Assembly: GCF_002224645.1 (NCBI RefSeq)
Contig: NZ_CP022121.1
Location: forward strand, 1,742,501-1,806,500
Direction of reading: 5' to 3'
From: Dehalobacterium formicoaceticum
GTDB taxonomy: Bacteria; Bacillota; Dehalobacteriia; Dehalobacteriales; Dehalobacteriaceae
DNA: 64,000 nucleotides
A program made the translations under genes and the position numbers. Numbering within the stretch: position 1 is the first letter of the stretch; each line of letters starts with the position of its first letter. The notes under the pieces were generated by a model. That model searched no databases and had not been told where the DNA came from. It saw nothing but the letters and a program-made list of their open reading frames with translations. Of the stretch, positions 1-64,000 are shown piece after piece.

Positions 1-302
1 AAAGCTGTGGCGTAGGTACCGCTTAATTCTGCGGAAATAAAAATACCCACCACTCCATGACCGTTTCCAATGTGCTTTTCAAAGATATCATAAATATCCT
101 GAATTCCCGGTTGAGAAGAAGTGGGGAGGGCAGGATATTTTTCAATTTGCCTGAAAAAAGAAACTGGATCGATTGTTTCTTCTAAATATGACTGATCCGC
201 CATGTTAATGCTTAAAGAAACCACGGAAATATCGAGATCCTGGCGCAATTGTTTTTCCAGACAGGAGGTACTGTCTGTGACTATTTTGATGGACAAATTC
301 AT
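1..302 (-). CDS. DegV family fatty-acid-binding protein, partial
   Basis: This minus-strand gene runs off the left edge, so only about the first 100 residues are present. The N-terminus reads IKIVTDSTSCL, and further on come PTSSQPG and ISAELSGTY, which match the conserved DegV blocks (TDST, PTTSQP, SSxLSGTY). DegV proteins bind fatty acids in the cytoplasm, and related proteins present them to fatty acid kinase. An AAAGGGG ribosome site lies one base before the ATG at 302, which is very close. The TTG two codons further in has better spacing and may be the true start. The gene is divergent from sigG and functionally unrelated to it. Confidence 0.8.
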   Translation of the reverse strand, partial: MNLSIKIVTDSTSCLEKQLRQDLDISVVSLSINMADQSYLEETIDPVSFFRQIEKYPALPTSSQPGIQDIYDIFEKHIGNGHGVVGIFISAELSGTYATA

Positions 303-507
303 TCCCCTTTGCATGGCATATTTTTAATGTTTCATGTAATCAATTCGACATCAGCCGCCTTCTCCCTCTATGGGAAGGAGGCAATTTTATTGTTCTATTA
401 AGATTAAAATGTAAATTGATGGCAGTGTCTAACGGTATATTTCCTTAAAGCAATGGTAATAATTAAGTTAAGATTATAAAAATTCCCTGTGAAGGGGGTT
501 CGTGCCC

Positions 508-1281
508 TTGTTAATGAATAAGGTTGAAATTTGCGGCGTTAATACTTCCAAATTACCCGTGTTAAAAAATGATGTGATGAGAAAGCTTTTTAAAGATATG
601 CAAAATGGAGATCTAAGTGCCCGGGAGAAAATTATCAGCGGTAATCTGCGTCTGGTGCTTAGCGTGATTCAAAGATTTACCAATCGGGGAGAAAATGTTG
701 ATGATTTATTTCAGGTCGGCTGCATCGGGCTGATGAAGGCTACGGATAATTTCGATCTGTCCCAGAACGTGAAGTTTTCTACCTACGCCGTACCGATGAT
801 CATTGGTGAGATCCGGCGTTATTTAAGAGACAACAATCCGATTCGGGTTAGCAGATCTTTACGGGATGTAGCTTACAAAGCCCTCCAGGTACGTGATAAA
901 CTGGTGAATAAAAATTCCCGGGAGCCCTCGGTTACAGAAATTGCCAAAGAACTTAATATTCCTCGGGAAGAAATAGTCTTTGCCTTGGATGCGATTCAAG
1001 AACCAATTTCTTTATTTGAACCGATTTATCACGACGGCGGTGATCCCATTTTTGTTATGGATCAAATCGGGGATGAGAAGAATCACGATGTTCAGTGGCT
1101 GGAGGGGATTGCCGTTCGGGAGGCGCTGAGAAAGCTGAGCGAGCGGGAGAAAAAAATTATTACCTTGCGTTTTTTTGAAGGCAAAACACAAATGGAAGTA
1201 GCAGAGGAAATCGGTATTTCTCAGGCCCAGGTATCCCGTTTGGAAAAAGGTGCCTTAATGCATTTAAAGAAACAAATGTAA
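508..1281 (+). CDS. sigG: Sporulation sigma factor SigG
   Basis: This is the late forespore RNA polymerase sigma factor. The first residues (NKVEICGVNTSKLPVL) match the signature N-terminus of SigG. Region 2 (DLFQVGCIGLMKATDNFD, FSTYAVPMIIGEIRRYLRD) and region 4 (SEREKKIITLRFFEGKTQ followed by a helix-turn-helix) are intact. I chose the TTG at 508 because it lies nine bases after GGGGG and gives the same length before NKVEIC as Bacillus SigG. The ATG at 514 is too far from the ribosome site and the GTG at 502 too close. The gene is followed by spoIIR, a normal sporulation grouping. spoIIGA and sigE are not in the window. Confidence 0.95.
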   Translation: MLMNKVEICGVNTSKLPVLKNDVMRKLFKDMQNGDLSAREKIISGNLRLVLSVIQRFTNRGENVDDLFQVGCIGLMKATDNFDLSQNVKFSTYAVPMIIGEIRRYLRDNNPIRVSRSLRDVAYKALQVRDKLVNKNSREPSVTEIAKELNIPREEIVFALDAIQEPISLFEPIYHDGGDPIFVMDQIGDEKNHDVQWLEGIAVREALRKLSEREKKIITLRFFEGKTQMEVAEEIGISQAQVSRLEKGALMHLKKQM

Positions 1282-1381
1282 GGTCAATAACTGAAGAGTA
1301 AATAAAAGTGATGTCTATAACAACAATGTCAATAGATGTGAAGGAATATTTTGGGCGCGAAAATTCGGAGAGGTGATATGC

Positions 1382-2050
1382 ATGAAAGGCATGAAAATAA
1401 AGAAAAGATGGGGCTGGTTATTGCTTCTTTTAGGAATCGGGGCGGGTGGATTTATCTATGGTTATCAGGAATACAATGCCAAACCTCTGCCCAATAATGA
1501 TTTGATCAGACTGCATGTACTGGCCAACAGTGATTCTGCTTATGACCAAAAGGTGAAGCTTCTGGTAAGGGATGAAGTGATTAAGTATATGACACCTTAT
1601 TTTCAGGAAGCGAAAACCATAGCAGAGGCGAGAGCAAAGGTACAGGAACAGCTGCCGGAGATCCAAAAATGTGCCGAAAACCGCTTGGCTTCTTTAGGAG
1701 AAAATTATTCCGCCCAAGCGGAATTAGGGGATTTTAATTTTCCCACCAAAGCCTACGGAAATTTAGTTCTGCCATCAGGAGAATATGAAGCGTTGCGCAT
1801 CGTTTTGGGAGCAGGGGAAGGGAAAAATTGGTGGTGTGTACTTTATCCTCCCCTATGTTTCGTTGATATTTCCAGTACTATTGCCGTTCGTTCCGTGGAC
1901 ATACCGGAAGCCGATGCAGAAGTGCATCCGGTGAATGCTCAACCGGCAAAGGTTGTGATCAAGTTCAAGCTTTGGGAGGAAGTACAGGATTTACTGGAAA
2001 GAAGATCCTTGGCGAAAGCAAATGAAAATGAGTCGATATTGCACAATTAG
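1382..2050 (+). CDS. spoIIR: Stage II sporulation protein R
   Basis: SpoIIR is the forespore-made secreted signal that triggers SpoIIGA processing of pro-sigma-E in the mother cell. The protein has an N-terminal membrane segment (WGWLLLLLGIGAGGFIYGY), then the family hallmark IRLHVLANSDSAYDQKVKL, a YGNLVLPSGEYEALRIVLG block and the NWWCVLYPPLCFVD motif. The ATG at 1382 was chosen for its spacing from GGAGAGGTG. The gene ends in TAG, with an in-frame TGA ten codons later inside the terminator hairpin. This matters because two other genes in the window appear to read TAG as pyrrolysine. Confidence 0.93.
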   Translation: MKGMKIKKRWGWLLLLLGIGAGGFIYGYQEYNAKPLPNNDLIRLHVLANSDSAYDQKVKLLVRDEVIKYMTPYFQEAKTIAEARAKVQEQLPEIQKCAENRLASLGENYSAQAELGDFNFPTKAYGNLVLPSGEYEALRIVLGAGEGKNWWCVLYPPLCFVDISSTIAVRSVDIPEADAEVHPVNAQPAKVVIKFKLWEEVQDLLERRSLAKANENESILHN

Positions 2051-2079
2051 AGAAGGGGCCGCACCGGCCCCTTCTTTTA
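2051..2079. terminator. Terminator between convergent spoIIR and korB
   Basis: An 11-bp perfect stem (AGAAGGGGCCG and its complement) around a three-base loop is followed by TTTTAT. It starts directly after the spoIIR stop and overlaps the korB stop codon, so it can serve both convergent genes. The T-run favours termination on the plus strand. Confidence 0.85.
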
Positions 2080-2937
2080 TTGAAAATCTGCCAGAAATCT
2101 TTTTGCATCTTGAGGCGTCCAAGCCCTGTCAATTAAGGGCTTGCCTTCTTTAAGCCAAGGGATTCTGTCAATTAATGTGGGTCGCTCTACCTTATAAAAA
2201 ATCCCTAGGGGGATACCCTGTTCCCACTCCTGAGCCAGCTTAAAAGCCTTCTGTAAATCTGTCCGATCATGATCCGGGTCAATAAAGTAAGTGTGATCTT
2301 GATACCACTTATAGGTGTTGACCTTGTTAAAAGAAACACAGTTTTGCAAAACATCTACCAAAGCATAACCTGGATGCTTGATGGCCTCCTTCAAAACACC
2401 GCTTAAATGCTCCCTGGCACCGGAGAAGCTCCGGGCGACAAAGGTGCAGCCCAGCCCCAGGGCCATGGATACAGGGTTTAAGGGATTAACCTTAACCCCG
2501 TCAAGCTGCATGCTGGTAATCTGTCCCAAGGAGGTAGTGGGTGAACCCTGGCCTTTGGTCAGTCCATAGACCTGATTATCGTGCACAATATGGACCAGAT
2601 CCACATTTCGGCGGATATTATGAAGGAGATGATTGCCACCTTCCCCGTAGGTATCCCCGTCTCCGGTACTAATAATGACCTGCAGATCTTTGTTGGCCAG
2701 CTTTGCTCCCACAGCCGGTGGGACAGCCCGTCCATGGAGTCCATTGAAACCGTTAGCATTAATATAATGGGGGGTTTTTGCCGCCTGTCCTATTCCGGAA
2801 ACCATCAAAACTTCATGGGGTGCCAGCTCTAAATCCGCCAAGGTCTGTTTTAGGACTGCTAAAATATCGAAGTTGCCGCAGCCGGGACACCAGGCGTTGT
2901 CGCCGATCATATCATAGGTTTTAATGTCAAGAGCCAT
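2077..2937 (-). CDS. korB: 2-oxoacid:ferredoxin oxidoreductase, beta subunit
   Basis: This is the thiamine-diphosphate subunit of a 2-oxoacid:ferredoxin oxidoreductase, which oxidatively decarboxylates a 2-oxoacid to its acyl-CoA and reduces ferredoxin. Visible motifs are WCPGCGNFD (cluster and TPP region), HGRAVPPAVGAKLA and the TPP/Mg motif GDGDTYGEGGNHLLH. At 286 residues it is the usual length. It starts at an ATG preceded by AAAGGAGG and directly follows korA. The substrate (2-oxoglutarate, pyruvate or a branched 2-oxoacid) cannot be told from sequence alone. The kor symbol is used for the family. Confidence 0.88.
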   Translation of the reverse strand: MALDIKTYDMIGDNAWCPGCGNFDILAVLKQTLADLELAPHEVLMVSGIGQAAKTPHYINANGFNGLHGRAVPPAVGAKLANKDLQVIISTGDGDTYGEGGNHLLHNIRRNVDLVHIVHDNQVYGLTKGQGSPTTSLGQITSMQLDGVKVNPLNPVSMALGLGCTFVARSFSGAREHLSGVLKEAIKHPGYALVDVLQNCVSFNKVNTYKWYQDHTYFIDPDHDRTDLQKAFKLAQEWEQGIPLGIFYKVERPTLIDRIPWLKEGKPLIDRAWTPQDAKRFLADFQ

Positions 2938-4614
2938 TTAAAAAACCTCCTTTTTCAACCGCTGCACAATTTCATAAGCATTAAAGGGACGGCCGTCATA
3001 TTTTAAGATGCTGTCGGTGCATTTAATACCTGTTTCCTGACGGATCAGCCGGGCCATTTGACCCAGGTAATTCTGCTCGATATTTATGATCTTCTCGGCA
3101 TGGGCAGCATACTTTTCCAGATTTTTTAACGGCAAGGGCCAAATATCGCCAAAAACCAATGCCCCAATGGCTATTCCTTCCTTATTAAGGATTTCTATGG
3201 CTTCTTGTACCGGTCCCTGGGTTGAGCCCCAGGCGATACATAGATACTGAGGATTTTCCACACCCAGGTATTCCGGCTCCTGCAGTTCCTCTTGCAGCAG
3301 CTTTAATTTATTCATGCGCTTTTCCATCATAGCGATACGCATCTCCGCTGATTCGGTAATATTGCCCCGCTCATCATGTTCATCGCTGTCGGCCAGCACT
3401 GTGACACCAGGGAATTTGCCGGGGATTACCCGGGGAGAAATTCCGTTTTCCGTAAGACGGTAACGAAGATGGTGCTCATGATCCTCAGGCAGATCCTTCT
3501 GGAGATACCTTTCTATTTTTAAACTGTCAAAATCAAAGGGGAGACAAGTACGGCTGCTGTCGCCGAAAAACTGGTCGGAGAGGACAATTACCAGTAGCTG
3601 GTATTTATCCGCCAGATTGAGGGCGCGCTGGATTTGGTAAAAGCCGTCCTCAGGATTTTTCACAGATATTACCATTCGGGGGATTTCCCCATGTCCGGCG
3701 GAGAGGATAAAGCTTAGATCCCCCTGCTCTGTCCGGGTGGGAAAGCCTGTTGCCGGACCGGGCCGCATAGAGTTAATGACCACTAGGGGAGTTTCAGTGA
3801 TCCCGGCCAGCCCCAAGGCCTCCGTCATCAGCGAAAAACCTCCTCCGGAAGTGGCAGTCATTGCCCGCACTCCGGCGTATGAGGCACCAATTGCCATGTT
3901 AATCGCAGCAATCTCATCCTCGGCCTGCTCGACGACAATTCCTGTCTCCGCTTGCTTTTCCGAAAGATAGGTCATAATACTGGTGGAGGGGGTCATGGGA
4001 TAACCGGAATAAAAAGCCACTCCTCCCGCCAAAGCACCCAGGGCAAGGGCTTGATTACCGCTGATTAGGATCTGGCGGTCCTCTTTTTCCGGGCCGCAAT
4101 CAAAAAGTGGGGTCACCATTTGATAACCTTCATGAAAAGCTTTGATATTTATTTCCCTGATTTTTTCCTTATACTCTTTTTGGAAAACCTCTTCCAGACC
4201 TTCTGTGCTGAAACCCAGCAGCTTGGCCACGGCCCCCATGGCAATGGTGCCGGCTACCCTGGGATTGCCCAGTTCTTTGGCTGATTTTTCCAAGGGCAGT
4301 CCCAAGAGACCAGGTTTTTCCCCGGCCAGCTTTTCATCGCAAATGATATATCCGCCTTTTTTGAGGCGTTCACTGTGGAGTTTTAAGGTTTCGGCATCAA
4401 AAGCCATAATAATATCCAATTCCGGCCAATAACCGGTTAAAGGGCTGTCGCTGAATCTGATCTGGGTAAAGTTATGGCCGCCCCGCACCCTGGACATATA
4501 ATCCTTGTTGGAAAAAAGATAAAAACCCTTGGCTTTGATTATTTTTTCCAAAGCACCGGCCAGCGTTTCGATCCCTTGCCCGGCGGCACCGCCAACTAAA
4601 ATACTATATTCCAT
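2938..4614 (-). CDS. korA: 2-oxoacid:ferredoxin oxidoreductase, fused gamma-alpha subunit
   Basis: This 558-residue protein is a fusion of the gamma domain (residues 1-180, starting GGAAGQGIETLAGAL and including SRVRGGHNF) with the alpha domain (from about residue 188, including AFYSGYPMTPSTSIM and VEQAEDEIAAINMAIGASYAG). The fused arrangement is common in anaerobes. Together with korB it would form an oxygen-sensitive complex linking carbon metabolism to ferredoxin. The ATG follows a good AAAGGAGG. The two genes abut and form an operon transcribed away from the Crp/Fnr gene. Confidence 0.9.
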   Translation of the reverse strand: MEYSILVGGAAGQGIETLAGALEKIIKAKGFYLFSNKDYMSRVRGGHNFTQIRFSDSPLTGYWPELDIIMAFDAETLKLHSERLKKGGYIICDEKLAGEKPGLLGLPLEKSAKELGNPRVAGTIAMGAVAKLLGFSTEGLEEVFQKEYKEKIREINIKAFHEGYQMVTPLFDCGPEKEDRQILISGNQALALGALAGGVAFYSGYPMTPSTSIMTYLSEKQAETGIVVEQAEDEIAAINMAIGASYAGVRAMTATSGGGFSLMTEALGLAGITETPLVVINSMRPGPATGFPTRTEQGDLSFILSAGHGEIPRMVISVKNPEDGFYQIQRALNLADKYQLLVIVLSDQFFGDSSRTCLPFDFDSLKIERYLQKDLPEDHEHHLRYRLTENGISPRVIPGKFPGVTVLADSDEHDERGNITESAEMRIAMMEKRMNKLKLLQEELQEPEYLGVENPQYLCIAWGSTQGPVQEAIEILNKEGIAIGALVFGDIWPLPLKNLEKYAAHAEKIINIEQNYLGQMARLIRQETGIKCTDSILKYDGRPFNAYEIVQRLKKEVF

Positions 4615-4802
4615 CCATCTAAACCTCCTTTAAAATGCTTCAACGAGTAATTTCTTTGGATGTATTCTGCATCAAAATGGTTCCTTCGAGTTTTAGTATA
4701 TCATTTTACTAAGGTTTTGTAATGTCTTTTCATAATCCCATCTCAGATTACGTCTCTCTCAATTCAATTATGGAACATCCCCTTGGGCTATTTTCCCTTT
4801 TG

Positions 4803-5531
4803 TCACTTAAGAAGATCGATCTTTTTCAGGGTGATGGTGTTGGCATTATATTCTAACAAACCATCTTTACGCATTTTATTTAATTCCCTGCTAAGAGAAG
4901 TGCGCTCGATACCAAATCTTTCTGCTAAATCTTTTTTGGTAATACTCATTTTAAGAATATTGCTTTTTTGCAGGGAGTACTCATATCTTAGATAGTCAAT
5001 TATTTTTTGCCGGATGGTCTTCAGGGAAATGGCGTCGATCTTATCTGTCAAGAGCAGCGTCCTGTCAGAAATAACAGTCATCAAACCGGTCATAAAGTGG
5101 ACATTGGTTTGACTTAATTCCAGAATCAGATCCTTAGAAATATGGAGCAGCACGCTTGGGGATTCGGAAACCACCGTCATATGATAATAATTTTCCCTGG
5201 CGAACAAGAGGTTGGCTCCTAAAATGCCTCCTTGGGAAAATACGTTGATTTTTAAGATTCCGCCATCTTCATCAATTTTTTGCACAGCTACTTTACCCTC
5301 CAATACAATATCCATGGTGCGGCACATTTCATTTTGCAGGTGAATGATTTGACCTTTATTGTATTGAGTGATCCAAGAATTTGTTGAATTAAATAAGCGC
5401 ATCAACTCGTCCTGTGAGAAGCAGCTGAAAAGGTTAAGGTTCGATAAAAGATCGATATAAAAAGTATTAATTAAAATTTTACTCCCACCCCAATTAGTTA
5501 CTATGGTAACTTTTTTATTTTCTAGCTTCAA
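4803..5531 (-). CDS. Crp/Fnr family transcriptional regulator
   Basis: The protein has an N-terminal cyclic-nucleotide-binding-like beta-barrel (residues about 30-130, with GQIIHLQNE and VLEGKVAVQKI) and a C-terminal Crp-type winged helix (MSITKKDLAERFGIERTSLSRELNKMRKDGLLEY). No N-terminal cysteine cluster of the Fnr type is visible, so a bound ligand or another redox signal is more likely. It is divergent from the membrane ferredoxin gene at 5621 and probably controls it, itself, or korAB. The start is uncertain: a palindrome at 5497-5510 lies inside the predicted N-terminus, so translation may begin later than 5531. Confidence 0.8.
   Translation of the reverse strand: MKLENKKVTIVTNWGGSKILINTFYIDLLSNLNLFSCFSQDELMRLFNSTNSWITQYNKGQIIHLQNEMCRTMDIVLEGKVAVQKIDEDGGILKINVFSQGGILGANLLFARENYYHMTVVSESPSVLLHISKDLILELSQTNVHFMTGLMTVISDRTLLLTDKIDAISLKTIRQKIIDYLRYEYSLQKSNILKMSITKKDLAERFGIERTSLSRELNKMRKDGLLEYNANTITLKKIDLLK
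5497..5510. promoter_or_regulatory. Palindrome, possible Crp/Fnr operator
   Basis: GTTAC and GTAAC arms flank TATG, giving a 14-base dyad between the Crp/Fnr gene and its divergent neighbour. Its size and place fit an autoregulatory site, although it falls within the first codons of the regulator as annotated. Binding is inferred only from position. Confidence 0.35.
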
Positions 5532-5620
5532 GTATACTGAAAGAAAGGAAAAAAGGGAAAGGAATCTTTTCTTATACGGGAAAACACATAGGCTTTACAA
5601 CTTTAAAGGAGGTTTGTCTC

Positions 5621-6247
5621 TTGCAAAAATACATACAGCTTACTCTGCAAATAGCATTTCTAATATTCTTTCTTTTCCTGACGATTAGCGGGAGGGCACA
5701 GTTATGGATGGGGATATTTCTTATCTCAGTCCTTTTGGCCCTCTTATTTGGGCGTATTTACTGCGGCTGGATTTGTCCCATCCATACCGTAACGAGAGGT
5801 ATTACTTGGATCAAAAAGAAACTGCACATCAAAAGCTTTAGGATTCCGGTATCCCTGACCAAACCATGGGTACGTATTTCTGTTTTTGGGTTGTTTATCG
5901 CTTTGTTCATTTTTATTATGGTATCCGGGAAACAGCTGCCTGTTCTTCCTACCTTTTTTTCCATCGGCATTATCGTGGCACTCTTTTTTCCGGAAGAACT
6001 ATGGCATCGTTATCTATGTCCCTATGGGGCACTGATGAGTTTTCCTGCTCGAAAAGCAAAATACGCCATGGATATTGATCCCGGCGCATGTAACAGCTGC
6101 GGAAGATGTATGAGGATCTGCCCGGCCAAAGCCGTGGAAAAAGGTGAGCACCATTATGATATCCTCAAAAAAGACTGTCTTGTTTGTATGGATTGCTCCA
6201 GAGGATGTAAGCAAAAGTCGATTCGTTATCGGACTGAAGCTCGATGA
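5621..6247 (+). CDS. NapH/YccM-type membrane 4Fe-4S protein
   Basis: This 208-residue membrane iron-sulfur protein has about four hydrophobic helices, the CGWICPIHT motif typical of NapH/NosR-like polyferredoxins, a second LCPYG motif after the membrane part, and two C-terminal 4Fe-4S motifs (CNSCGRCMRICP and CLVCMDCSRGC). Such proteins carry electrons between the quinone pool or cytoplasm and a partner oxidoreductase. The start is TTG behind a strong AAAGGAGG. It stands alone, divergent from a Crp/Fnr regulator, and its partner is not evident here. Confidence 0.8.
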   Translation: MQKYIQLTLQIAFLIFFLFLTISGRAQLWMGIFLISVLLALLFGRIYCGWICPIHTVTRGITWIKKKLHIKSFRIPVSLTKPWVRISVFGLFIALFIFIMVSGKQLPVLPTFFSIGIIVALFFPEELWHRYLCPYGALMSFPARKAKYAMDIDPGACNSCGRCMRICPAKAVEKGEHHYDILKKDCLVCMDCSRGCKQKSIRYRTEAR

Positions 6248-6337
6248 TAAAAAGCCTCCCTTCTTCGTCTTAATATATGAGAAGAAGAAAGTACCTATTT
6301 TGTGGAAAAAGTGAGTTGTCCATAGGTTTGGAGTTAC

Positions 6338-6790
6338 TTGAAATCTATGGACTATCCTGAAGAACCTTATGATTTTGGCGGAACAGAATCCTGGGAACGG
6401 CGGATGAGACATTATCTAAAAATTGTTTCAGATAAGTTTCATTACTATTTATCTATTGATGCTAAATACTATGAGATTCAAGGTACAGTTGCGCTTAGCA
6501 AATACCAGGATGCCGATTCAGATTATGTAATTTATGACTATCCGGCCCAAATAGAAGGACAATGGATCTGGGGGAAAGGCCAGAACCCCACTGAAAAAGA
6601 TTTGGCAAGAATAAAATTACGCAAAAATATTTTTCATCTTAATGCGCCTTATTCTCCCCCAAGTGGTTCCAGCATTGAAGAAGGGTATATCCAAAAGGTT
6701 TTAATAAAAGAACTTGGGGCTGCAAGAGAAGAAGTAGATTACTTAATTAAATTCTATCAGGACAGCCAATATAAACAATTTCCTCAATAA
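6338..6790 (+). CDS. Hypothetical protein
   Basis: This 150-residue protein is acidic and rich in tyrosine, with no membrane segment or signal peptide. I do not recognise a family. The middle holds a beta-rich stretch (YEIQGTVALSKYQDADSDYVIYDYP), and the C-terminal half looks helical. It starts at TTG five bases after a GGAG. Codon use resembles its neighbours, so it is probably a real gene. It lies just upstream of two toxin-antitoxin modules, with no obvious partner. Confidence 0.5.
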   Translation: MKSMDYPEEPYDFGGTESWERRMRHYLKIVSDKFHYYLSIDAKYYEIQGTVALSKYQDADSDYVIYDYPAQIEGQWIWGKGQNPTEKDLARIKLRKNIFHLNAPYSPPSGSSIEEGYIQKVLIKELGAAREEVDYLIKFYQDSQYKQFPQ

Positions 6791-6887
6791 TCCAGATGAA
6801 AATGACCAGTTAATAAAAGTGGTAGAGCTGGATCTAGAGAACAATTTGCTTCAGGAAAAAAAGGGTTGTTTAATTGTTTCACATTCA

Positions 6888-7211
6888 TCACAAAATTTTA
6901 TTAATGCTTTTAATCAGTTCCGGCAGAAAGTCCACCAGAACATCCCAAACGATATTAAGCTGAATTCCCTCATAGTCATGTACAATCCTGTTCCTCATGC
7001 CTTTTATCTTTCGCCATGGAATTTGGTTGTTTGCTTCCACAAATTCTACATCCAGCCGACTTACTAATTCTCCGATTTGGCTCAGACTGAAAACACAGGC
7101 CGATATGGTTTTTAAGTCGTTTGAAAATTCTTCAAAAGTCATATCGTCTTTGAATTGTATGGCTTGTGATGCATAGTCTTTTAATTTTTCAAGAATAGCT
7201 TTCTCTTTCAT
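6888..7211 (-). CDS. hepT: HEPN-domain toxin, HepT-like
   Basis: This 107-residue HEPN (DUF86) protein carries the RNase-type R-x4-H motif as RNRIVHDYEG near residue 80, which is the active centre of HepT toxins. Its start overlaps the end of the nucleotidyltransferase gene by 23 bases, the standard order for MntA/HepT modules. In characterised systems the MNT protein AMPylates HepT near its tyrosine and silences it. The matching Y follows the R-x4-H motif here. The pair is the last feature before the unrelated hypothetical gene. Confidence 0.82.
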   Translation of the reverse strand: MKEKAILEKLKDYASQAIQFKDDMTFEEFSNDLKTISACVFSLSQIGELVSRLDVEFVEANNQIPWRKIKGMRNRIVHDYEGIQLNIVWDVLVDFLPELIKSINKIL

Positions 7212-7506
7212 AAATTACTACTCCCGTTTTTGCAATCTCTTGTTGTATACGACATCCATCGATAATTTGAGATGCTTCAATCAGATCTACTGGAATATCA
7301 AGTACCTCGGTAATATCCTCAAGAACACCGAAAAAATCTATCCCCCGAATTTTTCCTCTACTGTCAATGACGATATCAATATCACTTAGCCGTGTTGGAT
7401 TTCCTTTTGCGTAAGAGCCAAAAAGAATAGCTTTATAAATAGGAGCAGCCTTAAAAACCGGTAGCAGCTTTGCTTTTATTTCATCAGTAGTATAAACCTT
7501 TTCCAT
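7189..7506 (-). CDS. mntA: MNT-domain nucleotidyltransferase antitoxin, MntA-like
   Basis: This is a minimal nucleotidyltransferase of about 105 residues with the full GS-x10-DxD signature (GSYAKGNPTRLSDIDIVID), so the metal-binding aspartates are intact and AMPylating activity is plausible. I chose the ATG at 7506 (MEKVYTTDE) because GGAGAGG lies four bases upstream; a longer frame upstream has no ribosome site. With the overlapping HEPN gene it forms a type VII-like toxin-antitoxin pair. Confidence 0.82.
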   Translation of the reverse strand: MEKVYTTDEIKAKLLPVFKAAPIYKAILFGSYAKGNPTRLSDIDIVIDSRGKIRGIDFFGVLEDITEVLDIPVDLIEASQIIDGCRIQQEIAKTGVVIYERESYS

Positions 7507-7598
7507 AAGACCTCTCCTTCCCACCCTAAGCTACTTTAATTTCATACCTAATCTTAATAATTAATTATACGCCAAAATTTGTAATAAGTAAATTGTCC

Positions 7599-7640
7599 AT
7601 ACGACAAGGGAAGCCATTATCACTGCCTCCCTTGTCGTAT
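7599..7640. repeat. 12-bp-stem hairpin between two toxin-antitoxin modules
   Basis: ATACGACAAGGG and its exact complement CCCTTGTCGTAT enclose an 18-base loop. It lies between the divergent promoters of the MntA/HepT and RelBE-like modules. There is no T-run directly after it, only ACTTTGATTTTA, so it is not a clear terminator. An operator or mRNA structure is equally possible. Confidence 0.5.
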
Positions 7641-7804
7641 ACTTTGATTTTATAGATTTATCTTACTTCTGGCTGTATTTTGAAATCCTTGAAGGGTTCT
7701 TTCTTTTGCTTCCTCCATTTTACAAGCAGCCGTGATAATTATTAACCCTTATTTCGTGCAGGATGTAAAGTTATGCTTCAGCTCTGAAAATTTGCATTTT
7801 CATA

Positions 7805-7833
7805 TTGCACATTGTGGTACAATGTGGTACAAT
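7805..7833 (+). promoter_or_regulatory. Sigma-A promoter with overlapping operator repeats for relBE
   Basis: TTGCAC at 7805-7810 and TACAAT at 7828-7833 are spaced by exactly 17 bases, a strong vegetative promoter. The spacer and -10 contain the direct repeat GTGGTACAAT twice, and ATTGTGGTACAAT is itself a dyad. This suggests autorepression by the antitoxin or toxin-antitoxin complex, as is usual for RelBE. Confidence 0.75.
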
Positions 7834-7858
7834 ATGGAGTATGAAAGGAGAGATTTTT

Positions 7859-8083
7859 ATGAGTACGATTACAGTTCGATTGAATAGCGACGAAGAAAAA
7901 CTCTATAAAGAATATGCTGAATTTAAAAATGTTCCTTTGTCAACCTTAATGAAAGAGGCTCTTCAGGAAAAAATTGAAGATGAGATTGATTTAAAGGCAA
8001 TATTAGCTTATGAACAAAGGCTTGAAAACAATGAAGTTGAATATATTTCTTTTGATGAAATAAAGAAAAGATTGGAAATGTAA
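7859..8083 (+). CDS. relB: RelB/DinJ-type antitoxin
   Basis: This small ribbon-helix-helix protein of about 74 residues begins MSTITVRLNSDEEKLYKEYAE, a typical RHH beta-strand followed by helices, with an acidic C-terminal tail for toxin binding. I chose the ATG at 7859, which follows AAAGGAGA. An earlier in-frame start at 7805 would lie within the -35 box. It is followed after two bases by the RelE-like toxin gene and is probably autoregulated through the repeats in its promoter. Confidence 0.85.
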   Translation: MSTITVRLNSDEEKLYKEYAEFKNVPLSTLMKEALQEKIEDEIDLKAILAYEQRLENNEVEYISFDEIKKRLEM

Positions 8084-8085
8084 TT

Positions 8086-8445
8086 GTGAAATATTCAATA
8101 CTTTTTGATAAAAATGCAGATAAGCAATTAAGAAAAATAGATATAACTCAACAAAGAATTATAGTTAATTGGCTAGTCAATAACTTAGAAAATACTTATA
8201 ACCCAAGAATATTTGGTAAATCCCTGAAAGGTAATTTAAAAGATTACTGGCGGTATAGAGTTGGAGACTATAGAATAATCGCTGAAATAAATGATGATGA
8301 AGTTAAGATATTAATAATTGAAATAGGTCATAGAAAAATATTTATAAAAAGCTCTGATTGGAAAAACCGGGGGGACAGGCACCTTTATTCACTTGTGAAG
8401 CGGAAAGCAGATTTAAAAGTCATAGACACTAAGCTCGAAATCTAG
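8086..8445 (+). CDS. relE: RelE/ParE-superfamily toxin with C-terminal extension
   Basis: The first 90 residues form a RelE-type mRNA interferase (KNADKQLRKID, YNPRIFGKSLKGNLKDYWRYRVGDYRIIAEI, IIEIGHRKIFIK). Normal RelE proteins end just after IGHRK. Here about 31 more residues follow, starting at DNA that contains GGGGGACAGGCACC, so the native stop seems to have been replaced by inserted repeat-like sequence. The start is GTG. The gene ends in TAG, and the frame stays open for 39 more codons to a TGA at 8563. Toxicity is untested but the core looks intact. Confidence 0.8.
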   Translation: MKYSILFDKNADKQLRKIDITQQRIIVNWLVNNLENTYNPRIFGKSLKGNLKDYWRYRVGDYRIIAEINDDEVKILIIEIGHRKIFIKSSDWKNRGDRHLYSLVKRKADLKVIDTKLEI

Positions 8446-8565
8446 TTTATTCATGGTTTCGTAAAAGCCCCTTTAACTGATTACCTTATTGATACTAATG
8501 AACCGAAACATGTGAAAGTGGAATCAATTGATATTGAATTTTCATTGAATTTATTTTTAATATGA
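8446..8565 (+). pseudogene. Possible gene remnant in frame with relE
   Basis: After the relE TAG the same frame stays open for 39 codons, with protein-like composition (EPKHVKVESIDIEFSLN), to a TGA. No start codon with a ribosome site precedes it. It could be the tail of an older gene fused by insertion upstream. I do not recognise the family, and chance is possible at this length. Confidence 0.25.
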
Positions 8566-8618
8566 AGTGAAACTTCTATCAGCAGGGGTCTTACGGCAGG
8601 TTAGTGCATGATAAATAT

Positions 8619-8657
8619 AGCCCAACAATCAGTAATTTTCTGATTGTTGGGCTTTTT
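8619..8657. terminator. Terminator between relE region and minus-strand regulator
   Basis: A perfect 14-bp stem (AGCCCAACAATCAG and complement) with a seven-base loop is followed by six T. It stops plus-strand transcription before the convergent activator gene. Confidence 0.9.
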
Positions 8658-8690
8658 TCGGGCAAAACAAAAGACAATTTTTATTTTTGA

Positions 8691-10166
8691 TCAGCTCTTT
8701 TTTCTTAAGCCAAATTTTCGAATGCGATAATGAAGGGCTTCACGATGGATCCCCAGATTCCTGGCTGCTTGAGAGACATTCCATTTCGTTTCTGCTAAAG
8801 TACGTTCCAAAACATTCTTCTCGAATTCTTCTAACATCTCATGTAAAGAACCTTCGCTTTTTAGGTCTTTTATCGTATTTTCCTCTTGATTGTATGAGAT
8901 CTCTTTTAAATATAAGGGCAATTCATTGAAGGATAGTTTTCCGTTGGGGGAATCGGTAAAATTCACCATATATTCAATGACATTCTCCAATTCCCGCACA
9001 TTGCCGGGCCAGGAATAACGGTTAAAAACATCAAGAATCTCATCGTCGATTGTTTTAATATGAAGTTGATATTCGGCATTGAACTTATCAATAAAATGTT
9101 TTACCAGCTCCGGGATGTCATCTTTTCTTTCTGCCAGAGAGGGAATTTCCAGGGTCACAACGGCTAGCCGGAAAAACAAATCTTGTCTCAGCTTACCGTT
9201 CCTGACCAATTGACGGGGATCCTGATTCGTGGCACTAATCACGCGGCATTTGATAGGGTAATCATGATTGCTGCCCACTCTATTGGCACGTTTTTCCTGT
9301 AAAACACGCAATAATTTTCCTTGAATCGACAGGGGTAATGAGTTGAGTTCATCTAAAAATAGTGTACCGTTTTGGGCTTCTTCAAACAGACCGGGTTTAT
9401 CCACAGCCCCGGTAAAAGCTCCTTTAACTGACCCAAACAAAATTGTCTCCAGGAGATTTTCGGGAATGGAAGCACAGTTAATAGCCACAAACCGTCCATT
9501 ATTAAATAAACTAGCATTATGAATTCCTTGAGCAATAATTTCTTTCCCGGTGCCTGTTTTACCATATAGCAAAATAGGGGACTTACTTAAAGCGGCTTTT
9601 CTGGAGAGTTGTACCAGTGCACGCATTTTTTTGCTGTTACCCACCACATCATAAAGGGTAAAAGATGTATTATTGGATAATTTTACATTAATATTTGTCG
9701 TTTTTTGTTTATACTCGGAAATCTTGATTAATTGTTTTTCTGAATAATCGATAAAATGAGCCAGAGAATAAACATATTCTAATTTATGCTCATAATAAAA
9801 AGGGTAGGATTGCATAAACATAGCTGTTCTATATCCGTCTTTATTATTATAAATAGCGATCTGTTCTTCCGATTGTTTCCCTGTATCTATGGTATACTGG
9901 GTGGCATTAACTTTAAGATCAAGATTTTTCCAGGCTTCACTGTCTTTTTTACCGATAATTTCTTCTCTTTTCACTCCATCCATCTCTTCTACAATGTTGT
10001 TGAGCCAGACGATATTTTCTTCCGGATCAACAACATAGATACCTTGTAAAACCATATCAAGGATAGCTTCATACAGTTGATTACGTTTTTTAAGTTCCAT
10101 CAGCTGATTTTGCATATTTTCCATTCTAAAATCACCTTCAAAAGTTATTTTGCTTTTATCACGCAC
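8691..10166 (-). CDS. Sigma-54-dependent activator, PAS-AAA-Fis type
   Basis: This 491-residue enhancer-binding protein has an N-terminal PAS domain (about residues 25-130, GIYVVDPEENIVWLNN), an AAA+ domain with Walker A GKTGTGKE, the sigma-54 contact loop GAFTGA and Walker B TLFLDE, and a C-terminal Fis-type helix-turn-helix (WNVSQAARNLGIHREALHYRIRKFG). It is divergent from the mtgB pair, whose promoter is a near-perfect -24/-12 element with upstream palindromes, so it very probably activates them. The PAS domain suggests it senses a small ligand, perhaps a betaine. Two paralogues occur near pylB and mttB. Confidence 0.9.
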   Translation of the reverse strand: MRDKSKITFEGDFRMENMQNQLMELKKRNQLYEAILDMVLQGIYVVDPEENIVWLNNIVEEMDGVKREEIIGKKDSEAWKNLDLKVNATQYTIDTGKQSEEQIAIYNNKDGYRTAMFMQSYPFYYEHKLEYVYSLAHFIDYSEKQLIKISEYKQKTTNINVKLSNNTSFTLYDVVGNSKKMRALVQLSRKAALSKSPILLYGKTGTGKEIIAQGIHNASLFNNGRFVAINCASIPENLLETILFGSVKGAFTGAVDKPGLFEEAQNGTLFLDELNSLPLSIQGKLLRVLQEKRANRVGSNHDYPIKCRVISATNQDPRQLVRNGKLRQDLFFRLAVVTLEIPSLAERKDDIPELVKHFIDKFNAEYQLHIKTIDDEILDVFNRYSWPGNVRELENVIEYMVNFTDSPNGKLSFNELPLYLKEISYNQEENTIKDLKSEGSLHEMLEEFEKNVLERTLAETKWNVSQAARNLGIHREALHYRIRKFGLRKKS

Positions 10167-10279
10167 TAACCGTCCATTATCCCTTATTGAAAGAGTTCCA
10201 CTTTATACCAAGTTATTACTTTCTCAGAGTATTGATAAGTAATGCTGGTAGGTATTTGCAGAAACAGGTGCTGCGCTAT

Positions 10280-10305
10280 CTGTAATAACATATTACAGTG
10301 TAATA
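10280..10305. promoter_or_regulatory. Overlapping TGTAATA palindromes, likely enhancer sites for mtgB
   Basis: CTGTAATAACATATTACAG (10280-10298) is a perfect 8-3-8 dyad. It overlaps a second perfect dyad, TATTACAGTGTAATA (10291-10305). A further TATTACAG half-site lies at 10371-10378. They sit about 110-200 bases upstream of the -24 element, a normal distance for enhancer-binding activators. A related dyad precedes mttB. Confidence 0.7.
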
Positions 10306-10482
10306 TGTTTCTGTTTATATATTCCAACCTTGAAAATTCAATAAAATAGAACTAACTGCGTGGAATATCTTATTACAGTATAGCAAGATATTTAACTTTT
10401 GCAAATCAATAACAATTAATGAAAACCTATAATTTCAGCATATTTTGGGTCATTTTAAAAGCTTTTTACTATTTAGACATTC

Positions 10483-10498
10483 TGGCACGTTTATTGCT
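10483..10498 (+). promoter_or_regulatory. Sigma-54 (-24/-12) promoter of mtgB operon
   Basis: TGGCAC, five bases, then TTGCT matches the sigma-54 consensus closely with the required GG-N10-GC spacing. It lies 80 bases before the first methyltransferase gene. The intergenic stretch 10167-10578 holds no gene, only this promoter and the upstream palindromes. Confidence 0.9.
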
Positions 10499-10578
10499 TT
10501 TATTAACAGCATGAAGCCTAAATAGCGCGCTATTGGAAAACAGAGATCAAAAATCCATATTTAATTAGGAGGTAAACA

Positions 10579-12036
10579 ATGAATACCATTAGAGCAAATT
10601 CAGTAACCAATCAAAGTGTTCAGTTTCAGGTTTTAAATGAGGGACAATGCAGGGAAATCGTGCACGCTGCTTTTAGGGTTTTAGAAAGAACCGGCTGTGA
10701 TGTTCATCATGAACGTGCCCGGAAGATTTTAAAGGACGCTGGATGCAGCGTTGACGGTATCAGAGTCAAAATTCCTACTCATTTAGTGGAAAAAGCGATC
10801 CGCACAGCTCCCTCCCAAATTACGATTTATGATCGAGAAGGCAATCCGACATTACACCTGGGAAATAACGGTAAAAGTTATTGGAGCCCCGGTTATGAAA
10901 ACCAGTACAGAATTGATAGGAAGACTGGAGAAAAGAGATTAACAGTCAAGCAAGACGTCTATGAAACCGGTCTGGTCTGTGATGCAATGCCTAATATCGA
11001 TATGTGCACAGGCCTTGCCTATATTTCTGACTGTGATCCCAGGCTGGCCGACGTATACGAAACCCGTCTTTTACTGGAAACCACCACAAAACCCATTTGG
11101 CTGTGGCAGTTTGATATTGAAAATCTCAAGGCTCAGATGGATATGTTTGCCGCCTGTGCCGGCGGCATGGATAAATTCCTGGCGAAACCTTCTGTCGTAG
11201 CCGGTGGTGCAGCTTCTACACCTCTTTGTCACGCAGAAGATACTTTGGAAAAAGTCATGTACATGAACGAAATTGGAATTCCCACACCTTATGTAGTTGC
11301 CTGCTTGCTGGGCGGGACTACTCCTGTCACCATCGCCGGCAGCTATGTTTTAGGTTTGGCAGATACTCTTTTCGGTCTGGTGCTTGGTCAGTTGATTAAT
11401 GAAGGTTGTCCATATCTCGGTTGTACCTGGACAGATATGTTTGATATGAGTACGATGGCTCTTTCTATGACAGGTCCTGAAGCCTCCTTGGGCGCTGCTG
11501 GGTCAGCAGATCTCTTCCGTTATTTGGATCTTCCTTTTGTCGTTCATCTTGGCTGCACTGATTCTCCTATTCTTGACGAGCAGGCTGCTCTTGACATGGG
11601 TACTCAGATCCTGATGGGTACACTAAGTGGTGGGAATATTTGCCAATTCCTTGGCTTTTTAGAGGCGGCCATGTCCTCTTCTCTGGAAAGCTTGGTATTT
11701 TGCAATGAAGCAATTGATTATGCCCGCAGCATTGTGGGTGGTATTGAAGTAAGCGCTGAAACATTAGCGGAGGACGCAATCCATAATGTCGGCCCCAGTG
11801 GAAACTTTCTGGGAGAAGAACATACCTTAAACCACTTTAAGGAAAGATGGACTCCAAAAAATTGTGTGAGAACCACTTATGAAAAATGGGCTGAAAATGG
11901 TAAAAAAGATTTCAAAGCTCGGGCTGTTGAAAAGGTAGATCAGATCGTTGCAGCCGGTATCCGTAAACCACTTGCCCCTGAGGTTCTTGCCGAATTGGAT
12001 GCCATTATCGCAAAAGCTGAAGCCAGAATCAAATAA
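10579..12036 (+). CDS. mtgB: MttB-family methyltransferase without pyrrolysine, MtgB-like (copy 1)
   Basis: This 485-residue member of the trimethylamine methyltransferase (MttB) superfamily has no in-frame TAG. The closest characterised enzymes of this kind are glycine betaine:corrinoid methyltransferases (MtgB of Desulfitobacterium hafniense), which move one methyl from betaine to a corrinoid protein and leave dimethylglycine. Aligned by hand with the MttB here, the pyrrolysine position corresponds to Cys in HLGCTDSPILDEQAA. The substrate is inferred; proline betaine or carnitine enzymes belong to the same family. No corrinoid partner is adjacent. The ATG follows AGGAGG, and transcription is probably from the sigma-54 promoter at 10483. 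Confidence 0.85.
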   Translation: MNTIRANSVTNQSVQFQVLNEGQCREIVHAAFRVLERTGCDVHHERARKILKDAGCSVDGIRVKIPTHLVEKAIRTAPSQITIYDREGNPTLHLGNNGKSYWSPGYENQYRIDRKTGEKRLTVKQDVYETGLVCDAMPNIDMCTGLAYISDCDPRLADVYETRLLLETTTKPIWLWQFDIENLKAQMDMFAACAGGMDKFLAKPSVVAGGAASTPLCHAEDTLEKVMYMNEIGIPTPYVVACLLGGTTPVTIAGSYVLGLADTLFGLVLGQLINEGCPYLGCTWTDMFDMSTMALSMTGPEASLGAAGSADLFRYLDLPFVVHLGCTDSPILDEQAALDMGTQILMGTLSGGNICQFLGFLEAAMSSSLESLVFCNEAIDYARSIVGGIEVSAETLAEDAIHNVGPSGNFLGEEHTLNHFKERWTPKNCVRTTYEKWAENGKKDFKARAVEKVDQIVAAGIRKPLAPEVLAELDAIIAKAEARIK

Positions 12037-12195
12037 AGAAAACTTGGCTTGCGTCAAGCCGAAGGCTAAGGCGCGCCAGAATTTCTTGCATTGTGTTTTT
12101 TACAATGCGTAGAAATTCCAGTCCTTTAGGGGAAGCCTTAGTTGCACTTATACTTCCAACATTTAAAATTTAAATTTCTGAAAGTAAAATAAAAA
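12037..12195 (+). repeat. Repeat family B, full copy
   Basis: This roughly 155-base structured non-coding stretch lies between the two mtgB genes. It contains nested inverted repeats: GCATTGT/ACAATGC inside AGAAATTC-type arms, and CTAAGGC/GCCTTAG outside. Its left end (AAAGAAAACTTGGCTT) and right end (TTTCTGAAAGTA) recur at 62575-62652, and GCCTTAGTTGCACTTA recurs inverted at 48595-48610. It resembles a small non-autonomous mobile palindrome. Confidence 0.6.
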
Positions 12196-12211
12196 ACCAA
12201 GGGAGGAAAAA

Positions 12212-13675
12212 ATGAATACCCTTAGAGCAAATTCAGTCACCAAACAAAGTGTGCAATTTAAAGTTCTGAATGACGGACAATGCAGGGAAATCGTGCATGC
12301 TGCTTTTAGAGTATTGGAAAGAACCGGTTGCACCGTTCACCATGAAGAAGCATTAAAACTATTGCAGGATGCCGGATGTAACGTAGACGGTAACAGAGTA
12401 AGAATCCCTACCCATTTGTTAGAAAAAGCCATCAGAACAGCTCCCACCCAGATCACCATTTATGACCGAGAAGGCAATCCTGCCTTGCACCTTGGTGCCG
12501 CCAGCGGGAAAAGTCATTTTATCGCCGGGATGGAAAATCAATATCTGATCGATACGGACACCGGAGAAAAAAGACTCACCACGAAACAGGATGTGGCCAA
12601 TGTGGGTAAGGTAATTGATGCCCTGCCCAATGTGGACGTAGCTTGCGGTCTGGCATGCATTTCTGACTGTACCCCCCAGATGGCTGACGTTTATGAAGCG
12701 CGTATTTTGCTGGAAAACACCACAAAACCAATTATTGTGTGGAACTTTGATTTAGATGGTATCAAAACCCAGGTTGAAATGTGTGCTGCAGTTGCCGGCG
12801 GTATGGATAAATTCCTGGCCAAACCTTTTATCCTCGCCGGGGGCGCTGCCAGCACCCCTCTTGCCCATTCGGAAGATGCCCTTGATAAGATGCTGTATAT
12901 GTTCAAACTGGGCTTGCCGGGCCCTTACGTTGCGGCCACCATGTTAGGCGGTACCGCTCCTGCAACTTTGGCGGGCAGTTTTGTCATGGGGTTGGCGGAT
13001 ACTTTAGTGGGACTTCTCCTTTCCCAGCTAACCAATGAAGGATGTCCCTTTATTGCCACAACCTATACAGACATTCTTGATATGAAATCCATGGCATTTT
13101 GCCTGACCGGCCCGGAAGTTGCTTTGGGGCAGGCGGCCACTGCAGACATTTTCCGTTATTTGGATCTGCCCTTCAGCGTACATCTTGGGGTTACGGATTC
13201 TCCGGTCTTTGACCAACAAGCGGCCTTTGATATCGGCGTGCAAATCTACACCGGAATTTTGAGCGGTGCGAACCTGAATATGTTCCTGGGCTATCTGGAA
13301 ACCGCCATGTCGGCATCTCTGGAATGCTTGGTTTTTGGGGATGAAGTTATTGGCTATTGTCGTCGTATTGTGGAGGGGATTGAAGTAAGTGCCGAAACAC
13401 TGGCGGAAGAAGCTATTAATAACGTAGGCCCTAACGGCAATTTCCTGGGTGAAGAACATACCATGAACCACTTCAAAGAAAGATGGGTACCCACCAACTT
13501 TATCAGAACCACTTATGAGAAGTGGGCTGATGACGGCGGAAAAGATTTAAAAGTCAGAGCTCATGAAAAGGTGAAAAACATTCTGGCTCAGGAAATCAGG
13601 AAACCCTTGGCTCCGGAGGTCTTGGCAGAATTAGACGCTATTGTGGCAGAAGCAGAAAAGAGATATCAGAAATAA
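12212..13675 (+). CDS. mtgB: MttB-family methyltransferase without pyrrolysine, MtgB-like (copy 2)
   Basis: This 487-residue tandem paralogue of the preceding gene has a nearly identical N-terminus (NTLRANSVTKQSVQF, GQCREIVHAAFRVLERTGC). The position equivalent to pyrrolysine is Val in HLGVTDSPVFDQQAA. It clearly arose by duplication. The two copies differ in the middle substrate-facing region (MENQYLIDTDTGEKR against YENQYRIDRKTGEKR), so they may prefer different quaternary amines. It has its own GGGAGG and ATG and probably shares the sigma-54 transcript with copy 1. Confidence 0.85.
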   Translation: MNTLRANSVTKQSVQFKVLNDGQCREIVHAAFRVLERTGCTVHHEEALKLLQDAGCNVDGNRVRIPTHLLEKAIRTAPTQITIYDREGNPALHLGAASGKSHFIAGMENQYLIDTDTGEKRLTTKQDVANVGKVIDALPNVDVACGLACISDCTPQMADVYEARILLENTTKPIIVWNFDLDGIKTQVEMCAAVAGGMDKFLAKPFILAGGAASTPLAHSEDALDKMLYMFKLGLPGPYVAATMLGGTAPATLAGSFVMGLADTLVGLLLSQLTNEGCPFIATTYTDILDMKSMAFCLTGPEVALGQAATADIFRYLDLPFSVHLGVTDSPVFDQQAAFDIGVQIYTGILSGANLNMFLGYLETAMSASLECLVFGDEVIGYCRRIVEGIEVSAETLAEEAINNVGPNGNFLGEEHTMNHFKERWVPTNFIRTTYEKWADDGGKDLKVRAHEKVKNILAQEIRKPLAPEVLAELDAIVAEAEKRYQK

Positions 13676-13689
13676 GTTTTGTACTATCT

Positions 13690-13733
13690 ACGAGCGACAT
13701 TATTTAGGGAAAGTAATGTCGTTCGTTAAAATT
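13690..13733 (+). terminator. Hairpin after mtgB copy 2
   Basis: ACGAGCGACATTA pairs with TAATGTCGTTCGT (one mismatch), followed by TAAAATTT. The weak T-run suggests partial termination or an mRNA-stabilising hairpin between the methyltransferases and the MFS gene, which would lower expression of the carrier. Confidence 0.55.
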
Positions 13734-13758
13734 TAAGAGAAAGTAGGAGAGTGCTTCA

Positions 13759-14964
13759 ATGAAAAACAATTTTTTATTAAAAATAGTTATTCTTTTAATG
13801 AGTTTTGCGATGATGGGAGACAGTGTCATAGTTCCCATCGTTCCCAATATTTTTGAAGCCTTCCCGGATGCCAGTCCCTTTCTACAAAATTTCATCATCT
13901 CAGGGCCAATGCTCATTGCCATTCCGGCGACTTTAATCTGCGGGAAACTGGCCCAATTCATCAGTAAGAAATATCTGTTGATTTTTTCCTATTTGATCGC
14001 GGCTTTTGCCGGCATTGGAATTGCCTTTGTAGATTCAGTTTTTTTATTTGTACTCTTTAGAAGTTTATTAGGAATAACATTTGGATTCCTAGCCGCAAGT
14101 GCTTTCGGTCTCATTGCAGAATTGTTCAAGGAAGAAAAAGAACGCAGCAGCGTTATGGGTTGGTATAATTCAATGACGGCACTTTTCGGAGTTCTGATCG
14201 CCACTGCCTCAGGATATATTGCCGTGTCCAATTGGCATTACTCATTTTTCATTAATATCGCGGCCATACCGATCGTGCTGCTGATGATCTTTGTCCTACC
14301 GGTTACTCCGCCTGAAGGAAAGGTTCAGCAAGATGGGGATCAGAATGAAAAGCAAAAGATGCCTTATCTGAAGGTAGGGGCTTTGTCAGTGTCAGCCATC
14401 GTATATAATGCCTTATACATGATACTCTTCTACTTTGTGGCGGTATATTTGCAAGAAGCAAATTTAGGTGATGCGTCTACTGCCGGCATCATGTCATCAG
14501 TTGGGACCGTAGGCAGCTTTGTTGCCGGAATGATTTTCGCTAATTTCTATGGCAAGGTCAAAAGATTTACTCCTGCTACTTTCTTCTTAGTGTTGGCAGC
14601 ATGCTATTTTGTACTGAGTATGGATGTAAATTTATTGATTGTGGGGATTGCTGTTTTTGTTGCAGGCTGGACATATAACCTCAGTATGTCCTATTACTTC
14701 TTGACAGCAACGATGATCGTACCGCCCGCTGTTCTTACCCTTTCAACAGGTATCACTAATGCATCCATTGGACTGGGCTGTTATCTTGCACCATCTGCGA
14801 TCAATTGGTATCAAGAAATATTTAATGTTCCAACGCTAAAAGGGACTTTCCTGTATGTGGCATTGACTTTGGTTGTCTGTGGGGTTATCTCGATCATTTT
14901 AGCTATGCGTCACAGTAAAAACTTACCTGTCATAGAGAGCCAGGACATGAAAGGCCAAGCATAA
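13759..14964 (+). CDS. MFS transporter
   Basis: This 401-residue major facilitator protein has about twelve membrane helices and a central hydrophilic loop (residues about 185-205, rich in E, K and Q). The N-terminal helix and following loop (MGDSVIVPIVPNIFEAFP) and LFRSLLGITFGF resemble the drug:proton antiporter family. It follows the two mtgB-like genes by about 80 bases and is probably co-transcribed. By context it may import a betaine or export a demethylated product. The substrate is not visible in the sequence. Confidence 0.75.
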   Translation: MKNNFLLKIVILLMSFAMMGDSVIVPIVPNIFEAFPDASPFLQNFIISGPMLIAIPATLICGKLAQFISKKYLLIFSYLIAAFAGIGIAFVDSVFLFVLFRSLLGITFGFLAASAFGLIAELFKEEKERSSVMGWYNSMTALFGVLIATASGYIAVSNWHYSFFINIAAIPIVLLMIFVLPVTPPEGKVQQDGDQNEKQKMPYLKVGALSVSAIVYNALYMILFYFVAVYLQEANLGDASTAGIMSSVGTVGSFVAGMIFANFYGKVKRFTPATFFLVLAACYFVLSMDVNLLIVGIAVFVAGWTYNLSMSYYFLTATMIVPPAVLTLSTGITNASIGLGCYLAPSAINWYQEIFNVPTLKGTFLYVALTLVVCGVISIILAMRHSKNLPVIESQDMKGQA

Positions 14965-15060
14965 TTTCATAATCAAATTGGAAAAGTGAGATGCGAAGAT
15001 AAAAAAAAGAGGGAAGTTTTATCAATAGCCACATATATTAATTAGGGGGGGTGGCTGAAA

Positions 15061-15348
15061 ATGATTAAGGTATCCGACTTGAAAGTGAAAGATATTATTA
15101 ATATCGTGGATGGGAAAAGATTAGGTTATATTAAGGATATAGAATTGAATCTGGCGGCAGGGCGTATTCATTCCCTTATTTTGCCCGGCACCACAAAATT
15201 TATGGGAATATTCGGCCGATGTGATGATGTGGCCATCGCCTGGAATCAGATTAAAAAGGTGGGTGCTGATGTAATTCTGGTGGAGGTGCAGTCCTTTTCT
15301 GAGCTTAGGAATCAAGAACCACCGGAAGATTTAGACGCGCCATATTGA
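15061..15348 (+). CDS. ymxH: PRC-barrel protein, YlmC/YmxH family
   Basis: This 95-residue single PRC-barrel protein begins IKVSDLKVKDIINIVDGKRLGYIKDIELNL, which matches the YlmC/YmxH family conserved in endospore formers. Its molecular role is unknown, and it is often listed with sporulation genes. GGGGGGTGG precedes the ATG, and a strong terminator follows, so it is monocistronic. Confidence 0.82.
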   Translation: MIKVSDLKVKDIINIVDGKRLGYIKDIELNLAAGRIHSLILPGTTKFMGIFGRCDDVAIAWNQIKKVGADVILVEVQSFSELRNQEPPEDLDAPY

Positions 15349-15437
15349 GTGGGGTAGGTACTACAGTACTACCCGGAACATTTTGCGATTTGGCATGAGA
15401 GTCATTGACTGGCACATATCTAGTGGAGTATAATAAT

Positions 15438-15476
15438 ACCAGACGCTACATGTAGCGTCTGGTTCTTTGTTTTAAG
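15438..15476 (+). terminator. Terminator downstream of ymxH
   Basis: A perfect 24-base palindrome (CCAGACGCTACA and its complement, 15439-15462) is followed by TTCTTTGTTTT. It separates ymxH from the nrdR operon. Confidence 0.8.
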
Positions 15477-15571
15477 GATAGGCTTAGGTTTCAATTGTTA
15501 CAATAGACATTATAACATAGTTTGAGGTCAGGGGTAATTTCTTTTATTAATTTTTGGGGAGATGGGATTAG

Positions 15572-16027
15572 ATGCGTTGTCCATTTTGTCATTATGCAGA
15601 TTCAAAAGTACTGGAATCACGTTCGGCTGATGAAGGAAGCAGTATTCGCCGGAGACGGGAATGTCTGGGTTGTCAACGCAGGTTTACTACATATGAAAAA
15701 ATTGAGGAGCGTCCTTTAATTGTGGTCAAAAAAGACGGTCGACGGGAATTCTTTGACAGTAAAAAGCTTTTACACGGTATTGTCAAGGCCTGCGAAAAAA
15801 GGCCTGTTTCTTATGAACAATTAGAAGAGATCGTGGCCGGTATCGAAAAGGAATATGGTCATGCTTTGGAGCGGGAGATCAGCTCTGATTTAATCGGTGA
15901 GGCGGTTATGAAACGACTAAAGGATTTGGATGAAGTGGCTTATGTACGGTTTGCTTCCGTCTATCGTCAATTTGAGGATGTGAACACCTTTATCGAAGAA
16001 ATTCAGCAATTGCAAAAAAAATCATAG
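15572..16027 (+). CDS. nrdR: Transcriptional repressor NrdR
   Basis: NrdR senses ATP and dATP and represses ribonucleotide reductase genes. The 151-residue protein shows the zinc ribbon ([10 protein letters not shown] and [12 protein letters not shown]) followed by an ATP-cone ([20 protein letters not shown]). It is full length. The following nrdD and nrdG genes are its expected targets and lie in the same operon, 17 bases downstream. I could not identify a convincing NrdR box pair upstream. Confidence 0.95.
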
Positions 16028-16044
16028 AAATTGGGGGAGTATCT

Positions 16045-18063
16045 GTGTTTACTACGATTCAAAAAAGAGATGGCCGCAGGGCTGCTTTTAACGAAAAGAA
16101 AATCACCGATGCCATTTTTAAAGCGGCCCAGTCTGAAGGCGGGGAGGATCGTCAGACGGCGATGGAGTTAACCTTGGAGGTGATGAAGTACTTAAAAGAA
16201 ACATATAATGGTAATATTTTCGGTGTAGAAGATGTGCAGGACGCGGTGGAAAAAATATTAATTGAAAAAGGACATGCCCGTACCGCGAAAGCCTATATTC
16301 TATACCGTGCTAAGCGAAATCGGGTGCGGGAGGGCAAATCGGATTTGATGGAGGCGGTGAAACAGATTCTGGTGGAAACCAGCCGGGAAAACGCTAATGT
16401 GAGCAATTCCCCCTCGGCCAAAATGCTGCAAATCGCCAGCGCTGCCAGCCGTACCTATTATTTATCTCGCTTGATCCCGGAGGAGTTTTCTTTAGCTCAT
16501 CGTCAAGGGGAGATACATATTCATGATTTAGATTTTTATGCCAAAACCTTAACCTGTGTGCAAATCCCTTTAGGTCAGTTATTGCAGCAGGGCTTTGATA
16601 ACGGACATGGCTATATTCGTCCGCCGAAACGTCCCGGCTCGGCTGCGGCCTTGGCGGCAATTATCTTACAAAGCTCCCAAAATGATATGCACGGTGGACA
16701 GTCCTTCGCTTTCTTTGACCGGGACATGGCGCCTTTCGTGGAGCAGGCCTCGGAGGAAGAAACCTTTCAGGCCATGGAAGCCTTGATATATAACCTAAAT
16801 AGTATGCATAGCAGGGCGGGCAGCCAGGTCCCCTTTTCCAGCTTGAATGTAGGCACAGAGACCGGAGAGTCCGCCCGGAAGGTGACCCGGAATCTGCTCC
16901 TAGCTTATGAAAAAGGTTTGGGCCGAGGGGAAAACCCCATCTTCCCCAATATTATTTTCCGCTTGAAGGAAGGGATTAACCTAAATCCGGGAGATCCCAA
17001 CCGGGATTTATTTGAATTGGCCATGCGGGTGGCGGCGCGCCGCATGAACCCCACCTTCAGCTTTATGGATGCCAGCTTTAATCAAGAGTATGGCACGGAT
17101 GTGAGCTACATGGGATGCCGTACCCGGGTGATGGCCAACCGGAGAGGTCCGGCTGTTACGGAGAAACGGGGCAATCTTTCCTTTACCACAATTAATCTGC
17201 CCCGCATCGGCCTTAAGGCTAGGGGTAATGTTGATCAGTTTTACCGATATTTAGACCAAGCCTTGGATTTAACGGCCCGGCAATTATATCACCGCTATCA
17301 GATCCAAGCGAACTTAAAGGTGCGGGACATGCCTTTCCTGATGGGGCAGAATTTGTATCTTGATTCTGAAGAGCTGGGCATGAACGATCCTGTGGAAAAA
17401 GCGATTCAGCACGGGACTCTATCTATCGGTTTTATTGGTTTGGCGGAAGCCTTAACGGCTCTAACGGGCAAGCATCATGGGGAAGCGGCGGAATCCCGGC
17501 AGCTGGGGGAAGAGATCATCGCCTATATGCGGAAAAAAATTGACCAATACTGCGATGATTATGATTTAAACTATACTCTGCTGGCCACACCGGCGGAAGG
17601 CTTATCGGGACGCTTTGTGGGGCATGACGGGGAAGAATTCGGTATTCTTCCAGGAGTGACGGACAAAGAATATTATACCAATTCATTCCATATCCCTGTG
17701 GGATATCCTATTTCCATGTTTGAGAAGATGGCTATCGAAGGGCCTTACCATAAATATTGTAATGCCGGACATATCAGCTATGTGGAATTAGCATCGCCCC
17801 CTATCCATAATCTGGAGGCGGTGGAAACGATTATTCGTCATATGGCGGCCAGTGATATCGGTTATGCCGGGATTAATTTTCCTATTGATTTTTGCCTTGG
17901 GTGCAGTCATTTAGGCGTTATCAATGAGGATTCCTGCCCTGTTTGCGGCAGCAGTGCCATTCGCAGGGTGCGCCGGATCACCGGTTACTTCAGTACCGTG
18001 GACCGGTTTAATGACGCCAAGCTTGCGGAATTAAAAGATCGGGTTGCTCATAGCGGCAGTTAA
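16045..18063 (+). CDS. nrdD: Anaerobic ribonucleoside-triphosphate reductase
   Basis: This class III ribonucleotide reductase of 672 residues makes dNTPs under anaerobic conditions with a glycyl radical. It has an N-terminal ATP-cone (TTIQKRDGRRAAFNEKKI), a catalytic barrel, a C-terminal zinc site (CLGCSHLG and CPVCGS) and the glycyl-radical loop (RRITGYFSTVDRFN) near the C-terminus. The start is GTG after GGGGGAG. It sits between nrdR and its activase nrdG. Confidence 0.95.
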   Translation: MFTTIQKRDGRRAAFNEKKITDAIFKAAQSEGGEDRQTAMELTLEVMKYLKETYNGNIFGVEDVQDAVEKILIEKGHARTAKAYILYRAKRNRVREGKSDLMEAVKQILVETSRENANVSNSPSAKMLQIASAASRTYYLSRLIPEEFSLAHRQGEIHIHDLDFYAKTLTCVQIPLGQLLQQGFDNGHGYIRPPKRPGSAAALAAIILQSSQNDMHGGQSFAFFDRDMAPFVEQASEEETFQAMEALIYNLNSMHSRAGSQVPFSSLNVGTETGESARKVTRNLLLAYEKGLGRGENPIFPNIIFRLKEGINLNPGDPNRDLFELAMRVAARRMNPTFSFMDASFNQEYGTDVSYMGCRTRVMANRRGPAVTEKRGNLSFTTINLPRIGLKARGNVDQFYRYLDQALDLTARQLYHRYQIQANLKVRDMPFLMGQNLYLDSEELGMNDPVEKAIQHGTLSIGFIGLAEALTALTGKHHGEAAESRQLGEEIIAYMRKKIDQYCDDYDLNYTLLATPAEGLSGRFVGHDGEEFGILPGVTDKEYYTNSFHIPVGYPISMFEKMAIEGPYHKYCNAGHISYVELASPPIHNLEAVETIIRHMAASDIGYAGINFPIDFCLGCSHLGVINEDSCPVCGSSAIRRVRRITGYFSTVDRFNDAKLAELKDRVAHSGS

Positions 18064-18115
18064 TTATTGGATGAAAAACATTGCTATAGATGAATGAGAG
18101 AGGCGGGAGAGGAAA

Positions 18116-18595
18116 ATGGAACTTCGTATTGCCGGTATTGTTCCGGAAAGTGTGGTGGATGGACCGGGCATCCGGTTTGTGGTTTTTGTCCAAGGTTGCC
18201 CTCATCACTGTCCCGGCTGTCATAACCCGGATACCCATGATTTTAATGGCGGGGAAGTGGCCCAGGTTTCTGATCTGGTGGCTCAAATTAAGGCATTACC
18301 TCCGGTAAGGGGGGTTACCATTAGCGGAGGGGAGCCCTTTTGTCAGGGACAGGCCTGCAGCACTCTAGCCCATGAAGTGAAAAAACTGGGCAAGGATGTA
18401 ATTGTGTATTCAGGCTACACCTACGAACAGCTCCGGGAAATGGCGGTCGGGGATCACCATATCCAGGCTCTTCTTTCCGCCACTGAAATTTTAATCGACG
18501 GCCCTTTTCTTCAGGAACAGCGTGACTTGAACTTACCCTTCAGAGGATCGGCCAATCAGCGTCTGATTAAGCCTGGTGAAGAAGGATTCTTTTAA
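18116..18595 (+). CDS. nrdG: Anaerobic ribonucleotide reductase activase
   Basis: This radical SAM enzyme installs the glycyl radical on NrdD. The 159-residue protein has VDGPGIRFVVFVQGC followed by the CxxxCxxC cluster (CPHHCPGCHNPDTHDFNGG) and ISGGEPFCQ. It is full length, 52 bases after nrdD, and completes the operon. Confidence 0.95.
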   Translation: MELRIAGIVPESVVDGPGIRFVVFVQGCPHHCPGCHNPDTHDFNGGEVAQVSDLVAQIKALPPVRGVTISGGEPFCQGQACSTLAHEVKKLGKDVIVYSGYTYEQLREMAVGDHHIQALLSATEILIDGPFLQEQRDLNLPFRGSANQRLIKPGEEGFF

Positions 18596-18655
18596 AGCCT
18601 GGCGAAGAATATTAGCAACGTTAGCAACGATTTTTTGGAGATTTGAGGTGCTGAG

Positions 18656-20410
18656 ATGTTTAAAGGCGCAAGTGACAAATTAAGTATGAAGGACATACTC
18701 CTGAAACCGGTTGCGATCATTGACCCCCAAACCTGCTCCCCTCCATGGGCCAAGGAGATGGAGGGAAATGGGATTAAAGCCTGCCTTTGGCCAAAATCAA
18801 AAACAGAATGGTATGTGGTTTTGGTCTCGGAGGTTTTAAAAAAAGCTGTAGAGGTTCCATTAGAGGATCTGGTTTTCCCGGGTATCTCCATTTCTCCTTC
18901 CACTCCGGTGCAGGAAATCTTTCAGATCCTGGCCAATGCCTCCGGACGTGGGGGCGTCGTAGTGGACCGGGATGGGATTCCTCAGGGCGTAATTGATCCT
19001 GGGATGCTGATCACTTTGTTATGGCAAAGGATGCACCATGTGGAATCCTTTATGAATACCCTGATGGATACTGTCAGCGAAGCCGTCACGGTGATTGACA
19101 ATGAAAATGTGGTGGTGGGCTGGAATAAACGGGCGGAAGAATTATACCGCATCCCTGCCGAGACGATTTTGGATCAGGATATTAAACATTTCTTTTCCAG
19201 TTTAGTGGTGACCCATGTGATCAGCGAGGATGTGATGAAGCGCAAGAGTGTGCGCAATGACTATCATCAACCTGTTCCCGGCACCCATGTTTTAATTAAT
19301 GCCTCCCCCATTCTTTATCAGGATCAGGTTTTAGGGAGTGTTTGCGCGGAGCGGGATATTACAGAGACCGTCAGCCTGCACAATGAATTATCTCAGAAAA
19401 GTTCCGAAGTGCGTCAACTCAAAAGTGAAATAACGAAAAGAAAGCCCTCCGATGATGCTTTTGGAAAAATATTCGGTCATAGTAAGAGGCTGAATGATGC
19501 GGTGCGTCTAGCCCGCCGGGTGGCCAATACCAATGCCGCCGTTTTGATTCGCGGGGAGAGCGGCACGGGCAAAGAGCTTTTCGCCGAGGCCATCCATCAG
19601 GAAAGCGCCCGTAAAGGAAAGCCTTTTGTTGTGATTAATTGCGGTGCGATTCCGGCAGCTTTGTTTGAGAGTGAGCTTTTCGGCTATCAGTCCGGCGCCT
19701 TTACCGGGGCAGACCGGAAGGGACGGCCGGGAAAATTCGAAATTTCCCATACGGGAACCATATTTTTGGATGAAATCGGTGAGATGCCCTTGGATCTGCA
19801 GGTCAAGCTCCTAAGAGTCCTGCAAAACAAACGCTTTTATAGGGTAGGTGGGGACGAGCCCATTGATGTGGACGTAAGGGTCATTGCTGCCACCCATCGG
19901 GATTTGGAGCAGATGATTGAGGAGCAGTTATTCCGGGAAGATCTATATTATCGCATTAATGTGGTTTCCCTGGAGATCCCTCCCTTGCGCCGGCGCAAAG
20001 AGGATATACCTGAGTTGATCTATCTTTTTATCAAGGAATTCTGCCTGCAGCAGAATCGGGAGATGGTGCAGATTGCCCCGGAGATAATGACAACCCTGCT
20101 CAATTACCCCTGGCCGGGGAATATTCGGGAGCTGCGCAATGTGGTGGAACGCATGGTTATTTTGGCGGAAGATAATATGATTCTCCAGGATCATCTGCCT
20201 CCGTCCATCAGTAAGAAAAAATCCTTCCAGGAAAAGGAGCCAATGCAGGATGACGTTTCTTTAACGGATATTACGGATCGTACCGAAAAGGAAATTATTT
20301 TACAGGCTTTAGAGGAGTCAGGAGGGGACAAATCCAAAGCCGCCAAGCGTTTGGGAATTCCCAGAAGCACCATGTACTATAAGATGAAAAAACTTGATAT
20401 TAAGATTTGA
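18656..20410 (+). CDS. Sigma-54-dependent activator with CBS-like and PAS domains
   Basis: This 584-residue enhancer-binding protein has an unassigned N-terminus (1-85), a CBS-like segment (about 85-130, [27 protein letters not shown]), a PAS domain (about 145-255), AAA+ with Walker A GESGTGKE and the GAFTGA loop, and a Fis-type helix-turn-helix at the end ([24 protein letters not shown]). This layout resembles PrdR-type regulators of amino-acid reductase and dehydrogenase genes. It lies directly upstream of the dehydrogenase cluster, whose leader has a -24/-12 promoter, so that cluster is the likely target. Confidence 0.88.
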
Positions 20411-20483
20411 CCACCTATTTCTGTCTAATTTTCGACAGAGGTGTCAATTAATTAAACAGTGTTTTCTGAAAAATGTAAATATT

Positions 20484-20513
20484 AAGGAGATTCCAAAAGG
20501 GAATCTCCTTTTA
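20484..20513 (+). terminator. Terminator of the sigma-54 activator gene
   Basis: AAGGAGATTCC, four A, then GGAATCTCCTT and TT form an 11-bp perfect stem. It isolates the activator gene from the downstream sigma-54 promoter. Confidence 0.8.
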
Positions 20514-20607
20514 TGTTGGATTATGTTGGAAGAGAAATTATTTATTACCGGCAGTTTTGTGCCCTTTTGGCATGCAGCCGGGATGTATGCATTATGTTTT
20601 TGTCTTT

Positions 20608-20623
20608 TGGCATAAATATTGCT
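20608..20623 (+). promoter_or_regulatory. Sigma-54 (-24/-12) promoter of dehydrogenase cluster
   Basis: TGGCAT, five bases, then TTGCT with GG-N10-GC spacing lies 175 bases before the ferredoxin-like gene. The gap 20411-20797 otherwise holds the terminator above and two short tandem repeats. Confidence 0.85.
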
Positions 20624-20670
20624 CTATTTAACATTAGAATTTTCTCAATAGAATTTTCTGATGAAAGCAC

Positions 20671-20715
20671 AACAGAAGAACAGAAGAAGATAAGAACATA
20701 AGAACATAAGAACAT
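20671..20715 (+). repeat. Two 8-base tandem repeats in leader
   Basis: AACAGAAG occurs twice (20671-20686) and AAGAACAT three times (20692-20715). Such short arrays are prone to slippage and here lie in the transcribed leader between the sigma-54 promoter and the first gene. Confidence 0.8.
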
Positions 20716-20797
20716 AAGTAAATGAAATAATTTCAGATAAGATCAGATCAGCCCATAAAGATTTAGAAGTTCACTTAAGTAAAGGGGAGTGACAGAG

Positions 20798-21103
20798 ATG
20801 CGTATTGGAGCACATCCAATTTTGGATTTTCAGCGGGGGCAGAAGGTATCTTTTTACTATGACGGACAATTGATAGAAGGCTATACGGAAGAGACTATTG
20901 CTGCCGCTTTGCATGCTGCCGGGATCCGGGTCCTGGGGCACAGTCCGGAGCTGCATCGCCCGCGGGGTCTTTTTTGTGCCATTGGCAATTGTTCTTCCTG
21001 CCTGATGGTGGTCAACGGCGAACCGAATGTCAGGGTATGCGTGGAGAAGGTGCAGCCGGGCATGCGGGTAGAAACACAGCAGGGAAAGGGGTGCCTCAGA
21101 TGA
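20798..21103 (+). CDS. 2Fe-2S ferredoxin-like small subunit of flavin dehydrogenase (HcnA/LhpF-like)
   Basis: This protein of about 100 residues has the plant-type 2Fe-2S motif (CAIGNCSSCLMVVNGEPNVRVC). It matches the small alpha/F subunits of HcnABC, LhpBEF and proline dehydrogenase complexes. I chose the ATG at 20798, nine bases from GGAG; an upstream GTG at 20789 is too close to the ribosome site. Its stop overlaps the start of the next gene (ATGA), so the two are translationally coupled. Confidence 0.82.
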   Translation: MRIGAHPILDFQRGQKVSFYYDGQLIEGYTEETIAAALHAAGIRVLGHSPELHRPRGLFCAIGNCSSCLMVVNGEPNVRVCVEKVQPGMRVETQQGKGCLR

Positions 21104-22194
21104 AAGAAATCGAAATTCTCGTGATTGGCGGGGGACCGGCCGGCCTTTGTGCCGCAGCGGCTGCGGCAGAACTGGGCGCCCATGTGCTGGTTCTGGAAAG
21201 GGATAGCAAACCGGGGGGGCAATTGGTCAAGCAAACCCATAAGTTTTTCGGTTCCAAAAAACAATACGCCGGAGACCGGGGAATTCATATCGGGGATTTT
21301 CTTTTGGAACAGGTTACTGAAAGTCCTTTGGTGGAAGTTTGGGCCGATACCGCAGCCTTAGGCATTTATGAAGACGGAGTTGTTACCGCAGAAAAGGACA
21401 ATCAGCATCTCAAAATCAAACCGGCGAGGATTATTGCGGCGACGGGAGCTTCGGAAAAGGCCTTAATGTTTCCCAATAACGATCTGCCGGGTATCTATGG
21501 AGCGGGTGCCGTGCAAACCTTAATGAATGTGGCCGGTGTGGTCCCGGGCAAGAGAGTGCTGATGGTGGGGGCCGGAAATATCGGATTGATTGTCTCCTAT
21601 CAATTATTACAGGCAGGGGTGGAGGTGGCGGCCATTATTGAAGGGGCGCCTACCATCGGGGGCTATCTCGTTCATGCCTCCAAGGTGCGCCGGGCGGGAG
21701 TGCCTATCATGACCTCATTTACCGTCAAAGAAGCCTATGGCAAGGAAACATTAGAAGGAGCCATTGTGTGTCAATTGGACGAAAAATGGCAGCCGATTCC
21801 GGGCACGGAGCAGGATATCAAGGCGGATGTCATGTGTCTCGCGGTCGGTTTAAGCCCGTTGACGGAGTTATTATGGCAGGCGGACTGTAAGATGAAATAT
21901 GTCGGGGAGCTTTCCGGTCATGTCCCGGTGCGCTCTCGATTCATGGAAACCACCCGACAAGGCTTATATGTGGCCGGAGACGTAAGCGGGGTTGAGGAAG
22001 CCAGCGCCGCCATGGTGGAAGGAAGACTGGCTGGTGTTTCCGCCGCCTTAAGCCTAGGCTATGGCAAGGACGTGGGATGTAAAATGCAGGCTGATGCCAT
22101 GGAGGAATTAAAGGAATTACGTTCCGGTCCCACGGGGGAAAAAACCATGCAGGGATTATGGAAGCTTACCGGTAAGGAGGGGGCGATATGCTGA
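21100..22194 (+). CDS. FAD/NAD(P)-binding subunit of amino-acid dehydrogenase (HcnB/LhpE-like)
   Basis: The protein has about 364 residues, with an N-terminal FAD-binding Rossmann motif (VIGGGPAGLCAAAAAAELGA), an internal second dinucleotide motif (VGAGNIGLI) and ATGASEKALMFP. The ATG at 21100 overlaps the previous stop. In related complexes this subunit carries a second flavin and passes electrons from the substrate flavin to the iron-sulfur subunits. It overlaps the following ferredoxin gene by seven bases. Confidence 0.85.
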   Translation: MKEIEILVIGGGPAGLCAAAAAAELGAHVLVLERDSKPGGQLVKQTHKFFGSKKQYAGDRGIHIGDFLLEQVTESPLVEVWADTAALGIYEDGVVTAEKDNQHLKIKPARIIAATGASEKALMFPNNDLPGIYGAGAVQTLMNVAGVVPGKRVLMVGAGNIGLIVSYQLLQAGVEVAAIIEGAPTIGGYLVHASKVRRAGVPIMTSFTVKEAYGKETLEGAIVCQLDEKWQPIPGTEQDIKADVMCLAVGLSPLTELLWQADCKMKYVGELSGHVPVRSRFMETTRQGLYVAGDVSGVEEASAAMVEGRLAGVSAALSLGYGKDVGCKMQADAMEELKELRSGPTGEKTMQGLWKLTGKEGAIC

Positions 22195-22691
22195 ATCAAA
22201 CAGGAATTCCCGGTGCCGCGGATCTAAGAAAGGTCCTGCCATCAGAGGAAAGGATGCTCCAGGGGCCGGTGGCGATTATCGAATGTTTTCAGGAAATCCC
22301 ATGTAATCCTTGTACCGAAGCATGTAAGCAGGGAGCCATCTTGCCCATGCAGGATATCAATGATCTGCCGAAAATGGCATTTGAAAAATGCAATGGCTGC
22401 GGCCTGTGCATCAGCCGCTGCCCGGGACTGGCCATTTTTATCGTGGACTTTTCCTATCGTCCCACGGAAGCCGTGGTGCGCATCCCTTATGAATTTGTTC
22501 CTCTGCCGGAGGCCGGGCAAAAGGTGATGGGATTGAATCGTGCAGGCGAAGTGCTGGGAACCTTTGAGGTAAAAAAGGTGCAATCTGGTGGTAAGAAAAA
22601 TATGACTTATACCATCTGGCTGGTGGTGCCCCGGGAGCTGGCTATGGAAGTGCGCAATATTCGTCTGGGAGGGGATAAACATGGAGCATAA
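22188..22691 (+). CDS. 4Fe-4S electron-transfer subunit
   Basis: This 167-residue protein has a Cys cluster (CNPCTEACKQG) and a classical ferredoxin motif (CNGCGLCISRCPG). It is a regular member of five-gene flavin/iron-sulfur amino-acid dehydrogenase clusters and would connect the FAD subunits to an outside acceptor. It overlaps both neighbours by a few bases, which indicates a tight operon. Confidence 0.82.
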   Translation: MLNQTGIPGAADLRKVLPSEERMLQGPVAIIECFQEIPCNPCTEACKQGAILPMQDINDLPKMAFEKCNGCGLCISRCPGLAIFIVDFSYRPTEAVVRIPYEFVPLPEAGQKVMGLNRAGEVLGTFEVKKVQSGGKKNMTYTIWLVVPRELAMEVRNIRLGGDKHGA

Positions 22692-22947
22692 GGTGCTGGT
22701 ATGCCGCTGTGAAGATATTACCCTGGAAAAAATACATTATTTGATTGATCAGGGTTACCGTACCATTGATGAAATTAAACGGGTGAGCCGTGCCGGTATG
22801 GGGCCTTGCCAGGGCCGTACTTGCCGTATGCTTATCGCCCAGGAATTGGCCAAGGCATTGGGGGTCAGCATGGAAGAGGTGATCATGCCTACCTTCCGAC
22901 CGCCGGTAAAAGCAGTTAAATTAGGCACCTTTGCAGGAGGTGAATAA
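22681..22947 (+). CDS. BFD-like 2Fe-2S subunit
   Basis: This small 88-residue protein has the BFD-type cysteine set (VCRCEDITL at the start and GMGPCQGRTC in the middle). In HcnB and LhpE-type enzymes this domain is often fused to the C-terminus of the FAD subunit; here it is a separate gene, as in archaeal proline dehydrogenase operons (pdhX). It ends one base before the oxidase subunit gene. Confidence 0.82.
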   Translation: MEHKVLVCRCEDITLEKIHYLIDQGYRTIDEIKRVSRAGMGPCQGRTCRMLIAQELAKALGVSMEEVIMPTFRPPVKAVKLGTFAGGE

Positions 22948-22948
22948 A

Positions 22949-24097
22949 ATGCAAAAAGCAGCTCAGGCAGTGATCATCGGGGGCGGGATCATCGGCTGTG
23001 CCCTGGCCTATGAACTGGCCCGGCGGGGGATGAAGGAGATCCTGGTGGTGGAGAAAAATTATCTTTGTTCCGGTGCCACGGGACGCTGCGGCGCCGGGAT
23101 CAGGCAGCAATGGGGCACTGAATTGAATGCAACTTTGTCCCGGGACAGTGTCAAAAGATTTGAGCAGATGAATGAAGAATTGGCATACGATCAGGATATT
23201 GAGTTTAAGCAAGGGGGCTACCTGATGTGTGCCTACACGGAAAGCGTGTGGACACAATTTGAAAAAAACGTGGAATTACAGCAAAGACTTGGCATTCCCG
23301 TCCAAAAGGTTACGCCGGAAGAAGCAAAGGAAATCGTGCCACATCTCAATATTGAGGGATTAATTGGTGCCACCTTCTGTGGTACGGACGGCCATGCCAA
23401 TCCCTTTCATGTGGTAGATGCCTATTATAAAGCGGCGAAGCGTCTGGGTGTGGTCTTTGAAACCTACACGGAAGTAACCGGCATTAAAGCGGCAAAAGGC
23501 CGGGTTAATGCTGTTCAAACCACTAAGGGTGACATCGTTACTCCTTTGGTGATTAATGCCACCAGCGGTGCCGCCGGTTTGATTTGTAATATGGTGGGAT
23601 TTGATTTGCCCCTCTATGCCCAGAGACACCAGGCACTGGTGACGGAACCGGTGGAACATATGCAGGACCCCATGGTCATGTCCCTCAGCCATCGTCTTTA
23701 TTGTCAGCAGGTACCCCATGGCAGTTTTGTCATGGGCGTAGGGGATCCCAACGAGCCCATCGGTCAAAATATCAACTCCAGCTGGGAATTTCTTGAGGAT
23801 ATGGCGCGCCAGGTCACCACCGTCTTACCAATTCTCAAGAATCTCCGGGTGGTGCGTCAATGGGGCGGTCTTTATGATATGAGTCCCGATGCCAATCCTA
23901 TTCTGGATCAGGTGCCTGATGCCCAGGGGATGTGGGTTTTAGCCGGTTTCAGCGGTCATGGCTTTATGGTGGCGCCCCAAACAGCAGTATTGGTGGCACA
24001 AAAAATCACAGGTGGGGAATGCTTTATGCCCATTGAAAAATTTGGCTTGGATCGCTTCCGGCGGGGAGAACTGCTTATTGAACCGGCGGTGTGCTAA
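22949..24097 (+). CDS. DAO-family FAD-dependent amino-acid dehydrogenase (HcnC/LhpB-like)
   Basis: This catalytic subunit of about 382 residues belongs to the D-amino-acid-oxidase/glycine-oxidase family. The FAD motif is VIIGGGIIGCALAYELARRG, and GAGIRQQWG and the C-terminal GLYDMSPDANPIL/FSGHGFMVAPQ blocks are present. I chose the ATG at 22949, six bases after AGGAGGTG. The substrate is probably a secondary amino acid such as proline, hydroxyproline or sarcosine. Sarcosine would fit a betaine-demethylating cell, but that is inference from the neighbourhood only. Confidence 0.85.
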   Translation: MQKAAQAVIIGGGIIGCALAYELARRGMKEILVVEKNYLCSGATGRCGAGIRQQWGTELNATLSRDSVKRFEQMNEELAYDQDIEFKQGGYLMCAYTESVWTQFEKNVELQQRLGIPVQKVTPEEAKEIVPHLNIEGLIGATFCGTDGHANPFHVVDAYYKAAKRLGVVFETYTEVTGIKAAKGRVNAVQTTKGDIVTPLVINATSGAAGLICNMVGFDLPLYAQRHQALVTEPVEHMQDPMVMSLSHRLYCQQVPHGSFVMGVGDPNEPIGQNINSSWEFLEDMARQVTTVLPILKNLRVVRQWGGLYDMSPDANPILDQVPDAQGMWVLAGFSGHGFMVAPQTAVLVAQKITGGECFMPIEKFGLDRFRRGELLIEPAVC

Positions 24098-24108
24098 GAT
24101 ACTTGAAC

Positions 24109-24149
24109 CGATCTCTTAAGAGTAAATTTCTTAAGGGATCGTTTTTTTA
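24109..24149 (+). terminator. Terminator of the dehydrogenase operon
   Basis: CGATCTCTTAAGA and TCTTAAGGGATCG form a stem with one mismatch and an eight-base loop, followed by seven T. Confidence 0.88.
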
Positions 24150-24190
24150 TGGTCGGCACCAGTGTCGGTTTTTGGACACAAACAGAGTTC

Positions 24191-24257
24191 CTGGCATCAG
24201 GTAGAGTTTTCATTCCGCCTGATGCCCCGATGCTCAGCTTTAGATGACCGGGTCCAC
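24191..24257 (+). repeat. Repeat family A, diverged partial copy
   Basis: The hairpin GGCATCAGG...CCTGATGCC is followed by CCCGATGCTCAGCTTTAGATGA and ends GGTCCAC. The last part aligns with CCCGATGTTCAGCTTTAGCTGA...GTTCAC of the full copy at 44714-44822. It lies upstream of the mtb operon, and a related hairpin lies just after it at 27595. The rest of 24258-24400 shows no gene or known riboswitch. Confidence 0.6.
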
Positions 24258-24403
24258 TACAAGAACAAAAAACTGAACATTAATGTGCGTTTTAGTCCAC
24301 AGATCAAATAAATAATTCAAAGGCAAGAAAACCCTTGGGGGCGAAACCTTAATCATTAAGAATTGGTGTTACCCCAGATTCATCACAAATTACATCAGTC
24401 TGG

Positions 24404-24437
24404 CAGTATTAAAAAGCTGACAGTATTAAAAAGGTGA
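24404..24437 (+). repeat. 17-base tandem direct repeat upstream of mtb operon
   Basis: CAGTATTAAAAAGCTGA is followed directly by CAGTATTAAAAAGGTGA (16 of 17 identical). A two-turn direct repeat about 100 bases before the first gene is typical of AraC-family binding sites, and a PocR/AraC regulator lies just beyond the operon. No sigma-54 promoter is visible here. Confidence 0.6.
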
Positions 24438-24537
24438 AATGAAAGGAGGCATAAAAAGAGAAGGCTCCATCTGATGTGGAGTAATCTGTTGATAGAGTAA
24501 TTAGTTGATCATAAAAATAAGAAGGAGGCTGGTTTGA

Positions 24538-25338
24538 TTGATCGTCATTGGTGAATTAATTAATTCAACCAGAAGAGAAATTAAAAATGCTATTGAAGAA
24601 AGGAATACAGCTTTAATTCAGGAAATTGCCAAAAAACAAGTTGAAGCAGGGGCGGATTATCTGGATGTTAATGCCGGAGCCTTTGTCGATGATGAAATAG
24701 ATCATTTGCTATGGCTGATTGATGTCGTTCAGGCTGTTACCGACGTTCCTTTGGCTATAGACAGTGCAGATCCGGAAGCAATTGAGGCAGGGCTCAAAGC
24801 TCATAAAGGTGCATCCCCGATGATTAATTCCGTTACTGCCGAAGTGGAAAAATTTGAAGCGATCTTGCCTTTGATTAAACAATATAATGCCAAAACCATT
24901 GCTTTATGTTTGAATGATGACGGCATGCCTTCTACTGCTGACGAACGCTTGGCAATCGTGAAATGGTTCTGTGACCGTTTTACCAAAGAAGGAATTCCTT
25001 TAAGTGATGTTTTCCTTGATCCTTTGGTAAAACCCGTCAGTGTCAACGGCAGCTTTGGTAATGAGGTGTTAAATACCCTAGATGCGATCAATAAACAATA
25101 TCCGGACATTCACACCACCTGTGGTTTAAGCAATGTTTCCTTCGGGTTGCCTGTAAGAAAATTACTCAACCAAGCCTTCTTTGTTATGTGCATTTCCCGG
25201 GGTATGGATTCTGTGATTATCGATCCTTTGGATCAGGGGATTATGTCTTTGATGTATGCCTCAGAAGTCCTGGTAGATAGAGATGAAAAATGTGCTAAGT
25301 ATCTGAAAGCAGTCCGTGATGGCGTTGTTTCTGCTTAA
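24538..25338 (+). CDS. Methyltetrahydrofolate:corrinoid methyltransferase (MtgA/MtvA-like)
   Basis: This single-domain pterin-binding protein of 266 residues belongs to the AcsE/MtgA/MtvA family. Motifs are GELINSTRREIKNAIEE, ADYLDVNAGAF, PLAIDSADP and FLDPLVKPVS. Such enzymes move the methyl between the corrinoid protein and tetrahydrofolate. It occupies the place taken by MtbA (coenzyme M methylating) in methanogens, so the methyl group from dimethylamine would enter folate metabolism. The TTG start has GAAGGAGG nine bases upstream. The next two genes supply the other two components of the system. Confidence 0.87.
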   Translation: MIVIGELINSTRREIKNAIEERNTALIQEIAKKQVEAGADYLDVNAGAFVDDEIDHLLWLIDVVQAVTDVPLAIDSADPEAIEAGLKAHKGASPMINSVTAEVEKFEAILPLIKQYNAKTIALCLNDDGMPSTADERLAIVKWFCDRFTKEGIPLSDVFLDPLVKPVSVNGSFGNEVLNTLDAINKQYPDIHTTCGLSNVSFGLPVRKLLNQAFFVMCISRGMDSVIIDPLDQGIMSLMYASEVLVDRDEKCAKYLKAVRDGVVSA

Positions 25339-25431
25339 TAAGAGCAAAGCAAAACTTTCCCGCGGGAGGTGATGATGGTTTTTGCGGTTGCTGTTCCTAT
25401 GAATTGAATTTTGAAAGGAGTTGGAGAGTTT

Positions 25432-26811
25432 ATGGTTTTTACCAGACTAGGTGACGGTTCGGTTATTGAAATGTCCGTTGATGAAATCAAGCAAGACATT
25501 GAAGAAGCAACAAATGATGCCGCAGAAAGAGCGGGAGTTGCTCCCCTTTCTTCAGAAGATCAGGAACGTTTATTGGAAATTGTCACGAGAAAAGGCCGTT
25601 TTGTCGGGGTGGAACCCGGTAATGAACTGGTTTTGACCTATGACGAAGGCAGTGTTAAATTGATGCGTTTGGGCATTTCCATCGGCAGAATCCAGGATTT
25701 ACAGATCTATGAAAGATGTTTCTGCGGGGATACCGCAGAGTTAGCCCACGTGGATTATAGTTATCGTCCTTTAAAATCAATCATCCATGAAGAACAAATC
25801 ACCATGGAACAGGCTCAGCTGGTTACCGTTTTGCCTTTATTCTACGGGGCCATGCCCAATATGGCTCTGTACAGCTATCCTGACGGACCGGCACCAAATC
25901 CCATCGACTTATTGCCGGCAGGGAAAATTAAAGAAGCCCAGGCTGCCTATGAACAAGCCATCGAAATGATGATTCATGACCTGGTTTTTGCCGGCAGCAA
26001 AATGTATGAAGCCGGTGCGGACGGCATTAACTTTGATACTACCGGTTCCGCCGGGGATGCTGACTTTTATGCTACCTTGAAGGCGTCGGAAGAACTTAAA
26101 AAGAAATATCCGGATATTTGTATCGAAATGGGTATGGCCGGGGAATACGTTTTGGGGATGCATGGGGAACTTTTTTATGACGGGGTCAGACTGGCCGGTT
26201 TGTATCCTCATGAGCAGGTAAAAATTGCTGAGAAGGCCGGTGTTACCATCTTTGGGCCGGTTGTGAATATTAATTCCAGTCATTCTTTCGCCTTTGATAT
26301 TACCAGAGCCGTGACCATGTACAAAGCATGTGCGGAAGCATCCAATATTCCCATTCATGGAAACATGGGTATGGGCGTAGGAGGAATTCCTATCGTTGAT
26401 GTGCCTCCTGTTGATGCATTAAGCAGGGCATCTGTTGCCATGGCTGAAATTGCCAAATTAGATGGTTTGTAGGTTGGTGTGGGCGATCCTTTCGGAATGG
26501 CAATCAGTCACGCTATGGCTTCAGGCATGGGCGGAGTTCGTACTGCCGGAGATCTGGTAGCACGCATGCAAATGGCTAAAGGAATGCGCTTAAATGATGC
26601 CAAAAAATATGTGGCAGATAAATTAAAAGTTTCTGTCCCGGATTTAGTGGACTCTGTTGTGATGGACGAGGTCAGAGAAGACCTGGATATCGGCAGAACC
26701 CACAGCATTGCCGGTGCATCAAAGGGCCTTGAAGCAAAAGCAAATATTTCTAAAATACTTGATTTGAAAATTAACTGTGTAGAAAATTATAACAAGAGAA
26801 CGTCACGTTAA
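25432..26811 (+). CDS. mtbB: Dimethylamine:corrinoid methyltransferase with in-frame TAG (pyrrolysine)
   Basis: The frame runs through a TAG at 26470-26472 (residue 347 of 459) and resumes with VGVGDPFGMAISHAMASGMGG. Archaeal MtbB has pyrrolysine at residue 356 in the context DGIOIGVGDPLGM, and here the codons read DGL-TAG-VGVGDPFGM, an almost exact match. Upstream blocks (AELAHVDYSYRPLK, LFYGAMPNMALY, VGMAGE-like MGMAGEYVLGMHGE) also match MtbB. The enzyme moves a methyl from dimethylamine to the corrinoid protein, leaving methylamine. I chose the ATG at 25432 behind GGAG. The final stop is TAA. Decoding needs PylS and tRNA-Pyl from elsewhere in the genome. Confidence 0.95.
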
Positions 26812-26943
26812 GAAAGGCGCTTAAGAGGCCGGATTTTACTAGATAGGGAAGTCAGCAGGGTCTGGCTGGCCTATCATTAAATCCCGCGCATTAAGACCTT
26901 CAAAACCAGCAGTTGTCTATTATGATGGGAGGGCGATGTATAA

Positions 26944-27582
26944 ATGAGTAATGAAATTTTGGAACAAGCGGCACAGAGTATCTTGGACGGACAAGTGGAT
27001 CAGGCCGTAGAAATAGCTAAAAAAGCCCTGGCAGAGGGGTTAAACCCATTAGAAGTGATCGAAAAAGGTTTCGCGGTGGGTATTAATAAAGCGGGAGATC
27101 TTTTTGACCGGGGTAAATATTTCTTGCCGGAATTAATGACCGCCTCCGATGCCATGAAGGCTGCTACTGCCGTATTAAATGACGCCATTCCGGCTGAAAG
27201 CAAGAGCCAGAACATTAAATGCATCATCGCCACTGTAGAAGGGGACATTCATGATATCGGCAAAGGTATTGTGGTTTCCTTGTTCAGAGTTCATGGCATG
27301 GATGTCATTGATTTAGGCAACGATATTCCCACCAGTAAAATTATTGACGCAGCCATTGAGAATAATGCTGATGTGATCGGGGTCAGCGCATTGCTTAATA
27401 CCACAATGAAACAAATGAAAAAGCTGCATGATGAAATGAGCAGCAGAGGGGTACGGGATCAATTTAAGACCGTTATCGGAGGCGCTCCTGTGACTCAAAG
27501 ATATGCTGATAAAATTGGCGCCAACGCTTATGCGGAAAATGCCAACGATGGTGTGAAAAAAGTATTTGAAATGATGGGATAA
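26944..27582 (+). CDS. mtbC: Methylamine corrinoid protein (MtbC-like)
   Basis: This 212-residue protein has an N-terminal helical cap (residues 1-85) and a C-terminal B12-binding domain with the cobalt-ligand motif DxHxxG (EGDIHDIGKG), SALLNTTM and GGAPV. It is the methyl carrier between the pyrrolysine methyltransferase and the folate methyltransferase. It lies 132 bases after mtbB, probably in the same transcript. The start ATG is weakly served by GGAGGGCG. Confidence 0.9.
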   Translation: MSNEILEQAAQSILDGQVDQAVEIAKKALAEGLNPLEVIEKGFAVGINKAGDLFDRGKYFLPELMTASDAMKAATAVLNDAIPAESKSQNIKCIIATVEGDIHDIGKGIVVSLFRVHGMDVIDLGNDIPTSKIIDAAIENNADVIGVSALLNTTMKQMKKLHDEMSSRGVRDQFKTVIGGAPVTQRYADKIGANAYAENANDGVKKVFEMMG

Positions 27583-27594
27583 ACGGAGTTCTTG

Positions 27595-27626
27595 GCATCA
27601 GGTGGAGTTTTTACTCCATCTGATGC
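27595..27626 (+). repeat. Hairpin related to repeat family A
   Basis: GCATCAGGTGGAG, six bases, then CTCCATCTGATGC form a perfect 13-bp stem, 13 bases after the mtbC stop. There is no T-run. The flanks (GGAGTTCTTGGCATCAGG) resemble those at 24186, so the mtb operon lies between two like hairpins in direct orientation. Confidence 0.6.
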
Positions 27627-27681
27627 TTAGAAATCGTTATTCAGGAACTTAGTGGCAGTTGGTTATCGGACAAACAGATAG

Positions 27682-27727
27682 AAAAAAAGAAGAGCAGGCG
27701 CGGTACCGCACCTGCTCTTCTTTTTTT
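27682..27727. terminator. Bidirectional terminator between mtbC and AraC-type gene
   Basis: A long stem (AAAAAAAGAAGAGCAGG and complement), capped by a GCGGTACCGC palindrome, is flanked by A7 and T7. It works in both directions for the two convergent genes. Confidence 0.93.
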
Positions 27728-27743
27728 ATTTTAAATTTTACTT

Positions 27744-29057
27744 TCAAACAACAAGCTCAAACTGATGGCGGTAATCCCTGGGGTTCACACCGGTTATTTG
27801 CTTAAAAACTCTGTTAAAATAACTGCGATCGTTATAGCCTACCTGATGGGCTACTTCCATAATTGTGGCTTCAGGAGTTTGCAGTAGAAGTTTTGCTTGA
27901 CGGATGCGCACCCGATTGATGTGTTCAATGATGGAATAGCCCTTCTCTTTTTTAAATAAACGGCTGAGATATGAGGAACTGACGAAACAGGCTTGGGCAA
28001 TTTCTGTTAAGCAAAGTTCCGGCAAACTAAAGTTTTTTTGTATATAGGCAATTGCTTTTTGAATGATCTCATTACCAATTCCCGCTGGGTTTTGAGCTGA
28101 AAATTGTTCAATATAGGAATTTCCGGTGTTCAGAAGCCAGAGCATTACTTTCTCCGGGGTATCCGCATCTTCCAGTTCTCCTAGTTTGGGAAAAGCAATT
28201 TTATTAGAATTGTCACAGATCGGTCCGTTTTCCGTGGACAAGCGAATTAATTGGCTGGTAAATCCCATGCATAGGCCTTTAAGGGTTTCCAGGTGACCCT
28301 TGCTTAAAAGGAAAGCTTTGAACACCAACTGTTCCAAATTTTTTCGGGCATTGGCAGAATCACCCGAGCGAATATCCTGAATGAGTTTCCCTTCCAGCTC
28401 CAGCATGGAATGGCGGGAAGCATCCTGCTCCTGAAAAGAAAGATCTTTTTGACGGTGATTTTTGTTCCACAGCCAGGAACTTACCTGACGCAGCTTTCTT
28501 TGCTCATTCATGAGCTGAGATCCTCCCCGGGAAAGATATGTGGCGGTAACGGAAAGCAGGTTGGCCGCGGACTGTACCTGAGATGGAGTTGCAATTTTCA
28601 GTTCCTGCACCTTTGATAAAAGTGTCTCCGGATTTAATTGCAGTTTTGATGCCAAAGAATTGATTTCCTGATAGAAATAATCATCCTGCTGCCACATCAG
28701 TACCCGGCCTCCCGTAAGGTTGGCAATATGCTGATTTTTATCATAAACGGGACATACCCAGATCGTCAAACCGGCATGACATTGAAAAATGTAGGGTTCC
28801 CGCCACTTGGCAGCTTGTTTGCCGGCTTCCTTATATGTTTCCTGGCACCGTTTTGATTCGCAGCTTCCTTTAATAAAAGTGCAGAAGTTTTGCTCCGTCC
28901 CCTGGGCTGAAAGAATACAATTGCCATTGATATCAGTTGCCGAGACGGGTAAGTCGGTAGCGACGGCAAAGGAATTTAACAAATACTGCAGATTTGAGTC
29001 TGCTAAAGTGTCCATGTTTACATCGTTCACTTGTTCAGAGATCGTTAATCCAAGCAT
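27744..29057 (-). CDS. AraC-family regulator with PocR ligand-binding domain
   Basis: This 437-residue protein has an N-terminal PocR-type sensory domain (about 20-150, with cysteines in NFCTFIKGSCESKRCQETY and FQCHAGLTIWVCPVY), a helical linker, and a C-terminal AraC double helix-turn-helix (LTEIAQACFVSSSYLSRLFKKEKG, ATIMEVAHQVGYNDRSYFNRVFKQ). PocR domains bind small hydrocarbon derivatives, and in acetogens such regulators accompany methyltransferase genes. It probably controls the mtb operon and/or the corrinoid gene beside it. The ATG follows GGAAGGAG. Confidence 0.88.
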   Translation of the reverse strand: MLGLTISEQVNDVNMDTLADSNLQYLLNSFAVATDLPVSATDINGNCILSAQGTEQNFCTFIKGSCESKRCQETYKEAGKQAAKWREPYIFQCHAGLTIWVCPVYDKNQHIANLTGGRVLMWQQDDYFYQEINSLASKLQLNPETLLSKVQELKIATPSQVQSAANLLSVTATYLSRGGSQLMNEQRKLRQVSSWLWNKNHRQKDLSFQEQDASRHSMLELEGKLIQDIRSGDSANARKNLEQLVFKAFLLSKGHLETLKGLCMGFTSQLIRLSTENGPICDNSNKIAFPKLGELEDADTPEKVMLWLLNTGNSYIEQFSAQNPAGIGNEIIQKAIAYIQKNFSLPELCLTEIAQACFVSSSYLSRLFKKEKGYSIIEHINRVRIRQAKLLLQTPEATIMEVAHQVGYNDRSYFNRVFKQITGVNPRDYRHQFELVV

Positions 29058-29302
29058 ATTGACTCTCCTTCCCTTGCAAAAATAAACTATTTAATATTAA
29101 TTATTAATAGAATATTTGCAAATTTGATGCCATGATCGTGCAAATTGGGGAAAAGTCAAGCAGGACAAGGATAAGTTCTCTTGATAGAATTTTTATGATA
29201 AAAAAATTGTCCCGTAACTGTAATCTATTGTTGACAGTAAAGTTGATTATGTCAAGAAATTAAAGGTGTAAACAAATTTTTCATGACAATAAAAGTTACA
29301 TC

Positions 29303-29977
29303 TTATGAAAGTGGTTCTAAAAATGATTTTAACTTAGTGTTGAAAAGAAGATCAATTTTTTTGGGCGCATCCTGGGCATTTTCTGCGTAAGTGTCGGCTC
29401 CGATGGATTCTGCGAAGGCTTTGGTTACCGGGCAGCCTCCCACGATAATTTTGACGGCATGACGCAGGTTGTTTTTATGGAGTGCATTGATCACATAAGC
29501 CATTTCCCCCATGGAAGAAGTAAGCAAGGCAGACATGCCCAATATCTCCGGCTTAAGTTCCTTAATGCCATCCATAAATTGAGCGGCGGATACATTAACA
29601 CCAAGATCAATGACTTTAAAATTGTGACATTCCAAAACGAGGGAAACCAGGTCTTTGCCCAAACTATGAAAGTCATTTTTTACGGTGCCCAGGAGAATGG
29701 TTTTGGAATTCTTTTTATAATTGGGTGATATCTTCAAATGCGCTAAACCGGCCGAGGCGGCACGGGAAGCAACAATGATGTGGGGGACGGAATAGTCCGC
29801 ATCACAATATCTTTCCGATAAACCTTTTAAGGCAGGGGTAAGCCCTTCTAATAAAATCTGCTGATCATTCATACCTTTTTCGCGCAGACGATTGATAAGA
29901 TTGATTACTTCCTGTGCCAAGCCGGATAAAACAGCCTGGGTGATGGAACGGCAAATCAACTGATCCTGATGTTCCAT
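29303..29977 (-). CDS. Second corrinoid methyl-carrier protein
   Basis: This 224-residue corrinoid protein has a helical cap and a B12-binding domain that keeps the DxHxxG ligand motif as NDFHSLGKD, plus SALLTSSM and GGCPV. It differs markedly from MtbC, so it probably serves another methyltransferase. The MttB and MtgB genes here lack adjacent carriers and are possible partners. It lies upstream of the PocR/AraC gene on the same strand, 245 bases away, and has its own sigma-A promoter. Confidence 0.85.
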   Translation of the reverse strand: MEHQDQLICRSITQAVLSGLAQEVINLINRLREKGMNDQQILLEGLTPALKGLSERYCDADYSVPHIIVASRAASAGLAHLKISPNYKKNSKTILLGTVKNDFHSLGKDLVSLVLECHNFKVIDLGVNVSAAQFMDGIKELKPEILGMSALLTSSMGEMAYVINALHKNNLRHAVKIIVGGCPVTKAFAESIGADTYAENAQDAPKKIDLLFNTKLKSFLEPLS

Positions 29978-30017
29978 GGTAATTGCTCCCTCTTGTTAAT
30001 ATTGATGTTTCTTATTT

Positions 30018-30047
30018 ATTATAGTATGGTCAGCAAAAGATTATCAA
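30018..30047 (-). promoter_or_regulatory. Sigma-A promoter of second corrinoid gene
   Basis: On the minus strand TTGATA (30047-30042) and TATAAT (30023-30018) are separated by 18 bases, about 40 bases before the start codon. The rest of 30048-30255 shows no clear feature other than the GGAGG sites of the next gene. Confidence 0.7.
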
Positions 30048-30255
30048 GAGTGAGGACATTTACAATCATATAAAACCACCGTCTTCAAAGGTTTTGGGTA
30101 GATTTGATTATGAATTCTAGTTCCTTGGATGCTTATTTGGCGAGGTATGGAAAGCAGTCTATTATTTTACGTTTAGTGAAAAGTGTAAGGAAAATGATGA
30201 CCTAAGGAAAATATTAAATATTATTAACAAGGAGGATTGGGGGAGGAATTCAATT

Positions 30256-32382
30256 ATGAAGTTGCGAATACTTTATATTGTCTTATGCAATAATGCTAAA
30301 CCAGTAAGATTTAACGCAGGAATTCTTAGTAGCTCTAATTTAGGAGAGAGGGTGATTTTGATACTGAACCAATTGAAAAGAATAAATGTCCTATTCCCAT
30401 GGTTAATCCTAGTGATCCTGTTAACTGTTGCAAGTCCGTCCTATGGATATGATAATGAGACAGATATTCAAACAGTTTTGCTTGCGGAAAGTTTAATAGG
30501 CAAACCTTATGTGCCAGGGGGAAATACACCGGAGAAGGGGTTTGACAGTATCGGGTTTATTCAGTACATATATAAAGAGGGAGAAAATATTGTCCTCCCC
30601 AGATCGCCATCACAATTATGGAAGCTGGGTAAACCTATAGAACGCAGTGAAATACAGCCCGGGGATGTTCTTTTCTTTAATGGAAGCAATAACATGATAG
30701 CAGCAATATATACGGGCGACGATATCATGATTGTTGTATCGACTACTGAAGGGGTAGTAGAACGGAATATCGTACAGGATTCCTATTGGAGGGAACGGTA
30801 TAAAGGTGCAAGACGCTATACAGATATAGCTGAGGAATTAAATCCTGCCGCCCAAAAAGCTCTTGAATTAGTGGGATCTCCTTATAAACCTGGAGGTAAT
30901 GATCCAAATGGCTTTGATCACTCCGGATTTGTACAATACGTTTTTAGTAATATCTACAAACTTGATTTTCCCAGAACATCGAATGAGCAATGGCGAATAG
31001 GTATGGAAGTAGACCCTGCTCATCTTGATTCCGGTGATGTCCTGTTCTTTCAGGGAAGCGATGTACTGCTGCCGGGAATACATATCGATAATGGGATTTT
31101 TGTAATTGTTACAACGACTGGAGTCGCTGCCCTGGATCTTGAAACAAGCGATTATTGGAATTCCAGGTTGCTGGGGGCAAGGCGGTTTGCCAGGGGTATT
31201 ATTGAAAGTTCCGCCGCCGTAAACAATCCAATTGTGCAAAGAGCCATGGAGCTGATTGATACACCCTATAACCCAGTGGGGAATTCACCAAGTGAAGGCT
31301 TTAATACGACGAACTTTGTACGTTATGTTTATAAAGACGTATTGGGCATACAGCTCCCTGTCTTAGCTGAAAGGATCTACGAAATGGGCGGAGCGATTTT
31401 CAAACAAGATCTGCAGCCAGGAGACTTGGTGTTTTTCCAGGGAAACAGTCTTATCCCCGGTATTTATAAAGGAAATGGCAGATTTATCGTTCAGACAACA
31501 GAAGGAGTTATGGAAAGGGATCTGGAGAGCGCGTATTGGTCAGGGATATATAAAGTCGCAAAACGGCTTACAGAGGAGGACATATATTATTTACAGCCTG
31601 AAAATCACAGGAATCATGATAAACCGGTTATTCAGGAAGCAATAAAGTATTTGGGAACTCCTTATTTGCTGCGCGGAGAAACACCGGAGGGTTTTGACTG
31701 TTCTTATTTAATTCAGACAGTCTTCAGAGACGCTAAAAAAGCTTATTTGCCCCGCATAACATATAAACAGTGGGAAGTCGGCGAAACTATAAATTTTGAA
31801 GATAAGGTCCCCGGAGACGTGCTTTATTTTTCTGAAGTATTGCCGGAGGACGGAGAATCACATCATGGTGCAATTTATCTGGGAGGTAATTATATCATCC
31901 ATGCCTCCTACGACGAACGCATGACTACAATCAGCTATTTAGGACAAAATTTACTGGATAAGCTTGTTGTAGTAAAGCGCTTTGATTCGCTTAGTTTGCG
32001 GCTAGATGAAAAAGTTGTTGAAGAAGCATATAAAACCCTGGGTACACCATACTTAGCAGGGGGAAATACCCCTGAAGGCTTTAATCATTCCGGCTTTATT
32101 CAATACGTGATGAAAGCAGGTTTAGGCATTGATCTGCCCAGATATTCATCTCAGCAATGGGCTTTAGGAACTGAAATAGCAAGGGAAGATTTAAAGATTG
32201 GAGATGTGCTATTCTTTGAGGGATCCAGCAAGATACTACTACCTGGTTTGTATATTGGCAATGGTCAATTTTTCATCGTTACAGAATCTGAAGGTGTAGC
32301 AATTCGTGATCTTAATGTCTCAGGTAGTTACTGGAATTCACGATATGTTGGCACAAGACGTTATGAAAAAATCACTGAGTAG
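30256..32382 (+). CDS. Secreted protein with five NlpC/P60 repeats, PgdS-like
   Basis: This 708-residue secreted protein has a signal sequence (LFPWLILVILLTVASPSYG) followed by five NlpC/P60 units about 124-131 residues apart. At the catalytic Cys position they read Ser98, His222, Thr351, Cys482 and His611, and only repeat 4 also has the following His (HHGAIYLGG, about residue 537). So one unit can be an enzyme and four are pseudo-domains, perhaps for binding. Bacillus PgdS, a poly-gamma-glutamate depolymerase, also has several NlpC/P60 domains, and the PGA genes downstream support that role. The ATG has a good GGAGG; a GTG at 30352 would give a more normal signal peptide. Confidence 0.85.
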   Translation: MKLRILYIVLCNNAKPVRFNAGILSSSNLGERVILILNQLKRINVLFPWLILVILLTVASPSYGYDNETDIQTVLLAESLIGKPYVPGGNTPEKGFDSIGFIQYIYKEGENIVLPRSPSQLWKLGKPIERSEIQPGDVLFFNGSNNMIAAIYTGDDIMIVVSTTEGVVERNIVQDSYWRERYKGARRYTDIAEELNPAAQKALELVGSPYKPGGNDPNGFDHSGFVQYVFSNIYKLDFPRTSNEQWRIGMEVDPAHLDSGDVLFFQGSDVLLPGIHIDNGIFVIVTTTGVAALDLETSDYWNSRLLGARRFARGIIESSAAVNNPIVQRAMELIDTPYNPVGNSPSEGFNTTNFVRYVYKDVLGIQLPVLAERIYEMGGAIFKQDLQPGDLVFFQGNSLIPGIYKGNGRFIVQTTEGVMERDLESAYWSGIYKVAKRLTEEDIYYLQPENHRNHDKPVIQEAIKYLGTPYLLRGETPEGFDCSYLIQTVFRDAKKAYLPRITYKQWEVGETINFEDKVPGDVLYFSEVLPEDGESHHGAIYLGGNYIIHASYDERMTTISYLGQNLLDKLVVVKRFDSLSLRLDEKVVEEAYKTLGTPYLAGGNTPEGFNHSGFIQYVMKAGLGIDLPRYSSQQWALGTEIAREDLKIGDVLFFEGSSKILLPGLYIGNGQFFIVTESEGVAIRDLNVSGSYWNSRYVGTRRYEKITE

Positions 32383-32401
32383 TCGGATGGATTAAAGTGA
32401 C

Positions 32402-32430
32402 AAAAAAAGCCCTCAAATGAGGGTTTTTTT
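32402..32430 (+). terminator. Terminator after the NlpC/P60 gene
   Basis: CCCTC, AAAT, GAGGG flanked by A7 and T7 forms a short hairpin with a strong T-run, 20 bases after the stop. Confidence 0.8.
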
Positions 32431-32457
32431 GTACCGAAAAACACGAGGGAGGAAAAG

Positions 32458-33204
32458 ATGAATTTAAGAAAGCATGCTAAAACAATTAATGTATTTGTGA
32501 TGCTATTCTTTATTTTATTGATCATTTATTCAGCTTATGTAAAACTAGATGGAGTAAAATTGAAAGATGAGAATAAAACACTGGAAAACCAATTAACCAC
32601 AGCAAATGAAAAAATAAAAGAACAAGAGAATGAACTGAATGATTTGAAAATTGTATTGGAAGCTCAAACAGATGTGGATGTTGATTATTTAATTGAGGCT
32701 AATGTTACAGATTCTAATGTAGCAGTTATAGCGATTCATGGGGGTAAAATTGAAAAAGGTACTACCGAATTAGCATATGCTTTAGCTACCCAAAATAATT
32801 TCAACTATTATTCTTTTCTGGGTTCCAAAAGTACAGATAATCTTTCACTGCGTGTTCCATCAGACGAATTTGCCGAAGCAGCTGCCCTGCATATGGTTTC
32901 TAAATCAACAACTACATTATCAATCCACGGCTGTGAAGGGGAAGAGGAATTCACATATGTTGGAGGTAAGGATACTGAGTTGTCAGAAAGAATAAAAAAA
33001 TCTCTGACTGAGTATGGTTTTGTGGTGAAAGATGCTCCCAAAGGTTTGGATGGTACCTCGCTAGATAACATAGTAAATAATAATATCTACGGCCGGGGGG
33101 TACAGATCGAAATATCAAATGGCCTAAGAATAGAGTTTTTGTCATCTGATAAGTCTTTAACCGATTATGTTCTTGCAATAAGTGAGGCATTCGACAATTG
33201 GTAA
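32458..33204 (+). CDS. Poly-gamma-glutamate hydrolase family protein, membrane-anchored
   Basis: The 248-residue protein has an N-terminal membrane anchor (INVFVMLFFILLIIYSAYV), a coiled-coil stalk of about 40 residues (LENQLTTANEKIKEQENELNDLK), and a domain like the phage PghP poly-gamma-glutamate hydrolases: AIHGGKIEKGTTELA (metal-binding His and Glu), SIHGCEGEEEFTYVGGKD and QIEISNGLR. It would trim or release PGA at the cell surface. It lies before pgsB and has a paralogue after pgsC. The ATG follows GGGAGG. Confidence 0.82.
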   Translation: MNLRKHAKTINVFVMLFFILLIIYSAYVKLDGVKLKDENKTLENQLTTANEKIKEQENELNDLKIVLEAQTDVDVDYLIEANVTDSNVAVIAIHGGKIEKGTTELAYALATQNNFNYYSFLGSKSTDNLSLRVPSDEFAEAAALHMVSKSTTTLSIHGCEGEEEFTYVGGKDTELSERIKKSLTEYGFVVKDAPKGLDGTSLDNIVNNNIYGRGVQIEISNGLRIEFLSSDKSLTDYVLAISEAFDNW

Positions 33205-33260
33205 GCATATATCATCGCGCTGCCACTATGCTTCCTCCTGCCTATCATCATAAAAACAAC

Positions 33261-33303
33261 ATAAAAACAACCAATTCGAAGATAGAATTGGTTGTTTTTA
33301 TGT
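33261..33303 (+). terminator. Terminator after the first PGA hydrolase
   Basis: ATAAAAACAACCAATTC and its complement form a 17-bp perfect stem with a seven-base loop, ending in a T-rich arm (GTTTTTATGTTTT). The gap up to 33558 holds this terminator and the pgsB leader; I see nothing else in it. Confidence 0.88.
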
Positions 33304-33558
33304 TTTCAGAAAGTATTTAGTGTTCTAACTAAGACTTGGGCGAGGTTCCTATTTTGTAACAATTATACATAAGATTGCAAAGAATATTTATCTCTCAGAA
33401 AAGAAGGCTTCATATTCTTATACTATACTTACTTTGGAGGGGAGGTGTTGTGGACAAGCTCATCTTTTATATGAATATTTGACAAATTGTCTAAAAAGTA
33501 AAGGCACAAGAATGGGGATCTGATGTACTGGATTTCATTTAAAGAAAGGAAAGGACCA

Positions 33559-34779
33559 ATGTGCAGTTTCGTTATTGTGCTTATGATTTTTGTTATAGCC
33601 TTAGGTGTTTATGAACAAATAAACCATAACAAAAATTTAAGCCGCATCAATCTTAGAATTAATATAAATGGTACAAGAGGTAAGTCAACTGCAACAAGAT
33701 TAATTACCGGTATTTTAAAAGAAGCAGGAGCTAAGGTTGTCGGAAAAACGACGGGAACCAGTGCGAGAATAATTTATTGGGACAAGAAAGAAGAAGAACC
33801 AATCATACGAGGTCCTCTAGGTCCAAATATTATCGAACAAAAAACTGTCGTAAAAAAAGCAGTAAAACTTGGTGCATCTGCCTTTGTAACAGAATGCATG
33901 GCTGTAAATCCCGATTATCAGATTATTTTTCAGGAAAAGCTGGTGAAAGCCAATATAGGAGTTATTGTTAATGTGCGTGAAGATCATATGGATGTGTGCG
34001 GCCCGACTTTAGATTTTATTGCCGAGTCCTTTACGGCTACAATTCCAAAAAACGGAACCCTAATTATTGATGATAGCAAATATAATGACTATTTCATTGA
34101 AAAAGCTGAAAAAAGAAAATGCCGGGTATTAATTGCCAATGAAAAAGAAATCCCGGATGGTTATCTGGAGAAATTCAAATATGTGATTTTTCCGCAAAAT
34201 GTTGCTATTGCAATGGCTGTGGCTAAAGCCCTAAACATTGACAAAGATACTGCGTTAAGGGGCATGTTAAACGCTAATCCTGACCCGGGAGCATTAATGA
34301 TCCATGCCTTAGACAAAAGAAGAACCACATATTTTGTCAATGCTTTTGCTGCCAATGATCCAAGTTCCACCCGCATGATTTGGGAGCATATTACGTCGCT
34401 TGGTTATCCGACAAAAAATCCTATGGTAATCATAAATTGCAGGCCTGACAGGGTTGACAGGACATTGCAATTAGCGGAAGAGGTCTTAACAAATATGGAA
34501 ATTGGTATTCTTGTTGCAATGGGCCAGACAGTAAATCCAGTTACCGAAGGAGTAAACAGCAAAAAGATATCTCCCGAGAAATACGTAAATGCTGAAGGTT
34601 TGTCTGCTCCTGAGGTTTATAAAACAATTAAGGATTTTTTTAGAAACAGAGTAATTTTTGCCATTGGAAACATTCATGGCGGCGGCGAAGAACTGGCAGA
34701 GTTGATCATTCACGACTTCCCCAAAGAAACAAGAACTCGCTTCAACCTGGAGACGGAGCAGGTGGCACAAGGTATGTAA
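33559..34779 (+). CDS. pgsB: Poly-gamma-glutamate synthase PgsB/CapB
   Basis: PgsB is the ATP-dependent amide ligase that polymerises glutamate into poly-gamma-glutamate at the membrane. The protein has an N-terminal membrane helix (VIVLMIFVIALGVYEQI), the P-loop NGTRGKSTATRL, and Mur-ligase-like blocks (FVTECMAVNPDYQ, NVREDHMDVCGPT). I chose the ATG at 33559 because GAAAGGAAAGGA precedes it and the length then fits PgsB; an upstream frame extension has no ribosome site. pgsC follows after 21 bases. Confidence 0.92.
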   Translation: MCSFVIVLMIFVIALGVYEQINHNKNLSRINLRININGTRGKSTATRLITGILKEAGAKVVGKTTGTSARIIYWDKKEEEPIIRGPLGPNIIEQKTVVKKAVKLGASAFVTECMAVNPDYQIIFQEKLVKANIGVIVNVREDHMDVCGPTLDFIAESFTATIPKNGTLIIDDSKYNDYFIEKAEKRKCRVLIANEKEIPDGYLEKFKYVIFPQNVAIAMAVAKALNIDKDTALRGMLNANPDPGALMIHALDKRRTTYFVNAFAANDPSSTRMIWEHITSLGYPTKNPMVIINCRPDRVDRTLQLAEEVLTNMEIGILVAMGQTVNPVTEGVNSKKISPEKYVNAEGLSAPEVYKTIKDFFRNRVIFAIGNIHGGGEELAELIIHDFPKETRTRFNLETEQVAQGM

Positions 34780-34800
34780 TTGTTAAAGGAGGGTTTATAG

Positions 34801-35253
34801 TTGCTTGTTACGGAAATTGGCACAATTTTAATTTTGGGTGTAATTTTCAGCCTATTGTTTACAGAAATTAGTGGAATTTTACCTGCCGGTCTGATTGTAC
34901 CAGGATATTTAGTATTGCTTATTAATAGTCCCCAGGCAATATTACTAACATTGCTCATTAGCCTCTTGACTTATTTAGTAGTTGACTTAGGAGTAAGCAA
35001 GGTTACAATTCTATACGGCAAAAGAAAATTTGTCGCAATGATAACAGTGGCAATAGTGCTGCAGTTTATTTTGTATGCAACACTGCCCCTGGAGTATCGT
35101 TATATCTCCGGATTGGCAGCAGTTGGTATTGTTGTGCCTGGATTAATAGCAAACACAATTCAACGTCAAGGCGTTGCGACAACACTTATGAGTACGGGTT
35201 TGTTATGTGCTGTCACTTATGCCGGTACATTATTATTAAACATTAAAGTTTGA
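34801..35253 (+). CDS. pgsC: Poly-gamma-glutamate biosynthesis membrane protein PgsC/CapC
   Basis: This 150-residue protein is almost entirely membrane helices and matches the PgsC family (TEISGILPAGLIVPGYLVLLINSPQ, YGKRKFVAMITVAIV). It forms the synthase complex with PgsB. The TTG start is preceded by AAAGGAGGG. PgsA/CapA, normally the next gene, is missing and a short membrane protein takes its place. Confidence 0.92.
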   Translation: MLVTEIGTILILGVIFSLLFTEISGILPAGLIVPGYLVLLINSPQAILLTLLISLLTYLVVDLGVSKVTILYGKRKFVAMITVAIVLQFILYATLPLEYRYISGLAAVGIVVPGLIANTIQRQGVATTLMSTGLLCAVTYAGTLLLNIKV

Positions 35254-35274
35254 ATGAGAGAGGAGGTGAATAAT

Positions 35275-35292
35275 ATGAGGAAGGAGGTGTAA
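35275..35292 (+). other. Five-codon mini-ORF containing a ribosome site
   Basis: ATGAGGAAGGAGGTGTAA reads MRKEV-stop and is itself preceded by AGGAGGTG. Its codons AAG-GAG-GTG form the ribosome site of the next gene, whose ATG begins two bases after the stop. Translation of the mini-ORF would interfere with, or couple to, initiation of the downstream gene. Confidence 0.5.
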
Positions 35293-35293
35293 A

Positions 35294-35518
35294 ATGAGCA
35301 CTTTACACGAGATCGTAAATAACAAACACTACCTGAACAGAACGAAACCTGTTAGAGAAAAAAGTAAGCATGAAGCTGCTGGGATTTTTAATGCACTGAC
35401 AATGAAAGAAAAATGCCTGTATCTCGTTAAAATCAGCAAGAAGAATACCCGTTTTCAAGCACTTGGGCTAATGGGATTAACTCTGTTGATTATTACTGTT
35501 GACTACCTGTTAATATGA
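35294..35518 (+). CDS. Small membrane protein in PGA operon
   Basis: This 74-residue protein has a basic, soluble N-terminal half (NRTKPVREKSKHEAAGIF) and one C-terminal membrane helix (ALGLMGLTLLIITVDYLLI). It is not PgsA by length or motif. Its place after pgsC suggests an accessory role like PgsE/CapE, which is also a very small membrane protein, but I see no clear sequence match. The ATG follows AGGAGGTG. Confidence 0.65.
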   Translation: MSTLHEIVNNKHYLNRTKPVREKSKHEAAGIFNALTMKEKCLYLVKISKKNTRFQALGLMGLTLLIITVDYLLI

Positions 35519-35544
35519 TTGTTTAAGAAAGGAGCAAACTAAGT

Positions 35545-36333
35545 ATGAATAAACAATTTATCAAAACAATTGCTTTAGTTACTTTGTTGACCTTTGGAGT
35601 TGCTTTAGGTGGATATGCCTTTACATCAGGTTATAGTAGTTTTGCGGAACTGGCTGCAGCGGAAGATCCTTCAAGCTATAACGTTAAAACCAGTGTTGTG
35701 GGCAGCAATACCACAATTTTAGCTATCCACGGGGGAGGTATTGAAAGAGGCACCTCAGAATTAGTACAGGCCTTGGGTAGGACAGGAAAATATAACACTT
35801 ACTCATTTGAAGGACTTAAAGCGAATGATAATGGCAGTCTATTTATAAAGGCCATAAATTTTGACGAACCAAAAGCTGTTAGTTTAGTTAATCAGTCAAA
35901 CTATACTGTTACTGTGATCGGAGCTGCCGGCGATGACGAAGTTACATATGTTGGCGGTCAGAATAAGTTATTGGCAGAATTGGTGAGATTGCATCTGACT
36001 ACTAAAGGGTATAATGTAAAAACCTTGGGTATTGCTGATCGTATTGCTGGTGTTATGGACAGCAATATCGTGAATAAGAATAAATTGTTTAATGGAAATT
36101 ATGAACTTGGCGGTGTTCAGATTGCTATCTCCAATGGATTAAGAGATAAGTTAGTATCTGATTCCGGTTCCTTAAATAATTATTCAGGCGCCATCGATCA
36201 AGCACTGAGCCAAAGCTGGCCAACAATGACTAAACTGATGAATAAGGTTAGTAAAAATAATAATTATAATGGGTTTATGAATCGTTTTAACCCCGAAAAG
36301 AAAAACTTTGATAAAAAGTCAATAAAGCATTAG
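35545..36333 (+). CDS. Second poly-gamma-glutamate hydrolase, exported; possible 3' frameshift
   Basis: This 262-residue exported protein has a signal-like N-terminus (IKTIALVTLLTFGVALGGYAF) and the PGA hydrolase core (AIHGGGIERGTSELVQAL, VTYVGGQN, VQIAISNGLRDKL). It is a paralogue of the gene at 32458. The annotated frame ends in TAG at 36331. Adding one A to the A-run at 36313-36317 would instead continue with VNKALEKGANNPTELIENV to a TAA at 36393-36395, a plausible native tail. The core enzyme is complete either way. Confidence 0.8.
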   Translation: MNKQFIKTIALVTLLTFGVALGGYAFTSGYSSFAELAAAEDPSSYNVKTSVVGSNTTILAIHGGGIERGTSELVQALGRTGKYNTYSFEGLKANDNGSLFIKAINFDEPKAVSLVNQSNYTVTVIGAAGDDEVTYVGGQNKLLAELVRLHLTTKGYNVKTLGIADRIAGVMDSNIVNKNKLFNGNYELGGVQIAISNGLRDKLVSDSGSLNNYSGAIDQALSQSWPTMTKLMNKVSKNNNYNGFMNRFNPEKKNFDKKSIKH

Positions 36334-36418
36334 AAAAAGGCGCAAATAATCCCACTGAATTAATTGAAAATGTTAAAGAAGTAACAGAAGAGTAAGCGAA
36401 AAATCACAGTTAACAGAC

Positions 36419-36456
36419 GCCGGTCAAGTACTTATCAATAACTTGACCGGCCTTTT
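36419..36456 (+). terminator. Terminator of the pgs operon
   Basis: GCCGGTCAAGT and ACTTGACCGGC form a perfect 11-bp stem followed by CTTTT. The rest of the gap 36457-36776 is AT-rich and shows no supported gene. Confidence 0.85.
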
Positions 36457-36776
36457 AATCAACCATGTATGACGGAACTGTAATATTTGTTTATAAATTA
36501 AAAATACTTTTTAATATCATTGTAAATGGCTGGTAATAATCATCCAATAAAATATGATTATAAATGGAAAATTTCTGAAATGGAGCAACTATATGATAAA
36601 ATCAATGTATAAAGAAGCTCTGGTCAATATATTAATAACTTAAAGTCCCCAATATTAGCCCGGCATTAAGACATATATTCTTTTTGTCGGGCGTATTATG
36701 TATATTAGATAAAGTAGAACAGTTATTTGAACAATCATAAATGCAATTATGACAAACGAATACGGGGAGATAAAAA

Positions 36777-37478
36777 ATGTCTTATTTGGGAAAAGTATTA
36801 GTAATTGATGATGATCAGAATGTTCTGGAATTAATTAAACTATATGGGGAAAGAGAAGGCTTTAATGTTATAGGGATAGATGACGGTGATCTGGCGCTGG
36901 CAGCTTATGATAGAGAAAATCCTGATGTTGTAATTCTTGATATCATGCTCCCTGGGATCGATGGTCTTACATTATGCAGTAAGTTAAGGTCGATACGTAT
37001 GGTTCCGATAATTATGCTAACTGCGAAAGGGGAAGAGGCAGATCGTGTATTAGGTCTTGAAATGGGTGCAGATGATTATGTTTCGAAACCTTTTAGCCCG
37101 AGGGAACTTGTCGCAAGAATAAAAGCTGTTCAGCGGAGAACTCAGCCGTTAGATGCTTTAACTACATTTAATAAGTTAAAATACCTTGGATTAGAAATAG
37201 AAGGAGATATTAGAAGGGTGCATGTCAATGATTCAATCGTAGATTTAACACCCCGAGAATTTGATTTACTTTATCATCTGGCCCAGAATCCACGCCGTGT
37301 CTTTAAAAGAGAAGATTTATTAACAGCTGTATGGGGATATGACTATTTTGGAGATCAGCGTACTGTTGATGTTCATATTCGCAGGTTAAGGGAAAAATTA
37401 AAAAATCTGCCCTATGAATGTATTACAACAGTTTGGGGTGTTGGATATCAGTTTACACCTCCATCAAAGGAGGAATGA
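36777..37478 (+). CDS. OmpR-family response regulator
   Basis: This 233-residue protein has an N-terminal receiver (VIDDDQNVLELI, phospho-acceptor Asp in PDVVILDIMLPGIDG, Lys in DDYVSKPFSPREL) and a C-terminal OmpR-type winged helix (LTPREFDLLYHLAQNPRRVFKREDLLTAVWGYDYFGDQRTVDVHIRRLREKL). It is followed by a histidine kinase gene. Its place downstream of the pgs operon suggests, but does not prove, control of the poly-gamma-glutamate genes. Confidence 0.92.
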   Translation: MSYLGKVLVIDDDQNVLELIKLYGEREGFNVIGIDDGDLALAAYDRENPDVVILDIMLPGIDGLTLCSKLRSIRMVPIIMLTAKGEEADRVLGLEMGADDYVSKPFSPRELVARIKAVQRRTQPLDALTTFNKLKYLGLEIEGDIRRVHVNDSIVDLTPREFDLLYHLAQNPRRVFKREDLLTAVWGYDYFGDQRTVDVHIRRLREKLKNLPYECITTVWGVGYQFTPPSKEE

Positions 37479-37484
37479 TCCTAC

Positions 37485-39041
37485 TTGAATCAATCGATGC
37501 AGGACAAGAGAAATGGTCAAGGAGTTTTTAATAATATAATAGTTTTTTTAAATAAGATTAAACATAATCTGTCACAACAATATAATAAGAACATTTATAC
37601 CAGGATACTCTTTACCAATGTTGTAGTTTTTACAATAGCCCTTTTCGTGTTAATAAATTTTGCAAATTTTATAGTAACGCATTCCGTATATGACCAAGTT
37701 CAGCAGGATTTACTGCGTAAATCAAAAAGGGTTAATTATGCCTTAACTAATAAAAATATTTCAGCTGAACCCAAGAGCGGTAATCAGTTTGCAAATGAAA
37801 AAGAACTATTAAGGTTTTTGGCAGATAGTTTTAACATCAAGATTATTATATTTGACAAAGATGGAACAATACTAAGTACATCTGAGGAGCAGGAATTAGT
37901 CCCCCTAAGCAAAATAGATGCCAAATATACGGAGATGCTGATAAGTGGTGAAACCAAAGTAGCACGTATAACTGATAAGGAAACGGGTCAGCTTACTTTT
38001 ACAGCTTCCATTCCAATGGGAAATGTTGAAGATACTGAACATACAGTTGAAAAAGGCATATTTTTAGAATCTAAACCGGCTAATCTTGATGCAAGTCTAA
38101 ATAAAATGAGGTTGCTGATGCTTTTGGGAGGAATAATTGTTTTAATATTTATTATTTTTATTTCTCTTTACTTAGCAAATCGTATCTCAAGGCCTATTTC
38201 ACGATTAGTTACCAGTTTAGCAGAGTTTAATGGGGGTAACTACGTAATAAGCGATGAGAACAAATCCTTTGATGAAATAAATGATCTGGCAGATCAAATT
38301 AAAAAGCTAACTGTCAACTTAGAAGAAATTCAGTCCAAAAGTAATAAATATGAAGAAGAAAGAACAAGATTATTTGCAGAAATATCTCATGAATTACGCA
38401 CACCTCTTACTGCTGTTCAAGGATTTACTGAGGCCATTCGTGACGATGTTGTTGAAGATGAAATGCTGCAGAAAAAATATTTAGATATGATTTACGATCA
38501 AACAATACATATTAACAGACTGGTAGATGATATATTGTCCTTAAGCCGCATAGAAAGCGGTGATGTCACTGTAGGAAAATTACCTTTAGATTTAGTAGCA
38601 CTGGCTCATGGGGTAATAATGTCCATGGAGGATCTTGCTAACAATAATAACACCACAATTACGTTTAATAAAAATTCAGATGATGCTATTATGATAGGTG
38701 ATGTTGACAGAATGGAACAAATTATTAGAAATCTGCTTAAAAATGCCATCAATGCAACTGAAAATGGCAATATAAAGGTCACAATAGATTCGAATGAAAG
38801 TGATATCCTCTTTAGCATTGAAGATACTGGGGTAGGAATATCTCCGGAAGAACTACCCCATATTTGGGATCGGTTTTATCGGGCTAAGCATCAACGAAAC
38901 ACTGATTTAGAGGTGAAAGGGACTGGGTTAGGGCTGGTAATTGTTAACAAACTTGTTAAACTCCAAGATGGGAAAATTGATGTTGAAAGTCAATTAGGTA
39001 AAGGAACAATATTTCGTCTAAGTTTTCCCAGGGTGATATGA
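37485..39041 (+). CDS. Membrane sensor histidine kinase
   Basis: This 518-residue kinase has two membrane helices (about residues 40-65 and 205-230), an extracellular sensor between them, a HAMP segment (LANRISRPISRLVTSLAEF), the HisKA phosphoacceptor (FAEISHELRTPLTAVQGF) and the ATPase N, G1 and G2 boxes (NLLKNAINATENG, DTGVGIS, GTGLGLVI). It pairs with the preceding response regulator. The start is TTG, six bases after the stop of that gene. Confidence 0.92.
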   Translation: MNQSMQDKRNGQGVFNNIIVFLNKIKHNLSQQYNKNIYTRILFTNVVVFTIALFVLINFANFIVTHSVYDQVQQDLLRKSKRVNYALTNKNISAEPKSGNQFANEKELLRFLADSFNIKIIIFDKDGTILSTSEEQELVPLSKIDAKYTEMLISGETKVARITDKETGQLTFTASIPMGNVEDTEHTVEKGIFLESKPANLDASLNKMRLLMLLGGIIVLIFIIFISLYLANRISRPISRLVTSLAEFNGGNYVISDENKSFDEINDLADQIKKLTVNLEEIQSKSNKYEEERTRLFAEISHELRTPLTAVQGFTEAIRDDVVEDEMLQKKYLDMIYDQTIHINRLVDDILSLSRIESGDVTVGKLPLDLVALAHGVIMSMEDLANNNNTTITFNKNSDDAIMIGDVDRMEQIIRNLLKNAINATENGNIKVTIDSNESDILFSIEDTGVGISPEELPHIWDRFYRAKHQRNTDLEVKGTGLGLVIVNKLVKLQDGKIDVESQLGKGTIFRLSFPRVI

Positions 39042-39052
39042 TTTGTCCTATC

Positions 39053-39087
39053 AAAGCGCTGCTGAAACACTGCAGTGCTTTTTTTAT
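39053..39087 (+). terminator. Terminator of the two-component operon
   Basis: AAAGCGCTGC and GCAGTGCTTT-type arms, with one mismatch, are followed by a run of T. Confidence 0.75.
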
Positions 39088-39189
39088 TAAATATTAACGA
39101 AAGATTTACCTGGATTTAATCTTATTTTTACATTGGCATCCTATAATAAAAGTACTTTAATAAAAAAATTAATGGAGTAGTGAAAAGAA

Positions 39190-39921
39190 ATGACAAATCA
39201 AAACAAAAACGTGCTTGAAGAAAAAGTGCTCACTGAATTAAATATAAGAAAAGGTATTTTTGAAACAAGTGCAGCCCAAAAGAATGCCCTTGATCTGAAA
39301 GTTCAGGTGGAAATTGCCTTTGATAGTTCAGGATCCATGCCTCCCCTCTATCGAAACGGTACGGTTCAAGCAATCATTGAGGCAATATTCCCCTTTGCAT
39401 CATATTTTAATCAAGAAAAAGAATTAAATTTATGCACATTTTCCCATGATGTAAAAAAGCATAAGTCGGTTACAGAGTCCAATTTATATAACTATACCTT
39501 AGATGAAATCTTTAAAAATCGAAAGTTCCCCTTATGCGGCAGAAGAGAATTCTATCCTTTGATGCATGATATTTTCACCAGAGATCAAGAAGCGGACAAT
39601 CAGGATTGTACCCGATTGGTGTTCATCGTAACCAACGGCAATGCTTATGACCAGGATCGTTATCAGGAACTCCTTCTGGAAAGTTCCCACAAAAATATCT
39701 TTTGGCAGTTTATCAGTTTGGAAACTGCCCTGCAAGGAAATCTTCTTAACAAAGAGCTCCTGGCCGGTCAAGGAGCCAATAACATCGGTTTCTTAGGATT
39801 TCCTATTGACAGACCTGTTTTTCATAAAAGATTCTACGATCTCTTTTTGAACAAATTCTTACTCTGGGAAAAAGAAGCCAGACTGAAAGGAATTATTTCA
39901 AGAAGATCTCAGGTTGCTTAA
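39190..39921 (+). CDS. TerF-like von Willebrand A domain protein
   Basis: This cytoplasmic 243-residue vWA protein has a MIDAS-like motif DSSGSMPPLY near residue 47, followed by NGTVQAIIEAIFPFA and a TerF-type core (FIVTNGNAYD). Such proteins occur in tellurium-resistance and stress clusters with TerD partners, none of which is here. It stands alone between terminators, upstream of pylB. Its role is unknown. Confidence 0.72.
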   Translation: MTNQNKNVLEEKVLTELNIRKGIFETSAAQKNALDLKVQVEIAFDSSGSMPPLYRNGTVQAIIEAIFPFASYFNQEKELNLCTFSHDVKKHKSVTESNLYNYTLDEIFKNRKFPLCGRREFYPLMHDIFTRDQEADNQDCTRLVFIVTNGNAYDQDRYQELLLESSHKNIFWQFISLETALQGNLLNKELLAGQGANNIGFLGFPIDRPVFHKRFYDLFLNKFLLWEKEARLKGIISRRSQVA

Positions 39922-39970
39922 TTTGCTTAAATAAGGTTTGGCAAGCAGTTAACAGAGGTATTGTTTACTT

Positions 39971-40015
39971 GGCTTAAAGATCGTCTTAACAAAGACGATC
40001 TTTAAGCCATTTTTT
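39971..40015 (+). terminator. Terminator after the vWA gene
   Basis: GGCTTAAAGATCGTCT and its complement form a 16-bp perfect stem followed by ATTTTTT. Confidence 0.93.
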
Positions 40016-40152
40016 GATTAAAAAGTACACATCAACACTCGGTTTTGTTTACATTAAAAGCTAAAATTTCAAAGGATATCCCGGTAAAAGTATAGAAGAT
40101 CATAAAACAAATAGAGTATAAAAGATTATAAAAAACAAAGTGGGTGATTGGG

Positions 40153-41270
40153 ATGATGTCAACGCATCGAGCAAGGTATCTGGAACAAATACTGGAAAAG
40201 GCTTATCAAGAAATCACTTTATCAAAAAAAGAGATTACTTATTTATTAGGATTAAAGCAGGGGGAAGAAATGAACCAGGTCTTTCAGATGGCAGAGACCC
40301 TGCGCCAAAGGTATTTCGGAGATAAAATCTTTATGTATGGGTTTGTCTATTTTTCTACCTATTGCCAAAAGGATTGCGCCTTTTGCCTTTATCGAAAATC
40401 AAATCATAGCTTACAGCGCTATCGGAAAAGTGAGGCAGAAATCCTGGAGATTGCCTGTTCTTTAAAAGAGTCCGGTGTTCATTTGCTTGACTTGACCATG
40501 GGGGAAGATCCTCAATATTTGTGCCGGGATCAAGAAGGGGTGGACAAACTTTGCGGCGTGATCGAAAAGGTGAAAAAAATACCGGTTTACCTTTAATGGT
40601 TTCTCCCGGTGTAGTTTCAGGAACCGTGCTTAAAAGGTTCAGGGATATCGGTGTCAATTGGTATGCTTTATATCAGGAAACCCATACCCGTTCATTGTAC
40701 GCCAAATTAAGGTTGCAGCAGGATTATGATCAACGTCTCCAGGCAAAAAAAACAGCTCATCAAATCGGGATGCTTATCGAAGAAGGATTGCTTACGGGTA
40801 TTGGGGATCAGGGTGAGGATGTGGTAAATTCTCTACTCGTGATGGAAGATTTAAGGGCGGAACAGGTCAGGGTGATGAGTTTTATTCCTCAGGAAAGGAC
40901 ACCCATGGAAAATTGGTTCTCCCCGCCCCGGGTCCGGGAGTCTTTGATTATCGCTATTATGAGAATTATGTTTCCCGATCGTTTGATTCCCGCCTCCCTG
41001 GATGTGGATGGCATCAACGGCCTGAAACAAAGGCTGGCAGCAGGGGCCAATGTTGTAACCTCCATTATCCCTTCCCAGTCGGGACTGGCTGGGGTGTCAA
41101 ACTCCGATTTGGATATTGAGGATGGGAACAGAACGGTATATCGGGTCACAAACATTCTGGAAGAACTGAATTTAGCACCCGCCTCCCTTGATGAATACAT
41201 GTATTGGCTCGATCAAAGAACAAGTTTGGTCCGGCCCGAATTGGATTATGGAAGAGAACTCTTAGGCTAA
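40153..41270 (+). CDS. pylB: Pyrrolysine biosynthesis radical SAM protein PylB, frame disrupted
   Basis: PylB is the radical SAM methylornithine synthase, the first step from lysine to pyrrolysine. The first part holds GFVYFSTYCQKDCAFCLYRKSN with the CxxxCxxC cluster and GVHLLDLTMGEDPQYL, both characteristic of PylB. The frame then breaks in the A7 run at 40573-40579: the zero frame ends at a TAA 18 bases later, while the -1 frame continues LPLMVSPGVVSGTVLK, NWYALYQETHTRSLY and a complete C-terminus. One extra A would give an intact protein of about 372 residues. It could be an assembly error, slippage or a true lesion. No other pyl gene is adjacent. Confidence 0.88.
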
Positions 41271-41296
41271 AGGTATCCCTTTCCTGGACAAAGGAA

Positions 41297-42775
41297 TTAT
41301 CCCTTTAAACCGGCAAGATGATATGTTCTGATTTTCTGATGCAGGTATTGCCGAGAAATGCCCAGGGACAAGGCTGTTTTTGTAATATTTCCTTGATGTT
41401 GGACCAGGGAGGTCTTAATCAGGTTTTTTTCTGTTTCCAGCAATGTGCTTTTTAAGGTTCCTTGATGGACCGGGGCTTCTGGAAGACGATCTGATTGACC
41501 TAGCCTTTCCCGGAAGGACTCCGACAAATGGCTTATGTTTAAGACCTTATCTTCGGCTTGGACAAAATTCATACCGTTTTCAATGAAGTTCTTTAATTCC
41601 CGGATATTCCCCGGCCAGTCATATTGGTAAAACTGTTGCAGAAGATCGTCTGAAATCTGATTAATTAACAGACCAAACTCCTGATTATAATGCTGGATGA
41701 AATGGATGGCCAGGATACCGATATCTTCTTTGCGCTCCCTGAGGGGAGGAATATTAATCGTAACGGTCGCCAAACGAAAGTACAAGTCTGGACGAAATGT
41801 TTGATTTTCTATCGCTTCCAGGGGATCGGTATTGCTGGAACTGATAATCCTGCAATTGAGGGCGGTTTGCTTTTCACTCCCCAGTCTGCGTACGGTTTTT
41901 TCCTGGAGAACTCTTAATAATTTCGATTGCAGGGGCAGGGACATGGAATTAATTTCATCTAAATAAACGGTGCCGTCTGCTGCCTGCTCAAAAAGGCCGG
42001 GCATATCCGTCGCACCGCTGAACGCTCCTTTTACAGTGCCAAAGAGCAGACTTTCCAGGAGCGTATCCGGAATGGCGGCACAATTAATAGGGATAAATGG
42101 TTCCCCGCTATGAAGAGCAGCATTATGAATGCCATGGGCAAAAAGCTCCTTGCCGGTTCCTGTTTCCCCTACGATTAAGACATGGGAATTGTGTACCGCA
42201 ATTTTGCGCGCTTCTGCAATTATTTCCTGGATTTTCTGGTTGACACTGATGATATCTTCCAGATGATACCCATTTTCCAGGGAGAGCTTTTGATCTTGAT
42301 CAAAGAATTGTTTATGGATGTTTAAGGTCGTGGCAATAAAATCACCCATTTGATTCATATTGCGGAAAATGACAAAAACTGCTGCGATTTTACCTTGATC
42401 AAAAAAAGGATAAGCGCTGAAAATCATATTGGTTTTTCTGCCGTCTTTGGAGCGAAACCAATAAGGTTGTTCAGTGACGGGGATTCCGGTTTTCAAGATC
42501 ATTTTTGTCACTTCATCTGAAAAATAAAAAGGTTGGGGATAAACCTCATCCTCTTTTTTTCCCAATATATCCTCTCTGTTGAAACCTTCCAATTTTTCCG
42601 CTTCCCGATTGTAGAGAATGAATTCATCCCTTTCATTGACGGCGAGTACCGATTCATGGACTTTATCCAGGATTGTTTTCAATAATTGATTTTCTCTTCC
42701 CAGAGCCTCGTTTTCCTCTTCCAGTCTTTTGGCCCGATCACCATCATCTGATCTATTCAAATCGATTACCTCCAA
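41297..42775 (-). CDS. Sigma-54-dependent activator with GAFSGA loop
   Basis: This 492-residue PAS-AAA-Fis activator has a PAS domain at about residues 35-135, Walker A GETGTGKE, Walker B TVYLDE and a C-terminal helix-turn-helix (GNITKTALSLGISRQYLHQKIR). The sigma-54 contact loop reads GAFSGA rather than GAFTGA, an unusual substitution at the contact threonine. It is divergent from the APC permease gene and closely related to the activator at 44819. Likely targets are the permease and methylamine genes. Confidence 0.88.
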   Translation of the reverse strand: MEVIDLNRSDDGDRAKRLEEENEALGRENQLLKTILDKVHESVLAVNERDEFILYNREAEKLEGFNREDILGKKEDEVYPQPFYFSDEVTKMILKTGIPVTEQPYWFRSKDGRKTNMIFSAYPFFDQGKIAAVFVIFRNMNQMGDFIATTLNIHKQFFDQDQKLSLENGYHLEDIISVNQKIQEIIAEARKIAVHNSHVLIVGETGTGKELFAHGIHNAALHSGEPFIPINCAAIPDTLLESLLFGTVKGAFSGATDMPGLFEQAADGTVYLDEINSMSLPLQSKLLRVLQEKTVRRLGSEKQTALNCRIISSSNTDPLEAIENQTFRPDLYFRLATVTINIPPLRERKEDIGILAIHFIQHYNQEFGLLINQISDDLLQQFYQYDWPGNIRELKNFIENGMNFVQAEDKVLNISHLSESFRERLGQSDRLPEAPVHQGTLKSTLLETEKNLIKTSLVQHQGNITKTALSLGISRQYLHQKIRTYHLAGLKG

Positions 42776-43232
42776 ACATCAGCCCGGTTTCATAATCACG
42801 AGAATAAATATACTAATCATTAATTTTCTTGTGCATTTATTATATGATGTCCGCTAAATATTTACAATCGAAGAAAATTTATATGAAAATATAGATTTAA
42901 AATACATAAGACAAGATATTAAACACAATTGAACAATAAATTTTTCATATCCAAAAAAAATTACAAGGGTAGATGATTGCTTGATGTTGAAAACTATTTG
43001 ATTATTAAAATAAACTATTAATTTATATTAATTAAAAATTAAATTTTGCGGAAGGTGTGCTGAATTCTTGTTTTTGATTTTAAGGAGGTGATATTTTATT
43101 GCTCCGGATTAAATGATAAGAAGAGGGTTGAGGATTGTTAGTTTTTAGGATGAGTCGGTAAGAGACGGGAAGAGACAAGTGTTATGGATGGTAATGAGCG
43201 GTTCTATTAAACCGGATAAAGGGGTGTATATA
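42776..43232 (+). other. AT-rich intergenic region before the permease
   Basis: The gap holds no supported gene. AGGGTAGATGATTGCT (42967-42982) has the GG-N10-GC spacing of a sigma-54 promoter but a poor -24 box. An AGGAGGTG at 43083 is followed by no useful frame. Transcription of the permease probably starts here under the divergent activator. Confidence 0.3.
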
Positions 43233-44645
43233 TTGGAAAGAACATTAGATTGGAAACAAGGCTTGGCAATTGCTCTGGGCGTACCCTTATTGATCTTGCC
43301 TTCTATCGGTTATTTTACAAGTTATGTGTGGGGGTTTTCAATTATTATTTGGATTCTTTCGATTACCCAGGGTTTTATTCAGAATTTTGCCTATGGTGAG
43401 TTAGCCTCAAGGTATCCGGAGGCGAGTGGTTTACCGGGTTTTGTTCAAGTAATCTTTAAAGGTAATACAGATAATGAATATTGCGCAAGCAAATTTATCG
43501 GTGGCTTTAGTGCATGGGGATATTGGTTTGCCTGGAACCCTGTACTGGCAATATATTCCATATTAATTGGCACTTATCTTCATGGGTTGATTCCGGCATT
43601 TAATAATGTTCCTGTCTATTTCTTGTCTTTAGCTTCCGGCATCGTTATTTTTGGTTTCCTGATTTTAATTAACTGGAAGGGGGTTGCGGGGGGAGCTAAA
43701 TTAGGATATATTCTTGCCGTGTTTTCAATTACACCTCTCATGTTCATCTCGATTTCTACTTTTTTTACCGGCAGTTTCCATGTGGGTAATATTACCAATT
43801 ATATGCTGCCTTTAGATTGGCAATGGGATTCAGCGCATATTATTATCTTACTTGGTCTGATGGCTATGGCTCAATGGAGCGCATGTGCGTGGGAAACAGC
43901 GGCTATTTATGCACCCGAATATAAAAATCCTAAAAAGGATATTCCCAAAGCTTTATTCGTATGTGGTATCTTTTGCATTTTTACCTTTGTTGTGGTCCAA
44001 ATGGCATGTGTTGGCACACTGGGGGTTGAGGCAATTATTGCCGAACCTTATTCCCCAATGTTAGGTCTGGCCCAGATATCATTAGGTGATATCGGTGTTC
44101 TGATCGCAATTCCGATGCTTTTGGCATCAATGGTGTTAATTATTCAAACCGGGCTTCTGGGCTCGTCCAAAGCGATGCAATCTATGGCGCAGGAGGGTAA
44201 TCTGCCTCAAATATTAGGTAAATCTAATATACATAATGTGCCGATTGTAGCGATGATAATTATTTCATTATTTAATTTGGTATTAATTGGCTTAGGCAAT
44301 CCTTCCACCATTTTAGCGGCATCAGCCTTGGGTTATTCCGTGGCCAATGGTATCAGTCTGTTTGCTTATTTTAAAGCAAGCAAAACTGCTCCTCAGGTAA
44401 AAGATGATGAATATTTTAAAGCACCCAAGGGTTGGAAGTATTTGGCTCTTGCTTGTGGGATCTTAAATATTCCATTATATTTTATCGGTATTACGATGAT
44501 TAACATCTTGGATTTTGGCTTACAGTCAGCTTTAATTGGACTTATCGTTCTCTTGCTCTATGTTCCATTATGGTATTATTCTAAATGCGAAGCCAGAGAC
44601 CGGAGGATCATGGATCATCAAAAGAACCTGGGTGGCAGTAATTAA
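43233..44645 (+). CDS. APC-superfamily permease
   Basis: The protein has about 470 residues and some twelve membrane helices of the amino acid/polyamine/organocation type, with GLAIALGVPLLILP at the N-terminus and IQTGLLGSSKAMQSMAQEG, typical of helix 8 and loop regions. I chose the TTG at 43233, six bases after AAAGGGGTG; an upstream GTG at 43179 lacks a good ribosome site. It lies between two related sigma-54 activators and upstream of mttB, so it may import trimethylamine or a quaternary amine. That substrate is inference. Confidence 0.78.
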   Translation: MERTLDWKQGLAIALGVPLLILPSIGYFTSYVWGFSIIIWILSITQGFIQNFAYGELASRYPEASGLPGFVQVIFKGNTDNEYCASKFIGGFSAWGYWFAWNPVLAIYSILIGTYLHGLIPAFNNVPVYFLSLASGIVIFGFLILINWKGVAGGAKLGYILAVFSITPLMFISISTFFTGSFHVGNITNYMLPLDWQWDSAHIIILLGLMAMAQWSACAWETAAIYAPEYKNPKKDIPKALFVCGIFCIFTFVVVQMACVGTLGVEAIIAEPYSPMLGLAQISLGDIGVLIAIPMLLASMVLIIQTGLLGSSKAMQSMAQEGNLPQILGKSNIHNVPIVAMIIISLFNLVLIGLGNPSTILAASALGYSVANGISLFAYFKASKTAPQVKDDEYFKAPKGWKYLALACGILNIPLYFIGITMINILDFGLQSALIGLIVLLLYVPLWYYSKCEARDRRIMDHQKNLGGSN

Positions 44646-44653
44646 GTTCCCGT

Positions 44654-44690
44654 AAAAAGAAGACCCTGACGTTGTCGGGGTCTTCTCTTT
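44654..44690 (+). terminator. Terminator after the permease
   Basis: AAAAAGAAGACCCTGAC and GTCGGGGTCTTCTCTTT pair with one or two mismatches around a short loop. It also has an A-rich side that could serve the opposite strand. Confidence 0.8.
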
Positions 44691-44713
44691 ACTCTTTACG
44701 ATATGCAATTTAA

Positions 44714-44822
44714 CAAATTCCAAGACTCCCACTTCTATAAGTGGGAGCTCCTATTTTCACTTCAGGTGGGGTAGATTCCCTATCTGAAGCCCCGATGTTC
44801 AGCTTTAGCTGAACGAGTTCAC
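44714..44822 (+). repeat. Repeat family A, full-length copy
   Basis: The reference copy reads AAATTCCAAGACT, hairpin 1 (CTCCCACTT...AAGTGGGAG), CTCCTATTTTCA, hairpin 2 (CTTCAGGTGGGGTAGATTCC with its partner), CCCCGATG, hairpin 3 (TTCAGCTTTAGCTGAA) and GAGTTCAC. Its last bases supply the stop codon of the minus-strand activator. Copies or fragments occur at 24191, 53808, 59477 and 61282. The layout resembles the structured right end of IS200/IS605 elements, but no transposase is present. Confidence 0.75.
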
Positions 44823-46270
44823 TTATTATCAAGACCCAGGGTTTTTATCTTATAGTATAAATTTTGTCTGGAGATACCTAAATCCTGGGCTGTTTTGGTA
44901 ATATTGTTCCTGTTTTGGGCAAGGTACTGTTTAATCAGATTTTTTTCTGTTTCTGCCAAAATTGATTGTAATGTTCCGGTATGTGTTGCCGGGTGGGCGC
45001 AGTCTTTATTGCTTTCCAGTCTTTCTCGGAAATATTCCGGCAAATGGTCAAGCTCCAGGATGGTATCCTCCCTTTGAATAAAATTCATGGCACTTTCCAC
45101 AAAATTCTCCAATTCCCTGACATTGCCCGGCCAAGCGTATTTCTCAAAGGCATAAAGTAATTCGTTTGAAAGATCATGAACAAAGAGATCGAACTCCAAG
45201 TTGAATTTTTCGATAAAATGCATGGTCAATACTTTAATATCTTCTTGTCTTTCCACCAGGGGCGGAATATTGATGGTGATGGTTGCCAGACGGAAGTATA
45301 GGTCGGAGCGTATGGTTTGCTCCTGCACCGCTTGGGTAGGGTCTACATTGGTAGCACTGATGACGCGGCAATTTACTGGAATGGGCACACTGCCTCCTAA
45401 TCGGCGCACTTTCTTTTCTTGAAGAACTCTTAAAAGTTTTGCTTGCAGGGACAGGGGCATGGAGTTGATTTCATCCAGAAAAATAGTACCGTCTTCCGCC
45501 TGCTCAAATAATCCGGGCACATCGGTCGCTCCGGTAAAAGCACCTTTTACCGTGCCAAAAAGCATACTTTCTAATAATGTTTCCGGAATCGCGGCACAAT
45601 TAATCCCAATAAAAGGACCCTTGGCAAACAAACTGGCATTGTGAATCCCTTGAGCAAAAAGCTCCTTCCCGGTGCCGGTTTTACCAAAGATAAGAACAGG
45701 GGATTGACGGGGAGCAATTTGCCGGGCTTCCCGGACAATTTTTTTCATTTGAACACTCTTCCCGACAATATCGTCCAGAAGATATAGGGCATCCTTACGG
45801 TAATAATTAGTTTCCTTGGTAAATTTCTTTTGTAATTCCATGGTATTGGCGATAAAATCACTCATTTGATTCATATTTCGGAAGATGACATAAACAGAAG
45901 TAACCTCGCCCCTATAAAAGAAGGGAAAGGCACTGTAGATCATATTGGTTTTTCTGCCATTGGTTAGATAGTACCAGTAAGGCTGTTCCAGAATAGGCTT
46001 GCCGGTGTTAAAAACTTTTTTTGTCACCTCGTCAGCAAAATAATAAGGCTGGAAAAAGGCCTCTTTTTCAGTTTTTCCCAACACTTCTTTGCGGTCCAGG
46101 TTTTCCATTCGTTCTGACTCTCGGTTATATAAGGTGATTTTACCATCTTTATGAACCACATAGACCGCTTCATGGATACTGTCAATTATTTTTCTAAAGA
46201 GCAGATTCTCTTCCTCCAGCATATCCGGTTGATCAGCAATTTCCGCCTTAGAATGCCCGGTTAACGGCAT
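44819..46270 (-). CDS. Sigma-54-dependent activator divergent from mttB
   Basis: This 483-residue PAS-AAA-Fis activator has a PAS domain (about 30-130, SIHEAVYVVHKDGKITLYN), Walker A GKTGTGKE, an intact GAFTGA loop and a C-terminal helix-turn-helix (NNITKTAQDLGISRQNLYYKIK). It is a close paralogue of the gene at 41297. It is divergent from mttB, whose upstream region has a sigma-54 promoter and a perfect TGTAACA palindrome, so it very probably activates mttB in response to a methylamine. Confidence 0.9.
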   Translation of the reverse strand: MPLTGHSKAEIADQPDMLEEENLLFRKIIDSIHEAVYVVHKDGKITLYNRESERMENLDRKEVLGKTEKEAFFQPYYFADEVTKKVFNTGKPILEQPYWYYLTNGRKTNMIYSAFPFFYRGEVTSVYVIFRNMNQMSDFIANTMELQKKFTKETNYYRKDALYLLDDIVGKSVQMKKIVREARQIAPRQSPVLIFGKTGTGKELFAQGIHNASLFAKGPFIGINCAAIPETLLESMLFGTVKGAFTGATDVPGLFEQAEDGTIFLDEINSMPLSLQAKLLRVLQEKKVRRLGGSVPIPVNCRVISATNVDPTQAVQEQTIRSDLYFRLATITINIPPLVERQEDIKVLTMHFIEKFNLEFDLFVHDLSNELLYAFEKYAWPGNVRELENFVESAMNFIQREDTILELDHLPEYFRERLESNKDCAHPATHTGTLQSILAETEKNLIKQYLAQNRNNITKTAQDLGISRQNLYYKIKTLGLDNK

Positions 46271-46441
46271 TTAAACACCTCCCCATCAATTCTGTTAATC
46301 TTTTCATATTCATTTCGAAAAAAGATTAATTTTTTTGTCATGATCTAAACCGAGGTAGTAATATCTTGCGCAAAAAGTGTAACAAAATTTTTCGGAGTAA
46401 GATTTTATGACGCCTATTTTCATTAAGTTCAAAGCCATGCG

Positions 46442-46459
46442 TGTAACAATATTGTTACA
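46442..46459. promoter_or_regulatory. Perfect 18-base palindrome, likely enhancer site for mttB
   Basis: TGTAACAATATTGTTACA is an exact dyad about 83 bases before the -24 box. A degenerate second site (TGTAACAAAATTTTT) lies at 46378-46392. The TGTAA/TTACA ends match the palindromes upstream of mtgB at 10280, suggesting related activators share this motif. Confidence 0.75.
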
Positions 46460-46541
46460 ATGCTCGTCCACTTCTCCGATTTTGGCAAATATTTTTATGA
46501 AAAACACTGATATTTCAAGGCTTTTAGGGATATGATGAATA

Positions 46542-46557
46542 TGGCATGATATTTGCT
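46542..46557 (+). promoter_or_regulatory. Sigma-54 (-24/-12) promoter of mttB
   Basis: TGGCAT, GATAT, TTGCT with GG-N10-GC spacing. It leaves a leader of about 350 bases before mttB. The leader (46560-46909) holds no supported gene. Confidence 0.88.
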
Positions 46558-46909
46558 TATTAATAAATGTATAAATAGTATAAATGAACTAATAATCGTA
46601 AAAATAGTATTAAAGATTGATTTTACTTAATTGACAGATCCTATTTTCAGAAAAGTACAAAAAGTATAATAAATGTATTATATTAGTTCAATTATATTAT
46701 AATTTTCCCATGGAAACAAGGGTTGCTTTTCACAGGTTTATCTTTAAATTCAATCCTGGTGAGAAATATTGAAACCGAAGGAGGGATTTAGGATTTAATT
46801 AAAACCGGATGCATCTTCAGTCGGTGAACTTTGTAAAAATTGCCCAGTTAAGGGATGGTACAAGCATTCCAGGATTATAAATCAATTATTTCAGAAAGGT
46901 GGTTAAAAA

Positions 46910-48382
46910 ATGACAATCAGAAATCCCAGATCAAATTACACACAAAAAAGCGGTTTTAGCATTAACATGTACACCGATGATGAACTGAGACAAATTCATA
47001 ATGCGACATTAGAAGTTTTGTGGCTGGAAGGAGTTCATTTCACATCTAAAGAAGCTTTGGATCTTTTCGAAGATGCAGGTGCTGTGGTAGACCGCAAAGA
47101 ATCCTTAGTACGCATTCCCTCTTATTTGGTAGAAGATGCCATCCGTTCAGCTCCCAGCTCCATTGTCTTAGGCGGGCGGGATCCCAAAAATGACTGTGTT
47201 CTGGAAGACACCCGAGTCAACTTTACGACCTTTGGCGCCGGTGTGAAAATGATCGACCCCTATACCGGAGAAGTCAGAAATACCGTTAAGGCTGACGTGG
47301 CCGGGACTGCATTGGTTGCAGACTATCTGGAGGGTGTAGATGTTTACTCCCATTCAGTTTCAGCGCGGGATTGTCCCTCAGTATCCGTTGACATGCATGA
47401 AGCGGAAGCTTTCTTAAGCAATACCACCAAGCACTGCATGCATATTGACCTTCTATCCGGTGAACATGCCAAGAAATATATCGAAATGGGTGCCGCCATT
47501 ATGGGCGGGATGGATAATCTGAGAAAACGGCCTGTGATCTCTGCCTTAACTTGTCCTCAAAGTCCGCTCCAGCTGCATTCGGAATGTTGCGGAATTATCA
47601 TTGAGTTTGCCAGAGCAGGTATTCCATGTAATATTTTATCCATGGCCATGTCCGGCGCCACCACACCGGTAACCATTGCCGGAACCTTAGTCATCCATAA
47701 TGCGGAGGTTCTTGCGGGAATCACCTTATCCCAATTGGCACAGAGGGGAGCCCCGGTTATGTACGGAAGCTCCACTACCACCTTTGACCTGCAATTTGCT
47801 ACCGCTCCTGTTGGTTCCCCGGAACTGGGGATCTGCAGCGCCGGAGTTGCTGCTTTAGCCCAATTCTATCTCTTGCCCAGCTTTACCGCAGGGACATAGG
47901 CTGACAGCAAATTAACCGACGTACAAGCCGGATTTGAAAAAACCATCACAGCTTTGCTTCCTGCTTTAGCAGGTGTGAACCTGATTTATGGTATGGGTAT
48001 GTTGGAGTTAGGGGTAACCTTCAGCTATGCTCAACTTCTCATTGATGATGAAATTGCCCGCATGGTGAAGAGAGTAGTGCGCGGTGTGGATATAAATGAT
48101 GCGACCTTAGCCGTTGATCTGATCAGGAAGGTCGGTGGCGGCACCGGTAAACATTATTTATTAGAAGAGCACACCATGGAACATGTCAGAACAGAACAAT
48201 CCAGAGGGAAACTCTTTGACCGTAAAATGCGTCTAACCTGGGAAGCAGAAACCGGTGGTAAAGATGCCGGCGAACGTGCTGCTGATAAAGCCAGAGAGAT
48301 CTTAAACGAATACAAACCGGAGCCCTTGGATAAGGACGTTGCTGCCGAAATGAGAAAGATCGTAGAAAGCTTAGAAAAATAA
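46910..48382 (+). CDS. mttB: Trimethylamine:corrinoid methyltransferase with in-frame TAG (pyrrolysine)
   Basis: The frame passes through a TAG at 47897-47899 (residue 330 of 490) and continues ADSKLTDVQAGFEKTITALLP to a TAA. Archaeal MttB has about 495 residues with pyrrolysine at 334, so position and length agree. Family blocks such as IRSAPSSIVLGGRDP, AVMGG-like AIMGGMDNLRKRP and MAMSGATTPVTIAGTLV are present. The enzyme moves a methyl from trimethylamine to a corrinoid protein. No MttC gene is adjacent; the carriers at 26944 or 29303 may serve. The ATG follows AAAGGTGG. Expression is probably sigma-54 dependent. Confidence 0.95.
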
Positions 48383-48497
48383 GCTTGATTTCAAAATACC
48401 CCATAATGCAATTAAATTAATAAACAGTGCCGGAAATGCAGAAAGAGGGTAGGATCCCTTTTTCCGCAGCACAAGCACTGTGAGATTAAAAACCATT

Positions 48498-48542
48498 AAC
48501 AGAGAGGAAATGTAGGTGCATTTCCTCTCTGTTATTTTACTT
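48498..48542 (+). terminator. Terminator of mttB
   Basis: AACAGAGAGGAAATG and its complement form a 15-bp perfect stem with a six-base loop, followed by ATTTTACTTT. Confidence 0.85.
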
Positions 48543-48563
48543 TAATGAGGGAGTATAACTTTT

Positions 48564-48587
48564 AAAAGGTTAAAAGGTTAAAAGGTT
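48564..48587 (+). repeat. AAAAGGTT tandem repeat (three units)
   Basis: Three exact copies of the 8-base unit AAAAGGTT are followed by a partial one. It lies in the mttB-ylmD gap next to a repeat family B fragment. Confidence 0.85.
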
Positions 48588-48594
48588 AAAAATA

Positions 48595-48665
48595 TAAGTG
48601 CAACTAAGGCCAAGGTTAAGCTTTTTTGAATTTATGCTTACCCTTTTTGCGTACAGAAGGGGATT
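48595..48665 (-). repeat. Repeat family B, inverted fragment
   Basis: TAAGTGCAACTAAGGC (48595-48610) is the exact 16-base reverse complement of 12135-12150 inside the full family B copy. The following stretch has a short hairpin (GGTTAAGC...GCTTACC). The 3' limit is approximate. Confidence 0.5.
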
Positions 48666-48714
48666 TTTATGAGAAATCCTAAAGCAGTGAAAAGAGGGGA
48701 GAAAAAGGCACCTA

Positions 48715-48743
48715 TTGTACCAAAATTCAACAAATGGTATAAT
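48715..48743 (+). promoter_or_regulatory. Sigma-A promoter of the ylmD-sepF cluster
   Basis: TTGTAC (48715-48720) and TATAAT (48738-48743) with 17-base spacing lie 31 bases before the ylmD start. Confidence 0.85.
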
Positions 48744-48774
48744 AAATTATAAGTTTTTTATCAGGAGAAATTCT

Positions 48775-49605
48775 ATGAAAAATTTTGTTAAAGAACCTAT
48801 CCAAGATACATATATTTTTACCATTCCCGACTTTTCCCGTTCCGGATTGGTAAAACACGGTTTTACCTGCCGCTTGGGCGGCGTCAGCCAGGGTGATTTT
48901 TCATCTTTAAATCTGGCTTTTCATGTGGGAGATGATCCTGACCATGTTATTGCCAATCGGAAGAAAATTGTGCATCTTTTAGGAGGAAAACTGGAATCCC
49001 TGGTCGCGTCAGAGCAGGTGCATGATCATCAGGTCTTTGTGGTGGGAGCATCGGATCAGGGACGGGGCAGTGATACCTATGAAACGGCCATACCCTGCAC
49101 CGATGCGTTAATCACAGATGTTCCCGGGGTGATGCTAAGCTCTTATTATGCGGATTGTGTTCCCTTGTTCTTTCTTGATCCTGAGCATCAGGTGATAGCC
49201 CTGGCCCATGCCGGATGGAGAGGCACCGTGCTGCATATGGGAGTAATTACTCTTAAAAAAATGTCGGAAACATATGGGACAAGGCCGGAAAAATGTTTGG
49301 TGGGCATTGGTCCCTCCATTGGCAGCTGCTGTTTTCAGGTGGATCAAAAGGTATTGGATGTATTTGCTTCCTCTTTTGATTTTTACCAACAATACACTAA
49401 GGCCCAAGGTGAAGATAAATGGACCATTGATTTGCCCGGGGTCAACGAGCAACTTTTGATCCAGAGCGGTGTGCAGCCAGAGCATATCACAAAAAGCGAT
49501 CTGTGCACTTCCTGCAATATTGATTTATTTTTTTCACATCGTAAGGAACAAGGCAGAACCGGCCGGCAGGCTGCATTGATCATGCTGAATGAGGAGTCTG
49601 GTTAA
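48775..49605 (+). CDS. pgeF: YlmD/PgeF-type multicopper-like peptidoglycan editing factor
   Basis: This 276-residue protein of the YfiH/laccase-domain family includes HGFTCRLGGVSQGDFSSLNL, SEQVHDHQV, YADCVPLFFLDP, HAGWRGTV and GPSIGSCCFQV, with the conserved metal-binding His and Cys residues. The family is now known to include peptidoglycan-editing and purine nucleoside-cleaving enzymes. I chose the ATG at 48775 after CAGGAGAAATTCT; the longer frame would begin inside the promoter. It heads the ylm/sepF cluster, and its TAA abuts the next ATG. Confidence 0.9.
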   Translation: MKNFVKEPIQDTYIFTIPDFSRSGLVKHGFTCRLGGVSQGDFSSLNLAFHVGDDPDHVIANRKKIVHLLGGKLESLVASEQVHDHQVFVVGASDQGRGSDTYETAIPCTDALITDVPGVMLSSYYADCVPLFFLDPEHQVIALAHAGWRGTVLHMGVITLKKMSETYGTRPEKCLVGIGPSIGSCCFQVDQKVLDVFASSFDFYQQYTKAQGEDKWTIDLPGVNEQLLIQSGVQPEHITKSDLCTSCNIDLFFSHRKEQGRTGRQAALIMLNEESG

Positions 49606-50586
49606 ATGAAGAAACGTCCTCAAAAAAATCATAAGCGAGTGTGGCATCGCCATAAAGTCCAGCCGGATAAAAAAAAGGTGCTGGCTGGGGCATTGTTATT
49701 GATCGCTGTTTTATTTCTTTATCATCCCTTGAAAAACTTTGCCGTAAGTAAAATGGTGCGCTTCGGTACGGCAGAGTGGAAAGTTTTGGAGCAATCCACC
49801 CAAGAAGAGGCGCTTATAATCCGGGAGGAAAATGTGATTACCGCACCCTCTGACGGAACCTTTGAAACGGTTGCGGCAGATAACGGGAAGGTGGCAGTGG
49901 GTCAGATTATCGGCTACATCAAAACCCGGGGAGCTGCAGCTCAGGCTGATGCCCTGAAGATTCCTGTGAAAGCACCTAAAGCAGGACTTTTATCCTACCA
50001 TACCGATGGTTTGGAGGATGTTTTGAAACCGGATTTGCTCAATAATTTACATATTGACAAAATTGCTTCTATTATCTCTCAACAACAAAAAGAGACGGTG
50101 CACCTGCCCCAAACTGCCCAGGGCAAACCAATCTGCAAAATAGTTGATAATCTTGTTAACCCCTATTTTTACATCGAAACGGATCATCAGAATCTGGAGC
50201 GGTTTGTGGAAAAAGGAGAAAAAATTAGTGTGCGCTTTCCTAATGGGTTGGCCTCCCAGGTTGTGGTTCAGGAAGTGAAAAAAAGTGACCATAAATTTAT
50301 TATTCTGGTCAAAGCGTTGAATGCACCGGATCTGGATTTAACAACAAGAGAACTTCCCATAGAGCTGATTTTCGATTCTTATGAGGGTGTTGTGATTTCA
50401 AAGAATGCTTTGGTTAAGGAAAATGATGAAGACGGGGTCTTTATTTCCCGGGAAAAGGTCTGCGTGTGGAAAAAGGTAGAGATAATGGGATCAATAGGTA
50501 ACGAAACTGTTGTTTCCGGTTTAGAAGTTGGGGAACAATATATTATCAATCCTTCCTTCATAAAGAAGGGTCAAATAATAAATTAG
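49606..50586 (+). CDS. HlyD-like membrane-anchored protein of the ylm cluster
   Basis: This 326-residue protein has a basic N-terminus, one membrane helix (LAGALLLIAVLFLYHPL), and an extracellular part with lipoyl/barrel-sandwich-like segments (VITAPSDGTFETVA, KAPKAGLLSYH) resembling membrane-fusion proteins. It regularly sits in the division cluster of Peptococcaceae-type genomes, but its role is unknown. It ends in TAG, and the very next codon is the in-frame ATG of ylmE, so TAG decoding would fuse the two proteins. Confidence 0.75.
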   Translation: MKKRPQKNHKRVWHRHKVQPDKKKVLAGALLLIAVLFLYHPLKNFAVSKMVRFGTAEWKVLEQSTQEEALIIREENVITAPSDGTFETVAADNGKVAVGQIIGYIKTRGAAAQADALKIPVKAPKAGLLSYHTDGLEDVLKPDLLNNLHIDKIASIISQQQKETVHLPQTAQGKPICKIVDNLVNPYFYIETDHQNLERFVEKGEKISVRFPNGLASQVVVQEVKKSDHKFIILVKALNAPDLDLTTRELPIELIFDSYEGVVISKNALVKENDEDGVFISREKVCVWKKVEIMGSIGNETVVSGLEVGEQYIINPSFIKKGQIIN

Positions 50587-51300
50587 ATGCGGAGGGTCAA
50601 AGATTTGTCTCAGATTAGGACGGCCATCAACCGGATTCAAGATGAGATTAAAAGCGCACAAGAAAGAAGCCCGTATGGGGCAAAGGATGTCTTGCTTTTG
50701 GCTGTGACCAAAAATGTAGATGCCGAACGTATGAAGGAGGCCATGACCGCAGGTATTTCGGCATTTGGGGAAAACAGGGTTCAGGAAATCGAAAAGAAAT
50801 ATGACCAGATCCCTACAGAGGCATCATGGCATTTAATTGGACATCTCCAGAAAAATAAGGTAAAATACATCATTAATAAGGTAGCATTGATTCATTCTTT
50901 AGATAGTACAGCTTTAGCAGAGGAAATTAATAAAAGAGCGCAGCAGGTGAACCTGGTCATGCCGGTGCTGGTGCAGGTTAATGTTGCGGATGAAGAAACC
51001 AAATTCGGCGTAACGCCGGATGAGGCGATCCCCTTGATTCAAGGAATCCGGGCATTACCCCATCTGAAAATTTCCGGTCTGATGACCATCGCGCCATTGG
51101 TAGATGAGGCTGAAAAAGTTCGTCCCGTTTTTCGGCAATTACGGGAACTCAGGGATCAGATTCAGGAAATGAACTTACCCGGTGTTTCCATGGATTATTT
51201 ATCTATGGGGATGACCAATGATTATCAAATCGCCGTTGAAGAAGGTGCCAACATCGTGCGCATTGGCAGCGGGATTTTCGGAGCAAGATTGCCTAACTAA
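50587..51300 (+). CDS. ylmE: PLP-binding protein YlmE/YggS
   Basis: This 237-residue PLP homeostasis protein has the lysine motif LLLAVTKNVDAERM, FGENRVQE, WHLIGHLQKNK, LVQVNVADEETKFG and SMGMTNDYQIAVEEGANIVRIGSGIFG. Full length. It sits between the HlyD-like gene and sepF as in other Firmicutes. The ATG has GGAG close by inside the previous coding end, and it follows directly on a TAG in the same frame. Confidence 0.93.
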   Translation: MRRVKDLSQIRTAINRIQDEIKSAQERSPYGAKDVLLLAVTKNVDAERMKEAMTAGISAFGENRVQEIEKKYDQIPTEASWHLIGHLQKNKVKYIINKVALIHSLDSTALAEEINKRAQQVNLVMPVLVQVNVADEETKFGVTPDEAIPLIQGIRALPHLKISGLMTIAPLVDEAEKVRPVFRQLRELRDQIQEMNLPGVSMDYLSMGMTNDYQIAVEEGANIVRIGSGIFGARLPN

Positions 51301-51365
51301 CTTGGGGACAAGCCTCTGGGGGAAATTACCCCAATATATACGGGAGCTAAAGGATAGTGGCAAGT

Positions 51366-51436
51366 GAAACGTCTCCACAACAACGTCCCACGAAGATACC
51401 CGTGATAATGCTGGCAAACGAAACGTCCCCGTGACA
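51366..51436 (+). repeat. Short GAAACGTC-type repeats between ylmE and sepF
   Basis: GAAACGTCTCC (51366), CAACGTCCCACG (51381) and CGAAACGTCCCCGTGACA (51419) are near-repeats in a 150-base gap. They resemble REP-like islands seen in related bacteria; the GGGGACAGGCACC stretch in relE may be a similar element. Confidence 0.4.
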
Positions 51437-51456
51437 TACAATAAGGAGGAATTTCC

Positions 51457-51915
51457 ATGAGTAAAATCTTAGATAAAATGATGGGTGCCATTGGTTTTGA
51501 AGTAGCTGAAGAAGAGGAAATTATTGAGACCACAGAAGAAAACTACGCTCAAAATGACCGGGAAAAAAGACAGAAAAAGGCTAACCTTTTAGGCTTGCCC
51601 AGTCAGCGGCCGGTTACGATGATGCTGGTTAAGGCTGAGTCTTATGATGAGGTAGAATCCATCGGACAGAATATCAAAGAACGGCGTCCTGTCATTGTCA
51701 ATTTTGATGACGTGGATAAAGAAACGGCCCAGCGCATGATCGACTTTTTAAGCGGCGCAGTTTTTGCTTTGGATGGCTCGGTGCAGAAGGTTTCCATGGG
51801 CACATTCCTATTTGCGACTACCAATTTGGACGTGGTGGGTCAAATTGCGGCGGAATATGTGGAAGAATATAAGGAAAACAATTTTTTTAAAGGATTTGCC
51901 TGGAACAAGAAATAA
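51457..51915 (+). CDS. sepF: Cell division protein SepF
   Basis: SepF anchors and bundles FtsZ at the membrane. The 152-residue protein has an N-terminal amphipathic helix (SKILDKMMGAIGFEV), an acidic linker, and the SepF core (RPVIVNFDDVDKETAQRMIDFLSGAVFALDGSVQKVS, FLFATTNLDV). Full length. The ATG follows AAGGAGG. Confidence 0.95.
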   Translation: MSKILDKMMGAIGFEVAEEEEIIETTEENYAQNDREKRQKKANLLGLPSQRPVTMMLVKAESYDEVESIGQNIKERRPVIVNFDDVDKETAQRMIDFLSGAVFALDGSVQKVSMGTFLFATTNLDVVGQIAAEYVEEYKENNFFKGFAWNKK

Positions 51916-51929
51916 GATGGAGGCGCAAT

Positions 51930-52739
51930 GTGACAGTTAATATCGGGTTTATTGGTGCCGGTGCAATGGGGGAAGCCTTTGTTTCCGGATTATTGAAGAC
52001 GGAGGAATATTCTCCTCAAACGGTACATGTTCATGATATCAAAGAGAAGCGGCTGCTTTATCTGAAAGAAAAATATGGCATCCAAACTTATGAAGACCCC
52101 CGTGAATTGGTAGCAAAATGTGAGGTCATTGTTTTTTCAGTCAAGCCACAGAATATTCGGGAGGTTTTATCATCTCTGAAAGATGATTTTACGGAAAAAC
52201 ACTTGATCATTTCCATTGTCGCCGGTTTTTCCATCGATTCCATTTATCAATATGTATCTGAAAAAGTAAGTGTCATTCGGGCGATGCCCAACACCCCCTG
52301 CCTGATCCGGAAAGGTGTTACCTGTATGGCTTTTTCGGATAATGTCAGTGAAGCACAAAAAGAGATCGCCTTGAATATTATGGGTTCGGTAGGTAATGTT
52401 CATATTTTGCAGGAAAGACTGCTCGATGCCGTGACAGGTCTGTCGGGCAGCGGGCCGGCATATATATTTTTAGTAATTGAAGCCTTATGTGATGCCGGGG
52501 TCCGGGCGGGTATCCCCCGGGATATTGCCCTGGATTTATCGGTGCAAACGATGATTGGGTCGGCCACCATGGCGGACATCACCAAAACCCACCCTGCGAT
52601 TCTTAAGGATCAGGTGATCACACCTGACGGAACCACAATTGCTGCCTTGCATGTTCTGGAACGTGCCGGTGTGCGGGTAGCTTTTATGGATGCTGTGATT
52701 GCAGCAGCTGAAAGATCCCGGGAACTGGGCACAGAATAA
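51930..52739 (+). CDS. proC: Pyrroline-5-carboxylate reductase
   Basis: This 269-residue ProC makes proline by NAD(P)H-dependent reduction of pyrroline-5-carboxylate. It has the Rossmann motif IGFIGAGAMGEAF, FSVKPQNI, RAMPNTPC and the signature GLSGSGPAYIFLVIEAL. The start is GTG after GGAGG. It sits in the ylm cluster, as in several clostridial relatives. Confidence 0.95.
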   Translation: MTVNIGFIGAGAMGEAFVSGLLKTEEYSPQTVHVHDIKEKRLLYLKEKYGIQTYEDPRELVAKCEVIVFSVKPQNIREVLSSLKDDFTEKHLIISIVAGFSIDSIYQYVSEKVSVIRAMPNTPCLIRKGVTCMAFSDNVSEAQKEIALNIMGSVGNVHILQERLLDAVTGLSGSGPAYIFLVIEALCDAGVRAGIPRDIALDLSVQTMIGSATMADITKTHPAILKDQVITPDGTTIAALHVLERAGVRVAFMDAVIAAAERSRELGTE

Positions 52740-52754
52740 AAAAGGGGGAAGACG

Positions 52755-53012
52755 ATGTCGGTCTATTCTATTGTGCGCACGGCCTTTGAGGTTTTAAACT
52801 GGTTGATTATTATCAGAGTGATACTTTCCTGGATCAGGCATGATCCGCGTAATCCGCTGATTCGCTTTATTTATGAAATTACGGAACCAATTTTGGCTCC
52901 CATCCGTCGTTTGATCCCTATACGGCCGGGGATGCCCATTGATTGGTCTCCTTTTGTGGCCATTTTACTGCTCATGTTGGTAGAGCAATTTGTTTATAGG
53001 TTTTTATTGTAA
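52755..53012 (+). CDS. ylmG: YggT-family membrane protein (YlmG)
   Basis: This 85-residue protein has two membrane helices and the family motif VILSWIRHDPRNPLIRFIYEITEPILAPIRR. Its stop overlaps the next ATG by one base (TAATG). YlmG proteins affect division and, in plastids, nucleoid placement. Confidence 0.92.
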   Translation: MSVYSIVRTAFEVLNWLIIIRVILSWIRHDPRNPLIRFIYEITEPILAPIRRLIPIRPGMPIDWSPFVAILLLMLVEQFVYRFLL

Positions 53013-53809
53013 TGAGAGGAAAATTGGACCGGGAAAAATGCCTGTCTCATATTAGAGATCAGGAATTGAAGCAATCGATGATGCGCCTGTTGGATCTCTG
53101 GGAACGGGCGTTTTTTCGTCACCGCACTGAAGTTACGGATTTTTATTATCCCTATACCCAGCAGATGGCCATGGATATTCTACGGGGTCTCCCGGAGATG
53201 TCTTTTGCCCCTTTTGGCGGCTATGAAGAGGCGGAAAGAAAAAGAATTGCCATCATTCCCGGGGAAGCTTCGGCCGGGGATGAGGATTTCAAATTGGCCT
53301 ATCTCCAGGTGGAGGGCCATTTTAAATTTCGCGAGGTCAGCCACCGGGACTATTTGGGTTCCCTTTTATCATTGGGCCTGGGGCGGGAAAAAATCGGCGA
53401 TCTCCTAGTAGGGGAAAAGGGTTGTCAGGTGATTCTGGAGCAGGATATTTTGTCTTATATCCGGCTCAATTGGACACAGGTGAACGCGGTCTCTGTTCAG
53501 GTCCGGGAAATTTCCCGGGAGGATCTGACAGTGCCCCAGGGGGAAAAAAAGGAGATTAAATCAACAGTGGCCTCACCTCGTCTGGATGCGGTTCTTAGTG
53601 TAGGCTTTGCCAGTTCCCGCACAAAGACCTTGCCGGAGATTAAAGGCGGCAAAGTACGGGTCAACTGGAAAACAATCACGGATCCTGCTTATCAAATCAA
53701 AGAGGGTGATCACATTTCCTGTCGGGGCAAAGGGCGCATTGAGATGGAGTCAATTTCAGGTCCCACCCAAAAGGGACGGTTTTTTGTGCGCATTGCCCGG
53801 TATTGTTAG
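53012..53809 (+). CDS. ylmH: YlmH-type RNA-binding S4 domain protein
   Basis: The 265-residue protein has an N-terminal half typical of YlmH (FYYPYTQQMAMDIL, SHRDYLGSLLSLGLGREKIGDLLV) and a C-terminal S4 RNA-binding domain (SSRTKTLPEIKGGKVRVNWKTITDPAYQIKEGDHISCRGKGRIE). YlmH has been linked to ribosome rescue by binding stalled 50S subunits. It ends in TAG inside a family A repeat fragment, with a TGA nine codons later. Confidence 0.93.
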   Translation: MRGKLDREKCLSHIRDQELKQSMMRLLDLWERAFFRHRTEVTDFYYPYTQQMAMDILRGLPEMSFAPFGGYEEAERKRIAIIPGEASAGDEDFKLAYLQVEGHFKFREVSHRDYLGSLLSLGLGREKIGDLLVGEKGCQVILEQDILSYIRLNWTQVNAVSVQVREISREDLTVPQGEKKEIKSTVASPRLDAVLSVGFASSRTKTLPEIKGGKVRVNWKTITDPAYQIKEGDHISCRGKGRIEMESISGPTQKGRFFVRIARYC

Positions 53810-53829
53810 TGGGAGTCTCGGAATTTGAT
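53808..53829 (-). repeat. Repeat family A, short fragment at ylmH stop
   Basis: AGTGGGAGTCTCGGAATTTG matches, in reverse, the first 20 or so bases of the full family A copy. It begins at the ylmH stop codon and ends just before the yggU start. Confidence 0.6.
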
Positions 53830-53835
53830 TAAAGG

Positions 53836-54132
53836 ATGATAGAAATGCTCAATTTGACCGAAAAGGACGGCAACGTAATCCTGAAAGTAAAGGTGCAGCC
53901 CCGGGCTTCCAAAAATGAACTGGCCGGGATTTTGGGCGATGCTGTAAAATTAAGGATTACGGCGCCCCCGGTGGAGGGGGAAGCGAATAAAGCAGTGATC
54001 CGGTTTTTTGCCCGTTTATTTAAGCTTCCCCAAACCAGTGTGCAGATTATCTCAGGGGACACCTCCCGGAATAAGGTAGTGGAATTGACCGGAGTCACCT
54101 TGAAAGAGGTAGAAGATCAGATTAATGGTTAA
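53836..54132 (+). CDS. yggU: YggU/DUF167 family protein
   Basis: This 98-residue protein of the UPF0235 family has [36 protein letters not shown] and VQIISGDTSRNKVVEL. The function is unknown. It ends the ylm cluster. The next plus-strand gene is ileS, beyond the T-box and the IS110 element, an arrangement (sepF-ylmGH-ileS) that is ancestral in Firmicutes. Confidence 0.9.
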   Translation: MIEMLNLTEKDGNVILKVKVQPRASKNELAGILGDAVKLRITAPPVEGEANKAVIRFFARLFKLPQTSVQIISGDTSRNKVVELTGVTLKEVEDQING

Positions 54133-54179
54133 ATTTTAGTTAAATATTGCCAAAAAAAGATCCACAAACAGATTTATGG

Positions 54180-54207
54180 TTGAAATTTTGCTGAATTTGG
54201 ATATAAT
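54180..54207 (+). promoter_or_regulatory. Sigma-A promoter of the ileS T-box leader
   Basis: TTGAAA (54180-54185) and TATAAT (54202-54207) with a 16-base spacer lie about 120 bases before T-box stem I. Confidence 0.7.
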
Positions 54208-54324
54208 AATACTGAATTAGAAGTGCGGAACTAATTGTCCGATTGCAAACTGTACGAAAACCAAGAACTCTGTTTGTTGTTCTGGTTTGACATGATTGCT
54301 CAGGATTATACAAGATTTTAAAAT

Positions 54325-54557
54325 AACGAGAAAGCGATGATAGGGATAAGTAAGCAGAGAGGTTGATCAGCGAATCCGGGGAGGTGGAAGCCGGGTAAGC
54401 CCACTGTTGAAATGATCACCCGGGAGCGATAACCTGAAAATAGTAGGGTTTTACGGGTTCGGCCGTTATCCGAAAAAGTAAGTGGCGTGTAATTAGCGCA
54501 ACTAGGGTGGTACCGCGGATCTTTCCGTCCCTTTGGGGATTGGAGAGATTTTTTTAT
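54325..54557 (+). promoter_or_regulatory. Ile T-box riboswitch
   Basis: The leader has a stem I region ending GATCACCCGGGAGCG with an ATC (Ile) specifier at 54415-54417, and the T-box sequence AGGGTGGTACCGCGG (54504-54518), whose UGGU pairs with the ACCA end of uncharged tRNA-Ile. A terminator follows (ATCTTTCC...GGAGAGAT then seven T, 54519-54557). It belongs to ileS, but an IS110 element now lies between them. Confidence 0.93.
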
Positions 54558-54751
54558 ACACTATCTACTCAATTTGTTATGTTGAAAGCCTAGCGGTAAA
54601 ATGTCAACATTAAAAAAATGAGAAATTGGAAAAAAAATAAGGGAACATGAAAAGTTCTGCTAAAAAAGGGTAACCCAAATAAACCTCGCACCAAATACCA
54701 ATAAATGTAAGACGGTGAAAGGATATAAGAAGACCCAGTTAGGAAAAAGAG

Positions 54752-55990
54752 TTAATCTCTCCTTTCTGGTGGTGTGTACAGTTTGTTGGTCTTTAGTAGC
54801 ATAAAGACCAACCGTACCAATTTTCGGGCAGTTAAGACGAGAGCACGTTTGTGCTGATGTTTCAAAGCTTCAGAATACTTTTTAGCATAAAAGGCGGCGT
54901 AATCACTATCATAGCGACGAACAAGGTTGGCAGCTTGTACCAAATAGTAACGCAGATACTTGTTGCCGGTACGTAATCGCTTAGTTTCATCGCTTTCAAA
55001 TTCTCCGGATTGATATTGGGACCAAACAAGGCCTGTATACTTAGCCAGGGCATTATGATTGTCAAAGCGATTAATATCACCAATTTCAGCAATAATACCG
55101 GCAGCAAATACAGGACCAATGCCTTTGACTGAAGACAAAGTTTCAGGGACAGATTTCATGATCTTTCCAATTTCTTTATCGATCTTAGTGACTTCTTTTT
55201 CCATGGTCTGAATTACAGTAAGCATGACCGATAAAGAAAGATTAACAGGATCAGCCATGGCCTTATCAAGGCGATATGAAGAGCGAGCCAGTTTTTGTAA
55301 GAATAAAGCTAACTCTTCAGGGTTATCAAAACGGTTTTTCCCTTTTTCCTTTAGAAAATCCACCAATTCAGTAATGGACATGGAAACAATCTGTTCAGGC
55401 TCAAGTTCTTGCAAAACTGCCAGGCAGGTAGCCCCAAACATATTGGAAAAAGGGTTGTCCTGGCGCAGACCACTGAATTTAAGGAAGACCTGATTGAGAA
55501 AGTAGGTTTTGTCTCGGGCGATACTTTGCATCAGATGAAAGCGGGTTCGTGTAAGTCGCTGAAGAGCTTCATATTGAATGCACGAAGTCAATTCATGAGG
55601 AAGACGGCCAAATCTAAGTTGGTCCGCAATCACCCAGGCATCAATACGGTCATTTTTAGGAAGACAATCATATCCTTTCTTGAAACGAGCTACCTTTCTT
55701 GCATTAAGTACAAAAACCTGAGACTGAAAATCAGTAACTTCGTGGAGCCCGGCATTGAGAAAATGGGCTAAATGCCAGCCCAAATTAGAAGTAGCCTCCA
55801 TACCAACACGAACAAGACTAGTCTGATATTTGACAGCAGATTGAAGGATACGTTGCAATAAAGTTTCAGCCCCGTTTAAATCGTTGGGAATAGAAAAGGA
55901 AGCAAGAGCATCACCGGAATCATTCATGAACTGCACAGAATGAGAGCGGAGGCTCACGTCAATTCCTACCATAAGATTTGCCATATCCAC
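54752..55990 (-). CDS. IS110-family DEDD transposase
   Basis: This 412-residue transposase has an N-terminal RuvC-like DEDD domain (VGIDVSLRSHSVQF, RVGMEATSNLGWH, KNDRIDAWVIADQLRFGRLP) and a C-terminal Transposase_20 domain (SVKGIGPVFAAGIIAEIGDINRFDNHNALAKYTGL, and RTGNKYLRYYLVQAANLVRRY). The frame is intact, so it may be active. It is divergent from ileS. The ATG follows GGGAGGTGTGG. IS110 enzymes are guided by a bridge RNA coded in the element's flank. Confidence 0.93.
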   Translation of the reverse strand: MDMANLMVGIDVSLRSHSVQFMNDSGDALASFSIPNDLNGAETLLQRILQSAVKYQTSLVRVGMEATSNLGWHLAHFLNAGLHEVTDFQSQVFVLNARKVARFKKGYDCLPKNDRIDAWVIADQLRFGRLPHELTSCIQYEALQRLTRTRFHLMQSIARDKTYFLNQVFLKFSGLRQDNPFSNMFGATCLAVLQELEPEQIVSMSITELVDFLKEKGKNRFDNPEELALFLQKLARSSYRLDKAMADPVNLSLSVMLTVIQTMEKEVTKIDKEIGKIMKSVPETLSSVKGIGPVFAAGIIAEIGDINRFDNHNALAKYTGLVWSQYQSGEFESDETKRLRTGNKYLRYYLVQAANLVRRYDSDYAAFYAKKYSEALKHQHKRALVLTARKLVRLVFMLLKTNKLYTPPERRD

Positions 55991-55994
55991 ACCT

Positions 55995-56260
55995 CCCTTC
56001 GATAAATAATCAAATACTTCTCAGACCTGGGTGCCCATGGGAACCATCTAAAGCAGCCTCGTCATCAGAACTCATGAACAGGAAAACGACAGCTTGGGTG
56101 CTACCCCCGAATTCCTGACCCGGTGCAACTAGCGGTTAGATACTCGATGATGGACCACGGGTGGCAGGCTTTATAAAGCAGTATCCAGCAGGATCCGCAA
56201 GGAGTGACAGAAATCTCCCGAAAAGTACCTGTCGATCCCATTGTCCCATGAGCAGGTCCA
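55995..56260 (-). ncRNA. Candidate IS110 bridge-RNA region
   Basis: The stretch upstream of the transposase start is GC-richer than its surroundings and full of short inverted repeats, with no coding potential. IS110 elements encode their bridge RNA in this flank, transcribed toward the transposase. The limits and the loops are not established. Confidence 0.4.
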
Positions 56261-56697
56261 AGAAACAAGACAGAATAAAGCAATAAAAAAGACAGCAAAA
56301 AGAGAACAAAAAGGCAACAAAAAACCAGCCAAGCAACAGCTAGTATTTCTACTCTGGCTGGCTGGTTTCCAATCACTAAGGAATTCAAGCATCCTGTTAT
56401 GGGTCATATACCCTGAGCGTATTATATTTAAACGCCATAGTAACCAGGATTACTGATTTCCAAAAGTGCTCTATATTCAATTAAAAAGTTTTACCATCTA
56501 GTTTTGAAGAAACAAATCAAACAACAAAATGATTTGACCACAATCTATAATCGCGCGCCTTACAGATTAAACATGGACTACAAGTTTGCGAATGAAGAGA
56601 TTCTTCAAAACTGGGAACCGGTTCCCCGGATCGCTATTCTTCAACTGGAAATTATGCTATCCGGTGGATCTAATACTATTATACGAGGAGTTTCACA

Positions 56698-59472
56698 ATG
56701 GATTATTCGAAAACACTGAATTTACCTCAAACTGATTTTCCCATGCGGGGAAATTTGCCCAAAAGAGAACCGGAAATGATGCAATTTTGGGCAGATTTAA
56801 ACATTTATGAAAAAGTACAGGAAAAAACTAAAGGACGGCCCAAATTTATCTTGCATGACGGTCCCCCTTATGCCAATGGAGATATTCATCTGGGTCATAC
56901 CTTAAATAAAGTGTTGAAGGACATAATTGTTAAATTCAAATCCATGGATGGCTTTGATGCCCCTTATATCCCCGGCTGGGATACCCATGGACTGCCTATT
57001 GAGCAAAGAGCGATTAAGGATTTGGGCTTAAACCGCCACAAAGTGAGTGTTGTGGAATTCCGCCAGAAATGTGCCGATTATGCCATGAAATATGTTAATT
57101 TGCAGCGGGAACAATTTAAACGCTTAGGGGTGCGGGGAGATTGGGAACACCCTTATATCACTCTTTTGCCGGAATATGAAGCCGTTCAGATCGGCGTTTT
57201 TGGTGAAATGGCAAAGAAAGGATATATCTATAAAGGGCTGAAACCTGTTTATTGGTGTGCCGATTGTGAAACTGCTTTGGCGGAAGCCGAGGTGGAGTAT
57301 GCAGATGCTAAATCACCTTCCATTTATGTCAAGTTTCAGGTCAAGGACGGTAAGGGTATCCTGGACCAAGACGCTAGTTTTGTCATTTGGACCACCACGC
57401 CCTGGACGATTCCCGCCAATGTGGCGATCAGCGTCCATCCTGATTTTGACTATTGTCTGGCTGAGGTTGAAGGGGAAAAGATTGTTCTGGCCAAGGAATT
57501 ATTACCCGGCTTCATGCAGCTGCTGGAAAAAGAAAATTATAAAATCCTGAAAGAATTTAAAGGGGCTGAATTAGAGTACATTGTGTGCCGTCATCCTATT
57601 ATGGACCGGGATTCTCTGGTGATTTTAGGTGAGCACGTAACCTTGGAGGCAGGTACCGGCTGTGTCCACACCGCGCCGGGACACGGAGCGGACGACTTTG
57701 AAGTGGGAAAGAAATATCATCTGCCCGTGATTTCCCCTTTGGATGACCGGGGCGTATTTACGGCGGAAGGGGCTCAATTTCAGGGCATGAAGACCGGGGA
57801 AGCCAACAAGGCAGTAATTAAGGAACTGGCGGAAAAAGGTGCCTTAATGAAACAGGTCACCATCAACCATCAGTATCCTCATTGCTGGCGCTGCAAACAT
57901 CCGATTTTATACCGGGCTACGGAGCAATGGTTTGCTTCCATTGACGGGTTCCGGGAGCAGACTTTGGCAGAAATTGATCGGGTACAGTGGATTCCCGCCT
58001 GGGGCAGAGACCGCATCTATAATATGATTAAGGACCGGGGTGACTGGTGTATTTCGCGACAGCGCACCTGGGGCGTACCCATCCCCATTTTCTATTGTCA
58101 GGATTGCGGTCATCCGGTGATTAATGACGATACCATCAAACACATTCAGCATCTTTTCCGGGAACACGGTTCTCAGATTTGGTTTGCCAAAGAAGCGGAA
58201 GACTTGGTGCCGCCCGGATTAAAATGCGATCAGTGCGGTCATGATCATTTCAGGAAGGAAACGGATATTATGGATGTTTGGTTCGATTCCGGTTCCAGTC
58301 ATGCCGCTGTGTTGGAAACAAGGGAAGACCAAAGGTGGCCCGCAGATCTTTATTTGGAAGGAAGCGACCAGCATCGGGGCTGGTTTAATTCATCTCTTTC
58401 CACCGCTGTGGCAACCAGAGGCAAAGCTCCTTATAAGGCCGTGTTAACCCATGGTTTTGTCGTGGATGAAAAAGGGCGGAAGATGTCCAAATCCATGGGC
58501 AATGTGGTGGATCCTTTAAAGGTTATCGACCAAATGGGGGCGGATGTGATGCGGCTCTGGGTTGCCTCCGCTGATTACCGTTCCGATCTGGCCAATTCCC
58601 CGGGAATTATGAAACAGATTGCTGAGGCCTATCGTAAAATCCGCAACACCGCCCGCTTTTTAATGAGCAATCTTTATGATTTTGATCCCGTAAAGGACAG
58701 GGTGGCATATGAGGACTTGGAGGAAATCGACCGCTGGGCAATGCACCAGCTGACGAATTTGATTGATCGTTCTTTAAAAGCGTATCGAGATTATGAGTTC
58801 CATGTTGTTTACCATGCCATTCACAAATTCTGCGTGGTGGACATGAGTGCCTTTTATTTAGACATTGTCAAGGATCGGGTTTATTCCTCCCTGGCCCAGG
58901 ATCAGGGACGGCGTGCCGCGCAAACGGTGATGTACGATACGATCCATGCCCTGGTGCGTTTGATTGCCCCAATTCTGACTTTTACCTCAGAAGAAATCTG
59001 GCCTTATCTGCCCAAAGAAGGGGATGCCCCCGAGAGTGTTCAGATGGCAGCCATGCCCCAGGTGGAAGAGAAATATCTTAATGATCAGCTGGCTGAAAAA
59101 TGGAACCGGATTTTAGATGTGAGAGAAAAGGTATCCAAAGAATTGGAAATTGCAAGGCAAGATAAGGTGATCGGCCATTCTCTCAATGCTGCCGTGGATT
59201 TATATCCGGATGAAAAAATCTATCAGATCTTAAAACCGGTGGCCGATCAATTGAGCACGATCTTTATTGTTTCTGCGGCCACTTTGCATGATCCGGGTAC
59301 CGCAGCACCGGCAGAGGCAGGAAAAGCGGAAGATATGGATCTGGCAATTCTCGTTACCCCGGCTGCCGGAGAGAAATGCGAACGTTGCTGGACTTATAGT
59401 GTTTCTGTCGGGGAGGATCAAGAGCATCCTACCATCTGCCATCGCTGTTCCCAGGTGGTGCACCAGCTTTAA
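56698..59472 (+). CDS. ileS: Isoleucyl-tRNA synthetase
   Basis: This full-length 924-residue class I synthetase charges tRNA-Ile. It has the HIGH motif as HLGH ([18 protein letters not shown]), WDTHGLPIE, the editing-domain block [14 protein letters not shown], the KMSKS motif in [14 protein letters not shown] and a C-terminal zinc ribbon (CERCWTYSV and CHRCSQVV). The ATG follows CGAGGAG. Its T-box leader is now 2.1 kb upstream beyond an IS110 insertion. I see a TATAAT at 56546-56551 but no matching -35. Confidence 0.96.
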
Positions 59473-59476
59473 ATTT

Positions 59477-59568
59477 GTGAACTAAGTTAAGTAAGCTCTG
59501 CATCGGGGCTTCAGATGGGGAATCTACCCCACCTGAAGTGCAAAAGTGGAAGTCTTGGAATTTGATCA
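59477..59568 (-). repeat. Repeat family A, near-complete inverted copy
   Basis: Read on the minus strand it gives CAAATTCCAAGACTTCCACTT, hairpin 2 (CTTCAGGTGGGGTAGATTCC...), CCCCGATG and a GTTCAC end, matching the copy at 44714 with hairpin 3 degraded. It starts five bases after the ileS stop. Confidence 0.7.
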
Positions 59569-59592
59569 ATAATGGGGGAAAGGAGCAAAGGG

Positions 59593-59868
59593 ATGAAAGA
59601 TAGAATCATCGTAACGGTAGTCGGCATGGATAAAGTAGGTATTATTGCCCGTGTTACTACCGCTTTGGCTGATGCGGGAGTTAATATTCTGGATATCAGC
59701 CAGACCATTATGCAGGATTTTTTCACCATGATTATGATTTGTGATATGTCTGCCGCTCAGGTGGATTTAGCCGGTTTGAAAAAGGCTTTGAATGAGGTGG
59801 GGGAGCGCATCGGCGTCAAAATTACGGTGCAGCATGAAGAAATTTTCCAGTATATGCACAGGATTTAA
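59593..59868 (+). CDS. ACT-domain protein (UPF0237)
   Basis: This single-ACT-domain protein of about 91 residues reads RIIVTVVGMDKVGIIARVTTALADAGVNILDISQTIMQDFFTMIM. Such proteins are thought to sense amino acids or other small ligands. I chose the ATG at 59593 after GGAGCAAAGGG. It is regularly paired with a UPF0210 gene, as here, 46 bases downstream. Confidence 0.9.
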   Translation: MKDRIIVTVVGMDKVGIIARVTTALADAGVNILDISQTIMQDFFTMIMICDMSAAQVDLAGLKKALNEVGERIGVKITVQHEEIFQYMHRI

Positions 59869-59914
59869 CTAAGATACTGTATACAGGAAATAGCTTCTGA
59901 AGGGAGGAGTAAAT

Positions 59915-61282
59915 ATGCCCATTTCTTTTCAGCTCGATGAAATTATGGAAACCATCCATATGGTCCAGATGGAGAATTTGGATGTACGCACCATTACCAT
60001 GGGAATTAGTTTAAGGGATTGTGTCCATCCCCAGGTAAAGGTAAGCTGTCAAAAAATCTATGATAAAATTTACCGCTATGCCCAAAACTTAGTGCCGGTG
60101 GGGGAAAGCATCGAATCCGATTATGGCATCCCTATTGTTAATAAACGAATTTCCGTGACCCCCATTGCCTTGGTGGCAGAAGGGGCGGAAACAGAAGATT
60201 ATTTGGCCTTTGGCGAGGTGCTGGATCGGGTGGCCAAAGACGTGGGGGTGAACTTTATTGGCGGCTTCTCGGCTTTGGTTCATAAAGGGTTTACCCAGGG
60301 CGACCGGAAATTGATCCGCTCCATCCCCGGGGTTTTGGCCGCCACGGAAAGAGTCTGCTCTTCTGTAAATATCGGAACGACCAAAGCCGGCATCAATATG
60401 GATGCGGTTTTGGAAATGGGCCGTGTGGTGAAGTTAACAGCTGATTTGACGGCCCAAGACGGGGGCTTGGGCTGTGCCAAATTAGTGGTCTTCTGCAATG
60501 TTCCTGAGGACAACCCCTTCATGGCCGGTGCTTTTCATGGCATTGGCGAGCCGGAGGTAGTGCTCAACGTGGGGGTAAGCGGACCGGGGGTGGTCTTAAA
60601 TGCCGTGCGCAAACATCCGGAGGCAGATCTGGGGACATTAGCGGAGGTAATTAAGAAAACAGCCTTTAAGGTGACCCGGGCCGGCGAGCTGGTGGGCCGG
60701 GTTGCTTCTCAAAAACTCAATGTGCCCTTTGGTATCGTTGACTTATCCCTGGCCCCAACCCCGGCCATTGGGGACAGTGTTGCGGATATTTTGGAAGCCA
60801 TGGGTCTGGAAAGGTGCGGCACTCATGGCACCACCGCCGCTTTGGCTATGCTCAATGATGCCGTAAAAAAAGGCGGTTCCATGGCATCCTCATATGTAGG
60901 CGGGTTAAGCGGCGCCTTTATCCCCGTGAGTGAGGATGCAGGGATGATTCGGGCGGTGGAGGACAAGGCCTTGTCCATTGATAAGCTGGAGGCCATGACC
61001 TGCGTCTGTTCCGTGGGGCTGGACATGATTACCGTACCGGGAGACACCACGGCGGAAACCATTGCCGCCATCATCGCCGATGAAGCAGCCATCGGGATGA
61101 TTAATAATAAGACCACGGCTGTGCGCATCATCCCGGCGCCGGGAAAAAAAGTGGGAGATTATGTTGAGTTTGGCGGTCTTTTAGGGAAGGGACCGGTGAT
61201 GGCCGTGCATCAGTATGATTCCGCTAAATTTGTGCAAAGAGGGGGGCGCATTCCGGCACCCCTCAATGCCTTAACAAATTAG
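59915..61282 (+). CDS. UPF0210 (DUF711, PFL-like) family protein
   Basis: This 455-residue protein of the DUF711 family has a fold related to pyruvate formate-lyase but unknown function. Recognisable blocks are [41 protein letters not shown] and [26 protein letters not shown]. It forms an operon with the ACT-domain gene. It ends TAG immediately followed by TGA, within the family A repeat. Confidence 0.9.
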
Positions 61283-61330
61283 TGAAAATAGGAACTCCCA
61301 CTCATAGAAGTGGGAGTCTCGAATTTGATA
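61282..61330 (-). repeat. Repeat family A, hairpin-1 half copy
   Basis: On the minus strand this reads CAAATTCGAGACTCCCACTT...AAGTGGGAG-type hairpin 1 and ends TCCTATTTTCAC, exactly the left half of the full copy. It covers the tandem stop of the UPF0210 gene and may also act as a weak terminator. Confidence 0.7.
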
Positions 61331-61351
61331 AATAAAGGGGGAGACCTGACA

Positions 61352-62050
61352 ATGGAATTATCAAATGATCAAATCAAAGCATTAAAAGGGAAGGGGTACA
61401 TCCTTAATAAAGACGATGTTCATTTTTCCTGTCGGATCGTTACACCGTCGGGGAGACTTAAGGCCGGGGAAGCGAAAAAAATAACGGAGATCAGCGAAAA
61501 ATACGGGCAAGGTGATATTTATTTAACCCAAAGAATGCAAATCGAGATTCCGGGGCTAAAGTATGAGGATTTGGACCAGGTCACAAAAGAGCTGGCAGAT
61601 GCAGGCCTGGCCGTTGGCGGAACAGGCAATCGGGTCAGACCGATTACCTCTTGCAAAGGAACCCTTTGTAGATTTGGTTTGTTTGATACCTTTGAACTGA
61701 CAGCAAAATTAAATGAAAGGTTTTATCAAGGACATTACCATGAGATCCTGCCCGCCAAGCTAAGGATTAGTATCACCGGCTGCCCTCATAATTGTTCCGT
61801 GACTCATATGGCTTGTATCGGCTTAATGGGCAAAAAAACGGATCAGGTAGCCATCATCATGGGGGGCATGGATGGCAACGAACAATCTACGGGACAGGAG
61901 TTAAGAGGACTTTATACCGTGGATCAGGCTATGGAAATCATGGAAAAGATAATTTCCTATTATCGGGAGCATAGCCTGCCTGGTGAACGGTTAGGTAAAA
62001 TGGTCTCAAGAATCGGTTTTGCTGCAGTTGAAGAGGCTGTTATAGGATAA
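61352..62050 (+). CDS. Small nitrite/sulfite reductase-like sirohaem protein
   Basis: The 232-residue protein has the ferredoxin-like half-domain and the sirohaem/4Fe-4S cysteines (SCKGTLCRFG and GCPHNCSVTH). It is close in size to the low-molecular-mass assimilatory-type sulfite reductase (about 220 residues), shorter than the usual two-repeat enzymes. The exact substrate is unknown. The ATG at 61352 follows GGGGGAG. Confidence 0.8.
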   Translation: MELSNDQIKALKGKGYILNKDDVHFSCRIVTPSGRLKAGEAKKITEISEKYGQGDIYLTQRMQIEIPGLKYEDLDQVTKELADAGLAVGGTGNRVRPITSCKGTLCRFGLFDTFELTAKLNERFYQGHYHEILPAKLRISITGCPHNCSVTHMACIGLMGKKTDQVAIIMGGMDGNEQSTGQELRGLYTVDQAMEIMEKIISYYREHSLPGERLGKMVSRIGFAAVEEAVIG

Positions 62051-62086
62051 CAGGGTCCCGGGCGAAGGTTCGGAAGAAGTCAGTTG

Positions 62087-62413
62087 TCAGTCAAAATGTT
62101 TGTGGAATGCAGCTTCAATGGCTGCACCGCATTCTTTTTCAAAGGCCAGGTATTTATCCATGATCGTTTTCGCCTCGTCTGTAAGCTTTGACCCGCCGCC
62201 ATCATGTCCTCCCGCATGACTGATGATTAAAGGAAAGCCCAGACGTTTTTCGATGTCCTTAATCAATTTATGGGCCTGACTATAAGACATATGAATCCTC
62301 CGGGCAGCATGATTTAAAGAACCTGTTTCCTCAATGCCCTTTAGAAGAAGGTAAGGTCCCAGTCCAAAAGCCTTACCTTCTTTTTCTAACCAGATTTTAT
62401 ATTTTACTTGCAC
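62087..62413 (-). CDS. ModE-like winged-helix regulator
   Basis: This 108-residue protein matches the N-terminal DNA-binding domain of ModE (GKAFGLGPYLLLKGIEETGSLNHAARRIHMSYSQAHKLIKDIEKRLGFPLI, GGHDGGGSKLTDEAK). The molybdate-binding C-terminal domain is absent, as in many short clostridial ModE relatives. It probably regulates the molybdenum-cofactor genes that follow on the other strand. Confidence 0.85.
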   Translation of the reverse strand: MQVKYKIWLEKEGKAFGLGPYLLLKGIEETGSLNHAARRIHMSYSQAHKLIKDIEKRLGFPLIISHAGGHDGGGSKLTDEAKTIMDKYLAFEKECGAAIEAAFHKHFD

Positions 62414-62574
62414 GTTTGATCACCTCAGTCAAAATTGTTGGAAGCTAATCCTATTCTAACGGTTTGCTTTTAAAAATGGAAGGGGAAAGCACAGGCAGGC
62501 TCCCAAAGAATTTTTAATAAAACATTGATTCTTAGTCGCACCCGATATATTATTATGAATATAGCGTAGATCAT

Positions 62575-62652
62575 AAAGAAAACTTGGCTTCCGTCAGGCC
62601 AAAGGCAAACTTTTTAAATTTATCCTTTCTGAAAGTATAAAATTTATTTTTA
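62575..62652 (+). repeat. Repeat family B, internally deleted copy
   Basis: AAAGAAAACTTGGCTT, CGTCAGGCCAAAGGC and TTTCTGAAAGTATAAAAT match the two ends of the copy at 12037-12195 with the middle missing. It lies upstream of yqeC. Confidence 0.6.
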
Positions 62653-62667
62653 GGCAAACTTGATAAT

Positions 62668-63444
62668 ATGAGGTGGTGGCATTTTGGGGTAAAACAAACA
62701 TTGCAGGAAGCCTTCTCTGTATCCTCCGGTGATCTGGTGATTTTTGTGGGCGGCGGGGGCAAGACCGGCTCCATGAATCGTTTAGCCATAGAATTAATGG
62801 CTTTGGGGAAAAGAGTCATCTATACTACGACAACGAAAATTTTTCCAACAGAACTTGCTAATGAGCTTCATTTAATTGGAGATTTGGAAACTTCTTTGCT
62901 ATGGGAAAGGATTGTGCCCCAACCGGGCAGTATGGTGGTCCTGGGCAAGGAAATCAACTCAATGGGTAAGATCGTCGGATTGGACAAAGATCAAGTCAAT
63001 GGGCTGATGGGAGCGGCATCGGACTTGGTGATTCTAGTGGAAGGGGACGGGGCCAACGGCAAGCCCTTTAAAGCACCCAGAGATTATGAACCGGTGATCC
63101 CGGAAAAAGCCACTATTGTGGTTCCGGTTGTCGGGATCGATGCTTTGGATAAACCTTTAGATGATAAATATTTTCATGCCTGGGAGCAAATTTCTGCTTT
63201 AACCGACGTTCCCCGGGGAGGCATCATTCGAGGGAAGGATGTAGCCCAGGTGTTCTTACACGGGGACGGTTATCAAAAAGGGGTTCCTGACTCGGCACGT
63301 TGGATCCCTTTTATTAATAAGGCGGATACGGGGGAAGATGAGGTAAAAGCACAGGAGTTGGCAGGGATCCTGAAAGAAAAAGGCGTGGCAAGGGTGGTCT
63401 TTGGCTCTTTGAGGCGGGAAAATAATCCGGTGGAAGTGGTGTGA
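62668..63444 (+). CDS. yqeC: Selenium-dependent hydroxylase accessory protein YqeC
   Basis: This 258-residue YqeC-family protein has an N-terminal P-loop-like motif (VIFVGGGGKTGSMNRLA), TTTTKIFPT and VEGDGANGKPFKAPRDYEPVIP. YqeC genes accompany selenium-dependent molybdenum hydroxylases. The start is uncertain: the ATG at 62668 has no good ribosome site. It lies 60 bases before the MobA-like gene, consistent with molybdenum-cofactor maturation. Confidence 0.85.
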   Translation: MRWWHFGVKQTLQEAFSVSSGDLVIFVGGGGKTGSMNRLAIELMALGKRVIYTTTTKIFPTELANELHLIGDLETSLLWERIVPQPGSMVVLGKEINSMGKIVGLDKDQVNGLMGAASDLVILVEGDGANGKPFKAPRDYEPVIPEKATIVVPVVGIDALDKPLDDKYFHAWEQISALTDVPRGGIIRGKDVAQVFLHGDGYQKGVPDSARWIPFINKADTGEDEVKAQELAGILKEKGVARVVFGSLRRENNPVEVV

Positions 63445-63504
63445 GCTGATTCAGGAAAAAGCTGCCCGGGCTAAACCGGTCATATCAATAAGGGAGTAAG
63501 GAAA

Positions 63505-64000
63505 TTGGGTAAGATTAAAGCCATGATTTTAGCGGCCGGCTTCTCCAGCCGTATGAAGACAAATAAAATGCTGTTGCCCCTGGGGGAGATGACGATTATC
63601 GAAAATACCCTCCAGGGATTTCTTCAGTCAGAGGTAGATGGTGTGGCTGTGGTACTGGGCCATGATAAAGAAAAAATAGCCAGGGTTTTAACCCCTTATC
63701 CGGTGCAATTCATCGAAAACCCTCGTTTTTCACAGGGTATGAGCACTTCTGTGCAGGCAGGCATAGAGCAGCTGCAAGGGGATCAGGATCTGGATGGGGT
63801 GATGATCACCCCCGGAGACATGCCCTTTATTCAGGCCAAAACCGTAGATGGTATTATCAAGATCTTTCGGGAATTTGCTTATCCTATTATTATTCCTGTT
63901 TATCAAGGGAGAAGAGGACATCCTGTTTTTTTTGCTAAGGAACTCATGCCTCAGCTTTTGGCTGTATCCGGAGACATGGGTGCCCGGGGTGTGATTCGCA
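63505..64000 (+). CDS. MobA-like nucleotidyltransferase (MocA/YgfJ type), partial
   Basis: The gene is cut by the right window edge after about 165 residues. It starts at TTG with AAGG upstream and reads KIKAMILAAGFSSRMKTNKMLLPLGEM, the nucleotide-binding signature of the MobA/MocA family, then GHDKEKIARVL, GMSTSVQAGIEQL and TPGDMPFI. Such enzymes add CMP or GMP to the molybdopterin cofactor. With yqeC and the ModE-like regulator this points to molybdenum hydroxylase genes just beyond the window. Confidence 0.9.
   Translation, partial: MGKIKAMILAAGFSSRMKTNKMLLPLGEMTIIENTLQGFLQSEVDGVAVVLGHDKEKIARVLTPYPVQFIENPRFSQGMSTSVQAGIEQLQGDQDLDGVMITPGDMPFIQAKTVDGIIKIFREFAYPIIIPVYQGRRGHPVFFAKELMPQLLAVSGDMGARGVIR

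Follow-up and report, generated by a model that had tools for sequence, protein, structure and literature searches.

A stand-alone second pylB of Dehalobacterium formicoaceticum, interrupted as assembled at a run of seven A

To characterize an apparently broken pylB gene, we analysed a 64-kb window, by which we mean the whole stretch of Dehalobacterium formicoaceticum DNA under study. Here PylB is encoded across two frames that join at a run of seven A (A7; Table 1), and we refer to the gene as pylB2. In the list of open reading frames its two open frames are 150 and 249 aa long. They match consecutive stretches of the TIGR03910 PylB profile (5' half, E 1.9e-51, 175 bits; 3' half, E 6.8e-92, 308 bits), so the protein is nearly complete across the join. 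Each half alone scores below the cut-off of 348.2 bits, and the two frames together amount to a whole-length match. A homology-free frame-switch scan, trained on the D. formicoaceticum genome, placed the switch at 40569-40578. Open reading frames, profile halves and scan thus all confirm the -1 shift at A7 that had been read from the sequence in a preliminary description of this DNA.

The same description had held that the conserved blocks are intact on both sides of the break, and this proved correct. The radical-SAM motif reads CQKDCAFC, and 74 of the 76 near-invariant PylB columns are kept, a count within the range of other sequences, so that pylB2 has both the motif and the conserved core of PylB. 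In a tree it groups inside PylB, within the clade of operon PylBs. Because the frame is interrupted at A7, the gene as assembled does not give a full-length protein; we have therefore filed it as a PylB paralogue broken as assembled and not as a working PylB.

The pylB2 gene is bounded on its 3' side by a convergent regulator gene, and a terminator-like hairpin on its upstream side suggests that it is transcribed alone. Two methyltransferase genes with an in-frame TAG lie elsewhere in the window. A search of the 64-kb window for pylS, pylC, pylD and tRNA-Pyl found none of them; for this copy, the earlier statement that pylB is separated from the other pyl genes holds. The window also contains a T-box leader (54328-54535, 108.8 bits) near an IS110-type transposase gene on the opposite strand (54752-55990).

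Table 1. Coordinates of the features discussed; positions without a prefix are those of the window.
Feature	Position	Strand	Remarks
mtbB-like dimethylamine methyltransferase	25411-26811	+	in-frame TAG 26470-26472; PYLIS_2 match
Terminator-like hairpin	39970-40009	+	18 pairs, then TTTTTT; 3' of upstream TerF-like gene
pylB2, 5' part, frame 1	40153-40596	+	ATG 40153 to TAA ending 40596; PylB profile 3-135; radical-SAM CxxxCxxC
A7 run	40573-40579	+	frame-change site, -1, one base short; from sequence and alignment with intact relatives
pylB2, 3' part, second frame	40578-41270	+	PylB profile 138-347; open until TAA 41268-41270
sigma-54-dependent regulator, PrdR-like	41297-42775	-	convergent; bounds pylB2 on its 3' side
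MttB-like methyltransferase	46910-48382	+	in-frame TAG 47897-47899; PYLIS_3 match
Main operon pylT-pylSc-pylB-pylC-pylSn	C1:3660909-3664540		tRNA-Pyl (CUA), pylSc, pylC and pylSn around intact pylB
pylD	C1:1204569-1205288		intact; far from rest of pyl operon
ABC-2 permease	L138:10781-12075 = C1:1010781-1012075	-	split -1 at C6 (L138:11279-11284); Pfam profile 4-188, then 198-340
Cardiolipin-synthase-like gene	L172:1516-2988 = C1:3621516-3622988		-1 near G5/C5 pair (L172:2140-2167); PLDc_N, then PLDc/PLDc_2 in next frame
Alkaline-phosphatase-like gene	L158:3728-5313 = C1:923728-925313		second frame from profile position 105; N-terminal part apparently in other frame (+1)
Molybdopterin hydroxylase and xanthine/uracil permease	L145:9903-12552 = C1:2449903-2452552		hydroxylase cut in last domain, then only last third of permease
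Second pylB of Ca. Formimonas warabiya	G003:C1:1662128-1663159		frame intact; cassette L046:7611-9330, C1 around 1.66 Mb

The genome of D. formicoaceticum strain DMC (CP022121) is a single contig of 3,766,545 bp (PMC5597755). A profile search of it found one full-length pylB elsewhere (C1:3662465-3663502), which scores 506 bits against the cut-off of 348.2. This copy lies in a pylT-pylSc-pylB-pylC-pylSn operon, and pylD is intact at a distance. The genome search for another pylB and for pylTSCD that the preliminary description had proposed therefore recovers the whole set. By inspection, pylD adjoins arginine biosynthesis genes. With the operon pylB and pylD both intact, pyrrolysine synthesis is independent of the broken pylB2, and the frameshift should not prevent D. 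formicoaceticum from making pyrrolysine, as judged from its gene content. The earlier expectation that each explanation of the frameshift would have a different consequence for the two TAG genes is not borne out: nothing in the pyl set is lacking when pylB2 is left out of account, and under none of the options does the frameshift endanger them. With the pathway complete, the broken state of pylB2 is no obstacle to reading the methyltransferases with an in-frame TAG as Pyl proteins.

To place pylB2 among its relatives, we compared it with other pylB genes. It is 61% identical to the pylB of its own operon and 69% identical to the second pylB of Ca. Formimonas warabiya DCMF. In a tree of 87 sequences it is sister to this Formimonas copy (G003_1662k; support 100/97), and the operon pylB copies of both organisms lie outside the pair. 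Recent duplication of the operon pylB within the genome was rejected, as a tree that joined pylB2 to the operon pylB of D. formicoaceticum gave a p-AU of 0.0036. The placement implies either a duplication before the two genera diverged or the passage of a copy from one lineage to the other. The sequence comparisons show pylB2 to be an old paralogue with the evolutionary history of an ordinary PylB.

The Formimonas sister stands in a second cassette that is itself partial. A tRNA-Pyl gene is followed by the intact pylB and then by a pylC that is internally deleted, cut down to its start and last third, and pylS is absent nearby. We looked for a pylT remnant upstream and a pylC remnant downstream of the window pylB and found neither. 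Because the sister of pylB2 sits in this partial cassette, the arrangement points to an old second pyl cassette that is eroding while its pylB stays under purifying selection; erosion with pylB as the last part kept is our best reading of the two loci. Under it, pylB2 would be a second, stand-alone methylornithine synthase paralogue, the remnant of an old cassette common to D. formicoaceticum and Formimonas. Ca. Formimonas warabiya has four full-length pylB copies in all (C1:3579151, 1662128, 6239333 and 6279616), of which those at 3579k and 6279k belong to a different lineage and adjoin methyltransferase genes. A GTDB scan found more than one pylB in several other bacterial genomes too.

We then asked whether pylB2 carries signs of decay. 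Against the Formimonas sister, pN is 0.195 and pS 0.708 (0.204 and 0.677 for the first half, 0.189 and 0.726 for the second), values of which only the contrast between pN and pS counts, since synonymous sites are near saturation. Beyond the frame change at A7 there is no second stop or indel in pylB2. Neutral evolution would be expected to bring about 60 stops per unit of divergence, which makes neutral drift beyond roughly 5% unlikely. Nor is the end branch longer than that of the operon copy (0.30 versus 0.41). Lesions, pN/pS and branch length hence give no sign of the relaxed constraint of a pseudogene. These results imply that the frame either is intact in the cell or was broken very recently.

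Both the making of the assembly and a survey of the genome bear on whether a base is missing. The DMC assembly was built from one PacBio RSII P6-C4 SMRT cell with Canu and polished with Quiver, and short reads go unmentioned (PMC5597755). Most errors in long reads are indels in homopolymers (PMC12007338); a single-base deletion of this kind that splits a conserved gene resembles what is seen in pylB2, although at this site it is presumed, not proven. Our survey for frame switches covered 864 kb, made up of the window and 40 further stretches of 20 kb each, and Pfam served to check the candidates. The survey is rough and would miss breaks close to gene ends. Apart from pylB2 it yielded two ordinary genes with a -1 break at or near a homopolymer: one encodes an ABC-2 permease, the other is a cardiolipin-synthase-like gene (Table 1). 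Several further candidates proved to be ordinary neighbouring genes and were set aside.

The survey also holds evidence to the contrary. In the same 864 kb, about 345 A/T runs of seven inside open reading frames of at least 200 aa appear intact, so assembly errors at A7 must be rare. Homopolymers are hot spots for real indels as well. Frames are also broken in this genome where there is no long run, in an RHS gene, an IS element and an alkaline-phosphatase-like gene, and the fusion of a truncated molybdopterin hydroxylase to the end of a permease looks, from its sequence, like a large deletion. Together, these breaks and the deletion-like fusion indicate that real decay does occur. The authors of GeneTack considered singleton frameshifted genes likely to reflect an indel mutation or a sequencing error (PMC3711429), a view that fits pylB2.

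On balance, the survey and the facts of assembly lean towards an assembly deletion, short of proof. We favour, at slightly better than even odds, the reading that pylB2 is a spare paralogue from the old cassette that is one base short through such a deletion, over a recent real frameshift. The missing base would most likely be a homopolymer deletion in an assembly made with PacBio and Quiver only, and pylB2 would then probably be intact in the cell, where it may supply extra PylB for 3-methylornithine synthesis.

The strongest alternative, which we regard as a serious possibility but on the doubtful side of even, is that a one-base deletion in the A-run truly inactivated a spare pylB and was tolerated thanks to the intact copy in the operon. 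Were the base truly absent, pylB2 would be a very young pseudogene whose loss the operon copy covers. Redundancy makes such a loss easy to accept, and it would fit the trend set by the Formimonas sister cassette, which is already partly eroded. The lack of any pylT or pylC remnant beside the window copy and the other frame breaks in the D. formicoaceticum genome point the same way. However, with no second lesion, with the conserved sites kept and with a branch that is not accelerated, such a deletion could only have happened very recently, and the silence on short-read correction of the DMC assembly also tells against it.

The preliminary description had offered three explanations: assembly error, slippage on A7, and real loss with a second copy. 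The second intact pylB does exist. Slippage is poorly supported. Production of full-length pylB2 by transcriptional slippage or by -1 ribosomal slippage seems improbable to us, even though A7 lies exactly at the frame change, where the frame would be restored by a single extra A or by tRNA-Lys slipping by -1 on AAA. Of the transcription insertions made by bacteria, those in A/T runs are the most frequent (PMC5574713), but selection against slippage usually becomes evident only in runs of nine A/T or more (PMC1088944), and the pylB2 run has only seven. The zero-frame register is AAA AAA ATA and not the X XXY YYZ of tandem slippage. The Formimonas sister is continuous at the site (GTA AAA AAG AGT), and we found no conserved slippery site or frame break among the sister and paralogues, all of which are uninterrupted and without the run. 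The fold downstream of A7 (-27.4) is matched by synonymous shuffles, which have a mean of -27.1 and are as low in 473 of 1000 cases. A candidate stimulatory hairpin after A7, with a z of -2.49 against dinucleotide shuffles, disappeared against synonymous shuffles. In pylB2, then, we see neither the stimulatory structure nor the adequate run length of a programmed frameshift.

A related and very improbable idea is that a retained second PylB, uncoupled from PylC and selected in two genera, might have a role of its own, giving extra or regulated methylornithine near methylamine genes, with A7 acting in D. formicoaceticum as a low-level slippage site or phase-variation switch. That the two halves work as separate or split-protein products is barely credible: both open frames are long, but the break falls inside the radical-SAM domain, between profile positions 135 and 138, and none of the intact PylBs aligned is split there.

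Several known systems come close to pylB2. Like pylB2, the D. formicoaceticum operon pylB belongs to the TIGR03910 family and has the radical-SAM motif; it differs in being intact and in an operon, and it is not the closest relative of pylB2. The second pylB of Formimonas is likewise an extra copy outside the main pyl operon, but its frame is intact and it stands between a tRNA-Pyl gene and a deleted pylC. Among archaea, which differ from our case in domain, the accessible text of PMC3941956 describes, for Ca. M. alvus, a pylB that lies about 0.7 Mb away from pylTSCD, detached as pylB2 is, and, for M. luminyensis, two pyl clusters together with a further pylC and pylT, a duplication comparable to that seen here. 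The same text reports no frameshift in pyl genes of Methanomassiliicoccales. PylB goes unnamed in the main text, so far as it is accessible, of the EZ94 proteogenomics and DCMF metaproteomics papers.

The analysis of pylB2 also draws attention to frame breaks linked to homopolymers at other places in the DMC assembly, those in the permease and cardiolipin-synthase-like genes. The step of pyrrolysine synthesis that PylB catalyses is reported to be rate-limiting (PMC8225853), and retention of extra pylB copies, four of them in Formimonas, would therefore fit an explanation by dosage. Of mild interest is that pylB has repeatedly been retained outside the operon in this family, in D. formicoaceticum as in Formimonas. 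These results suggest that, in this family of dichloromethane-fermenting bacteria, pylB has survived longer than pylS and pylC in an old second pyl cassette.
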